NCBI GenBank assembly: GCA_027021615.1
Contig: JALUTY010000030.1
Span: forward strand, 1 to 53,165
Reading direction: 5' to 3'
Origin: a bacterium
GTDB lineage: Bacteria > Desulfobacterota > Deferrisomatia > Deferrisomatales > Deferrisomataceae
Length of the DNA stretch: 53,165 nt
This document shows, piece after piece, positions 1-53,165 of this stretch (the first letter of the stretch is position 1; the number at the start of each line of letters is the position of its first letter). The translations under genes and the position numbers were made by a program. A model generated the notes under the pieces. That model was given only the letters and a program-made list of their open reading frames with translations, did no database searches and was not told the DNA's origin.

Positions 1-62
1 ACCGAGGTGCGAGGCCGGATCAGGGTGTTTCCGGCGTCGAACGATACGGCCTGGATGTCCAT
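1..62 (-). CDS. HAD-superfamily hydrolase, N-terminal fragment (cut by window edge)
   Basis: Reading the minus strand from an ATG at 62 gives about 20 residues before the window ends. They contain AVSFDAGNTLIRP, which matches the first HAD motif: a nucleophile Asp in an FDAGNTL context, as in phosphatase-like HAD hydrolases. A GGAAG sequence lies about 10 bases upstream of the ATG. The gene is divergent from the CO dehydrogenase operon. Substrate cannot be inferred from the N-terminus alone. The call rests on this short but characteristic motif. Confidence 0.7.
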   Translation of the reverse strand, partial: MDIQAVSFDAGNTLIRPRTS

Positions 63-87
63 TCTCGCAACTTCCGCTGGGATGCTC

Positions 88-160
88 GGATAAACAGGCG
101 CTATCGCTCCTTGCTCGGAGGGGCAAGGGGCCTGCCTCCAGCCGCGCGCAAAGCCGGGCA
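88..160. repeat. Partial copy of the MITE-like element
   Basis: This stretch resembles the ends of the two longer elements at 25334-25560 and 27625-27855. It begins TAAACAGGCGC, as the 27625 copy does, and continues with GGGCAAGGGGCCTGCCTCC, as the inverted far ends of both copies do. Only one end is present, so it looks like a solo terminus or decayed copy. It sits in the divergent intergenic space between the HAD gene and the CO-oxidation operon. Confidence 0.5.
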
Positions 161-165
161 TGAGA

Positions 166-272
166 CCACCCCATGCCCCCTGAGCATTGGCGCGGTTCGA
201 GAGCCGCCCGGCCGCCCAGCGGGCCGAAATCCCCAGACCGGCGACCGATGACCGGAGACCGAAGTTCTGAAC
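166..272 (+). repeat. Interspersed repeat, copy 1 (GCGCGGTTCG core plus 7-bp repeats)
   Basis: The copy opens with CCATGCCCCCTGAGCATTGG, continues with GCGCGGTTCGAGAGCCGCCC, and then breaks into degenerate 7-bp units (for example CCGGCGA, CCGATGA, CCGGAGA). It ends in GAAGTTCT. Related copies lie at 2318-2434 and 52853-52970 with the same order of parts. I see no gene between 63 and 359 other than repeat material. The promoter for the operon starting at 360 must lie here, but I could not pick one. Confidence 0.65.
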
Positions 273-359
273 CTCGCCGCTGGGCCCCCTTGTGGCCCTG
301 GGGTTCTCTTGCTACGTTTCGCCTGTTTCCAGCCTAGCACGGCTCCAGGGGGAGGGACC

Positions 360-1682
360 ATGCGCTACGTGATCGTGGGGGCCTGCGCCGCCGGCCTGGC
401 TGCGGCCGAGGCTGTCTGCTCGGTGGACCCCTCGGCCGAAGTCACCCTGCTCACCGAGGAGCCCTATCCTCCCTACAGCCGTCCGTTGATCTCCTACGCC
501 CTGGCCAGGGAGATCCCCGTCACCCTTTACGACCTGCCGCCCCCATCGCCGGGCCAAGTGCGCGTCCGTACCTCGACCCGCGCGGCCGGCGTGGACCCCG
601 AAAGGAAAGAGGTGGTTCTGGAGGGGGGACATTCCCTCTCTTACGACCGGCTCTTGTTGGCCACGGGGGCCTCATCCCGCCCCCTTGACCTAGCTGGGGA
701 GGGCTCGACCAACGTGCTTGGGTTCCGCACCCGGAGCGACGCCGAGGTCCTCGATCGGGAGATCCGAGGGGGGGCCCGCACCGCGTTGGTGCTCGGGGGC
801 GGGCTCGTGGGGGTCAAGGCCGCCCACGCCCTGGCCACGCGGGGTCTGGACGTGACGTTGTGCATCGGGTCGGACGCCCCTTTGTCCCAGGTGGTCAACC
901 CCGAGGCAGGCCGGAAGGTGGCCGAGGCCCTGGAGGACGAAGGGGTGTCGGTCCGCACCGGGTACCGGCCCTCTGCCTTGGAGGGCGAGGGCGGCCGCGT
1001 CACAGCCGTGCGGTTCGACCCGCCCGGCGAGACCCTGCGGTGCGACCTCGTGGTCCGGGGCAAGGGGGTGCGACCCCGTACCGAGTTGGCCGAGGTCCTC
1101 GGGTTCGGGGACCGTGACGGGATCCCGGTGGACGCCCGGCTCCGCACCCCCGCTCCCGACATCTGGGCTGCGGGGGACGTTGCCCGCACCTTCGACGTGG
1201 CATGGCAGGCCCCCCGGGTGAACGCAATCTGGCCGGCGGCCGTGGAGCAGGGGGCCCTGGCCGGCCGAAACATGGCCGGCAGCCACGAGACGTACCCCGG
1301 CAGTCTGGCCATGAACTCGGTCAAGGTGGGACATCTCCACCTCGTCAGCGCGGGCATCACGCGGCCGCCGGACGGCCCCTATGAGGTACGGGATGTCTGG
1401 GACCCGACCGCCGGTTACCGCCGGGTGGTTTTACGGGACGACGTGCTGGTGGGCGCGGTGGTGGTCGGCACCGACGGCCGCCCGGGGCCGGACCGGACCG
1501 GTCTGCTGATCGCGGCCATCCGGCGGGGAGCACGGATCGGGGACCTGCCTTTCGACCCCCTGGCAGACCGGATCTCGTGGAGCGGGTTTGCGTTCGGCCG
1601 AGAGGCGGTGACCGGGGGGCGGCGGGGACCGGCCGCCACACTGCCGACAGGCGATCCCGTAGGCAAGGAGGTGTTCCGATGA
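360..1682 (+). CDS. FAD-dependent pyridine nucleotide-disulfide oxidoreductase (CO-oxidation operon flavoprotein)
   Basis: A 440-residue flavoprotein of the NADH:rubredoxin/nitrite-reductase-like oxidoreductase group. It begins MRYVIVGACAAGLAAAEAV, an N-terminal FAD-binding fold with a slightly unusual GACAAG loop. A second dinucleotide fold at about residues 140-150 reads ALVLGGGLVGVKAA and should bind NAD(P)H. The FAD-contacting IWAAGDVA motif lies near residue 265. The ATG at 360 follows GGGGGAGGG and is preferred to the upstream in-frame codon at 309. The stop overlaps the ferredoxin start (ATGA), so the two are translationally coupled. In other anaerobes, flavoproteins of this kind beside CooF and CooS are thought to pass CO-derived electrons to NAD(P). 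That role is inferred from context. Confidence 0.85.
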   Translation: MRYVIVGACAAGLAAAEAVCSVDPSAEVTLLTEEPYPPYSRPLISYALAREIPVTLYDLPPPSPGQVRVRTSTRAAGVDPERKEVVLEGGHSLSYDRLLLATGASSRPLDLAGEGSTNVLGFRTRSDAEVLDREIRGGARTALVLGGGLVGVKAAHALATRGLDVTLCIGSDAPLSQVVNPEAGRKVAEALEDEGVSVRTGYRPSALEGEGGRVTAVRFDPPGETLRCDLVVRGKGVRPRTELAEVLGFGDRDGIPVDARLRTPAPDIWAAGDVARTFDVAWQAPRVNAIWPAAVEQGALAGRNMAGSHETYPGSLAMNSVKVGHLHLVSAGITRPPDGPYEVRDVWDPTAGYRRVVLRDDVLVGAVVVGTDGRPGPDRTGLLIAAIRRGARIGDLPFDPLADRISWSGFAFGREAVTGGRRGPAATLPTGDPVGKEVFR

Positions 1683-2293
1683 AGACCGTGATGGTGCATC
1701 CGCAGCGGTGCGTGGGGTGCATGCAGTGCCAGAGCGCCTGCGCCGTGGCCCACTCCCACACCCAGACCCTGTACGGGGCCGTGTTCGAGGAGCCCCGGCC
1801 GGCGCCCCGGATCCACGTGGGTCCGGGACCCGGGAACCTGGCGTTCCCCAACAAGTGCCGGCACTGCGACCCGGCGCCGTGCATGCAGGCCTGCATGCCG
1901 GCGGCGCTTTGGAGGGACATCCCCACCGGCGCGGTGCTCGTGGATCCCTCGCGGTGCATCAACTGCGGCATGTGCGCCATGGCGTGTCCGTTCGGCGTGA
2001 TCCGGTACCGGGCCGATGCCCGCACCCCGGGCCGCACCGTGGCGGTGAAGTGCGACAACTGCGTGGAGCGCCAGAAGGAAGGCCGGGTCCCGGCCTGCGT
2101 CGAGACCTGCCTGGTGGGGGCGCTGGAGTTCGGGGACCCCAACGAGATCCTGCGGGACGAGTCGCGCCGGCTGGCCCGGGAGGTCAGTCTGGGCATCCGC
2201 CAGGCCCCGGCCGCGATCCCGCAGCGGCCGGAGGCCGTCGAACTGTGGCGGGCAATGGGAGACGCTGCCGAAGCCTTGGGCCCAGGGGGCTGA
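1679..2293 (+). CDS. cooF: CooF-like four-cluster ferredoxin
   Basis: A 204-residue 4Fe-4S protein of the DmsB/CooF type. Four cysteine groups are visible: CVGCMQCQSAC near residue 11, CRHCDPAPCMQAC near 61, CINCGMCAMAC near 92 and CDNCVERQ plus CVETC near 122-140. This fits four cubane clusters. It should carry electrons from CooS to the flavoprotein encoded immediately upstream, with which it overlaps by four bases. The ATG at 1679 is chosen because it lies behind AAGGAGG. No twin-arginine signal is present, so it is probably cytoplasmic, unlike many DmsB-family partners. The specific CooF name rests on the neighbouring cooS gene. Confidence 0.85.
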   Translation: MKTVMVHPQRCVGCMQCQSACAVAHSHTQTLYGAVFEEPRPAPRIHVGPGPGNLAFPNKCRHCDPAPCMQACMPAALWRDIPTGAVLVDPSRCINCGMCAMACPFGVIRYRADARTPGRTVAVKCDNCVERQKEGRVPACVETCLVGALEFGDPNEILRDESRRLAREVSLGIRQAPAAIPQRPEAVELWRAMGDAAEALGPGG

Positions 2294-2317
2294 TCCCCCC
2301 TTCGCCGGGCTCTCCAC

Positions 2318-2434
2318 CAGCCCCGTGCCCTCGAGCTTTGGCGCGGTTCGGGAGCCGCCCGGCCGCCTAGCAGCCCAGCGGGCCAAAGGCCAGAAAAGGT
2401 TTCGAGCCTCCCAGCATCCTAGCTTTCTAGCCGT
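2318..2434 (+). repeat. Interspersed repeat, copy 2, between cooF and cooS
   Basis: CCCGTGCCCTCGAGCTTTGG is followed by GCGCGGTTCGGGAGCCGCCC, close to copy 1 at 166-272. It then becomes a run of 7-bp units, including GGCCGCC, TAGCAGC, CCAGCGG and later AGCCTCC, CAGCATC, CTAGCTT, TCTAGCC. The element fills nearly all of the 155-bp cooF-cooS gap and ends about a dozen bases before the cooS ribosome binding site. It could separate or modulate expression of the two genes. Confidence 0.65.
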
Positions 2435-2448
2435 AAGGAGGTCGCACC

Positions 2449-4329
2449 ATGGCCGTGAAGATTGAGGAAGCCCGAGAACTCTCCGTGACCCAGGACGCAC
2501 CGGGCCTGATCGACAAAGCCCGGACCGACGGGGTCACCACCGTTTGGGACCGCCACGAGGCCCAGAAACCCCGGTGCGGCTACTGCGACCTGGGCCTGTC
2601 GTGCCGCATCTGCGCCATGGGCCCGTGCCGGATCGACCCCTTCGGCGAGGGCCCCCAGCAGGGGGTGTGCGGCGCGGATGCCGACATTATGGTGGCGCGA
2701 AACCTGGGCCGGATGATCGCGGCCGGGTCCGCAAGCCACTCGGACCACGGCCGGGACCTGGTGGAGACCCTGCTGGCCGTGGGAGAGGGCAGGGCCCCAG
2801 GCTACACCACCGCCGACGAGGGGAAGCTCCGGGCGCTCGCGGCCGAGTTCGGCATCGATACCGAGGGAAAGTCCTCTCAAGCCCTGGCCGGGGAGCTGGC
2901 CGACGCCATGCTCGAGGAGTTCGGCATGAGGAAAGGCCGGCTCCAGTTCGTGGACCGAATGCCTCCTGCCCGGATCGCCGTATGGGAGAAGCTCGGCATC
3001 CTGCCCCGCGGCATCGACCGCGAGGTGACCGAGATGATGCACCGCACCCACATGGGGGTGGATAACGACTACGTAAACATCCTGCTCCACGGCTTCCGAA
3101 CGGCCCTGGCAGACGGGCTAGGGGGGTCCATGATCGGAACGGAGCTCTCCGACGTCCTGTTCGGGGTTCCCCAGCCCGCCACCTCCCAGGTGAACCTGGG
3201 GGTGATCCGGCCCGACCAGGTAAACATCCTCCTTCATGGCCACAACCCGGTGGTGTCCGAGATGGTGGCCCGTGCGGTGGAGGACCCGGAGCTCGTTCAG
3301 AGGGCCCGGGACGTAGGCGCAGAGGGCATCGGCCTGGTGGGCCTGTGCTGCACCGGCAACGAGCTGCTGATGCGCCGGGGCATCCCCATGGCAGGGAACC
3401 ATCTCATGACCGAGCTGGTGCTGGTGACCGGGGCGGTGGACATGATGATCGTGGACTACCAGTGCATCATGCCTGCCCTGCCCCAGATCGCGGGGTGCTA
3501 CCACACCAAGTTTGTGTCCACGAGCCCCAAGGCCAGGTTCCCGGGCGCCGAGCACCGGGAGTTCACCCCGGAGAACGCCGAGGCCCTGGCCCGGGAGGTG
3601 GTGCGCGAGGCGGTGGACAACTACCGCAATCGCAGACCCGGCGCGGTGGCCGTGCCCTCGAAACCGGTGGCCCAGATGACGGGGTTCAGCGTGGAGGCCG
3701 TTCTGACCGCCCTGGGGGGCACCCCCCAGCCTCTCATCGACGCGATCACCGGGGGCAGGATACGGGGTGCGGTTGGGGTGGTGGGGTGCAACAACCCCAA
3801 GGTGAAGCACGACCGCGGCCACGTGGAGCTCACCCGCCGCCTGATCGAGCACGACGTGCTCGTGCTGGACACCGGGTGCGCAGCCGTGGCCAACGCCAAG
3901 GCAGGGTTCAAGGTGCCCGAGGCCGCCGACCTGGCCGGCCCGGGGCTCCGCGAGGTGTGCCGGAGCCTCGGCATCCCGCCGGTGCTCCACGTGGGCTCGT
4001 GCGTGGACAACACCCGCATCCTGCACCTGGCCGGGGCCCTGGCGAACGCCCTGGACGTGGACACGGCCCAGCTGCCCTTGGCTGGCGCGGCTCCGGAATG
4101 GTACTCGGAGAAGGCCGTGGCCATCGCCTTCTACGTGGTGGCTGCGGGCATCACTACCTTTCTGGGCGTGGTGCCGCCGATTCTGGGCTCGCCCAACATT
4201 GTCAAGCTGGCCACCCAGGGGCTCGACGAGGTGATCGGCGCCCGGTTCGTGGTGGAGCCCGACCCGGCCAGGTGCTCGGACGCCATCGTGGCACACATCG
4301 ACGGCAAGCGAAAGGCCTTAGGGCTCTGA
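2449..4329 (+). CDS. cooS: Anaerobic Ni-Fe carbon monoxide dehydrogenase catalytic subunit
   Basis: 626 residues, the usual size for monofunctional CooS. It oxidises CO to CO2 at a Ni-Fe-S centre. The N-terminal cysteines at about 43-68 (CGYCDLGLSCRICAMGPC) supply the D and B clusters. C-cluster ligands are all visible: His in LLHGHNPV near 263, Cys in GLCCTGNE near 298, DYQCIMP near 338, VVGCNNP near 446, DTGCAA near 476 and GSCVDN near 517. The start follows AAGGAGG. It is third in the operon after the flavoprotein and CooF. No cooC, cooT or cooJ nickel-insertion gene is seen downstream, and no ECH hydrogenase or acetyl-CoA synthase genes are nearby, so the electron sink is probably the flavoprotein. 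Confidence 0.96.
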   Translation: MAVKIEEARELSVTQDAPGLIDKARTDGVTTVWDRHEAQKPRCGYCDLGLSCRICAMGPCRIDPFGEGPQQGVCGADADIMVARNLGRMIAAGSASHSDHGRDLVETLLAVGEGRAPGYTTADEGKLRALAAEFGIDTEGKSSQALAGELADAMLEEFGMRKGRLQFVDRMPPARIAVWEKLGILPRGIDREVTEMMHRTHMGVDNDYVNILLHGFRTALADGLGGSMIGTELSDVLFGVPQPATSQVNLGVIRPDQVNILLHGHNPVVSEMVARAVEDPELVQRARDVGAEGIGLVGLCCTGNELLMRRGIPMAGNHLMTELVLVTGAVDMMIVDYQCIMPALPQIAGCYHTKFVSTSPKARFPGAEHREFTPENAEALAREVVREAVDNYRNRRPGAVAVPSKPVAQMTGFSVEAVLTALGGTPQPLIDAITGGRIRGAVGVVGCNNPKVKHDRGHVELTRRLIEHDVLVLDTGCAAVANAKAGFKVPEAADLAGPGLREVCRSLGIPPVLHVGSCVDNTRILHLAGALANALDVDTAQLPLAGAAPEWYSEKAVAIAFYVVAAGITTFLGVVPPILGSPNIVKLATQGLDEVIGARFVVEPDPARCSDAIVAHIDGKRKALGL

Positions 4330-4400
4330 CCCCGGCCCCCCGCCGGAGGGCTCGCCCCCGGAGCGTTCCCGTGCTCCCCGCCTCCTACTACCCCGGCGTC

Positions 4401-4429
4401 TTGACACCTCGGCCGGGCCCACCTACCGT
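4401..4429 (+). promoter_or_regulatory. Candidate sigma-70 promoter
   Basis: TTGACA at 4401-4406, a 17-base spacer and TACCGT at 4424-4429. The TTGACAC start resembles other promoters in this window (36238, 40274, 49671). It would give a leader of about 400 bases to ribF, running through the repeat element. Confidence 0.4.
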
Positions 4430-4695
4430 TACCGTTCTCCCGGCGATCTCGCCCCGGCGGGCGGCCGCCCAACGGCTCAACCGCTCAACAGATCGAAGAC
4501 GCAAAGTTACTGAAAAAGCATCTCAGGCCCCTGGGGGGACCTACAACGGGAAGGGTGACTTTCCCTGATCTGGGGAACTCCGTTGTGGGGCATGGGTTTC
4601 AGGAACAGGGAAGGAACGACAGGCTTGATCCGGCGTCCGACGGCGTGCGGTCACAACCTGCCCACTGAAATCTGTCTTCTGCCCCCTGATTCGCA

Positions 4696-4824
4696 GACCC
4701 CATGCCCCCGGGAGTGTAAGGTGACACCAAAGAGGCGTGATCACGCTTGGAATACTCGGAGATCACGGAGGATTTTAAGCCTTCTAGCCTCCTAGCCTTC
4801 CAGCCTTCTAGCGGAAGTGACTGG
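4696..4824 (+). repeat. Interspersed repeat with conserved hairpin, copy A
   Basis: This copy and 48849-48960 share GACC/CATGCCCCC, AGGTGAC-CCAAAGAGGCGTG, GCTTGGAA, a GATTTT-AAGC block, several CTAGCCT heptamers and the tail CTAGCGGAAGT. The centre CCAAAGAGGCGTGATCACGC (4727-4746), closed by TTGG, folds as a hairpin. The ribF start codon is 18 bases beyond the tail. Confidence 0.75.
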
Positions 4825-4842
4825 AAACCGACAGGAACGCGG

Positions 4843-5793
4843 ATGCGCGTGATCGAACACAACCAACTGACCCCCGGCACGGTGGCCGGGTCCGTGATCA
4901 CCGTGGGAAACTTTGACGGGGTTCACCGGGGGCACGAGGCCCTGATCCGCCGGGTGGTGCGCCGGGCCCGGGAGCTGGGGGTCGAGGCCGTGGTGTATAC
5001 GTTTCATCCCCACCCTCTGCGGGTCTTGAACCCGGCCTACTGCCCGCCGCTACTCACCTCGTTCGAGGAGAGGCTGGCGCGGATCGGGGAGCTGGGGGTG
5101 GACCTGCTCGTGTGGGCCCGGTTCGACCGGGAGTATGCGGCGCAGGAGCCCCGGGAGTTCGTGACCCGAACCCTGGTGAGAGCCCTGGCGGTCAAGGAGA
5201 TCTGGGTCGGGCCGGACTTTGGGTTCGGCCGGGAGCGTCGGGGCTCGATCGGGCTGCTCCGGAAGGTGGGGAGCCAGGTGGGGTTCTGGGTCGAGGTCCT
5301 CCCCGAATGCCGTCTAGACGGGGAGGTGGTAAGCTCCACCCGGATCCGCCGGGCCGTAACCGAGGCCGACTTCGAGACGGCGGCTCGGCTCCTGGGACGG
5401 CCGTTCTCCGTTCACGGACCGGTGATTCACGGGGCCGCCCGGGGCCGACGGCTGGGCTTCCCTACCGCCAACGTGCTTCCGAGGGAGGAGTGCCTTCCAC
5501 CGCCCGGAGTGTACGCGGCGTGGGCCCAAGCCCCGCAAGGAGTGTTCCCGGCCGCCGTGAACATCGGGCCCAACCCCACCTTCGGCGCATCGAGCAGTGG
5601 GATGGAGGCGTACCTGCTCGACTTCCGGGGCGACCTGTATGGGGCCGAACTCCGGCTGCAGCCCGTGGCTCGGATTCGCGGGGAGATCGCGTTCCGGAGC
5701 GCAGACGACTTGGTGGAGCATATCCGATCCGACGTCAGGGAGGTACGTCGCGTGCTGGGGCTGACCCCGGAGGCGGTCCACGCCGCGCCATGA
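4843..5793 (+). CDS. ribF: Bifunctional riboflavin kinase / FAD synthetase
   Basis: 316 residues, normal for RibF. The N-terminal FAD synthetase (nucleotidyltransferase) half shows GNFDGVHRGH near residue 21 and a SSTRIRR block near 165. The C-terminal riboflavin kinase half starts near 185 and shows GRRLGFPTANV near 201 and NIGPNPTF near 244. The enzyme makes FMN and FAD from riboflavin and ATP in the cytoplasm. The ATG at 4843 is chosen because homology begins there; upstream in-frame codons would translate repeat sequence. The stop overlaps the aroE start. Confidence 0.95.
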   Translation: MRVIEHNQLTPGTVAGSVITVGNFDGVHRGHEALIRRVVRRARELGVEAVVYTFHPHPLRVLNPAYCPPLLTSFEERLARIGELGVDLLVWARFDREYAAQEPREFVTRTLVRALAVKEIWVGPDFGFGRERRGSIGLLRKVGSQVGFWVEVLPECRLDGEVVSSTRIRRAVTEADFETAARLLGRPFSVHGPVIHGAARGRRLGFPTANVLPREECLPPPGVYAAWAQAPQGVFPAAVNIGPNPTFGASSSGMEAYLLDFRGDLYGAELRLQPVARIRGEIAFRSADDLVEHIRSDVREVRRVLGLTPEAVHAAP

Positions 5794-6662
5794 CCCCCAC
5801 CTTCTCCCCTCGCACCCTCCTGTTCGGCCTGTTGGGCCACCCCGTGGGCCACAGCCTCTCCCCCTCCATGCACAACGCGGCGTTCGCGGCCCTGGGAATC
5901 GACGCGGTGTACCTGGCGTTTGACGTGGAGCCCGGCCAGCTCGCCGAGGCTTTGGCCGGGTCCTGGGCCCTGGGTGTCGCGGGCTGGAACGTCACCGTCC
6001 CCCTCAAGGAGGCGGTTTTGGCCCTGGCGGCCGAGGTCGATCCCCAAGCCGAGCTCGTGGGTGCGGCCAACACATTGGTACGGATCCAAGCCGGCTGGCA
6101 GGCCCACAACACGGACGTGGCCGGGTTCGCCCGGGCCCTGGCCGAAGACCTGGGGTTCCGCCCCCCCGGCCGGAGGTGCTGGATCTGGGGGGCCGGGGGG
6201 GCGGCCCGCGCCGCCGTGGTGGCGCTCGCCTCGGGGGGGGCTCAAGAAATCCTGGTGACGAACCGAAACGCTACCCGTGCCCGCCGGTTGGTCCGCGAGC
6301 TCGGTCCCCGGCTCATCCCCGCCCGGGTGGCGGCGGTCGACCTCGCAGCGTTCGCGCCTCGGCCGGGCGATCTGGTGGTGGGCGCCACGCCGGCAGGTCT
6401 GTCGGACGACGCTTCCTGGCCCTGGGATCTGGGCTCCTGCCGGGACCTCTTCGTCTACGACATGGCGTATCGGAGGGGCGCAGAGACCCCCCTGGTCGAC
6501 CAGGCCCGGGCCCTGGGGCACCGGGCCGCCTCCGGCCGCTCGATGCTGCTCCACCAGGGTGCCGAGGCGTTTCGGCTCTGGACCGGCCGGAGCCCCCCGG
6601 TGGATGCAATGGCCCGGGCGATGGGACCGCTGGCACACCCTCCCGGCGGAACCGCCAGGTAG
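5790..6662 (+). CDS. aroE: Shikimate 5-dehydrogenase
   Basis: 290 residues. It reduces 3-dehydroshikimate to shikimate with NADPH in aromatic amino acid synthesis. The substrate-binding motif HSLSPSMHNAAF is near residue 18, the catalytic Lys in NVTVPLKEAV near 72, and the Asn and Asp in ANTL and NTDVAGF near 92-112. The NADP fold reads WGAGGAARA near 132. The C-terminus has the usual LLHQGAEAFRLWTG. The start overlaps the ribF stop (ATGA), implying one operon. A 48-base gap separates it from pilB, which may share the transcript. Confidence 0.95.
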   Translation: MTPTFSPRTLLFGLLGHPVGHSLSPSMHNAAFAALGIDAVYLAFDVEPGQLAEALAGSWALGVAGWNVTVPLKEAVLALAAEVDPQAELVGAANTLVRIQAGWQAHNTDVAGFARALAEDLGFRPPGRRCWIWGAGGAARAAVVALASGGAQEILVTNRNATRARRLVRELGPRLIPARVAAVDLAAFAPRPGDLVVGATPAGLSDDASWPWDLGSCRDLFVYDMAYRRGAETPLVDQARALGHRAASGRSMLLHQGAEAFRLWTGRSPPVDAMARAMGPLAHPPGGTAR

Positions 6663-6710
6663 CTCCGCGCCTGTGCTCGTACACCCGTGACCCTCTGGGG
6701 AGATCCCCCC

Positions 6711-8405
6711 ATGTCCAAGCGACTCGGCGAACTCCTGATCCGGGAAAATATCCTGACCCCCGCGGACCTGGAACGGGCCAGGGAAGACCAGCGCCGCAAC
6801 GGCGGTCGGTTGGGCGAGGCGCTGGTGCGCCTAGGGTTGGTGGACGAGCAGGATCTGGTGCGCACCCTCTCCAAGCAGTACGGGGTCCCCACGGTCGACC
6901 TGGCGAACTTCGAGATCGACCCCGAGGTCACCAAGCTGGTGCCCGAGGATCTGGTCCAAAAGTACCGGATCATTCCCATCAACCGGGTCGGCTCCACCCT
7001 GATCGTGGCCGTCGACGACCCCTCCAACATGTTTGCTTTGGACGACATCAAGTTCCTCACCGGCTACAACGTGGAGATGGTGCTGGCGGCGCCGTCGGCC
7101 ATCAAGGAGGCGATCGACCGGTACTACGACTCGTCGGCCACTCTTCTGGACGTGATGGGCAACTTCGACCTGGACGAGCTTGAGCTCGTCCAGGACGAAG
7201 AGGACGTGGACGTGGCCGACCTGGAGAGGGCGGTCGAGGACGCCCCCGTCGTCAAGCTGGTGAACCTGATCCTGTCCGACGCCATAAAGAAGGGCGCGAG
7301 CGACATCCACATCGAGCCCTACGAGAAGTCGTTCCGGGTGCGGTACCGTATCGACGGCGTGCTCTACGAGCAGATGCGCCCGCCCATGAAGCTCAAGAAC
7401 GCGATCACCAGCCGCGTCAAGATCATGGCCAACCTGGACATCGCCGAACGTCGGCTCCCCCAGGACGGCCGCATCAAGCTGAAGATCTCCAAGAACAAGG
7501 ACATGGACTTCCGGGTGTCGGTGCTTCCGACCCTGTTCGGCGAAAAGATCGTGATGCGGCTCTTGGACAAATCGAACCTCCAGCTCGACATGACCAAGCT
7601 GGGGTTCGAGGAGGGCGCCCTCAAGGACTTCAAAGAGGCGATTCACAAACCCTACGGCATGGTGCTGGTGACCGGCCCAACCGGGTCGGGAAAGACCACT
7701 ACCCTGTACTCGGCCCTCTCGGAGCTCAACACCCCCGAGACGAACATCTCCACGGCAGAGGATCCGGTGGAGTTCAACCTGCCGGGCATCAACCAGGTCC
7801 AGATCCACGATGAGATCGGCCTCAACTTCGCGGCCGCCCTGCGTAGCTTCCTGCGACAGGACCCCGACATTATCATGGTGGGGGAGATCCGGGACTTCGA
7901 GACCGCCGAGATCGCGATCAAGGCCGCCCTCACGGGGCACATGGTGCTCTCCACCCTGCACACCAATGATGCCCCGAGCACCGTGAACCGGCTCTTGAAC
8001 ATGGGCGTGGAGCCGTTCCTGGTGGCCTCGGCCACCAACCTGATCGTGGCCCAGCGGCTGGCTCGCCGGATCTGCCCCAACTGCAAGGAGGCCGTGGAGG
8101 TGCCGGCCCAGGCCTTGCTGGACATCGGAGTGCCTTCGGACCGGATCGGCGCGTTCACCTGTTACCGGGGTACCGGGTGCGCCAACTGCGCGGACACCGG
8201 GTTCAAGGGCCGGGTGGCCCTGTACGAGGTGATGGTGATCACCGACGGGATCAAGGAGCTCATCCTGAACGGGGCCAGCGCTCTGGAGCTCAAGCAGGAA
8301 GCGATACGCGGGGGTATGAAGACCCTGAGAATGAGCGGGATCACCAAACTCATGGAAGGCATGACCACCTTGGAAGAGGTGGTCCGGGTGACCGTGAAGG
8401 ACTGA
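6711..8405 (+). CDS. pilB: Type IV pilus extension ATPase PilB
   Basis: 564 residues. It powers pilus assembly from the inner face of the cytoplasmic membrane. The N-terminal MshEN/GspE domain (LGELLI...ILTPADLERA) spans about residues 1-150. The ATPase core has Walker A GPTGSGKTTT near 322, a Walker B region DPDIIMVGEIRD near 383 and the His box GHMVLSTLHTND near 410. A tetracysteine zinc site (CPNC near 454 and CANC near 490) is typical of PilB/GspE and absent from PilT. It starts the pilB-T-C-S-R cluster. Confidence 0.97.
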   Translation: MSKRLGELLIRENILTPADLERAREDQRRNGGRLGEALVRLGLVDEQDLVRTLSKQYGVPTVDLANFEIDPEVTKLVPEDLVQKYRIIPINRVGSTLIVAVDDPSNMFALDDIKFLTGYNVEMVLAAPSAIKEAIDRYYDSSATLLDVMGNFDLDELELVQDEEDVDVADLERAVEDAPVVKLVNLILSDAIKKGASDIHIEPYEKSFRVRYRIDGVLYEQMRPPMKLKNAITSRVKIMANLDIAERRLPQDGRIKLKISKNKDMDFRVSVLPTLFGEKIVMRLLDKSNLQLDMTKLGFEEGALKDFKEAIHKPYGMVLVTGPTGSGKTTTLYSALSELNTPETNISTAEDPVEFNLPGINQVQIHDEIGLNFAAALRSFLRQDPDIIMVGEIRDFETAEIAIKAALTGHMVLSTLHTNDAPSTVNRLLNMGVEPFLVASATNLIVAQRLARRICPNCKEAVEVPAQALLDIGVPSDRIGAFTCYRGTGCANCADTGFKGRVALYEVMVITDGIKELILNGASALELKQEAIRGGMKTLRMSGITKLMEGMTTLEEVVRVTVKD

Positions 8406-8424
8406 CGAGCTCGAGGACGACACC

Positions 8425-9549
8425 ATGATCAGCCTGCATCAGCTGCTAAAAACGATGATCGAGCGGGGGGCCTCGGACCTCCATGTCACAACCGGCTCCC
8501 CACCCCAGCTCCGGATCGACGGCCGCATGGTGCCCCTGGACGCCGCTCCCCTGAGCCCGGCCGACGCCAAGCGGCTGTGCTACTCGGTTCTGACCGAGGC
8601 GCAGAAGCACCGATTCGAGGAAGAGAACGAGCTGGACCTCTCGTTCGGGGTGAAGGATCTCTCTCGGTTCCGGGCCAACATCTTCATGCAGCGGGGATCG
8701 GTGGCCGGGGCGTTCCGGGCCATCCCGTTCAAGGTGTTCAGCTTCGAGGAGCTGGGGCTCCCTCCGGTGGTCCACGAGATCGCCTCGAAGCCCCGGGGCC
8801 TGGTGCTCGTGACCGGCCCTACGGGGTCCGGGAAGTCCACCACGTTGGCCGCGATCATCGACAAGATCAACTCCGAGCGCCACGAGCACATTGTCACGAT
8901 CGAGGACCCTATCGAGTACCTCCATCCCCACAAGAGCTGCGTGGTGAACCAGCGGGAGGTGAACTCCGACACCGAGAGCTTCCGCAAGGCCCTCAAGTAC
9001 ATCCTGCGGCAGGATCCGGACGTGGTGATGATCGGCGAGATGCGCGACCTCGAGACCATCGAGGCCGCCTTGACCGTGGCCGAGACCGGGCACCTGTGCT
9101 TCGCCACCTTGCATACGAACACGGCCGTGCAGACCATCAACCGGATCGTGGACGTGTTCCCACCCCATCAGCAGCCCCAGGTCCGGGCCCAGCTGTCGTT
9201 CGTGCTGGAGGGGATCCTGAGCCAGCAGCTCATCCCCCGCGCCAGCGGCCGGGGCCGAGCCCTGGCCGTGGAGATCATGGTCCCCAACGCAGCCATCCGG
9301 AACCTGATCCGGGAGGACAAGGTCCACCAGATCTACTCCCAGATGCAGATGGGCCAGGAGAAGTACGGTCAGCAGACCATGAACCAGTCCCTGTACCACC
9401 TGGTCACGAAGAAGATCATCCGGCTCGAGGACGCCATGATCCGCAGCCCCGACCCTGGGGAGCTGCGGCAGATGCTGGCCAAGGGCTCCCCCGACATGGT
9501 GGACGCTCGGCGGGCGACCCGGCCGGCCGCGGCCGGAACGAGGATGTAG
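8425..9549 (+). CDS. pilT: Twitching motility / pilus retraction ATPase PilT
   Basis: 374 residues, slightly longer than the usual 345-370. Hexameric ATPase that depolymerises the pilus. Walker A GPTGSGKSTT is near residue 131, Walker B DPDVVMIGEMRD near 195, and the retraction-specific AIRNLIRE box near 289. It lacks the PilB zinc site. It is separated from pilB by 19 bases. The C-terminal tail beyond the AIRNLIRE region is basic and Ala-rich and carries no motif I recognise. Confidence 0.97.
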   Translation: MISLHQLLKTMIERGASDLHVTTGSPPQLRIDGRMVPLDAAPLSPADAKRLCYSVLTEAQKHRFEEENELDLSFGVKDLSRFRANIFMQRGSVAGAFRAIPFKVFSFEELGLPPVVHEIASKPRGLVLVTGPTGSGKSTTLAAIIDKINSERHEHIVTIEDPIEYLHPHKSCVVNQREVNSDTESFRKALKYILRQDPDVVMIGEMRDLETIEAALTVAETGHLCFATLHTNTAVQTINRIVDVFPPHQQPQVRAQLSFVLEGILSQQLIPRASGRGRALAVEIMVPNAAIRNLIREDKVHQIYSQMQMGQEKYGQQTMNQSLYHLVTKKIIRLEDAMIRSPDPGELRQMLAKGSPDMVDARRATRPAAAGTRM

Positions 9550-9594
9550 ACTTCCGCCGCATCCTAACCCCTGGTCCTCAACAGCGAGGTACCC

Positions 9595-10809
9595 ATGCCG
9601 ATGTACAAATGGGAAGGGCGAGCGCGGGGAGGAAAGGTGCAAAAGGGCACCATGGAGGCACCCAATGAGGCCGTGGTCACGGCCCAGCTGCGTGCCCAAG
9701 GCATCACGCCCACCAAGGTCAAGAAAAGCTTGGGCCAGGTCGAGATCAAGATCCCTGGCCTGAAGCCCAAGGTGAAGACCAAGGACATCGTGGTGTTCAC
9801 TCGACAGTTTGCCACCATGATCGACGCCGGTCTCCCCCTCGTTCAGTGCCTTGAGATCTTGGGCGGCCAGCAGGAGAACCCCACGTTCAAGGAGATCATC
9901 CTTAAGGTCAAAGAGGACGTGGAGAGTGGAGCCACCTTTGCGGATGCCCTCTCCAAACACCCAAAGGTGTTCGACCGGCTTTACGTGAACCTGGTGAACG
10001 CCGGTGAGGTGGGTGGCATTCTGGACACCATTCTGAACCGGTTGGCCGGCTACATCGAAAAGGCCATGAACCTGCGAAAGAAGGTCAAGGGCGCCATGGT
10101 GTACCCGGCCACCGTGGTGTCGGTGGCGATCCTGGTGGTGGCGATCATCTTGATCTGGGTCATCCCGGTGTTCCAGCAGATGTTCGCCGGCATGGGCAAA
10201 AACCTGCCCGCGCCCACCCTCTTCGTGATCTCCCTGTCCGACTTCACCAAAAAATACTTCTTGTTCATCCTGGTCTGTCTGTTCTTGGTCTCCTTTATTT
10301 TCAAACGGCTCTATCAGACCGACAAGGGGCGGATGGCCTTCGACCGGATGTTTCTGCGGGTGCCGGTGTTCGGGGACCTCATCCGTAAGGTGGCCGTGGC
10401 CAAGTTCACCCGCACCCTGGGCACCCTGGTGAGCTCGGGCGTACCGATCCTCGAGGGCCTGGACGTGGTGGCTCGAACCGCCGGGAACGCCGTGATCGAG
10501 GAGGCCATCATGAAGACCCGCGAGTCCATCAGCGAGGGCCGAACCATCGCCGAGCCGCTCAAGGAGACTAAGGTGTTCCCGCCGATGGTGGTCCAGATGA
10601 TCGCGGTGGGCGAGGCCACGGGGGCCTTGGACCAGATGCTCTCCAAGATCGCCGACTTCTACGACACCGAGGTGGACGAGGCCGTGAGCGCGCTCACCAG
10701 CATGATCGAGCCGTTGCTCATGGTGTTCCTCGGCGGCACCATCGGCGGCCTGGTGGTGGCCATGTACCTTCCGGTCTTCCAGATGGCCGGCACGGTGAGC
10801 GGGGGCTAG
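9595..10809 (+). CDS. pilC: Type IV pilus inner-membrane platform protein PilC
   Basis: 404 residues. It has two GspF domains, each with the pattern FTRQFATMIDAGLPL (near residue 65) and FTRTLGTLVSSGVPIL (near 270), and hydrophobic segments near 170-190, 220-240 and 375-395. It anchors PilB and PilT to the membrane and guides pilin into the fibre. It follows pilT after 45 bases and precedes pilS after 23 bases, so it is part of the same operon. Confidence 0.97.
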   Translation: MPMYKWEGRARGGKVQKGTMEAPNEAVVTAQLRAQGITPTKVKKSLGQVEIKIPGLKPKVKTKDIVVFTRQFATMIDAGLPLVQCLEILGGQQENPTFKEIILKVKEDVESGATFADALSKHPKVFDRLYVNLVNAGEVGGILDTILNRLAGYIEKAMNLRKKVKGAMVYPATVVSVAILVVAIILIWVIPVFQQMFAGMGKNLPAPTLFVISLSDFTKKYFLFILVCLFLVSFIFKRLYQTDKGRMAFDRMFLRVPVFGDLIRKVAVAKFTRTLGTLVSSGVPILEGLDVVARTAGNAVIEEAIMKTRESISEGRTIAEPLKETKVFPPMVVQMIAVGEATGALDQMLSKIADFYDTEVDEAVSALTSMIEPLLMVFLGGTIGGLVVAMYLPVFQMAGTVSGG

Positions 10810-10832
10810 GCCGGTCGGCCAGGAGTGAACCC

Positions 10833-12413
10833 GTGTCCCCCCCGGGACCGAGGCGTTACCAGGGCTACCTGGCTGGCCGGTTCGCCGTGCTGGGAGTTCT
10901 GTTGGCGGTGGCTGCCGCGCTCCAGGCCCGCCAGGGGGAGGTCCTCCTCCCGTTCTCGTGGTTCTTCGGCATCACCGGGGTGGCCTTCGGGGTCACCCTT
11001 CTGTCGTTGGCACCGTTGCGCCTCGGGAAGGACCTGGAACCCTGGGCCCGGTTCCAACCGGCCTGGGACGTGGTCTATGCCACGGGCCTGGTGTTCCTTT
11101 CCGGGGGCGCGTTCTCCCCGTTCGTCACCCTCTACCCCCTGGCGATCGTGGGAGCGGCCCTACTGCTTCAACGGAAGGGCGCTCTCGCGGCAGCCACGGC
11201 GTCCGGGCTGGCCTACGGTCTGTTGGTCGACCTCCAGTACTACGGATGGCTCCGCCCCCTGAGCCCCTTCCCCCTGCCAGAGGTGGACACGGGAAACCTG
11301 CTGTTCCAGCTCGCGCTGGGGATCCTTGGTTTCTACGCGGTGGCGTTCCTGGCCGGGTACCTGGCCGAGGAGCTCCGGCGAACGGGGGAGCGTCTCGTGG
11401 TGGCCGAAGCCGAGGTGCTGGCCCTGGAGCACCTGAAGGACTCGATCCTCGAGAGCCTCGGTTCCGGGCTGGCCGCCGTAAACCCATCGGGGCGGGTTCT
11501 GTTCCACAACCGATCCGCCCAGAACCTGCTGAGCCGGGCAGGCGTCCGTTTGGAACCGGGCGCAGCCCTGAACGGGGTGTTCGACCTCGGAGGAGGGGCC
11601 CGCAACGAGGTCACCCTGGTGGACGGAAGGGTCCTCGGGTACTCGGTCTCGCCCCTGACCGACCGGGCCGGGCGCAGGATCGGAAACATCTTGATCTTTC
11701 AGGACCTGACGCGGGTGAAACGGATGGAAGAGGCCCTTCGGAGAGCCGACCGGCTGGCGGCGGTGGGCCGGCTGGCCGCCGGCCTGGCCCATGAGATTCG
11801 CAACCCTTTGGGCAGCCTGGCCGGATCGGTGGAGGTGCTCCGCCAAACCCTGTCTCCACAGGGGGAGGATGCGGCCCTGTTCGACATCGTGCTCCGGGAG
11901 ACCCAGCGGCTCAATCGGCTGGTGACCAACTTCCTCCACTACGCCCGACCTGGCCGCTCCGCGCCCCAGGAACTCCCTCTCCGGGACCTGGTTACAGAGG
12001 TGGGGTTCTTTTTCTCGCAAGGCGAGGGGCGCGAGGGGTTCCACCTGCAGAACCGGGTTCCCGAGGGGCTCGTGGTGCGGGCCGACCGGGGGCAGATGGA
12101 GCAGCTGCTGCTGAATCTGTTCCGCAACAGCATGGAGGCCGCTCCCGCAGGGGTAACCGTGACCGTGGAGGGGGCGGCGTCGGCGGAAGGCCCGTGGCTG
12201 CGGGTGTCGGACAATGGGCCGGGCATGTGCCCGGAGACCGCGGCCCGGGCGTTCGAACCGTTCCACTCAGGCAAACCCGGGGGAACCGGTCTGGGGCTGG
12301 CCACGGTGCACCGGATCGCCGAGAACCACGGTGCCACGGTCGAGCTGGATACCGGGCCGGGGGAGGGGGTGCGGCTGACCTTCCGATTTCCCGGAGCCGA
12401 GGAGGCGAAATGA
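10833..12413 (+). CDS. pilS: Sensor histidine kinase PilS
   Basis: 526 residues. The N-terminal third has about six hydrophobic segments, followed by a PAS-like region (about 205-300). The HisKA domain carries the phosphoacceptor in LAAGLAHEIRNPLGSL near residue 319, and the HATPase domain has the N box (LLLNLFRNSMEAA) and the SDNGPGM and GGTGLGLA glycine boxes. The start is GTG at 10833 behind AGGAG. The gene overlaps pilR by four bases. PilS is known to sense membrane pilin level and phosphorylate PilR. That target is inferred here from the sigma-54 promoter ahead of pilA. Confidence 0.93.
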   Translation: MSPPGPRRYQGYLAGRFAVLGVLLAVAAALQARQGEVLLPFSWFFGITGVAFGVTLLSLAPLRLGKDLEPWARFQPAWDVVYATGLVFLSGGAFSPFVTLYPLAIVGAALLLQRKGALAAATASGLAYGLLVDLQYYGWLRPLSPFPLPEVDTGNLLFQLALGILGFYAVAFLAGYLAEELRRTGERLVVAEAEVLALEHLKDSILESLGSGLAAVNPSGRVLFHNRSAQNLLSRAGVRLEPGAALNGVFDLGGGARNEVTLVDGRVLGYSVSPLTDRAGRRIGNILIFQDLTRVKRMEEALRRADRLAAVGRLAAGLAHEIRNPLGSLAGSVEVLRQTLSPQGEDAALFDIVLRETQRLNRLVTNFLHYARPGRSAPQELPLRDLVTEVGFFFSQGEGREGFHLQNRVPEGLVVRADRGQMEQLLLNLFRNSMEAAPAGVTVTVEGAASAEGPWLRVSDNGPGMCPETAARAFEPFHSGKPGGTGLGLATVHRIAENHGATVELDTGPGEGVRLTFRFPGAEEAK

Positions 12414-13783
12414 GCGAGGCAGCCCGGATCCTGGTGGTGGACGACGAGCGAAGCATGCGGGAGTTCCTGGCGATCCTGCTCGGCCGGGAGGGGTACGCCG
12501 TGGAGATCGCGGCCGATCGGGCCGGAGCCGAGGGAGCCCTGGCTGCGGCCCCCTACGATCTGGTGATCACTGACCTCAAGCTCCCTGACGGCACCGGATT
12601 GGACGTGCTCGGCGCGGCCCGCCAGCAGGATCCGGACGCGCAGGTGGTGGTGATCACCGCGTTTGGAACGGCAGAGAGCGCGGTGGAGGCCATGAAGGCC
12701 GGCGCCTACGACTACCTGACCAAACCGTTCAAGGCCGACGAGATCCGGCTCACCGTAACCAAGGCGTTGGAGCGGACCGCCCTGGTCCGGGAGAACCGAC
12801 AGCTGCGGCGACGGCTCGAAGCGGTGGAGGCCGGCGGGGAGATCCTGGGCCGGAGCCCCCGAATGCAGGAGCTGTTCCGGCTCCTGGAGCGGGTGGCATC
12901 CACCGGGGTCACGGTGCTCGTCCAGGGGGAGAGCGGTACCGGCAAGGAGCTGGTCGCCCGGCGGCTTCACGCCCTGTCGGGCCGGGACGGGCCGTTCGTT
13001 GCGGTAAACTGCGCAGCCATCCCCGAGGGGCTCATCGAGAGTGAGCTGTTCGGCCACGTGCGGGGGGCGTTCACCGGCGCCACGGCAGACAAGCCGGGGC
13101 TGTTCGAGGAGGCCAGCGGCGGCACCCTGTTCCTGGACGAGGTGGGGGAGCTGCCCTTGCACCTTCAACCCAAGCTTCTGCGGGCTCTGCAGGAGGGCCG
13201 GATCAAGCGGGTGGGGGGAACCCGGGAGATCCCGGTGGACGTGCGGATTGTCTCGGCCACGAACCGGGATCTCGCCGGAGCCGTGGGCGAGGGTAGGTTC
13301 CGGGAGGACCTGTACTACCGGCTCAACGTGGTGGCCCTGGAGATCCCCCCCCTGCGGGACCGGCGCGAGGACATCCCGCTTCTAGCCCTCCACTTCCTGC
13401 AAAAGTACGCCAAAGCCTTCGATCGGCCCCTCAAGGGGTTCACCCGGGAGGCACTGGACCGCCTGGAGGCCTACCGATTCCCCGGCAACGTGAGGGAGCT
13501 GGAGAACCTGGTGGAGCGGGCCGCCGCCCTGGAGACCGGGGAGTTCGTCACCTGTGACAGTCTCCCCCCGGCGGTGTGCACCCAAGCCCCGGCGGGGGGT
13601 GACATCCTGCCGCCCATCCCCTCCGAGGGGCTCGACCTGGAGGGGCTCCTCACAGCCGTGGAGCGCCGGTACCTGGAGCAGGCCCTGGACCGGACCCGGG
13701 GCAACAAAACCGAGGCCGCCAAGCTCCTGGGGGTCAGCTTCCGCTCGCTCCGGTACCGGCTGGAGCGCCTGGGGATGAAGTAA
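12410..13783 (+). CDS. pilR: Sigma-54-dependent response regulator PilR
   Basis: 457 residues. The receiver domain has acidic pocket VVDDE near residue 10, phosphoacceptor Asp in [10 protein letters not shown] near 53 and the conserved Lys in YLTKPF. The AAA+ domain has Walker A GESGTGKE near 178 and the sigma-54 contact loop GAFTGA near 218. The C-terminal Fis-type helix-turn-helix contains [20 protein letters not shown]. It ends the pil operon. A TGGCAC-N5-TTGCT promoter lies upstream of pilA 5.8 kb away, so the regulator and its target are separated by the mutase and U32 genes. Confidence 0.95.
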
Positions 13784-13951
13784 ACAGCGTCACCCCTCCC
13801 TCTCCTGCGCCAGCGCATGGGGCGCGCCGCACGCGCCGGTCGCCCGGTGTGCGGACCATCGGCGCCGCGCGGATCCAAGGGCTCGTACCGCACATGTCCG
13901 ACGGCCACGGGCCGCCCCCCTATGGCTGGCCTCCCGGCTTCCCAGCCGTTC

Positions 13952-14362
13952 CTACTCCTCCCCCATCTCCTGCACCAGCTCGGTCAGCACCCCGCCCGAG
14001 GCCTTGGGGTGCACAAAAGCGATCCGGGTATTGTGGGCGCCCGTGCGCGGGGCCTGATCCACCATGCGCACCCCTTCGACCTTGAGCCGCTCCACCTCGG
14101 CCGCCACGTCGTCCACCTGGTAGGCGATGTGGTGGAATCCGGGGCCGTTCTTCTCCAGGAACCTGGCCACAGGCGACTCCGGGCTGGTGGGCTGCACGAG
14201 CTCCAGGCGCACCTCGCCGATGGGCAGGAACGCCACCTTCACCTTTTGATCGGCCACCTCCTCCACACCCCCGAGCCTCAGGCCCAGGTGCTTCGTGTAG
14301 AACTCGGCCGCCCTCTCGATGTCGGGCACTGCGATTCCGATGTGATTGATCTTGCTGGGCAT
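13952..14362 (-). CDS. mce: Methylmalonyl-CoA epimerase
   Basis: 136 residues of the vicinal oxygen chelate (glyoxalase) fold, the normal length for this enzyme. It interconverts (R)- and (S)-methylmalonyl-CoA. Metal ligands fit His in INHIGIAVPD near residue 7, His in GFHHIAYQVDD near 86 and Glu in LTELVQE near 131. It lies just downstream of the two mutase subunit genes on the same strand, making a propionyl/succinyl-CoA interconversion set. No propionyl-CoA carboxylase or MeaB chaperone gene is present in the window. The gene is convergent with pilR. Confidence 0.94.
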   Translation of the reverse strand: MPSKINHIGIAVPDIERAAEFYTKHLGLRLGGVEEVADQKVKVAFLPIGEVRLELVQPTSPESPVARFLEKNGPGFHHIAYQVDDVAAEVERLKVEGVRMVDQAPRTGAHNTRIAFVHPKASGGVLTELVQEMGEE

Positions 14363-14408
14363 TTTGTTCCTCCGCAGCCGCTAGCTCTCCCCGTTTCTCC
14401 GGGGGGCA

Positions 14409-14807
14409 CTACGCGTCCAGGCATTCCCGGATGAACCTCACCACGTCGCTGGTGTCGGTGCCGGGCAGGAAGATCTCGGCGAACCCGGCCTTCTTGAGCG
14501 TTGGGATGTCCTCCACCGGGATGATCCCCCCGCCGAACAGCAGCACGTCGTCCTTGCCCCTCTCGCGCAGGAGCTCGGCCACCCGCGGGAACAGCACCAT
14601 GTGGGCCCCCGACAGGCACGACAGCCCCACCACGTCCACGTCCTCCTGGATCGATGCCGCCACGATCTTCTCGGGGGTCTGACGGATGCCGGTGTAGATC
14701 ACCTCCATGCCGGCGTCCCGCAGGGCCCGGGCCACCACCTTGGCACCCCGGTCGTGGCCGTCGAGGCCGGGTTTTCCGATCAGCACACGGATCTTCTTCT
14801 GAGCCAT
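14409..14807 (-). CDS. Methylmalonyl-CoA mutase, B12-binding small subunit
   Basis: 132 residues consisting only of the cobalamin-binding domain. The base-off/His-on motif DGHDRGAK lies near residue 16, with the downstream LSCLSGAHM and FGGGIIP loops of the Rossmann-like fold. It pairs with the substrate-binding subunit encoded immediately upstream. The ATG at 14807 is chosen because homology begins there and an AGGGTTAT region precedes it. The split arrangement is common in archaea and several anaerobic bacteria, whereas the Geobacter type is often fused. Confidence 0.95.
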
Positions 14808-14848
14808 CCCATAACCCTCCCGGGAAGGAAGCAAAGGGGGAATCTCGA

Positions 14849-16510
<1,662 letters not shown>

Positions 16511-16576
16511 GGGACCCTCCCTCTGATCTCGGTTCAAAACCACAGGACGCCGGCCACCCCGGCGGACTGGCCCGGC

Positions 16577-16621
16577 AGGGTATCAGGATCGCTCCTTTTC
16601 AGCAAGACTAAAGATCTTTAG
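16577..16621 (-). promoter_or_regulatory. Candidate promoter and palindromic operator for the mutase operon
   Basis: On the minus strand TTGCTG (16600-16605) and TACCCT (16577-16582) are 17 bases apart, a weak sigma-70 pattern. Immediately upstream is a perfect 14-base palindrome CTAAAGATCTTTAG at 16608-16621, a good size for a dimeric regulator. No regulator gene is adjacent. Confidence 0.4.
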
Positions 16622-16667
16622 GCAGGCTAAAGCCTCCTCGCCACGGCACGGCACGAGGACCTTCCCT

Positions 16668-19082
16668 TCAGCCTTCGGTCCACCGACACCGGATCGCCCG
16701 GAGCACCGCTGGCAGCTCCCCCGGATGGGTGGGCCCCTGCAGGTCCACCAACAGATCCTGGATTCCGCTGCGACGCCACGCAGGGATCCGGTCGAGCCAG
16801 GAGAACGGCGCCTCCCGGTACACCCGGGCGACCGGCTCGCGCACCAAGGCACGAGGCACGAACGACCACACGAGCTCGGTGCCGTCCTGGGCCACCCGGG
16901 CCTCGTCGGGCGGCCAGACCGCCCCCGGGTCGAGCCGGGTCACGAACAGCGGGACCCGCCCCCAGGCGTAGGCCACCGGCCGGGCCGACCGGCCCTCGGC
17001 CCCCATGCGGGCCACAGCCTCGGCATCGGCCTCGGGGCTCACCACAAAACTCCGGCACCCCAGCTCCGCCAGCGCGGCCGCGGCCCACGGGTTCACCACG
17101 TTCGCCTCCCGGCCGGCATGCAGAACGAGCCCCATGCCTTCGGTCAACGCGAGGTGGGCCGGGTTCGTGACGCACACCTCCCGGAACCCCTCGGCCGCGA
17201 GCCCCTTGAGCCGCTCCCGGTAGAGGGCCAGGTCGGCCTGGGCGATCCAAACGGGCAGCTCCCACACCACCCGGTCTGCCCGCCCCGCCTCCCGGGCCAG
17301 CCGCTCCCGGGCCCGGAGCGTCTCGGTGGTCATCAGGGCCACGATCCGGTGGGGCCCCTCGGCCAGGCCGGCCCGAAGAGCCCGCACCGTCTCGGCCCGC
17401 ACCCACAGGCGCGGTCGGCCCGGGGTGGCAGCCGGCCGGCGCCCGGCGGGCGGCGCCACCCGCCCCACCCGCGCCTCCCCCTCGGACGCCCGCGCCCGGT
17501 CCATCCGGGCCGCGATGTCCCGCCGGATCTCGTTCAGGCGAGAGGGCGCCACCACCACCGGCGGGATCTCGCCGTCCACCCGGAACGAGGCCAGGTGGTA
17601 GCCGGTGCCCCCAAGCCGGCCGAACCGGGTTCGAAGGGTGTGGTGGTCCAGCGGGTGCCGCTCGGCCTCGTGAAACTCCACCGGATACACGCCCTCGGTC
17701 CGGGCCGGCCCGCACGCCGCCCGCACCCGGATCTCCCCCTGCCCGAAGGACACGGTGAGGTCCAGGGCCGCGCCGTCGGAGCCTCGGTGGGTCCGGGCCT
17801 CCCGGACCAGGCGCTGCTCCAGCTCCTCGCCGGCCGCGGTGCGGGTTCGAAGAACCCGGTCGCCCCGGGCCACGGCCTGGGGGCACTCCAGCTCGTACCG
17901 GAACCCGCCGGGAACCTTTCGCTTGCGGAACTTCCGCAGGGTCAGATCCACCGCCTGGCCGGTGGAGCCGGTGGGGATCCGGACCCGGTCGCCGCGGCGC
18001 AGCTCGACCTCGGAGAACAGGACCAGGCTCCCCTTCTTCCACCGGACCACCCGGCCGACCCGGGCCCCCAGAGCCGGCGCGCCGCCCCGGCGCAGCACCT
18101 CCCGCGGCCGGGGGTGGACGGCGTAGCCCTGGGACGCCGGCCGCGAGGCCACCGTGGCCAGCATCTCCCGGACCGCACCCACGGCCGCCTCGCGGTCGGC
18201 CTCGGGGGCGTCGAGCACCTTGCGGTAGGCCCGCACCACCGTGTGCACGTACTCCGCGGTCTTGAGCCGGCCCTCGATCTTGAGGGCGTCGGCCCCGGCC
18301 CGGGCCAGGTCCCAAGCCCGGTCGATCAGGCAGAGGTCCGAGGTGGAAAGGGGGTGGTGCTCCCTTCCGGTCGCCGGTCGCCGGTCGCCGGTCGCCGGTC
18401 CGGCGTTTCCGCGGGGACGGCGCCGGGGCCCAGTGCGGTCGGCGTCGGGCCCCTCCGGGCTCGACTCCCCTGCAGGTCTGCGATAGCCCCACCGGCAGGG
18501 CTGGCCGCACCAGCCCCGGTTGGCGCTCCGGCCCAGGAGCAGGGCCGAGGCCATGCACTGGCCCGACACCGAGTAGCAAAGGGCCCCATGAACGAACACT
18601 TCCAAAGAGGCTCGGGCCTCCCGGCGGATCGCCGCGATCTCGGGGATGGTGCACTCCCGGCCGAGCACCACCCGGGCGAACCCCAGGGTCTCCAGGGTCC
18701 GGACCCCGGCCGCATTGTGCACCGACATCTGGGTGGAGGCGTGCAGCCGCACCTCGGGGAACCCCTGCCGGCACACCCGGGCGAGCCCCAGGTCCTGGAG
18801 GATCAGCGCGTCCACCCCCAAGCAAGCGAGCTCCCACACGGCGGCGGCCACCCGGAGCATGTCAGCCGGGTCCACCAGCGTGTTCAGGGTCACGTACACC
18901 CGCCGGCCACGGGCGTGGGCCGCAGGCACGACACGGGCCAGCCCGTCCAGGTCGAAGTTCCGGGCCCGGCCCCGGGCGCTCCATTCCCTGAGCCCCAGGT
19001 ACACGGCATCGGCCCCGCCCTCGACCGCGGCCCAGAAGGCCTCCTCCGTCCCGGCCGGAGCCACCAGCTCGGGTTTTTTCAT
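16668..19082 (-). CDS. Peptidase U32-family protein with DUF3656-like region (RlhA/UbiU relative)
   Basis: 804 residues starting MKKPELVAPAGTEEAFWAAV, the classic U32 opening. The iron-sulfur cysteines of this family are in CYSVSGQC and GWCGQPCR around residues 165-195. E. coli members of this group act as O2-independent hydroxylases (RlhA on 23S rRNA, UbiU/V on quinone), so a prosthetic-group-dependent RNA or small-molecule modification is more likely than proteolysis. Between the cysteine block and the usual SDLCLID motif there is an Arg/Pro-rich insertion of about 35 residues with two PATG-(D/R) units, encoded by 7-bp repeats (18369-18403). In-frame extension upstream of 19082 is not supported by homology. 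Confidence 0.85.
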   Translation of the reverse strand: MKKPELVAPAGTEEAFWAAVEGGADAVYLGLREWSARGRARNFDLDGLARVVPAAHARGRRVYVTLNTLVDPADMLRVAAAVWELACLGVDALILQDLGLARVCRQGFPEVRLHASTQMSVHNAAGVRTLETLGFARVVLGRECTIPEIAAIRREARASLEVFVHGALCYSVSGQCMASALLLGRSANRGWCGQPCRWGYRRPAGESSPEGPDADRTGPRRRPRGNAGPATGDRRPATGREHHPLSTSDLCLIDRAWDLARAGADALKIEGRLKTAEYVHTVVRAYRKVLDAPEADREAAVGAVREMLATVASRPASQGYAVHPRPREVLRRGGAPALGARVGRVVRWKKGSLVLFSEVELRRGDRVRIPTGSTGQAVDLTLRKFRKRKVPGGFRYELECPQAVARGDRVLRTRTAAGEELEQRLVREARTHRGSDGAALDLTVSFGQGEIRVRAACGPARTEGVYPVEFHEAERHPLDHHTLRTRFGRLGGTGYHLASFRVDGEIPPVVVAPSRLNEIRRDIAARMDRARASEGEARVGRVAPPAGRRPAATPGRPRLWVRAETVRALRAGLAEGPHRIVALMTTETLRARERLAREAGRADRVVWELPVWIAQADLALYRERLKGLAAEGFREVCVTNPAHLALTEGMGLVLHAGREANVVNPWAAAALAELGCRSFVVSPEADAEAVARMGAEGRSARPVAYAWGRVPLFVTRLDPGAVWPPDEARVAQDGTELVWSFVPRALVREPVARVYREAPFSWLDRIPAWRRSGIQDLLVDLQGPTHPGELPAVLRAIRCRWTEG
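18369..18403 (+). repeat. Heptanucleotide tandem repeat inside the U32 coding sequence
   Basis: Four exact copies of GGTCGCC (18369-18396) plus a degenerate fifth, GGTCCGG. Because 7 is not a multiple of 3, three units restore frame and encode a 7-residue period (PATGDRR, PATGREH) on the minus strand. Related GGTC-rich heptamers occur in intergenic DNA at 34657-34705 and 32720-32760. Confidence 0.9.
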
Positions 19083-19128
19083 CGCTCTCACGCCACGACG
19101 CAACAGCACCACGAAACCGCGATCGGGC

Positions 19129-19260
19129 CTACCCCTCGCCCGGGAGATCGCGGAAGGCGTACCCGTTCCGAACCACATGGCGGAAGGCCCGGTACCCATC
19201 CAGGCAGCGCCACGTCTCGGGGCGAAGCACGGGAGGTCGCACGCCGGCGGGCCCTCTTTT
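19129..19260 (-). pseudogene. HepT-like (HEPN) ribonuclease/antitoxin remnant
   Basis: In one minus-strand frame the DNA reads VRPPVLRPETWRCLDGYRAF followed by RHVVRNGYAF, then stops at 19129. This closely resembles the C-terminal part of HepT-like HEPN proteins, where a LDEYRxFRHVVRNxY block with the R-x4-6-H catalytic motif is conserved. The upstream half of the protein and any MntA-type nucleotidyltransferase partner are missing, and the family's continuation after YAF is lost. It lies about 50 bases upstream of the U32 gene on the same strand. Confidence 0.6.
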
Positions 19261-19460
19261 CCCTGCTGTACCCTCGCTCCATACCGTTTCTTTCCCTCGG
19301 GCCCCGGCCCCTCTTTTGAGATACCCCGTCCATGCCGCGCCCCGTGGGGGCCCACCTTACCACTGGCCCGTCTCCGCTGCTACGGGGCGTACCGGGGCGG
19401 CTCTCTGGGCGATTTGGACCGGGCAGGCCGCGATGGATGCCAATTTTTGGCACCTCACAC

Positions 19461-19562
19461 TGACAAGATGCGTCACCGACCCGGGGAGGCTCCCACCGTG
19501 CTGACAGCGAGCCACTACATGATGGGCCTACAAAACAGAGCACCGCAACATATTCGGTGACA
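19461..19562 (+). promoter_or_regulatory. Candidate PilR-binding region
   Basis: TGACA occurs at 19461-19465, 19502-19506 and 19558-19562, all upstream of the sigma-54 promoter. In Pseudomonas, PilR recognises repeated TGTC-type sites, which these are on the minus strand. The spacing (41 and 56 bases) suits an enhancer array, but the pentamer is short and could occur by chance. Confidence 0.35.
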
Positions 19563-19587
19563 ACATTTTTCTGAGGAAAAATCCCGG

Positions 19588-19603
19588 TGGCACAGGGGTT
19601 GCT
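19588..19603 (+). promoter_or_regulatory. Sigma-54 promoter of pilA
   Basis: TGGCAC at 19588-19593, five bases, then TTGCT at 19599-19603 match the -24/-12 consensus with its GG and GC dinucleotides at correct spacing. Transcription should start near 19614. PilR, encoded at 12410-13783, is the obvious activator. Confidence 0.9.
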
Positions 19604-19802
19604 ATTAAAGCGGGCGAACCCGGAGGACGATGAGTAGCCCGAAGGCTTTCTGGCGAACACGAACCCACGGATGGGGGGAAGGAGGTAGGAACCCGAGGAT
19701 GACGCCACCCGAGACGTAGACCCAACCCGAAGGGAGCTTGTGCTCCTGACGACCGCAGACCCGCACGATCGAGACCCAACCCACAACGCAGGAGGACAGA
19801 CC
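19604..19802 (+). promoter_or_regulatory. Long pilA leader, possible leader peptide
   Basis: About 190 bases separate the predicted transcription start from pilA. A 29-codon reading frame begins with ATG at 19630 behind GGAGG and ends at 19719. The motif AGACCCAACCC occurs twice (19718-19728 and 19772-19782). The pilA ribosome binding site AGGAGG lies just before 19803. I looked for the conserved GEMM (cyclic dinucleotide) riboswitch core known ahead of Geobacter pilA and did not find it. Confidence 0.4.
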
Positions 19803-20237
19803 ATGATCCGCAGAATCCGCACCAAGATGAAGGACCGCAAGGGCTTCACCCTGATCGAGCTCATGATCGTCGTGGCCATCCTGGGCATCCTGGCCGCCGT
19901 GGCGATCCCGCAGTACCTGAACTACATCGCACGATCGAAGGAGAACACGGCCAAAGCGAACTACGACACCGCCGTGGCCCTGGTGAAGAGCGAGTTCGCC
20001 AAGGCTGCTGCCGGTGAAGACGCGGACACCGCTGTCGTGGACACCCTGAACGCCGGAGACAAGAAGAATCCCTTCAACGCCAGCGAAGACGCGTTCGTGA
20101 GCGGCAGCACCGTCCACAAGGGTCAGGTGGCCATCAGCAACACCAACCTCAAGGCGCTGTACAGCGGCTCGACCAACGCCGTCGTATACGGGAACTGGAA
20201 CGGGACCAGCACCAACACCACCATCGTGCCCGAGTAA
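19803..20237 (+). CDS. pilA: Major type IV pilin PilA
   Basis: 144 residues with a class III prepilin signal: a short basic leader ending KDRKG, then [20 protein letters not shown]. PilD-type cleavage before Phe would leave a mature pilin of about 130 residues with Glu5. Two in-frame ATGs (19803 and 19827) could both start translation; the first has the stronger AGGAGG. Mature aromatics are at about 1, 24, 27, 40 and 51, close to the spacing of Geobacter conductive pilins, but here a full C-terminal head is fused rather than split off. There is no Cys pair for the usual C-terminal disulfide. A strong terminator follows. Confidence 0.95.
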
Positions 20238-20246
20238 GCGGTGCCA

Positions 20247-20287
20247 ATGGGCCGGGCGGCCCCGTGGCCGCCCGGCCCATTTTTCTT
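20247..20287 (+). terminator. Rho-independent terminator after pilA
   Basis: A 15-bp perfect stem (20247-20261 with 20266-20280) and a CCGT loop are followed by TTTTTCTTT. It should isolate abundant pilA mRNA from the downstream pilin genes. Confidence 0.95.
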
Positions 20288-20307
20288 TCGGGTGCAGGGT
20301 ACACGCC

Positions 20308-20727
20308 ATGGACCGGCGCAAAGGCTTCACTCTGATCGAGTTGATGATCGTGGTGGCGATCCTGGGCATCCTCTCAGCGATTGCCATCCCCCAGTACCTT
20401 AGATATATCTCAAGAAGCAAAGACAACGTCATAAAGAACAATTTCTTGACCGCCGTTGGGTTGATTCGCAACGAGATCAGCAAACGAAACGCAGGAGAAC
20501 TAAACTATCTCGACACTCCAGATGAGTTCGCAAATACTTTGAACAGCGGAGGGAAAAAAAGCGTCTATGACGACAGCTCTCCAGCGTTTGCTACCAGCGG
20601 CAGCGCTCCCGGCACCGTGGTAATTACGAAGGACGCAACGGCGACACCTCCTACATATCAGGTCACTGCATACGACAAAAACGGCTCCCCAATCTCAGGC
20701 AACACGATCACCATCGTTTTGGAGTGA
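20308..20727 (+). CDS. Second type IV pilin (PilA paralog)
   Basis: 139 residues beginning MDRRKG then [20 protein letters not shown], a class III prepilin signal. The organisation parallels PilA: the same IPQYL-YI-RSK helix, a variable head, and an ending NTITIVLE against NTTIVPE in PilA. That suggests duplication and divergence. Codon use is visibly more AT-rich than in PilA (many ATA, AAA, AGA codons in 20400-20530), so the copy may have come from elsewhere. Four bases separate it from the next pilin. It sits behind the pilA terminator and may be a minor or alternative pilin. Confidence 0.9.
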
Positions 20728-20731
20728 CAAG

Positions 20732-21127
20732 ATGGACAGGAAGGGGTTCACGCTAGTAGAGCTCATGATCGTAGTGGCTATCTTGGGGATACTAGCCGCC
20801 GTGGCGGTGCCCATGTACAGGAATTACATCAGCACATCTAAGAGGTCAGAGGCGAAAGCCAACCTGGAGACCATACGCCTCTTAGAGGAGCAGTATTACG
20901 CAGACCACAAAACGTACCTCGCAGGGGCTGACACCCAAGCCCTCATCGACAACCTTCCGGGGTTCGAACCAGGCGACCCGGACGATCTCTACTACACATA
21001 TAGAGTGACGGCCGGCAGCACCGGTTCCATCTCCACGTCGTTCAAGGCGACCGCGAGCCCGAAGGCGAGCTCTCCCTCGGGAGCGCTCACGATCGACGAC
21101 AAGAACCAAAAAACAGGCCCGTGGTGA
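20732..21127 (+). CDS. PilE-like minor type IV pilin
   Basis: 131 residues with leader MDRKG and then [20 protein letters not shown]. The helix continues [20 protein letters not shown] and the head has [11 protein letters not shown] and LYYTYRV, patterns typical of PilE-type minor pilins. It is probably a pilus-tip or priming subunit. It begins 4 bases after the preceding pilin gene and overlaps the start of the next reading frame. The C-terminus ends KTGPW without the Cys pair common in minor pilins. Confidence 0.88.
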
Positions 21128-23367
21128 AGCACGCACGGCACGTCGGCCGACCGCGATCCGGCTTCCTCAAGGCTTCCCCCTTCTTTTGCACCTCCTCCAC
21201 GGCTAACGAGTCACCCGTGCGTAGGTTTCTGGCCGACCGCATTCCCTTGGCACCGCTCGCTCCCCGCTCCCAACCGTGGGCCGCGGCGCTGCTAATTGGG
21301 ATGTACGCCGCACTGTTCCTGGCTCTCCCCATCCACGCGGGCGACACCGATCTGTGGTACCACCTGAACAGCGGGCGATACTTTGTAGAGAACGGTGCAC
21401 TCCCGGATCACAGTTTCTTTAGCTTCGTGAGCCCCCCCAGGCCGTGGGTAGACTATTTTTGGTTTTTCCAATTAGTGGTCTACGGAGTTTACAGCGCATG
21501 GGGCTACGCGGGTCTCGTAGTCCTCAGGGCTACTGTATTCACAGCAGCCCTTGCCACGGCCGCGCTCCTCTACCCTCGAGACGAGACCGGGCGCCCACAA
21601 CCAGGGCTGTGCATCGGCATCACCTTGCTCGCTTTCTTCCTTTTCTCCCGGTACACGCTCGTGCGGCCCCATACCCTCTCGTACCTGCTCGTGCTGGTGT
21701 TTCTCTGGGTGCTGGAGCGACGTCCCAGATGGAGGCCCTTGCTTCCAGCTCTCGCGGTGTTTTGGGTGAACGTGCACGGCATCACCTACCCCGTGCTGTA
21801 CGCGATTGCGGGCGCGTATCTCGCCGAGGAGATGTGGCAGCGGCTACGAGCCGGAAAAAAAGCACCGGGCGTCCAGGCGGCAACCCTGATGCTCTGCTTT
21901 CTCGCGCCACTCGCAACCCCTCACGGCAGCGCACTGCTGAGACTACCTTTTGTGCCGACAGAATTCGCCCGCGAATACATCAACGAGCTTCAACCGATTC
22001 CCCTGGGGCATTGGTTCGACTTTGGCGTAGCAGGGATGGTTCCCGATCAGGGGGCAGCGTTCGTGCTGCTGGCCCTCGCAACATTGGCCGGCCTTTACCA
22101 ATCCTTTCGCTCCAAAAAAGTCAGGATTTCTCATCTCCTACTGCTCCTAGCGGGCGCGGTCCTGCTCGTTCGAGGCGCCCGATTTCGGTACGAGTTCGTT
22201 CTGCTCTCACTCCCCTTCGCTCTTTCCGAGGGTGGGCTCCCAGCATTGGGACGGTTCGTGCGTCGATCCGGTGCACGACTCGTGGCGGTTGCTTTGTTCC
22301 TGATGCTCGCAAACGGGCTCTTCGTACACGCGGCGTTGGTGAACCGGGGAGCATGGCCGTTTGATCCCAAGAACTTGCCCGTGGGCGTGTGCAGATTTCT
22401 CCAGCAGGAGGCGCGCGGTGGTACGCTGTTGCAGCACCCGAACCTGGGCGGCTATTACCAGTGGGCTTTGGGGAGTCGGTTTCGCATCTACATGGACATG
22501 GAGGTCCCTTTTCTGTTCACCGACGAAGACATGTTCCTCGCTACACATATGATTGAAGATCCTAAGATCTTCGGCCTACTCGTGTCTCAGTACTCTCCTC
22601 GGTTCGTTGCCATTCCTTTAGGAGCAAAAGCCTTTCAGGAGAAAGTTCTCCCGAAGTTCAGACAATATAAACCGATTTTTTTTGACAACTCCTCTGTACT
22701 GTTTGTAGACGCCAACCAAGAGCCCGGCCTGGCCAGAAAGTTTGAGCTGCGAGAGGTCCGCCCCTTCGATCTCGCCGGACGTAAAATGGATCAGCTCTTG
22801 GAAGGAGCGGATCAAGCAGGGTTCCGAAACGAAATCCAGCGCGTTCTCGAGATCCATCCCGAGAACGGTCTGGCCAACCAGATCATGGCGATGTGGATGC
22901 TGCGCCAAAAAGAGTACGGGAAAGCCTTGCGTTACGCCGATCAAGTGGCGGCTTGGTTCCCGGCGTCTCCACGGGGGCACAAGCTTCGGGGAGATGCTCT
23001 GCGGGGCCTGAAACGCTTTGACGAAGCTCTCGAGGCGTACCGGCAGGCGACCCGCCACTCAGATGGGCCCGTAGCCGAGGCCGCGTGGCGCCAGATGGGG
23101 CTCATCTATGCCGAGACCGGGGACGCAAAGCAAGCCTACCGTTGTTTCTCCCGGTCCATTTTCCCTTACCGACCTACCACAAATCACAAGGACCTCTACT
23201 TTCTCGGCACGGCAGCCTTTCTGGCAGACCGCCTCCCGGAGGCGTACACCCTCTTGCGCCTTGCCCGCTACAAGCTTCCACCCGGAGATTCCGAGTGGCG
23301 TAGCCGCGTGGAACGCCAGCTCCGGCTGGTCGAGGCCCAGACGCGGAAACAGGAGAGGTTTCCGTGA
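21121..23367 (+). CDS. Polytopic membrane protein with C-terminal TPR repeats
   Basis: Up to 748 residues. About ten hydrophobic segments occupy residues 55-410, with [14 protein letters not shown] and WVDYFWFFQ in the first large loop, and tetratricopeptide-like helices follow from about 580 ([28 protein letters not shown]). The architecture resembles glycosyltransferase-C-like proteins found with pilin glycosylation genes, but I see no clear catalytic motif. The start is uncertain: GTG at 21121 or 21124 overlaps the pilin stop, and GTG at 21217 begins VRRFLADRI just before the first membrane segment. The stop overlaps the methyltransferase start. The DNA is more AT-rich than the chromosomal background here. 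Confidence 0.75.
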
Positions 23368-24080
23368 ACGAGATCATCTCGCGATACTACGAAGGCCGGG
23401 ACCTCGAAGCGATGTCGTGTGCAGAAAACTATCACCGCTGGATCTTCGAAGGGTTCCGCCCACATATGGGACGCCGAATCCTGGAGGTGGGAGCCGGGTG
23501 CGGCAACTTTACGAGTCGGCTTCTGGAGACCGACCCTGAGTGGCTCGTGGCGGTCGAGCCTTCTTCGAACCTTTGCAGGCTGCTGGTGGAACGATACGGG
23601 AACCTTTCCCATGTGCGGGTGGTAGGCGGGTACCTTCCCGATGGCCTCCGACAATGCCCTGCGCCCCCGGACACCATGGTGTACGTGAACGTGCTAGAGC
23701 ACGTGGAGGACGACCGGGGAGAGCTCGCGACCGCCTTCGCAAGCCTAACGCCTGGGGGCTGCCTCTGCATCCTGGTCCCTGCGCTCCCCTTTCTCTACGG
23801 AAACTTCGATCAAGCCGTGGGGCATTTGCGCCGATACAGGAAAAAGGATCTGGAACGCAAGGTCTCCGAGGCCGGGTTCGAGGTCCTCGAATCCAGGTAT
23901 TTCGACCTCGCCGGTGTGCTTCCGTGGTGGTTCGCATATCGCGTGCTCAGACGGACCGCCTTGAACCCCGCTCAGGTCGCCATTTATGACCGGTTTTGCG
24001 TTCCCGTGACTCGGGTGATCGAAAGGATGTGTCCCCCCCCCGTAGGGAAGAACGTGTTCCTCGTGGCGCGCCGACACTAG
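23364..24080 (+). CDS. Class I SAM-dependent methyltransferase
   Basis: 238 residues. Motif I for S-adenosylmethionine reads [12 protein letters not shown] near residue 39, with VAVEPS near 62 as the acidic end of strand 2 and [13 protein letters not shown] near 107 as motif IV. This is a small-molecule or sugar-lipid type methyltransferase (UbiG/Methyltransf_11-like). The start is GTG at 23364, overlapping the upstream stop. With glycosyltransferases on both sides, it may methylate a glycan or lipid-linked sugar. Substrate is unknown. Confidence 0.88.
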
Positions 24081-24100
24081 CGCTTACCCGGAGGACGAAC

Positions 24101-25330
24101 ATGGAGATGGAGAAGGATGGAGCCATCCCTCTGCTGACCGTTGTGGTGCCCTGCTACAACGAAGAGACGACCCTCGAGAACTGTATCTCGCGCGTCCTGG
24201 AGCTTGAGGAGCGAGGGATTGCTCTGGAGATCATCATCGTTGACGATGCCTCCGTGGACCGAAGCGCTCTGGTGGCCGAGGCCATAGCGCGGCGGTGCCC
24301 CCAGGTCCGGGTCCTACGACACGAGAGGAACCGCGGCAAGGGAGCGGCCTTGCGCACAGGTTTTAAGGAGGCCAAGGGGCGGTTCGTGGCCGTTCAGGAC
24401 GCAGACCTGGAGTACAACCCGCTGGAGCTCGCGGACCTGCTGGAACCGCTTCTATCCGACCGAGCAGATGTAGTGTATGGATCCCGTTTCTTGGGAGGGC
24501 GGCCTCATCGGGTGCTCTACTTCTGGCACTCTATAGGGAACGCGTTCCTAACCCTCGTCTCGAACATGTTCACAGATCTCAACTTGACCGACATGGAGAC
24601 CTGCTACAAGGTTTTCCGCCGAGATGTTATTCAGAGCCTTGAGATCGAGGAGGATCGATTCGGATTCGAGCCGGAGGTCACAGCCAAGATCGCACACGCC
24701 GGGTGGAGAGTGTACGAGATGGGCATCTCGTACCACGGCCGAACCTATTCCGAGGGGAAGAAAATCGGTTGGAAGGATGGGGTGCGTGCCCTCTACTGCA
24801 TTTTCAGGTACAACGCACGGCACCTTCCTCTTCCGATGCAGTTCTTGGTCTATCTGTTTATCGGTGGCGTGGCCGCCGCTTCCAACATCGCGATTTTCGC
24901 CGGGTTGTCGGCCGCGGGTCTTCCGATAACCCCGGCGATCGTCATCGCGTTCTTCTTGGCCGCGGCATTGAACTATCTGCTGTGCATCATCATCTTGTTC
25001 CGACACAAGGCACGTTGGAGCTCCGCAACGGAAGTCCTGGTGTACACGGCCGTCGTTTTGGGCGGCGCCGCGTTCGACTGGGCCGCCACGAGGGGTTTCA
25101 TGGCTTCGGGACTGCCGGCGGTGGCCTCCAAGGCGGCTGCCGCGGTCGCCGGCGTTCTCTACAACTTCCTGGCGCGCCGGTACCTCGTGTTCCCGGAAAA
25201 ACGGCCGGCGCCGATCCCCTCCGGGCAGAGCCCTGGGCAAGAGGAGGCAGGGGCGGCCCCGCTGCGCTTTTCCGACCGGCAAGCCGATCTTCCTACCGCG
25301 GCAGAGGGCGGATCCAGCAACCACTATTGA
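24101..25330 (+). CDS. GT2 glycosyltransferase fused to a GtrA-like membrane domain
   Basis: 409 residues. The N-terminal GT-A domain (about 1-235) is of the polyprenyl-phosphate mannose/glucose synthase type, with [26 protein letters not shown] and the metal-binding [10 protein letters not shown]. The C-terminal third has four membrane helices of the GtrA type ([19 protein letters not shown] onward to [10 protein letters not shown]). Such fusions make a lipid-linked monosaccharide and may help flip it for protein or surface glycosylation. The ATG at 24101 follows GGAGG and begins the homologous region. The last gene of the forward pilin block, it ends four bases before the MITE-like element. 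Confidence 0.9.
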
Positions 25331-25333
25331 CCC

Positions 25334-25560
25334 GGCCACGAAATAGGCGCTGCCGTCCCCTGATCGGGGGACCTACCGGAGGGCCGAGGGCGACCCCTTC
25401 GCTCGCCACTGTCAAGGCCGGCGGAGTTTGTCACATTTTCACCGAAATAACTGGTTGTTCCGTTTGTGATCTGGGGTCTGGAGGCGGGTCCGGCGCCCGG
25501 CCGGAGGCAGATTCTTTGCCCTTGCCCCGCCCCCCGAGGAAGCGCGCCGATTTTGTCGCC
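25334..25560. mobile_element. MITE-like element, copy 1
   Basis: A 227-bp non-coding element. The left end GGCCACGAAATAGGCGCTGC and the inverted right end GGCGACAAAATCGGCGCGCT match as terminal inverted repeats. Internal blocks shared with the 27625 copy are CTGATCGGGGG, CCCCTTCGCTCGCC and GGAGGCAG. There is no transposase gene. I could not see a clear target duplication. Confidence 0.6.
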
Positions 25561-25649
25561 GGGTTCATGGCACCGCGTGCTCGTCCGTTGACACGCACTC
25601 CGGACTGATCCGTGCCCCCATCCCGAAAAAAGCCTGTCTGGCCGCCGGG

Positions 25650-27596
25650 TCAATCCCGGTCCCCAGCTGCCTCCAGGCTCTGCCCGCCGCCACATTCTGC
25701 TTTCGTGTGGAGCCAGCGAAGGTTTGCCTGGGCGGTCGAGTGCCCCGGTGCCGTTGCGAGGGCTCGTAACAAATAGTTCTCCGCCTCCCTGCATCGACCC
25801 TGGCGAGCCACGGCCAACCCAATATTTGCCAAGACATCTGGGTCCGTACGGAATTTGCGCAAGGCCTCCTTCAACACCTCCTCGGCCTGGGCGTTCTGCC
25901 CCGTAAGGAGGAGCGCGGCCCCCAGATCACGAAGAACCGTGGCTCGATCGGCCGGATCTCCCTGTAGGGACCGAGTTAGAGCCGCAACCGCCTGCTCCCC
26001 GTACCCTTGCTGGAGGCGAATCCTGCCGAGCTCTGCGAGCAGTGCCACGTCCTCAGTGCCCTCCTCCAACGCCCTGAGGCACGCTTGGGCAGCCTCGTCG
26101 AGCTGGCCAACTGTGCTGAGGAGGCGACTCTTGAGCAGCAGAGCTTCCTTGTTGTCCGGGCGGCACTTCAGCAAAGCGTCCACCTCATCAAGCGCCTCTT
26201 GGAACCGTCCCAGCCCGGCCCAAGCGAGCGCGAGATTGTTGCGGGCTGCGAGGTAGCACGGGAAACGATCAAGCGCCTTTTCAAACAACCCAACCGCTTC
26301 TCGCAAACGTCCTTCTTGCGCCATCTCGATACCAAGGCCGTTTAGGGCCTGGACGTTTCTCTCAGGCTCCAGCCTCAATGCGTACCGGAAAAGAGTTTGC
26401 CCATCCCTCCAGTGACCGGTTTGCCCCCAGCTGACCGCCGCAAACACCCCCAAGGTCGCTGTCGCGCAAAATCTGCGCGCCCTCCGAGACAGAAGCCTCC
26501 CCCTCAACAAACCGACGGCGGCCAGCAGCAAGCCCGGCAACGCAAGATACTGGAACCGGTCTGCGGCAAACGGCCAGACGCCTCCCCTCTCCAAACCCAG
26601 GCCGGGGATGAGAAGAAAGAGATACCACAAGATCCCGAGCGTAACCGACGGGTTTGTCCGGCGGCACCGCCACGCGAGCACGAGCAGCGTCGTCCCCAAG
26701 ATCGCACTGGCCCACCCAGCCAAGGACAAATTTTCTGGCGGTGGGTACCAAAAACTGAGGCGTGTCGGCACAACGAATCTCTCAAAGAACGCCCCGATGG
26801 CGGCAACCGCTTCCACCGACCTCCGCGCCCAGGGGACCGCCGCGCCAGAGTAACGGATTCCGGCACTTTCCATGCCTGCAAGAGCAACATACGAGAGAAG
26901 TGAGCCTACCAGGAGAAGGGGCACCTTCTCCGCCAGCAACCGAACAGACCCTTCCCTGTCCGTGCGCCGCAGAGGCCACGCGTCCAGAGCCAGGAGCACC
27001 GCGGGCAAGGGGCCCGCTGCCGGCTTGGACGCCATCGCTAAGACGAAAAGCCCCATGACGCCGAGATACCGGGGTATCGTGGGGCGAGGAGCATACACGC
27101 GCAGATAGGCGAGCACAGAAAGAAACGCAAACGTGCCGCAAAGAAGAGTCTTACGTTCTGCAACCCAGGCCATGCTTTCCACCTGGAGCGGATGCAGCAA
27201 GAACAACGCCGCAATCACCCATGAAAGCCCCCTTTCATCCGTTATACAACGAACAATCCAGAACACCAGAAAAGAATTGACAGCGTGTACAAAAAGATTA
27301 ATAAGGTGCGCAGCGGCCGGGCTGGCTCCGAACACGTCCACCTCTACCATAAACGAGAGCCATGTGATCGGATGCCAGTACATGTACCTCGTGTTTATAA
27401 GAGCCCAGCGCAATCCCTTCCACGTGAACCCCAGGGGCACCCAGGTGTTGTCTGTCAGGTAGGCGTTGTCGTCCATTCCCAGGATAGAGAACCCCCCCAC
27501 TCGACCGTAGACCACAACCGCCAGTCCGAGGAGGCCAACGAACACAGCCATGTCCGTGTTCAGCCAGGACGATGACCTAGGGGTGCGTATGCTCAT
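25650..27596 (-). CDS. TMTC-like membrane protein with C-terminal TPR repeats (putative protein O-glycosyltransferase)
   Basis: 648 residues. The N-terminal 400 residues are membrane-embedded and match bacterial TMTC/PMT-like proteins: DDNAYLTDNTWVPLGFTW near residue 42, YWHPITWLSFMVEVDVFG near 73 and HPLQVESMAWVAERKTLL near 135. The acidic DD pair in the first periplasmic loop is where GT-C enzymes keep the catalytic Asp. TPR repeats follow from about 425. It could transfer a lipid-linked sugar to an exported protein such as pilin. No good ribosome binding site precedes 27596; the Met at 27551 is an alternative. The gene is flanked by direct copies of the MITE-like element. Confidence 0.8.
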   Translation of the reverse strand: MSIRTPRSSSWLNTDMAVFVGLLGLAVVVYGRVGGFSILGMDDNAYLTDNTWVPLGFTWKGLRWALINTRYMYWHPITWLSFMVEVDVFGASPAAAHLINLFVHAVNSFLVFWIVRCITDERGLSWVIAALFLLHPLQVESMAWVAERKTLLCGTFAFLSVLAYLRVYAPRPTIPRYLGVMGLFVLAMASKPAAGPLPAVLLALDAWPLRRTDREGSVRLLAEKVPLLLVGSLLSYVALAGMESAGIRYSGAAVPWARRSVEAVAAIGAFFERFVVPTRLSFWYPPPENLSLAGWASAILGTTLLVLAWRCRRTNPSVTLGILWYLFLLIPGLGLERGGVWPFAADRFQYLALPGLLLAAVGLLRGRLLSRRARRFCATATLGVFAAVSWGQTGHWRDGQTLFRYALRLEPERNVQALNGLGIEMAQEGRLREAVGLFEKALDRFPCYLAARNNLALAWAGLGRFQEALDEVDALLKCRPDNKEALLLKSRLLSTVGQLDEAAQACLRALEEGTEDVALLAELGRIRLQQGYGEQAVAALTRSLQGDPADRATVLRDLGAALLLTGQNAQAEEVLKEALRKFRTDPDVLANIGLAVARQGRCREAENYLLRALATAPGHSTAQANLRWLHTKAECGGGQSLEAAGDRD

Positions 27597-27624
27597 CAGA
27601 TCCGATCCATCTCATAAGCCAGTG

Positions 27625-27855
27625 GGTAAACAGGCGCGATTCCCTCCCTGATCGGGGGTAAAGGGCCTGTTGGAGAGCCGGGCGCAGCCCCTTCGCTCGC
27701 CGCGCAGCGCCTCGGATACTGGAACCGCGAAATGGCACCCATTCCACAGGGTCGTCATGAACCCCCCCTGCCGTGCCTGCGCGGCGGATCTCAACGCCCG
27801 GGCGGAGGCAGGTCCCTTGTCCCGCCCTCCGAGGTAACGCCCCTATTTTGTCGCC
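27625..27855. mobile_element. MITE-like element, copy 2
   Basis: About 231 bp in the same orientation as copy 1. It starts GGTAAACAGGCGCGATTCCC and its inverted right end reads GGCGACAAAATAGGGGCGTT. It shares CTGATCGGGGG, CCCCTTCGCTCGCC and GGAGGCAGGTCCCTTG blocks with the family. The right end overlaps the stop and last codons of the pilin-accessory gene at 27843. Confidence 0.6.
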
Positions 27856-28628
27856 GGTTTGATCGATGATGGAGGCCCCTCTGGGAGGAGGGCAAACCGC
27901 AGGGCTCCCTCGGTATCCAGAGCGAAGGTGAGGACGTCGTAGCTGCAGACCAAGGGCACGAGTAGCACACGGCCCGGCTCCAACCCCTTCTCCCGCACCC
28001 ATCGTTCCGCCTCCTCCGCCCATTTAGGCGCCCTCTCGCGCCAAGCGTCCAGAGTCAGAGGATACTCCCGGATGATACCGATGTTTTGGTCCGTCAGCCG
28101 CTCCATCAGGTCGCCCCGCAGGAACACCGGCCGGCCGGTTTGGAGAGCGGTCTTCCGGATGCGCTGGCGCTCGGCCTCGTCGGGGGGCATGCGGATCACG
28201 GCGTAGACCGGGGTCGTGTCCGCGTCCGCCAGGATCTTCTTGGCCTCGTCGCCCGCCAGGGGCAGGAGGTCCGCGCTCGCCGAGTAGAAGGCGCCGTCGG
28301 CGAACACCACCAGGGCCGTGCGCTGGGCCCCCACGGTCCATAGCCCCCACCCGAAGGCCACGGCCTGCAGGGCGCCGATCACGGAGTAGTCGAACACGAG
28401 GGCTTTTCGACTCTTGCGGGGGTTGTACACGACCAGGGTGAGCACAGGGCCCAGCACCAGATCCACCCCCACGATGAGCCGCAAGCCCTGCCAGCCCCCG
28501 TCGGCCACGAAGTAGGGCAGGGGAAACCACCGGCTCACGAACAGCCACAGCAGCAGGGCCATGGTGACCGCGCTCACCCCCAGATGGATGCAGAAGGCTC
28601 GTCCCTTCGGCCCGACGTTCAGCCCCAT
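27843..28628 (-). CDS. TfpX/TfpZ-family type IV pilin accessory protein
   Basis: 261 residues. The opening GRAFCIHLGVSAVTMALLLW and later YFVADGGWQGL, GVDLVLGPVLTLVVYNPRKS and LVFDYSVIGALQAVAFGWG match the four-helix core of TfpX/TfpZ proteins, which modulate pilin surface level or modification in Pseudomonas and related bacteria. The C-terminal half is soluble. The start at 28628 follows GGAGGGAG; a longer frame exists but lacks homology. The last codons and stop fall within the end of the MITE-like element, so the C-terminus may be altered. It supports a pilin-linked role for this block. Confidence 0.82.
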   Translation of the reverse strand: MGLNVGPKGRAFCIHLGVSAVTMALLLWLFVSRWFPLPYFVADGGWQGLRLIVGVDLVLGPVLTLVVYNPRKSRKALVFDYSVIGALQAVAFGWGLWTVGAQRTALVVFADGAFYSASADLLPLAGDEAKKILADADTTPVYAVIRMPPDEAERQRIRKTALQTGRPVFLRGDLMERLTDQNIGIIREYPLTLDAWRERAPKWAEEAERWVREKGLEPGRVLLVPLVCSYDVLTFALDTEGALRFALLPEGPPSSIKPATK

Positions 28629-29051
28629 CGCACTCCCTCCGTCGGCGGATGCTGTGAACCATTTTCTTATCGGCTCAAGCACGTGAGGGATAACCCAGAG
28701 GGGGTCCGGGGAAAGCGGCTCCGATTGCGGCCGGGACGGTTCGATGGTAGGAGGGAGGCTCCTGAAACGACCAGTAGGAGAAAGCGAGGTGCGCGAGACG
28801 GTTCGGACGGTGGTCTGGGGAGTTGAGGCGGACAATGTCGGGGTCGGCTGCAGCCGGAGCGCATCGGAGAGCCGCCGGTCCCCTGGACTGAGCTCGATCC
28901 TCCCTGGGGCCCAGACCCCGATGGGGCTGGCCTAAAGGAGCACAAAGCCATGGTGCGGAATCCCCCCTTCTAGCGCCCGTACCAGGCCGGGCCGATCGGG
29001 TTCCAGCACTTCTGCTGCCGGTGTGAGGCTGCGCCGGATGACCCGCCAGAC
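28629..29051. other. Intergenic region between J-domain and pilin-accessory genes
   Basis: 423 bases. On the minus strand the J-domain reading frame continues in phase for 39 codons after its TAG at 29052, reading SLTPAAEVLEPDRPGLVRAL and ending at 28932. This could be a lost C-terminal extension. The remainder (28629-28930) holds nothing I recognise. Confidence 0.4.
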
Positions 29052-29669
29052 CTAAGGCCCGTCCCCATGGGGATCCGGAGCCGGCTCCCCCCACGTACGC
29101 AGCACCTCCATGGCCGCGACCACCTCTCGAAACCGCTCGGGGTCGCCCCCCAGATCGGGATGGTGCTGTCTCGCCAGCAGCCGGAAGCGGCGGCGAATCG
29201 CACCGACGGGCGCGCCGGGCTCCAGGCCCAGGGCCCTAAGGGCGTCCTCCTTGCGGTCGTGGATCCGAAACCGGCGCCAGAACCATCGCAGCATCTCGCG
29301 CACGTCATCGGCCCGAGTCCGCACCAGATGACCCAGGTCCAGGTAGTAGGCGGCCAGGGGGTCGGGTGCGGCGGGCAAGCACCGCGGGTTGGGGGCCGGC
29401 CCTTGCAAAGGGAGAAGCCGAATCCGAAGCACGTGGATCTCGAGGCTGCCACGACCGGCCCGCTCCAGGGCCCGCCGGAGGCGGTACAGGTGGTGAAACA
29501 ACAGGAAATGCACCCGAAACAGCTCCAGCTCGTCCAGACCCCGCAGGGGGCCGTCGCCCCGCAGCCGCTCCAGGAGCTCGTACTCCCGCAGCCCCTCCGG
29601 GTCTCGACGCAACACGCCGTAGAGCCGCCGCAGCTCAGGGTCCAGGGTGCGAAGGAATGCGCGGTCCAT
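29052..29669 (-). CDS. DnaJ-related protein with C-terminal J domain
   Basis: 205 residues. The C-terminal 60 residues form a J domain with EDALRALGL, IRRRFRLLARQHHPDLGGD and a final helix. The HPD tripeptide that activates Hsp70 is present. The N-terminal part (LRRDPEGLREYELLERLR; FRVHFLLFHHLYRLRRAL) matches the DNAJ_related architecture known in proteobacteria. It is probably a specialised cytoplasmic Hsp70 co-chaperone. The start at 29669 is chosen because a longer frame only adds low-complexity sequence. It is divergent from the glycosyltransferase gene at 29723. Confidence 0.8.
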   Translation of the reverse strand: MDRAFLRTLDPELRRLYGVLRRDPEGLREYELLERLRGDGPLRGLDELELFRVHFLLFHHLYRLRRALERAGRGSLEIHVLRIRLLPLQGPAPNPRCLPAAPDPLAAYYLDLGHLVRTRADDVREMLRWFWRRFRIHDRKEDALRALGLEPGAPVGAIRRRFRLLARQHHPDLGGDPERFREVVAAMEVLRTWGEPAPDPHGDGP

Positions 29670-29722
29670 GGAAACCGAGGGTACCACCTCGGGCCCCTCG
29701 GCCCCAAACCGGCCCTCCCTCC

Positions 29723-30799
29723 ATGAGTGTTCCGCGAGTCTCCGTGGTGGTTCCCACCCGGGACGAGGTCGGAACCCTGCCGGGCCTGCTCCAGGATCTG
29801 GCCCGACAGCGGGGCGTGGGGCTCGAGGTCGTGGTGGCCGACGGCGCGAGCAGGGACGGCACGCCGGAGGTGCCCAACCGGCTCGCCCTACCGTTCCCGT
29901 GGCGGGTGGTCCGGTGCGCCCCGGGTCGGGGCCGCCAGATGAACGCCGGCGCCCAAGCGACCCGCGGCTCGGACCTGCTGTTCCTCCACGCCGACACCCG
30001 GCTCTCCGACCCGGAGCTTTTGGCCCGGGCGGCTCGGCACATGGCCGAAGAGCGGAACCGGCTGGCACATGACCGGGTGGCCGGCCATTTCGGGCTCCGG
30101 TTCCGCCAGGCCCGCCCCGGAGGGGGCGCCGCGTTCTACTTCTACGAAGCCAAGACCCGCACCAACCGACCTGGCACCGTCCACGGGGACCAAGGGATCT
30201 GGATCTCGAGATCGTACCTGGATGCGCTGGGGGGGTTCGACGAGGCCCTTCCGTTCCTGGAGGACGAGGAGCTAGCCGGCCGGGTGTTCCGGACCGGGGT
30301 GTGGACGCTGCTGCCCGGCACGGTGGTCACCTCGGCCCGCCGGTTCGAGGCCGAGGGGATGGGACCCCGCCAGGCTCTGAACGCCTTGATCCTGGCCGCC
30401 CACGACCTGGGCTGGCACGGCTTCCTTGCCGAGGCCCCGGCCCTGTACCGGGAGCAGGCCCGGGCAGACCGCCTGGATCTGGTACCGTTCCTGCGGCTCC
30501 TTCAAGCACTCGGAAGCCGGGAAGGGTTCCTTGGGCTGCTCCGACGGTGGATGGAGACCGGCGGGTTCGTGGCCCGCAACGCGTGGCAGCTTGCCTTTGC
30601 CTGGGACTGCCGCCGGAACCGGCGCCGAGGCACGCCACCGGGGGACGGCCCCACCCCTTGGACCGACCGGTATGACCGGTGGGGCGCCCGATGGGTGGAG
30701 AGCGCACCCGGTGCGGCCGCGGCCGCGGTGCTCACGGCCGCGGTTTTCTACGGGTTCTGGGCGGCTGGCTGGCTGACCGGGGCGGCGAGAAAAAAATGA
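29723..30799 (+). CDS. GT2 glycosyltransferase-like protein (TIGR04283-like) with C-terminal membrane anchor
   Basis: 358 residues. The GT-A fold shows VSVVVPTRDEVGTLPGLL, VVVADGASRDGT, GRGRQMNAGAQ and DLLFLHADTRL, the signature of the group described as transferase 2 of rSAM/selenodomain-associated systems. The acceptor-side VHGDQGIWISRSYLDALGGF block is also present. A final hydrophobic helix (about 330-352) ends in basic residues. The start at 29723 has a weak ribosome binding site. The associated partners (transferase 1, radical SAM, selenodomain) are not in this window. Substrate is unknown. Confidence 0.82.
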   Translation: MSVPRVSVVVPTRDEVGTLPGLLQDLARQRGVGLEVVVADGASRDGTPEVPNRLALPFPWRVVRCAPGRGRQMNAGAQATRGSDLLFLHADTRLSDPELLARAARHMAEERNRLAHDRVAGHFGLRFRQARPGGGAAFYFYEAKTRTNRPGTVHGDQGIWISRSYLDALGGFDEALPFLEDEELAGRVFRTGVWTLLPGTVVTSARRFEAEGMGPRQALNALILAAHDLGWHGFLAEAPALYREQARADRLDLVPFLRLLQALGSREGFLGLLRRWMETGGFVARNAWQLAFAWDCRRNRRRGTPPGDGPTPWTDRYDRWGARWVESAPGAAAAAVLTAAVFYGFWAAGWLTGAARKK

Positions 30800-30810
30800 T
30801 CTCCCGATCG

Positions 30811-30839
30811 TTGACAGCGTTTGGAACCTCGGGTAGGGT
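30811..30839 (+). promoter_or_regulatory. Sigma-70 promoter
   Basis: TTGACA at 30811-30816, 17 bases, then TAGGGT at 30834-30839. It is followed within 100 bases by an intrinsic terminator, and further on by the cold-shock gene. Confidence 0.6.
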
Positions 30840-30845
30840 GACGGG

Positions 30846-30934
30846 CACAAACGGTCAGGGACCTGCCTCAGCCCGTCCTGGCCCGCACCGAGAGCGGATC
30901 GAAGCGGAGAGGCCCCGGCCCCTCCGTTTTTTGG
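30846..30934 (+). ncRNA. Candidate small RNA (or attenuated cold-shock leader)
   Basis: A promoter at 30811-30839 and a terminator at 30905-30934 bracket about 90 transcribed bases without an open reading frame. A short hairpin CAGG-GA-CCTG lies near its 5' part. It could be an independent small RNA, or the csp leader could carry an attenuator. It does not match SRP RNA, 6S RNA or tmRNA by eye. Confidence 0.35.
30905..30934 (+). terminator. Intrinsic terminator
   Basis: CGGAGAGG (30905-30912) pairs with CCCCTCCG (30919-30926) apart from one A-C mismatch, and is followed by six T residues. It could end the glycosyltransferase transcript, the candidate small RNA, or both. Confidence 0.7.
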
Positions 30935-31079
30935 TTGGCGCCCCTTGCGCCGCGACGATTGGGCGCGCTGGGCAGAAGCAGTACCGGATGCGGTTCCTCC
31001 CTCCGGGCGTTGTTTCTCCCACGCAGTTTTCACCACGGGTGCCCGGGGCACCCAAACGCCTTGTTAAGGAGGCAGGAAC

Positions 31080-31280
31080 ATGGCAGTCGGTACGGTAAAG
31101 TGGTTCAACGACCAGAAGGGGTACGGGTTCATCGCTCAGGAAAACGGCCCGGACGTGTTCGTCCACTTCAGCGCGATCCAGATGCAGGGCTTCAAGACCC
31201 TGCAGGAAGGGCAGCAGGTGGAGTTCGAGGTGGTTGACGGCCAGAAGGGCCCCCAGGCCGCCAACGTGCGTCCGGTCTGA
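31080..31280 (+). CDS. Cold-shock domain protein (CspA family)
   Basis: 66 residues, a single cold-shock domain. RNP1 reads KGYGFIAQ and RNP2 reads VFVHFSAI, the aromatic single-strand nucleic-acid binding motifs. The protein acts as an RNA chaperone in the cytoplasm. A strong AAGGAGG lies before the ATG. The upstream 280 bases are long for this genome, as is usual for regulated csp leaders. A terminator follows directly. Confidence 0.96.
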
Positions 31281-31316
31281 TCCTTAACCGAGCCCGCAAA
31301 CAACGTGCAGGACGAG

Positions 31317-31344
31317 GGAGCGAGCCCGTAGGCTCGCTCCTTTT
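31317..31344 (+). terminator. Intrinsic terminator after csp
   Basis: GGAGCGAGCC (31317-31326) pairs perfectly with GGCTCGCTCC (31331-31340) around CGTA, then TTTT. It ends 10 bases before the next start codon. Confidence 0.88.
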
Positions 31345-31354
31345 GCGTGGAGCC

Positions 31355-32185
31355 ATGGCGTTCGCAGACCACAACGAGTATCGCACCCCGCCCGACCGTC
31401 GCCCCGGCCTCGTGCCCCGCCTGTGCCCGTGGCCCGAGCTGCCGTTCTACGCCCGGGTGCTGTGGATCGTGGGACGGTCGCGCTGGGAGGTGGCCCGGGG
31501 CGTCTACGACGGGGCCCACTGGGCCAGGTCCAGCGAGGACATCGTGCGGGCCCTGGAGTGGGTGGGTGTGAGGCTCACCATCGAGGGCATGGACGTGCTC
31601 CGGCGGTTCGAGGGGCCGGCCGTGTTCGTGGGAAACCACATGAGCACCCTGGAGACGTTCGTACTGCCGGCCGTGATCCAACCGGTGAAACCGGTGACCT
31701 TCGTGGTGAAGGAGTCGCTGCTCGCCTATCCGTGGTTCGGTCCGATCCTCGGCAGCCGCGACCCCATCGCGGTGGGTCGCCGGAGCCCCCGGGAGGACTT
31801 TACCAAGGTGCTCCGGGAAGGGACCGACCGGATCGGACGGGGCATGTCGGTGATCGTGTTTCCCCAGACCACCCGCTCGGACGAGCTGCGCCTCGACCGG
31901 TTCAACTCCATCGGGGCCAAGCTGGCCGCCCGGGCCGGGGTGCCTCTGGTGCCGGTGGCCCTGCGGACCGACGCCTGGGGCAACGGCCGGCGGCTCAAGG
32001 ACTTCGGGCCGGTAAGGCCGGACCGGCCGGTACGGTTCCGGTTCGGTCCTCCGATCGCGCCGGAGCGCCGGGGCTCGGCCGCCCAGGAGGCTTGCGTGGC
32101 GTTCCTGCGGGACACGTTGAAGGGGTGGGGGGTCCCAGTGGTGGAAGCGACGGAGAAAAGGGAGCCGGGACGGGGCGCCGCGTGA
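31355..32185 (+). CDS. 1-acylglycerol-3-phosphate acyltransferase-like protein (PlsC family)
   Basis: 276 residues. The family's motif I (NHxxxxD) appears as GNHMSTLET, with Glu in place of the usual Asp. Motif III (FPEGTRS) appears as FPQTTRS. These substitutions suggest a divergent subgroup that may use an unusual acyl acceptor. Between them VVKESLLAYPWFGPIL matches motif II of PlsC. Membrane-associated, probably in phospholipid or lipid A-type acyl transfer. ATG at 31355 follows GGAG; a TTG at 31343 would overlap the csp terminator. Confidence 0.85.
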   Translation: MAFADHNEYRTPPDRRPGLVPRLCPWPELPFYARVLWIVGRSRWEVARGVYDGAHWARSSEDIVRALEWVGVRLTIEGMDVLRRFEGPAVFVGNHMSTLETFVLPAVIQPVKPVTFVVKESLLAYPWFGPILGSRDPIAVGRRSPREDFTKVLREGTDRIGRGMSVIVFPQTTRSDELRLDRFNSIGAKLAARAGVPLVPVALRTDAWGNGRRLKDFGPVRPDRPVRFRFGPPIAPERRGSAAQEACVAFLRDTLKGWGVPVVEATEKREPGRGAA

Positions 32186-32202
32186 CCCCCGCCCGGGACA
32201 CA

Positions 32203-32646
32203 CTACTTCTCCAAGACCAGCAGCCCGACCTCGGGATCCAGGGTGTAGCGAAACCGCTCCAGGAAGCTCAGGCCCAGGATGCCGTCCAACCCGGGCACGG
32301 GATCGGCATCCACCACGGCAACGGCCACGTTCCGAGCCCGCGCCCTGCCCACGTCGACCCGCCGGGCCTCACCCAAGGATGCCTCAATCTCCCCGTTGGC
32401 GGTGGCCAGCCGCACCCGGTCCCCCCCGACCCGCCCCCGGATCTTGGCCTTTCGGGCGACCTCCTTGGACACCACGCAGTAGGTGGCCCCGGTGTCCACC
32501 AGAAAGCGTCCGGTGAACCGTCGGTTTACCGTGACCTGAGCCACCAGCACTCCCCCGTGTCGCTCGAGGGGGACCGACGCGGCCCCGGCCACGCGGACCA
32601 GCGCCAGAAGCGCTAGGAGCAGGGGGGTGGCGCGGCGAAGAGACAC
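32203..32646 (-). CDS. Retropepsin-like aspartic protease (clan AA), exported
   Basis: 147 residues. The hydrophobic N-terminus (LRRATPLLLALLALVRVAGA) is a signal peptide or anchor. The catalytic motif FLVDTGATYCVV lies near residue 50 and the second conserved block DGILGLSFLERF near 122, as in the bacterial TIGR02281-type single-domain aspartyl proteases that act as dimers. GTG at 32646 with GGAG upstream is the preferred start, since the longer frame translates repeat DNA. Its target is unknown. Confidence 0.85.
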   Translation of the reverse strand: MSLRRATPLLLALLALVRVAGAASVPLERHGGVLVAQVTVNRRFTGRFLVDTGATYCVVSKEVARKAKIRGRVGGDRVRLATANGEIEASLGEARRVDVGRARARNVAVAVVDADPVPGLDGILGLSFLERFRYTLDPEVGLLVLEK

Positions 32647-32886
32647 GGCGTGGCTCCGTTGGGTGAGTGGAAAGCCGGAAAGCGAGAACGCCAGAAGGCC
32701 AAGAACTCCTTCCACGGGCCGCGGTCTTCGGTCGACGGCCTTCGGTGACCGCTCATCAGGGCACGGCACGACGCCGAGCCGGTCAGAAAGCGGCCTCCGC
32801 CCAACCCCTCGTGTTGCGACCAGGCCCCGGAGAGGCTCGGCAAAGCTCTCCACCGGCCCCTGTCTTCTGTCCGCTGAATCCCGACA
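32647..32886. repeat. Intergenic region with degenerate heptamers
   Basis: A 240-bp gap. Near 32665-32710 the sequence runs GAAAGCC, GGAAAGC, GAGAACG-type units, and near 32722-32750 CGGTCTT, CGGTCGA, CGGCCTT, CGGTGAC. No gene is apparent. Confidence 0.5.
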
Positions 32887-33315
32887 TCAGAACAAGTAGG
32901 GGTTTTCGTCCCAGAACGCGTCGCGGAGCCGCCAGGCGTGGGCCGTGGCCACCCCCATGGCCAGGGCCGACACGACCAGCACCGACACCAATGAGCCGGT
33001 GGCGTTCTCGAACCCGAACGCAAGGGCCAGCTCGTCCATCGGCCATGCCCCCAGCCCCACCGCCACGCTGACCAGCTGCACGGCGTTGTACACCAAAAGG
33101 ATCCACCAGGTCAGGCGCTGGGCCTTGAGCACCCCCACCACGATGTGGATCAGGACCAGGCAGTCCAGCACCACGGCGACCCGGGCGGCCGTCCCTTCGA
33201 GCACCCAGGCAAAGAACGGATAGGGCGAGCCGTTGGCCGCGGCCGTGGAGATCAGGAGGAGGACGTAGTAGAACAGCAGGGCGAAACTCGCCGGGCGGCG
33301 CCCGGTGCCGCTCAT
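32887..33315 (-). CDS. Four-helix membrane protein of unknown function
   Basis: 142 residues with about four hydrophobic helices (FALLFYYVLLLISTAA; VAVVLDCLVLIHIVVGVL; WILLVYNAVQLVSVAVGLG; VSVLVVSALAMGVATAHAW) and a short acidic-aromatic tail ending DENPYLF. No family is recognised. Its ATG overlaps the rdgB stop (ATGA), so it is translated as the third gene of the rph-rdgB operon. That placement is the only hint about function. Confidence 0.75.
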   Translation of the reverse strand: MSGTGRRPASFALLFYYVLLLISTAAANGSPYPFFAWVLEGTAARVAVVLDCLVLIHIVVGVLKAQRLTWWILLVYNAVQLVSVAVGLGAWPMDELALAFGFENATGSLVSVLVVSALAMGVATAHAWRLRDAFWDENPYLF

Positions 33316-33914
33316 AGCACTCCCCGGCCGAGATCCCGGAGCACCGGCAGGAGCAGACGAAAGGCGCGGCCGCGGTGGCTCACCCGGTTCTTCGTCTTCG
33401 GATCGAGCTCTGCAGCGGTGCGTCCCAGGCCCTCCACCAGGAACAGGGGGTCGTACCCGAACCCCCCCCCGCCCCGAGGCCGCTCAAGGATCCGCCCCTC
33501 CACTCGCCCCTCGGCCGCCACCTCACCCAGGCCGGGAACCGCCAGCACCAGGGCGCACACGAACGCGGCCGTGCGCCGCTTGGCCGGCACCCCCTCCAGC
33601 TCCATCAGGAGCTTCCGGTTGTTGTCCGCGTCCGTGGCTCGGGGCCCCGCGTACCGGGCCGAGCGAACGCCCGGCGCCCCGCCCAGGGCGTCCACCACCA
33701 AACCGGAGTCGTCCGCCAGCACCGGCTCACCCAGGCTCTGGACGAGGGGCCAGGCCTTGGAGCGGGCGTTGTCCAGGAACGAGTCGCCCTCCTCCCGGAG
33801 CTCCGGTCGATCCGCCAGGTCCGCCAACCCCAGCACCTCGAACCCCAGGGGTTCGAGCATCTGCCGGAGCTCCCGGAGCTTGCCGGCGTTGGCCGTGGCC
33901 ACGATCAGCCTCAC
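33312..33914 (-). CDS. rdgB: Non-canonical purine NTP pyrophosphatase (RdgB/HAM1)
   Basis: 200 residues. It hydrolyses ITP, dITP and XTP to monophosphates, protecting DNA and RNA. Motifs are [12 protein letters not shown] at the N-terminus, [12 protein letters not shown] near 67, [11 protein letters not shown] near 147 and the C-terminal SHRGRAF. The GTG start at 33914 overlaps the rph stop. The rph-rdgB pairing is common in bacteria. Confidence 0.95.
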
Positions 33915-34633
33915 CGGCCGCCCTCCAACGCCTCCCGTTGCAGGGCCAGGAGCCGTTCGATCCCTCTCCAGGCCAGGTCCAGCAGCTCTGTGAGCTTGTC
34001 CCGGGAGAACGGCCGTTCCTCGCCCGTGGCCTGCACCTCCACCAGCTCGCCCCGGCCCGTCATCACCACGTTCATGTCCAGATCGGCCGAGGAGTCCTCC
34101 CGGTAGTCCAGATCCAGCAGGGGCCTGCCCCCCACCACGCCCACGCTCACGGCGGCCACGGCGTCGGTCAGAGGGATCCGGCTCACCACGTTGCGTTCCA
34201 CCAGGGTCTGGAGCGCGTCCGCCAGCGCCACATAGGCCCCGGTGATCGAGGCCGTACGGGTGCCCCCGTCGGCCTGGAGCACGTCGCAGTCCACCCACAC
34301 GGTTCGCTCCCCCATGGAGTCCAGGTCGGTCACCGCCCGGAGCGAGCGGCCGATGAGGCGCTGGATCTCCAGGGTGCGCCCCCCCTGCCGGCCCCGGCTC
34401 GCCTCCCGGGGGGTCCGGGTCTCGGTGGCCCGGGGCAACATGCCGTACTCGGCCGTGACCCACCCCCGGCCCGTCCCCTTGAGAAACGCGGGCACCCCCT
34501 CCTCCACGCTGGTCGCGCACAGCACCCGGGTGTGCCCCATCTCGATCAGGGCGCTCCCCTCGGCGTATCGGAGCACCCCCCTTTGGATCCGGACCGGCCG
34601 CAGCTCGTCGGCCGCCCTTCCGTCATGGCGCAT
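33911..34633 (-). CDS. rph: Ribonuclease PH
   Basis: 240 residues, full length. Phosphorolytic 3'-5' exonuclease that trims tRNA 3' ends. Motifs are the N-terminal [40 protein letters not shown] with substrate-binding arginines, and [18 protein letters not shown] with the catalytic aspartates. It heads an operon with rdgB and a small membrane protein gene. Confidence 0.97.
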
Positions 34634-34656
34634 CGGATCATCCTTCTCAGAAATTT

Positions 34657-34776
34657 CGGTCGTCGGTCTACGGTCAACGGTCGCCGGTCTGGGGCCTTCG
34701 CCCCGCTAGGCGGCTCTCGCCAACCCGGCGGCGGGGGGCCTGTTGGAGCGCCGGGCGTGGCTCCTATGGTCGCTGC
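34657..34776. repeat. Heptamer run and MITE fragment upstream of rph
   Basis: From 34657 the units run CGGTCGT, CGGTCTA, CGGTCAA, CGGTCGC, CGGTCTG with exact 7-base spacing. From 34736, GGCCTGTTGGAGCGCCGGGC matches the interior of the MITE-like element near 27660 (GGCCTGTTGGAGAGCCGGGC). The whole 34634-34881 gap otherwise shows no gene. Confidence 0.65.
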
Positions 34777-34881
34777 ATCCGGCACTCAGCCGCCGCGGGA
34801 AGGCAGCCGGTTGCGCCGCGGGTGTAGGGCCCCGCGGGGGCCTGACGAGGCTTCCAAGCAGCTTTGGTCGTCAGCCGGGGC

Positions 34882-35589
34882 CTACGGGGACTTCCAGCCG
34901 GTCACATCGGCCACGGCCGCGGCTAGGGCCCGGGACAGGGCCTCGGCGCCGGCCGGAGAACGCCACCACTCGGCCTCGTCGGGCCACGCCAGGGATCCCA
35001 ACTCCACCAGGGCCGCGGGACAGGTCACCGCCTCCAGGGCCGGATGGGGCAGGATCCCCTCCCCCCGGTCGAAGGTGGGTGCCACCTCCCCCAACCGCCG
35101 GCGAACGGCCTCGGCCCAGGCTCGACTCTGCTGCCACACCCGGGCCTGGCCCGCCTCCCACCGCTGTGGATCGAGCCCCGGCAGGGGCGGAGGGGCGACG
35201 AACACCTCGAACCCCCGGGCCTGGACCCGGGGCTCGCCGGAGAAGTGAAGGGCCAGGTACAGATCGGCCTCCCGGTAGTTGGCGAACGCGGCCCGCAACG
35301 GTTTCGACAGATCCTGGTCCCGGTTCCGGGTCAGGAACACCACGATCCCCTGGGCCTCGAGCCTCTTCGCCAGGGCCTCGGCCACGGCGAGGGCCGCGTC
35401 CTTCTCGGCGCGGCCCCGGCCGTGCGCGCCCGGGTCGGCCCCCCCGTGGCCAGGGTCGAGAACGAGCCGCGGGGAGCTGCGTTGGATGGCTGGCGCGGGG
35501 ATGCTATCCTCGCACCGCACCGTCCGGGCCGATACCGGAAGGAGCAGGAGCGACAGCCAAACCAGGATGAGGCCGAGGGGGCGGTCCAT
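34882..35589 (-). CDS. N-acetylmuramoyl-L-alanine amidase (Amidase_3)
   Basis: 235 residues with an N-terminal signal peptide (LGLILVWLSLLLLPVSA). The zinc site fits His in LVLDPGHGGADPG near 48, a Glu soon after (RAEKDAAL), His in YLALHFSG near 115, and the catalytic Glu in ALVELGSLAW near 200. It cleaves the peptide stem from peptidoglycan in the periplasm during cell separation. No LysM or AMIN targeting domain is present, so it is a minimal form. It is divergent from the thioredoxin-like gene. Confidence 0.9.
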   Translation of the reverse strand: MDRPLGLILVWLSLLLLPVSARTVRCEDSIPAPAIQRSSPRLVLDPGHGGADPGAHGRGRAEKDAALAVAEALAKRLEAQGIVVFLTRNRDQDLSKPLRAAFANYREADLYLALHFSGEPRVQARGFEVFVAPPPLPGLDPQRWEAGQARVWQQSRAWAEAVRRRLGEVAPTFDRGEGILPHPALEAVTCPAALVELGSLAWPDEAEWWRSPAGAEALSRALAAAVADVTGWKSP

Positions 35590-35709
35590 GGCGTGTCGGA
35601 AGGGTCTCGGGCGGAAGGTGTCGGCATGCTAGCCCACCGGCCCGAGGGATGTCAACGCGGCTGCTCCCCTCGGGATCTCTTGCACCAGCCGAAACCGGAG
35701 GTTCGCCAA

Positions 35710-36198
35710 GTGAACGGCTTCCCACACTCCCAGGCCGAGGGGGCCACCACCCCCGAGGCTGGCGCTCCACGCCCCCCCGTGCACCGCGGGCCTGCCCCCC
35801 GGCGCGCCTGTCTCGCCGTCGCCCTGGTCCTGCTGGCCGGGGTGATCCTGGCCGGCCCGTGGCCCGCCGCGGCCGCAGCAGAGCCGGATCCTCTGGTGGC
35901 CGAGGCCCTGGCCACCGGCAGGCCCGTGCTGGGGGAGTTCGTATCGGAGACCTGCCCGGCTTGTGACCAGCTCAAACCGGCCCTCGAAGAGGTGCTGTCG
36001 CGGCACCCCCACATCATCCGTCAGGTGCACGACGCCGACAAGGAACCCGAGCTGGCCAAGAAGTACGGGGTCAAGTGCGTGCCGGTCATCGTGATCATCG
36101 GCCCCGACGGCAAGGTCCGGTTCAACCAGGTGGGATTCTGGACCGTGGAGGAGCTGGAGCAGGTGCTGCGCGACGCCGGCGTGGCCGCGGCGCCTTAG
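35710..36198 (+). CDS. Membrane-anchored thioredoxin-fold protein
   Basis: 162 residues. A basic N-terminal segment is followed by one hydrophobic helix (about 34-57), so the thioredoxin domain is probably periplasmic. The active site is CPAC at residues 82-85 and the cis-Pro loop is KCVPVIVI, with an extra Cys just before it. The C-terminal helix is typical. It probably acts as a thiol reductase or exchange factor for exported proteins, such as cytochrome maturation. The GTG at 35710 behind CGGAGG is preferred; no ATG is available before the helix. Confidence 0.82.
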   Translation: MNGFPHSQAEGATTPEAGAPRPPVHRGPAPRRACLAVALVLLAGVILAGPWPAAAAAEPDPLVAEALATGRPVLGEFVSETCPACDQLKPALEEVLSRHPHIIRQVHDADKEPELAKKYGVKCVPVIVIIGPDGKVRFNQVGFWTVEELEQVLRDAGVAAAP

Positions 36199-36237
36199 CC
36201 GATGCCTGTAGAGGTACCGTCGAAGAGGGGAGCCTGG

Positions 36238-36266
36238 TTGACACCCCGGCGTGCGGTGCCTAGGTT
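36238..36266 (+). promoter_or_regulatory. Sigma-70 promoter ahead of dnaJ
   Basis: TTGACA at 36238-36243, a 17-base spacer and TAGGTT at 36261-36266. Transcription would start near 36273, leaving a leader of about 120 bases. No sigma-32 type sequence or CIRCE operator was found. Confidence 0.6.
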
Positions 36267-36300
36267 TGGGCGCCGTGGGGGGAGCGCATGCGAGCCCCTT

Positions 36301-36355
36301 CAAAAGCGTTGCCCTAGCCCCGAGAAAAAAGGCTCGGACCTGGCAAATGCTTTTG
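36301..36355 (+). promoter_or_regulatory. Extended hairpin in the dnaJ leader
   Basis: CAAAAGC (36301-36307) pairs with GCTTTTG (36349-36355), TTGCC with GGCAA inside it, and CCGAG with CTCGG around an A-rich loop. It could be a regulator site for HspR or a structured 5' end. It does not cover the ribosome binding site GGAGGAG at 36374-36380. Confidence 0.45.
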
Positions 36356-36392
36356 TTGGGGTCAGTCCTTTGCGGAGGAGAGAATCCGTCCG

Positions 36393-37451
36393 ATGGCGAC
36401 CAAACGGAACTACTACGAGATCCTCGGGGTGGACCGCAAGGCATCGGTCGAGGAGATCAAGAAGGCCTACCGGAAGCTCGCCCGCAAATACCACCCCGAC
36501 GTGAACCCAGGGAACAAGGAGGCGGAGGAGCGGTTCAAGGAGATCTCCGAGGCGTATGACGTGCTCTCCGACCCCGAGAAACGCGCCCGGTACGACGCCG
36601 TGGGTCATGCGGCGTTCGGGGCTGGCGCGGGCGGGGCTCAGGGGCCCCGGTGGGAGGAGTTCCGCACGGGCGGCGGTTTCAGCGGGTTCGACTTCTCGGA
36701 TCTGTTCTCGGACCTGTTCGGCGAAACCCCCGGCTTCCGGGCGGGCGGCCCCCGCAAGGGGGCCGACCTGGAGTACGACATGACCGTATCGTTCCGAGAG
36801 GCCGTCCGGGGCACCGAAAAGGAGATCTCGTTCCAGCGCCAGGCACCATGCGCGGCCTGCGGGGGAACCGGGGTCGGTGCGGGCGGGGGCGGTGGGCCCT
36901 GCCCCCGATGCGGGGGCAGGGGGGGGGTGCGGGCCTCCCGGGGTGTGGTAACGGTGCAGCAGACCTGCCCGGCGTGCCGCGGCACGGGCCGGGCCCCCGG
37001 CCAGCCCTGCGAGCGCTGCGGCGGTCGCGGGGCCGTGCCCAAGGCGGAGCGGATCCGAGTGCGCATCCCGGCCGGCATCACCGACGGCTCCCGGGTACGG
37101 GTGGCCGGAAAAGGGGAGGCCGGCCCCGACGGAGGCCCGCCGGGCGATCTGTACATCCGGGTCCGCGTCGCATCGGACCCCCAGTTTCGGCGTGAGGGAG
37201 ACGACCTGGTGACCCGGGTGAAGGTGGGTGTGCTCGACGCCATCCTGGGGGGTACCGTGGAGGTCCCCACCCTGGACGGACCGGTGCGCATGAAGGTCCC
37301 CCCTGGCACCCAAAACGGCCGGCGGTTTCGGCTGCGGGGCAAGGGCGTTCCGGGCCGGGGCGATCTGTACGCCGAGGTACAGGTGGAGATCCCTCGCCGG
37401 CTCGACCCCGACGTGAAGAGAACCCTGGAAGGCCTGCGAGGCCGGGTGTGA
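36393..37451 (+). CDS. dnaJ: DnaJ chaperone
   Basis: 352 residues. The N-terminal J domain ([20 protein letters not shown] then [10 protein letters not shown]) carries the HPD motif. A Gly/Phe-rich linker (about 72-115) follows, then four CxxCxGxG zinc motifs: [24 protein letters not shown] and CERCGGRG. The C-terminal substrate-binding domain follows. This is a full type I DnaJ, slightly shorter than E. coli DnaJ. It recruits substrates to DnaK. hspR follows after 19 bases; no dnaK or grpE is in the window. Confidence 0.95.
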
Positions 37452-37470
37452 GCACCGAGGGGAGCCAGCC

Positions 37471-37854
37471 ATGGACAAGGCCGTGAAGCTGTACCGACTC
37501 CGGGAGCTCGTGGAGGCCACCGGGGTGAGCGCGTCGACCCTGCGCGTCTACCGGGAGGCGGGCCTCATCGAACCTGCGGCGCGGGAAGGTCGGCGGTACC
37601 TCTATGACGAGGAGACCGTCGAGACCGTGCAACGCATTCGCCGCCTTCGGAGAGACCTGGGGGTGAATCTGGCGGGGATCCAGGTGATCCTCGAGATGCG
37701 ACGCACCATCGAGGATCTCCAGGGCCACCTGGACGAGGTGGTGCGGTTCGTGCGGGAGGAGCTGCGGGCCGAGCTGGAGCGGTACCTCCGGCAGCAGGAG
37801 AAGGCCGTGGTCCCCAAGGCGTTTTCCCGTCCCCCCATCAAGCCGGCGGGCTGA
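37471..37854 (+). CDS. hspR: MerR-family regulator (HspR-like / CbpM-like)
   Basis: 127 residues. The N-terminal winged helix-turn-helix reads YRLRELVEATGVSASTLRVY then REAGLIEP, followed by RRYLYDEETVETVQRIRRL, and a coiled-coil dimer helix. HspR proteins repress dnaK/dnaJ operons, and CbpM proteins modulate DnaJ-like co-chaperones. Position immediately after dnaJ fits both. The HspR operator (CTTGAGT-N7-ACTCAAG) is not visible ahead of dnaJ, so either the site differs or it acts elsewhere. Confidence 0.85.
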   Translation: MDKAVKLYRLRELVEATGVSASTLRVYREAGLIEPAAREGRRYLYDEETVETVQRIRRLRRDLGVNLAGIQVILEMRRTIEDLQGHLDEVVRFVREELRAELERYLRQQEKAVVPKAFSRPPIKPAG

Positions 37855-37877
37855 CCGGGCGACCGCGGGGGGCTGGG

Positions 37878-40277
37878 GTGCTGCGGCCGGGGGATCCTCG
37901 CATCCTTCCCCTGCTTCCCCTGCTGGCCCTGGCCGCGGGCGTTTGGGCCGCCCGCCATCCCGGGTGGTCAGCGGCCGCCCTGATCGCCGCCGCCCTGGGC
38001 GCAAGCGCCCTCGCCCCGACCCGAACCTCCCTCCTGACCGCCCTGGTAGGCCTGTTGACCTTGGCCGCCGCAGGGTACGCCGCGACCGCTCGCCCCCCCG
38101 CCCTATACCCCACCCTGGGCACTCGAGGCCGGTTTTACGGGCTCGTGGCGGCCGATCCGCGCCCCTCGGCCGCCGGTTGGTCGGTGCTGGTGGACCTTGA
38201 GGCCGCGGCCCCGAACCCGCCGGGGCCCTGGGGGCCCGCGTGGGGCCGGATTCGGCTCACGGTGACCGGAACTCCGGACCCGCCCCCCTCCCGGGGGGCT
38301 TCCTGCTGGTTCCGGGGCGAGCTCCGTCCACCCCTGGCGTTCCGGAACCCGGGGACCGAAGGGTACGCCTCGTACCTGCGGCGCAAGGGGGTATCTGCTC
38401 GGGCGGGGGCCCGCTGGCCGGGCGAGGTGCTGTTTCGGCCGGGCACCGCGGCTTGGCTCGCCTGGCGTCGCGAGGTCTCCCAGGAGATCGGGCGCGCGGC
38501 ACCGGGCCCGGGCGGATCGGTCCTCCGGGCCATCACCCTGGGAGACCGCTCCGGGCTATCCCCCCGGTTGCGTGACCTGCTGCGCCGGGCCGGGGTGTCG
38601 CACCTGGTGGCCGTGTCCGGGCTCCACCTGGGAATTGTGGCCCTACTGATCGTGCCCGCAGCCCGGTGGGCCCTTCTGCGATGGGCTCCCCGATGGTTCG
38701 TCGGCCGGCCGGCCGCCCCGTGGGCCCGCGCCACGGCCGTTCCCGTCCTGGTCGGCTACGCAGCCCTCTCCGGGTGGCAGGTGAGCACGATGCGGGCCCT
38801 GGCCATGGTGATCCTGGCCCTGGTGTCCGCTGGCCTGGCCCGGCCCCGGTCGGTGCCCTCGGTGCTGGCGGCCACGGCCCTGGCGCTGGCGGTGATCTGG
38901 CCGCCGGTGTTGGAGGACCCGGCACTCCACCTGTCCCTCGCGGCCCTGGCCGGGCTGTTCTGGCTCGCGCCGGGGCTGGAGGCCCGCGTCCTGTCCTCCC
39001 GGCCCGCGTGGGAGACCCGCCTCCCATGCCCCCACGGCCTCCCCCAGGCTTTAGCAGCCGCCGCCAGGGGGATGGTGCGGATCTCCTGCGCCTCGGCTGG
39101 GGCGGCCCTAGCCACCCTGCCGATCTCCCTGTTCCACTTCGGCTCGGCGCCCTTGGCCGGGATCCTCACAAACCTGGTGTCGGTCCCCCTGGTGGGCTGG
39201 CTGTGTCTCCCCCTGGGGCTGGCAGGAGTGCTCGCGTACGAGCCCTTGCCCGGGGCGGCGCGGCTCTTCTGGGCCGCGGCCGGGGCCGTCCTCGACCGGT
39301 GGACCGCGGCCATGGCCGCCGTGGAGCCCTGGGCCCTGTCGGTGCGTCTCCCTACCCTGGAGACCCCCCTGGGGCTGGCGGCCGGGCTGGCCGGCCTCGT
39401 GACCCTGGGGCGTTGGGTGTGGCGCCGCCCTGGGGCAGCACGGTGGGCCGCCGGAGCGGCAGGCCTCGCGATGCTCGCCCTGGCGTTGCCCGCGATCCGG
39501 ACCGCCCTGGAGCGCAGCCTCCGGCTGTGGGTGTTCGACGTGGGCCAGGGCCAGGCCCTGGCGCTCCGCCTACCCAACGGTCGGTGGGTCGCCGTGGACG
39601 GCGGAGGTTTCCCCCATAGCCCGTTCGACACCGGGGCGAAGATCGTCGTACCGGCCTTGGAAGCGGTGGGGTGCCGGGGGCTGGACCTGGTCGTCTCGAC
39701 CCACCCCCACCCTGACCATGTGCAGGGCCTCCCTACCGTGGTGCGGTGGGGCCGCCCCCGGGAGGTGTGGCTCCCGGCCGGGTTCCGGGGCGACCCCCGG
39801 TACCGGGAGCTGCTGGCAGCCGGCCGCGAGGTGGAGGCCCGGGTGCGATGGATCGGCGCGCCGACCGAGGAGCCTCTTTCCAACGGGGCTCGGATCGTGG
39901 CCTGGTGCGGTCCCGGCCCGGGGGAGAACGATCGGAGCCTGCTCGTGCGGGTGGAGGTCTGGGGCCGAGCCGTTATCCTGCCCGCCGACCTGGAGGCCGG
40001 GGGCCAGGCCGCGGCCCTCACCAGCGGCATTCCCCTTGAGGCCGAGACGCTGGTGGCCCCCCACCACGGGGCAGCCGACGCCTGGTACCCGCCGTTCTTC
40101 CGGGCTGTGAGGCCCCGCCGGGTCCTCGTGTCCGCTGGGGGTAGGCGGGGTCTGCCCTCCGGACGGTTCCTCAGGGGCGTGGAAGGCACCGGGGCCGCGG
40201 TTCTCGGGACCTACGAGTGGGGGTGTCTACGCCTCGATCTCGGCCCGGGCGAAACCCGCGTCGGCCCGGCGCGTTGA
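37878..40277 (+). CDS. comEC: ComEC/Rec2 DNA-uptake channel protein
   Basis: 799 residues. N-terminal membrane helices surround a DUF4131-type OB region (about 85-190). The Competence domain includes SHLVAVSGLHLGIVALL near 237 and several helices. The C-terminal metallo-beta-lactamase domain starts near 545 (VFDVGQGQALALRLPNG) and has HPHPDH near 608 and APHHGAAD near 728. ComEC takes single-stranded DNA across the inner membrane. A start at GTG 37878 fits the first hydrophobic segment. The stop overlaps the promoter of the next gene. With the pilus genes, it makes natural transformation plausible. Confidence 0.93.
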   Translation: MLRPGDPRILPLLPLLALAAGVWAARHPGWSAAALIAAALGASALAPTRTSLLTALVGLLTLAAAGYAATARPPALYPTLGTRGRFYGLVAADPRPSAAGWSVLVDLEAAAPNPPGPWGPAWGRIRLTVTGTPDPPPSRGASCWFRGELRPPLAFRNPGTEGYASYLRRKGVSARAGARWPGEVLFRPGTAAWLAWRREVSQEIGRAAPGPGGSVLRAITLGDRSGLSPRLRDLLRRAGVSHLVAVSGLHLGIVALLIVPAARWALLRWAPRWFVGRPAAPWARATAVPVLVGYAALSGWQVSTMRALAMVILALVSAGLARPRSVPSVLAATALALAVIWPPVLEDPALHLSLAALAGLFWLAPGLEARVLSSRPAWETRLPCPHGLPQALAAAARGMVRISCASAGAALATLPISLFHFGSAPLAGILTNLVSVPLVGWLCLPLGLAGVLAYEPLPGAARLFWAAAGAVLDRWTAAMAAVEPWALSVRLPTLETPLGLAAGLAGLVTLGRWVWRRPGAARWAAGAAGLAMLALALPAIRTALERSLRLWVFDVGQGQALALRLPNGRWVAVDGGGFPHSPFDTGAKIVVPALEAVGCRGLDLVVSTHPHPDHVQGLPTVVRWGRPREVWLPAGFRGDPRYRELLAAGREVEARVRWIGAPTEEPLSNGARIVAWCGPGPGENDRSLLVRVEVWGRAVILPADLEAGGQAAALTSGIPLEAETLVAPHHGAADAWYPPFFRAVRPRRVLVSAGGRRGLPSGRFLRGVEGTGAAVLGTYEWGCLRLDLGPGETRVGPAR

Positions 40278-40302
40278 CACCCCCAGGGGCTTTTGCTAGC
40301 TT
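40274..40302 (+). promoter_or_regulatory. Sigma-70 promoter of the diguanylate cyclase gene
   Basis: TTGACA at 40274-40279 (overlapping the comEC stop), 17 bases, TAGCTT at 40297-40302. Transcription would begin about 20 bases before the ATG at 40331. Nearly the same -35 (TTGACACCCC) as at 36238. Confidence 0.65.
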
Positions 40303-40330
40303 TCAAGATCCCTTTGGTTCAGGGTCGTCC

Positions 40331-41722
40331 ATGCATCCTGCCTCCGTGATCGTCGTCGACGACGACGCGTTCTTCCGGTCGTTCTGCTCCGATGTGCTTC
40401 GGCAGGAAGGGCTGCGCGTACGCACCGCCTCGACGGGCACGGAGGCGCTCGCCCGGCTGGAGGAAGAGCCGGCGGATCTCGTGCTCGCCGACATCTACAT
40501 GCCGGAGATGACGGGTCTGGAACTCCTCCAGGCCGTGAAGGCACGCCACCCCTCGGTGGACGTGCTGATCATGACCGGCTATGCCTCCATCGACACCGCG
40601 GTCCGGGCGCTCAAGCACGGTGCCGCGGACTACCTGCGCAAACCGTTCGCGGCCGAGGAGCTGGCCGCGGTGGTGCACGCCACCCTGGAGCAGCGTCAGC
40701 TAGTCCGGGAGCACTCCCGGCTGAAGCGCCAGCTGGAGCTCTACGAGCTGGCCCGATCGTTTGTGGGCTCGGACGAGCCGGAGAGGGTCGTGGCCCTGGG
40801 GCTCCAGGCTGTGGCCCGGGCCGCCCGAAGCAACCTGGGGGCGGTGCTGCGGCATGGGCCGGGGACGGGTCCGCTGACCGTTGCGGCGCGGTTTGGCCTG
40901 GGCCCGGACCAGGCCGAGGCCCTCCGGGACGCCCTGGTGTTCCGGGCCGAGCGGTACCTACGGGGGCTCGAGTCGCCCCGGGTGCTCGGCCGGGCTCGGC
41001 TGCTGCGGGTCCTGGCGGGCCGTACCGAGGTGCCCGAGGCCCGGGAGCTGCTGCTCCTGCCCCTGCGCCTCCGGGGCGGCCTCGGCGGCGTTGTGGTTTT
41101 GGGCCGGATCCCGGGCGGGGAGCGGTTCTCCCCGGAGGACGTGGAGAACGCCTTTTTCCTGAGCCAGCAGATGGAGCTGGCCCTGGACGCTGCCGAGAGG
41201 TACCTCGAGGCGCGGCAGCTGGCGTTCGTGGACCCCCTCACCGATCTCTACAACGCCCGGTACCTTGAGAGAGTCCTTGACGACGCGATCCGTGAGTCGG
41301 AGCGGTCTGGGCTGCCGTTCAGCCTGCTGTTCCTGGACCTGGACCGGTTCAAGGAGATCAACGACGCCCACGGCCATTTGACCGGGGGTAAGGTGTTGAT
41401 CGAGGTGAGCCGGCTGCTTCAGGCCAACGTGAGGGACAACGATACCCTCATCCGGTACGGGGGGGACGAGTTCGTGGCCCTGCTGCCTGGGGCCGACACC
41501 GCTGCGGCGGTGGAGGTGGCCGAGCGGATCCGCCAAGCGATCCGCTCCCACCGGTTTCTCGGCCGGGAGGGCCGGTCCATCCATCTCACCGCCTCGGTGG
41601 GGGTGGCCACCTACCCCCGGGACGCCATGTCCCGGGAAGACCTCGTGGACAAGGCCGATCGGGCCATGTACCGAAACAAGGAGGCCTCACGCGACGCCGT
41701 GTACGAGGCCCGACTTCTCTGA
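40331..41722 (+). CDS. Response regulator with C-terminal GGDEF domain (diguanylate cyclase)
   Basis: 463 residues. Receiver domain 1-120 has VVDDDAF, phosphoacceptor Asp54 in LADIYMPEM and Lys in YLRKPF. A middle region (about 145-285) looks like a degenerate GAF-type sensor. The GGDEF domain has LDLDRFKEINDAHGH near 340 and an intact RYGGDEF near 375, so it should make cyclic di-GMP. An RxxD inhibitory site (RDND) lies five residues before RYGGDEF. It may set cyclic di-GMP level for pilus or biofilm control; no paired kinase is adjacent. Confidence 0.93.
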   Translation: MHPASVIVVDDDAFFRSFCSDVLRQEGLRVRTASTGTEALARLEEEPADLVLADIYMPEMTGLELLQAVKARHPSVDVLIMTGYASIDTAVRALKHGAADYLRKPFAAEELAAVVHATLEQRQLVREHSRLKRQLELYELARSFVGSDEPERVVALGLQAVARAARSNLGAVLRHGPGTGPLTVAARFGLGPDQAEALRDALVFRAERYLRGLESPRVLGRARLLRVLAGRTEVPEARELLLLPLRLRGGLGGVVVLGRIPGGERFSPEDVENAFFLSQQMELALDAAERYLEARQLAFVDPLTDLYNARYLERVLDDAIRESERSGLPFSLLFLDLDRFKEINDAHGHLTGGKVLIEVSRLLQANVRDNDTLIRYGGDEFVALLPGADTAAAVEVAERIRQAIRSHRFLGREGRSIHLTASVGVATYPRDAMSREDLVDKADRAMYRNKEASRDAVYEARLL

Positions 41723-41737
41723 CGGACAACCCCACCC

Positions 41738-43003
41738 ATGGAACTAAAAAAGCTCAAAGGGTTTCGGGACCTGCTCCCGGACGAGACCCCCCTGTGGCAA
41801 CACATGGAGGCCAAGGCTTGCCAGGTCCTGGAGGCCTTCGGGTACCGGGAGGTGCGGCTTCCCCTGCTGGAGGACACGGCCCTGTTCCGCCGCTCCATCG
41901 GCGAGGCCACCGATATCGTCGAGAAGGAGATGTACACCTTCACCGACACGGGCGGGAACTCGGTCACCCTGCGGCCCGAGGGCACGGCCTCGGCCGTGCG
42001 GGCGTATCTGGAGAACGGGCTCGCCCGGTCGGCGCCCAAGGCCCGATGGTATTACATGGGCCCCATGTTCCGGCGGGAGCGGCCACAGAAAGGGCGGCTG
42101 CGGCAGTTCCACCAGATCGGGGTCGAGTGCTTCGGCTGGGCCGAGCCCGAGGCCGACGCCGAGGTGCTTGCGCTCCTGTGGGACCTGTTCTCGGCCTTCG
42201 GCCTTTCGGACCGGCTCCGACTCGAGATCAACACCCTGGGGTGCTCGGCGGACCGGGCGGCCTACGTGGAGGCCTTGCGGGCGCACCTGCAGGCCCTCCG
42301 GCTCGACCTGTGCCCGGACTGCCAACGCCGCATCGACACCAACCCCCTCCGGGTGCTCGACTGCAAGAAAGAGCGGTGCCGGCAGCTCACCGCGGACGCC
42401 CCCCGCATCACCGAGGCGGTGTGCGGCGAGTGCGCCGCCCACTTCGCCCGGGTGAGGGAGATCCTCGACCGGGTGGGCCTCGCGTATCGGGTGAACCCCC
42501 GCATGGTGCGCGGGCTCGACTACTACAACCGCACCACCTTCGAGCTCCTGGCCGAGGGGCTCGGGGCCCAGAACGCGGTGGCCGCCGGCGGCCGGTACGA
42601 CGGGTTGGCCGAGGCCCTGGGAGGCCCGCCGGTCCCGGCCCTGGGGTTCGCCCTGGGCATGGAGCGGCTGGGGCTCCTGTTGGACCCCGAGGCAGCCCCA
42701 GCTCCGACACCCACGGCCTACTGGGTGACCCGGGGGCCCGAGGCCGCCGCCCTGGCCCTGGCCCTGCGGCGGAAGCTGGCAGCCCGGGGGGTGGGCAGCG
42801 CGATGGACCTGGCCGCCCGCAGCTTCAAGGCCCAGATGCGCGCGGCCGACCGTAGCGGCGCCCGGTTTGCGCTGATATTGGCCGAGGACGAGATGGCCGA
42901 CGGCACGGTGACCGTGAAGGACCTTTCCACCGGTAGCCAGGAAACCGTGGCGGCCGACGATCTGATCTCGTATCTTATGGGCCACATCGCCACCCCCGCC
43001 TGA
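41738..43003 (+). CDS. hisS: Histidyl-tRNA synthetase
   Basis: 421 residues, standard length for the class II enzyme. Opening KLKGFRDLLPDETPLW, motif 2 around YMGPMFRRERPQKGRLRQF, HisA motif VRGLDYYNRTTFE near 265 and AAGGRYDGLAEALGG, and a C-terminal anticodon-binding domain. It charges tRNA-His. 15 bases separate it from the diguanylate cyclase gene. Confidence 0.97.
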   Translation: MELKKLKGFRDLLPDETPLWQHMEAKACQVLEAFGYREVRLPLLEDTALFRRSIGEATDIVEKEMYTFTDTGGNSVTLRPEGTASAVRAYLENGLARSAPKARWYYMGPMFRRERPQKGRLRQFHQIGVECFGWAEPEADAEVLALLWDLFSAFGLSDRLRLEINTLGCSADRAAYVEALRAHLQALRLDLCPDCQRRIDTNPLRVLDCKKERCRQLTADAPRITEAVCGECAAHFARVREILDRVGLAYRVNPRMVRGLDYYNRTTFELLAEGLGAQNAVAAGGRYDGLAEALGGPPVPALGFALGMERLGLLLDPEAAPAPTPTAYWVTRGPEAAALALALRRKLAARGVGSAMDLAARSFKAQMRAADRSGARFALILAEDEMADGTVTVKDLSTGSQETVAADDLISYLMGHIATPA

Positions 43004-43021
43004 TCCCCCAGGGAGACAACG

Positions 43022-43408
43022 ATGACCCACCGACGATTCCGAGTGCTCGGTTCGGCCGCGCTCGCCGTGGCGGCGATCCTTGTCCTCACCTATACACCGG
43101 CAGCCGCGGGGAGCTGCGTCGACGGCAGCTGCCACCAGGACCTCATGGCGCCCCAGTTCCTCCACGGCCCTGTGGCTGCCGAGCAGGCAGGGGCGCCCGG
43201 GTGCGTGTCGTGCCACGTGCCGTCGGGGCCGGCCTGCACCTCCCAAAAGGCCGGAAAGTTTCGGTTCAAGACCAAGCCGGCCCGGCTGTGCCTGATGTGC
43301 CACGAGCGGGGAACCGGGACCCAGCACACCAAGGCGGGCGGCCGCTGCCTCTCGTGCCACGACCCCCACGGAAGCCAAAAGAGCTACAAACTGATGCGGG
43401 CCGGGTAG
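43022..43408 (+). CDS. Small exported tetraheme c-type cytochrome
   Basis: 128 residues with a signal peptide ([22 protein letters not shown]). Four heme-binding sites are visible: CVDGSCH just after the signal, CVSCH, CLMCH and CLSCH. The first is a CX4CH motif, seen in some cytochrome c3-type proteins; the others are CXXCH. Extra His residues can serve as distal ligands. It is probably a periplasmic electron carrier of the doubled-CXXCH type. It lies between hisS and aspS, 18 bases after hisS, and has no redox partner nearby. Confidence 0.88.
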
Positions 43409-43505
43409 CCCCGGCGCTCCCGAGCGCGCTCGGGGCCCGCTCCGGCCGGAAGCCGGCCGGCGGCCACCAATCTCGAGCCGCTTCACCGCCAAGGAGAGTC
43501 TTGCC

Positions 43506-45304
<1,799 letters not shown>

Positions 45305-45308
<4 letters not shown>

Positions 45309-45333
45309 CCCGGTATGCGGCGGCTGGTAATTT
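45305..45333 (+). promoter_or_regulatory. Sigma-70 promoter of the Rrf2 gene
   Basis: TTGACC at 45305-45310, 17 bases, TAATTT at 45328-45333, directly ahead of the regulator start at 45370 and overlapping the aspS stop. An Rrf2 autoregulatory site may overlap. Confidence 0.6.
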
Positions 45334-45369
45334 CGCACATCCATATCGGGAACCAACGAGGTGCAGACC

Positions 45370-45843
45370 ATGAAACTCACAACGAAGAGCAGGTACGGCG
45401 TCCGGGCGGTCTTTGATATCGCCTACCATTCAGGCGGCCTTCCCGCGCAGATCAAGGACATTTCGGACCGCCAGCAGATCAGCCCCCGCTACCTGGAGCA
45501 GATCTTCCAAAAGCTCAAGAAGGCCGGAATCCTGGGGAGCAAGCGGGGCCCCCGCGGGGGCTACTTCCTGCTCAAGAAGCCGAGCGAGATCACCCTGTAC
45601 GACATCGTCACCTGCACCGAGGGCCCCATCGAGCTGGTGTTCTGCGTCAGCGACATCGACGGCGAGTGCTCGGCTCCGCCCTGCGAGCGCAAGCCCCAGT
45701 GTGTGGCCAGCCCTATGTGGAAGGAGATCGGGGACAAGATCGCTGACATCTTCCGGAGCACCACGATCCAGGACCTGTGTCAAAGGGCCGAGGAGTTGGG
45801 CATCCAGCGCCAGCTCGACGCCCGGTTCATGTACTACATCTAG
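45370..45843 (+). CDS. Rrf2-family transcription regulator (IscR-like)
   Basis: 157 residues. The winged helix opens MKLTTKSRYGVRAVFDIAYH and continues ISDRQQISPRYLEQIFQKL and GSKRGPRGGYFL, characteristic of Rrf2/IscR. A cluster-binding loop near 92-115 has several cysteines (FCVSDIDGEC, PPCERKPQC), consistent with an iron-sulfur sensor. Spacing differs a little from E. coli IscR, so the exact cluster is uncertain. No isc or suf genes are adjacent. The ATG at 45370 is behind GAGG; GTG at 45361 is a possible alternative. Confidence 0.88.
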   Translation: MKLTTKSRYGVRAVFDIAYHSGGLPAQIKDISDRQQISPRYLEQIFQKLKKAGILGSKRGPRGGYFLLKKPSEITLYDIVTCTEGPIELVFCVSDIDGECSAPPCERKPQCVASPMWKEIGDKIADIFRSTTIQDLCQRAEELGIQRQLDARFMYYI

Positions 45844-45889
45844 CGCGATCGGCCCCGCCCCGCTCGGGGGAGACCTTGCCGCGCCCCCT

Positions 45890-45912
45890 CCGCCCCGGAA
45901 TGCCCGGGGCGG
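45890..45912 (+). terminator. Possible terminator hairpin
   Basis: CCGCCCCGG (45890-45898) pairs with CCGGGGCGG (45904-45912). The downstream tract AGTCGTTTCGG is only weakly T-rich, so termination would be inefficient. Confidence 0.4.
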
Positions 45913-45936
45913 AGTCGTTTCGGTGTGAGGAGTTCC

Positions 45937-46959
45937 ATGGCCATTCGCATCGCCATCCACGGCTTCGGACGGATCGGCCGTAGCGCGTTCCGGGCCGCCT
46001 GGGAACGAGCCGGCGTGGAGATCGCCGCCGTGTCCGACCGGGAGGACCCCCGGGCCCTGGGGCACCTGCTCCAGTACGACACGGTGCACGGTCGGTTCCG
46101 GCGCAGGGTGGAGCCCGCGACCGACCGGCTCCGGGTGGAGGGCCGGGAGATCCCGTTCGTCCGGGCGGACGACCCGACCCACTGCCCCTGGGCCGACCTG
46201 GGCGTGGACCTGGTGCTCGAGTGCACCGGTCGCAACACCGTTCGGGAGCGGGCGGCCCGGCACCTGGAGGCCGGGGCCCGGTGGGTGGTCGTGTCGGCTC
46301 CAGCCGAGGGGGCCGACCTCACCGTGGTGCTGGGGGTCAACGACCGTCTGCTCGACCCCCACCGGCACCGGGTCGTGAGCAACGCCTCGTGCACCACCAA
46401 CTGCCTGGCCCCGATCCTCAAGGTGCTCCACCAGGGGTTCGGCGTCCGGAGAGGGCTGGTGACCACGGTGCACAGCTACACCAACGACCAGAAGCTCCTC
46501 GACTCGCCCCACCCCGACCTGCGCCGGGCCCGGGCGGCCGGGGTGTCGATGGTGCCTACCACCACCGGGGCGGCCCGAGCGGTGGGGCTGGTGCTTCCGG
46601 ATCTGGCCGACCGCCTGGACGGGGTCTCGGTGCGGGTCCCCACCCCCGACGTGTCCCTGGCCGACATCACCGTGGCGCTGCAAGCCCGGGCCACGGCCGA
46701 CCAGGTGAACGCCGAGCTCAGGCGTGCCGCCGAAGGCCCCCTGCGGGGCATCCTGGCCTACACCGAGGAGCCACTGGTCTCCGTGGACCACGTGGGCAGC
46801 CCCTTCTCGGCCGTGGTGGACGGGCCCCAAACCCGGATGGTGGGCGGTGACTTCGTGAAGGTCCAGGCCTGGTACGACAACGAGTGGGGCTACGCCAACC
46901 GGCTGGTGGACCTGGCGTTAAGGTTCTCATGCCAATTTGCGATCAAGACGAGCTCATAG
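45937..46959 (+). CDS. gap: Glyceraldehyde-3-phosphate dehydrogenase
   Basis: 340 residues. NAD-binding opening IAIHGFGRIGRSAFRAA, catalytic Cys in SNASCTTNCLAP near residue 152, His in TTVHSYTNDQ near 180, and C-terminal WYDNEWGYANRLVDL. It interconverts glyceraldehyde-3-phosphate and 1,3-bisphosphoglycerate. Erythrose-4-phosphate dehydrogenase is a related alternative, but pgk and tkt are not nearby to decide. The ATG at 45937 follows GAGGAG. Convergent with the stress block on the other strand. Confidence 0.93.
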   Translation: MAIRIAIHGFGRIGRSAFRAAWERAGVEIAAVSDREDPRALGHLLQYDTVHGRFRRRVEPATDRLRVEGREIPFVRADDPTHCPWADLGVDLVLECTGRNTVRERAARHLEAGARWVVVSAPAEGADLTVVLGVNDRLLDPHRHRVVSNASCTTNCLAPILKVLHQGFGVRRGLVTTVHSYTNDQKLLDSPHPDLRRARAAGVSMVPTTTGAARAVGLVLPDLADRLDGVSVRVPTPDVSLADITVALQARATADQVNAELRRAAEGPLRGILAYTEEPLVSVDHVGSPFSAVVDGPQTRMVGGDFVKVQAWYDNEWGYANRLVDLALRFSCQFAIKTSS

Positions 46960-46984
46960 CGGGCGCGTTTGGTATCAGGGGGAC

Positions 46985-47045
46985 GGGAAAGGCCTTCGGC
47001 CCGCTGGCAAGCTGGAAAGCTAGAACGCCAGACGGTTAAGAAGCC
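46985..47045. repeat. Heptamer-type intergenic repeat after gap
   Basis: Short run with 7-base spacing: GCTGGCA, AGCTGGA, AAGCTAG, AACGCCA, GACGGTT. It resembles the material at 48785-48850 and 4780-4815. The gap between gap and perR (46960-47076) holds no gene. Confidence 0.5.
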
Positions 47046-47076
47046 GTTTGTCCTTGGGCGCTGTGGGCACCATGAT

Positions 47077-47553
47077 TCAGGGGCATGGGGCCTGAGGGGA
47101 GTTCCCGGCCTCGGCCGCGCATCGGGGGCACAACCCCCAGATCTCCACCCGCCGCCCTTCCACGGACCCCCAGGCGCCCGACTCGATGGGCGGCGACATG
47201 CGGTCGAACTCGGGCCATCGGAAGTCCCTGATCTCCCGGCACCGCCGGCAGATCAGGTGGTGATGGGAGGTCGGGTCGGCGTCGTACCGGACCGCAGGCC
47301 CGCCGGGCTGGACCCGGGCGATCAGCCCCATCCGCTCGAACGCGGCCAGGGCCCGGTACACGGTGTCCATCGAGATCGTGGGCAGCCTCGGCCGGACCCG
47401 GCCGTACACCTCTTCCACCGTGGGGTGCCCCGGCTTCCCGGTCAGCGCCCGGAGGATCTCCAACCGCTGGTGGGTCAGCCTGAACCCGTGGTGACGGCAC
47501 ACCCCCTGGAGCCGCTCCAGGCTGGCGTGGACGCCGTCGCCGGGGGTGCTCAC
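47077..47553 (-). CDS. Fur-family regulator, PerR-like
   Basis: 158 residues. Winged helix (GFRLTHQRLEILRALTG...TISMDTVYRALAAFERMGLI), metal-binding DADPTSHHHLICRRC near 95, and C-terminal CPRC completing a structural zinc site. Placement directly after the flavodiiron gene, with rubrerythrin further upstream, points to peroxide or redox sensing rather than iron uptake. GTG at 47553 behind AGGAGG overlaps the upstream stop (GTGA). Confidence 0.85.
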   Translation of the reverse strand: MSTPGDGVHASLERLQGVCRHHGFRLTHQRLEILRALTGKPGHPTVEEVYGRVRPRLPTISMDTVYRALAAFERMGLIARVQPGGPAVRYDADPTSHHHLICRRCREIRDFRWPEFDRMSPPIESGAWGSVEGRRVEIWGLCPRCAAEAGNSPQAPCP

Positions 47554-48764
47554 GGCGCCTCCTCCTTGCCCCAGAGGGCCCGGGCGAACTTCCGACCGAA
47601 CCGCTCCCCCCGCTCCAGGTCGGCGTCGCTCGGGGCCCCCACGAACTCGAAGGGCTCGAGAACCTGATCCCAGCGGAGGGTCTCGAACCACCGCTCCAGC
47701 TCCCTCTGGGCCCCGCCGCTCCACCCGTAGCTGCCGAACCGGGCCACCTTCTTGGTCCGCACGGCCTTGCGGCCGGCCATGTCCAGCACGTGGGCCACGG
47801 GTGGGAACAGCCCGGCCTCGTAGGTGGGGGCCCCGATCAGAACCCCCGACCGGATCCACAGGGACGGCAGGATGTAGCTCACGTGGGCCCGGGTCACGTC
47901 GAAGATCTCCACCGGCACCCCTTCGGCCGACACCCCCTGGGCCACCGCGTTCATCACCGCCTCGGTGTTGCCGTACATGGACCCGTACAGCAGGGTGACC
48001 CCGGGGTCCCCCGCCTCCCTGGCGTACCGGGCCCACCGCTCGTAGAGCCCGACGATGCGGCCGGGATCCTTGCGCCAGATCAGGCCGTGGGAGGGCGCGA
48101 CCACGTCCACCCGAACCTCGGTCAGCTTGGCGATCGCCTTCAGGACCATGGGGCTGAACTTGGCCACGATGTTCACGTAGTAGCGCAGGGCCTCCTCCTC
48201 GTACCCGGCCAGGTCGGGGCACTGGTCGTCGAACACCCCGCCGCGCAGCGCGCCGTACCCGCCGAAGGCGTCGCAGGAGAACAGCACCCGCTCCGACTCC
48301 TCCAGGGTCATCATGGTCTCGGGCCAGTGCACGAACGGGGTCGAGAAGAACCGCAGGCTCCGGTTCCCCAGAGAGAGGACCTCGCCGTCGGCCACGGCCC
48401 GCACGTTTCTGCGGATCCCGTAGAACGAGTCCAGCAGGGCCACGGTCTTGTCCGTGCCCAGGATCGTGACCTGGGGCGCGATCCGGAGCAGGGTCCGCAG
48501 AAGCCCCGAGTGGTCGGGCTCCATGTGGTTGATCACCACGCAGTCCAGCGACCGGGGCTCTGCCACGGCCGCCACCTGGTCCAGGAACTCGTCCACCTTG
48601 ATGGCCTTGGCCAGGTCCACCACGGCCGTCCGCTCGCCGCGGACCAGGTACGCGTTGTACGACACCCCCCCTGGGGTGATCGGCCAAAGCCCCTCGAACA
48701 GGTCGGTGGTGCGGTCGTTCACGCCGATCCAGAAGATCCCGTCTCGGATTCTCACGGGGGGCAT
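47550..48764 (-). CDS. Flavodiiron protein (FprA/Roo; O2 or NO reductase)
   Basis: 404 residues. The beta-lactamase-like diiron domain has the HxExDH ligands in NHMEPDHSG at residues 80-85, a further His in FVHWPETM, Asp in FSCDAFGG and His in PSHGLIW. The C-terminal flavodoxin domain begins LLYGSMYGNTEAVM near 258. It reduces O2 to water or NO to N2O, fed by a rubredoxin or ferredoxin. No rubredoxin domain is fused. It is coupled to the PerR-like gene and downstream of rubrerythrin, separated by the repeat element. Confidence 0.95.
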   Translation of the reverse strand: MPPVRIRDGIFWIGVNDRTTDLFEGLWPITPGGVSYNAYLVRGERTAVVDLAKAIKVDEFLDQVAAVAEPRSLDCVVINHMEPDHSGLLRTLLRIAPQVTILGTDKTVALLDSFYGIRRNVRAVADGEVLSLGNRSLRFFSTPFVHWPETMMTLEESERVLFSCDAFGGYGALRGGVFDDQCPDLAGYEEEALRYYVNIVAKFSPMVLKAIAKLTEVRVDVVAPSHGLIWRKDPGRIVGLYERWARYAREAGDPGVTLLYGSMYGNTEAVMNAVAQGVSAEGVPVEIFDVTRAHVSYILPSLWIRSGVLIGAPTYEAGLFPPVAHVLDMAGRKAVRTKKVARFGSYGWSGGAQRELERWFETLRWDQVLEPFEFVGAPSDADLERGERFGRKFARALWGKEEAP

Positions 48765-48784
48765 GGCAACTCCTTTCGTTGAGC

Positions 48785-48960
48785 CGTAGGCCCGCTGGAA
48801 TGCTCAAAGGCTGGAAGGCTGGAAAGCTAGGAGGCTAGGAGGCTTAAGACCATGCCCCCCGAGACCGCGAGGTGACGCCAAAGAGGCGTGGCCATGCTTG
48901 GAACGATCTGAAATCAGACAGATTTTCAAGCGTCCTAGCCTCCTAGCGTCCTAGCGGAAG
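48785..48960 (+). repeat. Heptamer run and interspersed hairpin repeat, copy B
   Basis: Heptamers (GCTGGAA, AGGCTGG, AAGCTAG, GAGGCTA) precede the same roughly 115-bp element seen at 4696-4824. Its hairpin is 48878-48901 with stem arms GCGTGG/CCATGC in place of GCGTGA/TCACGC. The tail CTAGCGGAAGT ends right at the rubrerythrin stop codon. It fills the gap between the rubrerythrin and flavodiiron genes. Confidence 0.75.
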
Positions 48961-49536
48961 TTACCAGGCCTCGGCCAGGATCTCGAAGTGGGCCTGGGGA
49001 TGGGCGCACGAGGGACACCTTTCCGGAGCTTCCGGCCCCTCGTGGAGGTACCCGCAGTTCCGGCACCGCCACACCACCGGCTCGTCCCGGCGGAACACCC
49101 GCCCGGCCTCCACGTTGGCGGCCAGGGCCCGGTAGCGCTCCTCGTGGTGTTTCTCGGCCACCGCGATCGCCAGGAACACCTTGGCGATCTCTCCGAAGCC
49201 CTCCTCCCGGGCCACCCGGGCGAACTCGGGGTACATCTGGGTGTGCTCGTAGTTCTCGCCCGCGGCCGCGGCGAGCAGGTTCTCCAGGGTGGACCCGATC
49301 ACCCCGGCCGGAAACGCGGCCTGCACCTCGGCCTCGCCGCCCTCCAGGAACTTGAACAGCCGCTTCGCGTGCTCCTTCTCCTGATCCGCCGTCTCCTGGA
49401 AGATCGCCGAGATCTGTACGAACCCCTCTTTCTTGGCCTTGCTCGCGAAGTACGTGTACCGGTTGCGGGCCTGGGACTCGCCGCAGAACGCGGTGAGCAG
49501 GTTCCTCTCGGTGCGGGTTCCCTTGATCGACGCCAT
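48961..49536 (-). CDS. Rubrerythrin
   Basis: 191 residues. The ferritin-like diiron four-helix domain has the paired motifs ([22 protein letters not shown]-type [10 protein letters not shown] near 52; [12 protein letters not shown] near 95; AEKHHEERY near 130). The C-terminal rubredoxin domain reads [10 protein letters not shown] and CPSCAHPQ. It reduces hydrogen peroxide in the cytoplasm. Its own strong promoter lies upstream. It is upstream of fdp and perR on the same strand, separated by the repeat element. Confidence 0.95.
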
Positions 49537-49592
49537 GGTCCTCCTCCTGTGGTTGGGCCCGGCCGATGCCGGGCAGGTGATGGTCCGGCAAT

Positions 49593-49634
49593 ATCTTATC
49601 TACTACTTCTTCCTTGTCAATAAATTTTCTTATT
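49593..49634 (-). promoter_or_regulatory. Rubrerythrin promoter with overlapping AT-rich palindrome
   Basis: On the minus strand TTGACA (49615-49620) and TAAGAT (49593-49598) are 16 bases apart. The inverted repeat AATAAATTTTCTTATT (49619-49634) abuts the -35 and resembles PerR/Fur-type AT-rich boxes. The 49600-49645 stretch is the most AT-rich region around. The PerR-like protein is the likely regulator. Confidence 0.65.
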
Positions 49635-49670
49635 TATATGCTTCCGGGCCTGGATCTCCCACCTGACGGC

Positions 49671-49700
49671 TTGACACGCCATCCTTGCCCGCGGTAGCGT
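49671..49700 (+). promoter_or_regulatory. Sigma-70 promoter of the cobalamin operon
   Basis: TTGACA at 49671-49676, an 18-base spacer and TAGCGT at 49695-49700. Transcription would start just before the riboswitch at 49723. Confidence 0.6.
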
Positions 49701-49722
49701 ACACTTCACAACTTGGAACGAC

Positions 49723-49880
49723 GCCCGCCGGTGCCCCGCTGGGGCTGAAAAGGGAAGAGGGGTGCGAATCCCCCGCGGACCCGCCGCTGTGAGCGCTGAC
49801 GAAGGGCCACGAAGCCACTGGCCGGAAGGCTGGGAAGGCGGCCCCGAGGACGACGCGCGAGCCAGAAGACCTGCCGGCAT
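49723..49880 (+). ncRNA. Cobalamin riboswitch
   Basis: The conserved order of the AdoCbl/cobalamin element is visible: GCCGGTGCCCC near 49727, GGGGTGCGAATCCCCCGCGG near 49773, GACCCGCCGCTGT near 49787, then GGCCAC and CCACTGG, GGGAAGGCGG, and the B12 box GAGCCAGAAGACCTGCCGGC ending near 49878. It should switch off cobA and the downstream genes when cobalamin is present. Confidence 0.95.
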
Positions 49881-49950
49881 GGGCTGCCCACACGAACCTC
49901 CCCGGGCTCTTGGGAGGGTGGGATCGTGAAGCGGTGCTTCGAAAACGGGA

Positions 49951-49984
49951 AGCCCGCACGCCTTGGCGCGTGCGGGCTTTTTTT
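49951..49984 (+). terminator. Terminator of the cobalamin riboswitch (expression platform)
   Basis: AGCCCGCACGC pairs with GCGTGCGGGCT around a short loop and is followed by seven T residues. It lies about 70 bases after the B12 box, so ligand binding probably favours this terminator before cobA. Confidence 0.9.
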
Positions 49985-50017
49985 GTGGCGCGCCGGCGCC
50001 GGGGAGACGCGGGAGCG

Positions 50018-50845
50018 GTGTCAGGAAAGGCCTATTTGGTGGGCGCCGGACCGGGGCGGCCCGATCTGATCACGGTGCGGGGGCTTCGGGTCCTGCGGCG
50101 GGCCGAGGTGGTGATGTACGACCGGCTCGTGGCAAAGGCGCTGGTGGACGAGGCACCGACTGCGGCCGAACGCATCGACGTGGGCAAGGCCCCGGGCCGC
50201 CACGCGCTGCCCCAGGACCGGATCAACCAGATCCTCGTGGAGCGGGTGCGGGCCGGCCGGCGGGTGGTGCGCCTAAAGGGGGGTGACCCGTTCGTGCTGG
50301 GGCGGGGAGGCGAAGAAGCCCTGGCCCTCGCGGGGGCGGGCCTCCCGTTCGAGGTGGTCCCTGGCGTGAGCTCGGCCGTTGCCGTGCCGGCCTACGCCGG
50401 GGTGCCGGTGACCCACCGGGGGGTGGCCCACGCCTTCGCCGTGGTCACCGGCCACCGTTCGAACGGGCAGGAGGGGCCGGACTGGGAAGCCGTGGCCCGG
50501 GTGCCCACCCTGGTCGTCCTCATGGGCATGGGACGCCTGCCCCGGATCTGCGAGGAGCTGCTCCGCGCGGGCCGCGCCCCCGACACGCCCGCGATGGCGG
50601 TGCAGCACGGCACCGCCGAGCGGCAGCGGGTGGTGAGGGCGACCCTCGCCACCCTCCCGATCCGGGCCCAGGAACTGGGTCTGGGCGCCCCGGCCACGGT
50701 CGTGGTGGGCGAGGTGGTGGGCCTGGCCCAGGACCTGGCCTGGTTCCGCCCGGGCGCTCGCCGGGACGAGACCGCGGCGGAGCAAACCGAGGAAGCCCCC
50801 GGGCATGCGCCCTCCCTGCCCTGGAGAAAAGCGGTCCCCGATTGA
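50018..50845 (+). CDS. cobA: Uroporphyrinogen-III C-methyltransferase
   Basis: 275 residues. SAM-dependent bismethylation of uroporphyrinogen III to precorrin-2, the first committed step to cobalamin and siroheme. Typical motifs: AYLVGAGPGRPDLITVRGLR at the N-terminus, DRLV, RLKGGDPFVLGRGGEEA near 85, VPGVSSAVAVPAYAGVPVTH near 115 and LMGMGRL near 163. No siroheme synthase (CysG dehydrogenase/ferrochelatase) domain is fused. The GTG at 50018 starts where homology begins. Controlled by the riboswitch and terminator immediately upstream. Confidence 0.95.
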   Translation: MSGKAYLVGAGPGRPDLITVRGLRVLRRAEVVMYDRLVAKALVDEAPTAAERIDVGKAPGRHALPQDRINQILVERVRAGRRVVRLKGGDPFVLGRGGEEALALAGAGLPFEVVPGVSSAVAVPAYAGVPVTHRGVAHAFAVVTGHRSNGQEGPDWEAVARVPTLVVLMGMGRLPRICEELLRAGRAPDTPAMAVQHGTAERQRVVRATLATLPIRAQELGLGAPATVVVGEVVGLAQDLAWFRPGARRDETAAEQTEEAPGHAPSLPWRKAVPD

Positions 50846-50879
50846 GACCCCAACCCGAGCTCCGTCTGGAGGTGGAACC

Positions 50880-51140
50880 ATGAACACCGGCACCGTTCTG
50901 TACGTAACCGATGCGAAGCACGCCCCCGACCCCGTGGAGCTCCCGGCCCGGGCCGCCGCCCTGGGCTTCGATCCCCACTGGGTGGCCGTGGCAGGCTCGG
51001 CTCCCGGCTGGCCCACGCCCCAGGATGCCATGCTGTCCCTGGCCGAGCGGGGCGCCCACCGGATCGAGTTCCGGGCCGCGCACCCCGAGCCGGCCGGGAA
51101 GATTCGGGTTTCAGCCCACGGATACCGAATGCTGGGGTGA
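50880..51140 (+). CDS. Small conserved-looking protein of unknown function
   Basis: 86 residues between cobA and cbiK with good ribosome binding (GGAGG) before ATG 50880 and similar codon use to the neighbours. It reads MNTGTVLYVTDAKHAPDPVE and later LGFDPHWVAVAGSAPGW, with no signal peptide or membrane helix. No domain is recognised. Because it sits inside the riboswitch-controlled pair of tetrapyrrole genes, a role in cobalt or precorrin handling is a guess only. Confidence 0.65.
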   Translation: MNTGTVLYVTDAKHAPDPVELPARAAALGFDPHWVAVAGSAPGWPTPQDAMLSLAERGAHRIEFRAAHPEPAGKIRVSAHGYRMLG

Positions 51141-51187
51141 GCCCCGGCGAGTCCCCATTCCCCTATTTCCCCCAGAAAGGAGGAACC

Positions 51188-52117
51188 ATGCGACGTTGGA
51201 CCCTGACCCTTCCCCTTCTGATCCTGGCGGCCCTGTGGGCCGTGCCCGGGCCGGCGGGTGCGGCCCAGCTGCTGACCCGAACCCTCAAGGACAAGCCGGC
51301 CATCGTGATCGCGGCCTTCGGCACCAGCACCCGGGCCCAGGTCACGTTCGACGCCTTCGAGAAGCAGCTTCGCAAGGAGGTGCCCGGCTACGAGATCCGC
51401 TGGGCGTTCACCTCGGAGATCATCCGGGAGCGGGTCAACAAGCGCTGGGCCAAGCAGGGCATCCAGAAGCGCCTCAAGAGCCTGCAGCAGACCCTCGGCG
51501 ACCTGGAGGCCGAGGGGTACACCAAGGTGGTGGTGCAGCCCCTGCACATCTTCCCGGGCGAGGAGTACGAGGAGGTCTTGAGGATCGTGGAGCACTACCC
51601 GGGTCTGCGGATCGAGACCGGCGAGACCCTGCTCCAGCGGTGGGAGAGCCTGTTCGAGGTGGTGGAGGTGATCTCCCAGGACTTCCTGCCCCCCGAGGAG
51701 GGGTGCAACGTGCTCGCCGCCCACGGCACGCCCTCGTCCCACGTGGGGTCGAACATCACCTACCTGGGCCTGGAGCGGCACCTGTCCAAGAAGTACCCCA
51801 ACGCCTTCCTGGGCGCGGTGGACGGTATCATCACTCGCGAGGACGCCCTGGGCGCGGCCAAGGCCTGCTCCAAGAAGCGGGTGCGGTTCATCCCGTTCAT
51901 GTACGTGGCCGGCGACCACATCATGAACGACATCATGGGCGACGAAGAGGACCCCAAGAACCCCAGCTGGAACACCGAGCTCAGACGGGCCGGCATCCAG
52001 ACCGACGTGACCACGGTGACCTATGAGGGCGACACCTACTACAAGGGCCTGGGCTTCTACCCGGAGGTCAACGAGATCTTCATCAAGGAGATCCAAAGGG
52101 CCCTGAAGCGCCTGTAG
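51188..52117 (+). CDS. cbiK: Exported sirohydrochlorin cobaltochelatase (CbiK-type)
   Basis: 309 residues with a clear signal peptide (LTLPLLILAALWAVPGPAGA), so the enzyme should act in the periplasm, like the CbiKP form of Desulfovibrio. CbiK features: IVIAAFGTSTRAQVTFDAF near 40, the metal-site His in VVQPLHIFPGEEY near 118, and His in AAHGTPSSHVG near 180, then FMYVAGDHIMNDIMG. It inserts cobalt into sirohydrochlorin, or may bind heme or metal for transport. The start at 51188 is behind AAGGAGG. Confidence 0.92.
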   Translation: MRRWTLTLPLLILAALWAVPGPAGAAQLLTRTLKDKPAIVIAAFGTSTRAQVTFDAFEKQLRKEVPGYEIRWAFTSEIIRERVNKRWAKQGIQKRLKSLQQTLGDLEAEGYTKVVVQPLHIFPGEEYEEVLRIVEHYPGLRIETGETLLQRWESLFEVVEVISQDFLPPEEGCNVLAAHGTPSSHVGSNITYLGLERHLSKKYPNAFLGAVDGIITREDALGAAKACSKKRVRFIPFMYVAGDHIMNDIMGDEEDPKNPSWNTELRRAGIQTDVTTVTYEGDTYYKGLGFYPEVNEIFIKEIQRALKRL

Positions 52118-52148
52118 CCCAACCCCGGTCCCAAACGCTCCTTTCGTC

Positions 52149-52181
52149 GTGGGGGAGGGGTTCCCTCCCCCACCTTTTTTT
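52149..52181 (+). terminator. Intrinsic terminator after cbiK
   Basis: GTGGGGGAGGG (52149-52159) pairs with CCCTCCCCCAC (52163-52173) around a three-base loop, followed by a C and seven T residues. Confidence 0.92.
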
Positions 52182-52218
52182 GGACCGGCCCCCAGACCTT
52201 TCGGGAGACGACCACGAG

Positions 52219-52791
52219 ATGCACTCGAAACACCGGCTCCGCTGGCCCGTGTGGCACCGCGTGGGCAGCGCGGCCGTGGCGCTGCCCCTGGTGTTCTACG
52301 CGGCCACGGGGGTGCTGCTGAACCACCGCCAGGCGTTCGACTACTTTCAGGACCGCACCGCCCGGGCCCGGCCGGTGGCGAAAAAGGACCTGGGGCCCCT
52401 ACGGGAGTTCCTGGCGTTCTACAAGGCCGAGATCGGCCGGGACGACGACCCCGCGGTGATCCGGATCCAGAACGGACGGACCGTGGAGTTCCTGTACGGC
52501 TCCCACGGCCGGGTCACCTATGTGATCGACCCCGAGGCCGGCCGGATGACCCGGATCGAGAAACGGCCGGTGGAGCCGTGGAGCACCCTCAACCGGCTCC
52601 ACAAGGCGTTCAAGACCCCCGGGTCCTGGGTCTGGCTCGCGGACCTAGTGTCGGCTCTGCTGGTGGCCTCGCTCGTGACCGGCCTGGCCGTTCCGGGGGC
52701 CTGGCGCCGGACCTGGCGGCACCTGGCCCTGTGGGGCGCCGTGTTCACGGTGCTGCTGTTGGGAATGGTGTGGGCCGCGTGGGGGGCCTGA
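52219..52791 (+). CDS. PepSY-type two-helix membrane protein
   Basis: 190 residues. A first helix (AVALPLVFYAATGVLLNHRQ, about 16-35) is followed by a soluble periplasmic loop with PepSY-like features (FLYGSHGRVTYVIDPEAGRM), then WSTLNRLHKAFKTPGSWVWL and helices near 145-190. This is the pattern of PepSY-associated TM proteins, some of which work in iron or siderophore reduction. The following gene is a porin-like protein, in line with a metal-uptake locus. Function otherwise unknown. Confidence 0.78.
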   Translation: MHSKHRLRWPVWHRVGSAAVALPLVFYAATGVLLNHRQAFDYFQDRTARARPVAKKDLGPLREFLAFYKAEIGRDDDPAVIRIQNGRTVEFLYGSHGRVTYVIDPEAGRMTRIEKRPVEPWSTLNRLHKAFKTPGSWVWLADLVSALLVASLVTGLAVPGAWRRTWRHLALWGAVFTVLLLGMVWAAWGA

Positions 52792-52852
52792 CAGACGCCT
52801 TTGTCGGGTGTGGGGCCTGGGGTCTGCTGCCGGCCGCGTGCAGCCCCCCGAC

Positions 52853-52970
52853 AGACCCCATGGCCTCGCACATTGGGCGGCGGCCCGGGAGCCGCCCGGC
52901 CGCTGAGCTGCCCAGCCGCCTACCGGGCCACAGGCCCGACTGACCACTGATCACTGACCATTGAAGTTCT
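52853..52970 (+). repeat. Interspersed repeat, copy 3
   Basis: GACCCCATGGCCTCGCACAT and CGGGAGCCGCCCGGCCGCTG lead into regular 7-bp units, ending CTGACCA, CTGATCA, CTGACCA, TTGAAGT. Same arrangement as 166-272 (head, GC core, heptamers, GAAGTTCT tail). It lies just upstream of the porin-like gene at 52988. Confidence 0.7.
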
Positions 52971-52987
52971 TGGGAGGAAAACGACCG

Positions 52988-53165
52988 ATGTTGACCCGCC
53001 GTCTCACCGCCGCAACCGCCCTGGTCCTCGCCTTTCCGCTCGCCTCGGCGGCGACCACGCTGGAGGAGCGGGTGGAGGCGTTGGAGAAGAAGAACGCCGA
53101 GCTCTACCACACCCTGCAGCAGAAGAAGCAGGCCGGCCTGATGACCAAGATCTCCGAGAAGATCT
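52988..53165 (+). CDS. Outer-membrane porin-like protein, N-terminal fragment (cut by window edge)
   Basis: 59 residues visible. Signal peptide LTRRLTAATALVLAFPLASA, then a coiled coil (TLEERVEALEKKNAELYHTL) and KISEKI where a beta barrel would begin. This layout matches porins with a periplasmic trimerisation coiled coil, including LbtU-type siderophore porins. Only the start is present, so the family is a guess. The gene has GGAGG ahead of the ATG and follows repeat copy 3. Confidence 0.6.
   Translation, partial: MLTRRLTAATALVLAFPLASAATTLEERVEALEKKNAELYHTLQQKKQAGLMTKISEKI

Follow-up and report, generated by a model that had tools for sequence, protein, structure and literature searches.

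An IS630-type MITE family in a genus of the Deferrisomataceae, with two old copies that probably settled around a resident TMTC-like gene

Does a gene that lies between two mobile repeats owe its position to them? The question is raised by a 53,165-nt contig from a bacterium of the Deferrisomataceae (contig C30 of the 4.25-Mb draft genome G000; the whole contig is called the window hereafter), in which two MITE copies stand in the same orientation on both sides of a single open reading frame (25650-27596, minus strand) encoding a TMTC-like protein. The first-pass annotation had suggested that the gene was moved by such elements or can be lost by recombination between them. The analysis described here argues instead that the MITEs are old and decayed and that they probably inserted around a resident gene without having been its vehicle.

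Copies and remnants of the repeat in the window

The right copy (27615-27863, plus strand, 249 bp) aligns with positions 4-270 of the 271-bp consensus of the family, designated family A, at 78% identity (E 7e-59). The left copy (25325-25568, plus strand, 244 bp) has A-type ends and a non-consensus middle, and it matches the consensus at its two ends only, with 72.5% identity at 25325-25407 (E 5e-10) and 83% at 25493-25568 (E 1e-17); the stretch between them (25408-25492, plus strand) is a variant core that is common to copies on contigs C72 and C118. Local alignment to the consensus gave scores of 304 for the right copy and 158 for the left one, against a maximum of 49 among 200 dinucleotide shuffles of each. 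The consensus matches and these controls bear out the annotated pair of related elements in the same orientation, while their size, given as about 230 bp, had to be corrected to the lengths above, the middle of the left copy turned out to be a different core, and a third end was added, an orphan A-type right terminal repeat at 25632-25654 (plus strand). When the whole window was scanned for the terminal repeat at up to 6 mismatches, four places only were found (25326, 25546, 25632, and 27841), and 200 shuffled patterns used as a control gave no match at up to 5 mismatches. TA is no longer present at both ends of either copy. Three stop codons lie inside element ends: that of a GT2 glycosyltransferase gene (25328-25330) in the left terminal repeat, that of the TMTC-like gene (25650-25652) in the orphan repeat, and that of a TfpX/TfpZ-like gene (27843-27845) in the right MITE. 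Insertion at the ends of genes, or close to them, would explain this most simply. A search against Rfam recognized no structured RNA family at the gathering threshold in the three loci submitted.

Two further fragments of the element had been annotated elsewhere in the window. The one at its left end holds, and it extends over 88-165 (plus strand) as a deletion/inversion derivative of family A, in which consensus positions 12-61 (96% identity) are followed by an inverted piece of positions 185-233. The other, at 34736-34776 (plus strand), gave no match at E 1e-3 when the window was searched with the consensus; visual comparison suggests a likeness to the variant core of the copies L020 and L025, and it is listed here as a possible variant-core fragment.

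The MITE family, its IS630 partner, and its exchangeable ends

The family A consensus was written from copies fetched by place and has imperfect terminal repeats of about 26 bp reading TATTAACCCGGCG...AGGCGC. Several searches merged together placed it at no fewer than 88 distinct sites in G000, where the consensus search scored 40 of its 347 candidates and all copy counts are therefore lower bounds. Terminal-repeat patterns at up to 3 mismatches were found 44 times for the right end and 31 times for the left end in the same genome, and the reversed-pattern control gave 0. Strong matches were obtained in four of the 59 genomes searched, namely G000, G001, and G002, which belong to the same genus, and G003 of the same family; three of the others had one match each of 29-39 bases, and 52 had none. 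Among 25 distinct full-length copies, TA flanks both ends in 13, the left end in 17, and the right end in 16. Insertions at the same place in G000 and G002 were also found (L014/L054 and L035/L110). The terminal repeats shared throughout the family agree with the annotation of the window elements as MITE-like with common boundaries. Family A has several of the features by which bacterial MITEs are recognized, being short, sharing terminal inverted repeats, occurring in many dispersed copies, and having an autonomous partner with the same ends, and it is an IS630-type MITE family, that is, a new family of a known kind. Literature searches returned no description of it, which is no proof of absence.

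The partner was found in the sister species. In the terminal-repeat scan, G002 showed paired ends 1.1 kb apart that enclose a 345-aa transposase of the IS630 family (NF033545, 246.7 bits against a cut-off of 100; DDE_3), and this IS is present in that genome in three intact copies plus a split one. Its ends are 86-93% identical to those of the family A consensus over 26-29 bp. The autonomous transposase with matching ends that the first-pass annotation had proposed to look for thus exists in the sister species, but the search did not find it in the genome to which the window belongs: the transposase gave no match at E 0.001 in the draft of G000 (97.8% complete), nor in G001 (81%). This transposase would recognize the shared 26-bp ends, move MITE copies in trans, and insert them at TA. 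G002 also has an IS630 of a second type, with different ends that by eye are like those of another MITE, C. Comparison of a site filled with a C-type MITE in G002 (L048, 1771-2036) with the empty site in G000 (L116, 652-657) showed that exactly one TA is duplicated, which represents recent movement of the sister MITE family. The direct evidence for insertion at TA comes from family C and not from family A itself. As a separate observation, an exact 20-nt MITE end without the core occurs in one gammaproteobacterial, one Sedimenticola, one Thiotrichales, and a second deltaproteobacterial MAG (L096, L099, L101, and L102); these are perhaps the ends of related IS630 elements.

The closest known parallel that we considered is RUP of Streptococcus pneumoniae with its partner IS630-Spn1, described in PMC2229807 as a short non-coding repeat of about 100 copies with a TA target and IS630-like ends. 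Family A differs from RUP as characterized there in length (271 bp versus 107) and sequence, in having a partner IS that the searches located in a sister species but not in the window's genome, and in the occurrence of its core under different types of ends. The Correia/NEMIS elements of Neisseria, treated in the same article, are likewise MITEs with terminal repeats of about 24 bp ending in TA and with variants of internal size, but at about 107 and 155 bp they are set apart from family A by length. With family A, an IS630-linked MITE family is added for this genus and its partner IS is identified in a sister genome.

The core is found with more than one kind of end. We counted 56 distinct copies of the core (consensus positions 45-233) from 58 loci of G000 plus the window, 14 loci of G002, and five of G001, and scored the ends within 60 bp of the core; in a control with 2000 random 60-mers, five matched an end of any type. 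A-type ends stand on both sides in 29 copies, B-type ends (ATACCRAGTTGCRTTCAAA) in four, and one of each in two, while 14 copies have one recognized end and seven have none; cores with A-type, B-type, and mixed ends are represented by L041 and L123 (G000, contigs C4 and C96), L045, L130, and L131. The core is thus independent of any single type of end. B-type ends number 85 in G000 and 105 in G002, and no transposase was recognized by eye in the two longest ORFs of each of eight G002 stretches inspected for an autonomous IS with such ends. The mosaic may have originated by nested insertion, recombination, or end capture. We tentatively raise the possibility that the genus harbors a modular MITE superfamily, in which a core of about 190 bp has been combined with two or more dissimilar sets of ends (A, for which G002 has a matching IS630, and B) and with mixed A/B ends, and in which the core, and not the ends, would be the lasting unit that spreads by changing its transposase. 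No description of a MITE core under different ends came up in literature searches, and this silence is no proof of absence; the observation offers a handle on how MITEs switch transposase partners.

A TMTC-like protein in a probable pilin-glycosylation locus

The gene between the two copies encodes a TMTC-like protein, with a predicted GT-C-type membrane domain and C-terminal TPRs. In six aligned sequences (the protein itself and five homologs), the loop that follows the first helix contains an invariant Asp-Asp pair (DD, residues 42-43), and TMTCs have been described with a DD in this loop (PMC7801869). No Pfam family, DUF1736 included, was matched by the membrane part at E values up to 10. 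The membrane part was folded alone because a fold search with the model of the whole chain returned TPR proteins. The resulting model (mean pLDDT 73.8, six sequences) retrieved ArnT first (E 0.005) and then AglB, PglB/STT3, PMT, and DPY19, and, judged by their titles, nearly all of the 22 best-scoring PDB entries are GT-C enzymes or complexes containing one; none of them reaches E 0.001, so that support for the fold is moderate. The TMTC O-mannosyltransferases, as presented in PMC7801869, share the GT-C membrane domain, the DD in the first loop, and the C-terminal TPRs, and the window protein differs from them in that its membrane part has no Pfam match, DUF1736 included, and its activity as a glycosyltransferase is a prediction. 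The annotation of the gene as TMTC-like agrees with the predicted GT-C-type membrane part, the invariant DD, and the TPRs. In two genomes of the same order, G006 and G011, many TMTC-like homologs occur per genome, several of them in runs (e.g. G006:C1:53350-69939).

Upstream of the left MITE, on the plus strand, lie genes for two type IV pilin-like proteins (19740-20237 and 20308-20727), a pilin-like protein with a ComP_DUS match (20732-21127), a 748-aa protein with C-terminal TPRs (21121-23367), a methyltransferase (23364-24080) that has no counterpart in the stretch of G002 compared, and the GT2 glycosyltransferase with a GtrA/DPMS membrane domain (23996-25330). Beyond the right MITE is the gene for the TfpX/TfpZ-like type IV pilin accessory protein (27843-28835, minus strand), whose start is uncertain, homology beginning at about residue 68; against NF041437 the TfpX/TfpZ-like proteins scored 110 (window gene) and 120 bits, below the curated cut-off of 200. 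The pilin-like genes upstream and the TfpX/Z-like gene downstream make pilin glycosylation the likely context, and the block is a probable variable pilin-glycosylation locus in which pilin would be the target. Pilin-accessory cassettes of Pseudomonas aeruginosa are reported to contain glycosyltransferases and TfpX/Y/Z (PMC11841053).

The gene had also been described as more AT-rich than its background. It has a GC content of 61% against 68% for the window, but this does not single it out because the whole block (19.6-27.6 kb) is at 60%. Block GC is lower in G002 too, at 64% versus 69-71%.

Residence of the gene and rival readings

In G002, homologs of the TfpX/Z-like, TMTC-like, and GT2 genes lie at 3426307-3430623 in the same order and on the same strands as in the window. 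A blast search with the family A consensus found nothing in the 20 kb around that locus at E 0.01, and when three stretches of the two G002 gaps were aligned to the consensus, 94, 140, and 42 of 200 shuffles reached the observed score. The comparison with G002 covered about 7.9-47.3 kb of the window, which is collinear and mostly 88-97% identical in its DNA sequence. Between about 19.6 and 27.9 kb (window positions 19587-27900), identity falls to 70-76% and the TMTC-like gene has no DNA match at all; identity is 74% in one more short piece, at 28.8 kb. The right MITE sits where this divergent block gives way to the part of the TfpX/Z-like gene that is 88% identical. Protein identity within the block is 48% for the TMTC-like protein, 48% for the 748-aa TPR protein, 74% for the GT2, and 77-86% for the three pilin-like proteins, compared with 69% to 98% outside it. 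In G001, an STT3/PglB-like gene adjoins the TfpX/Z-like gene in place of the TMTC-like one, and a further reading frame upstream is methyltransferase-like by eye.

That the outer ends of both copies carried the TMTC-like gene here as the cargo of a composite transposon is suggested by the arrangement, a same-orientation pair around one gene such as has been reported for resistance genes (PMC4439573), and by the different gene found beside the TfpX/Z-like gene in G001. It is nevertheless very improbable. Mobilization of the gene by the MITEs fails because G002 has the same gene order without them; the cargo of a composite transposon would be expected to be missing from the site in relatives that lack the MITEs, and in G002 it stands in the same place and on the same strand. 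The copies also differ in core and are 72-83% identical to the consensus, and the variability extends to two further genes, those for the 748-aa protein and the methyltransferase, at which the search detected no MITE. The conserved order in G002 was also the result that the first-pass annotation had named as one that would speak against movement of the gene. A deletion hot spot, where recombination between the copies would remove the gene in some strains, fits their direct orientation and their spacing of 2.3 kb, but it is hardly to be expected: the two copies share only short, diverged blocks (28-50 nt at 77-84%) and differ in their middles, which makes easy recombination, and with it the loss of the gene that had been envisaged, unlikely. 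No single hybrid element was seen, G002 keeps the gene, and G001 has other genes there. Close spacing is not peculiar to this pair, since neighboring family A copies within 2.5 kb number 10 in G000 against 4.4 expected by random placement, seven of them in the same orientation; such pairs are about twofold commoner than chance, and the window pair is one of the ten.

A more serious rival, though still an unlikely one, is that homologous recombination with DNA of another lineage replaced the block of about 8 kb (19.6-27.9 kb) together with its MITEs, with the MITEs as passengers or the right one as a mark of the crossover edge. The drop in DNA identity to 70-76% or no match with its right edge beside the right MITE, the lower protein identities inside the block (48-86% versus 69-98%), and MITE copies that look older than the overall identity of G000 and G002 suggests are all in its favor. 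No MITE lies at the left edge, however, and no donor was found, and the lower GC of the block in G002 as well means that the locus may simply be a fast-evolving one. Such an import would in any case not make the MITEs the vehicle. The divergence of the window copies from the consensus exceeds that between G000 and G002 for most of the window stretch compared, and the copies may accordingly be older than the separation of the two species; if they are, their absence from G002 could reflect replacement of the entire block together with its MITEs in one of the lineages.

Under the preferred reading, in which the MITEs inserted around a resident gene, they would have entered on either side of the TMTC-like gene, in the intergenic gaps where the GT2 gene and the TfpX/Z-like gene have their 3′ ends, and the block would vary between species for another reason, most likely the fast diversification of surface-glycosylation genes. 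The MITE-flanked cargo units described in or cited by PMC4439573 (Tn125-like regions and the integron mobilization unit, respectively) resemble the window in having a gene between two MITEs, but here the copies are old and unlike each other, and a relative that lacks them has the gene at the same position. That two mobile repeats flank a gene does not show that it moved, and a tempting inference is corrected. As for the locus, it resembles a pilin-glycosylation block that varies between species, with a TMTC-like enzyme in one and an STT3-like one in another. An additional stretch of about 3.3 kb, including an AAA_14/DUF4143 protein, was observed beside the TfpX/Z-like gene in G002 (L103, about 8065-11378).
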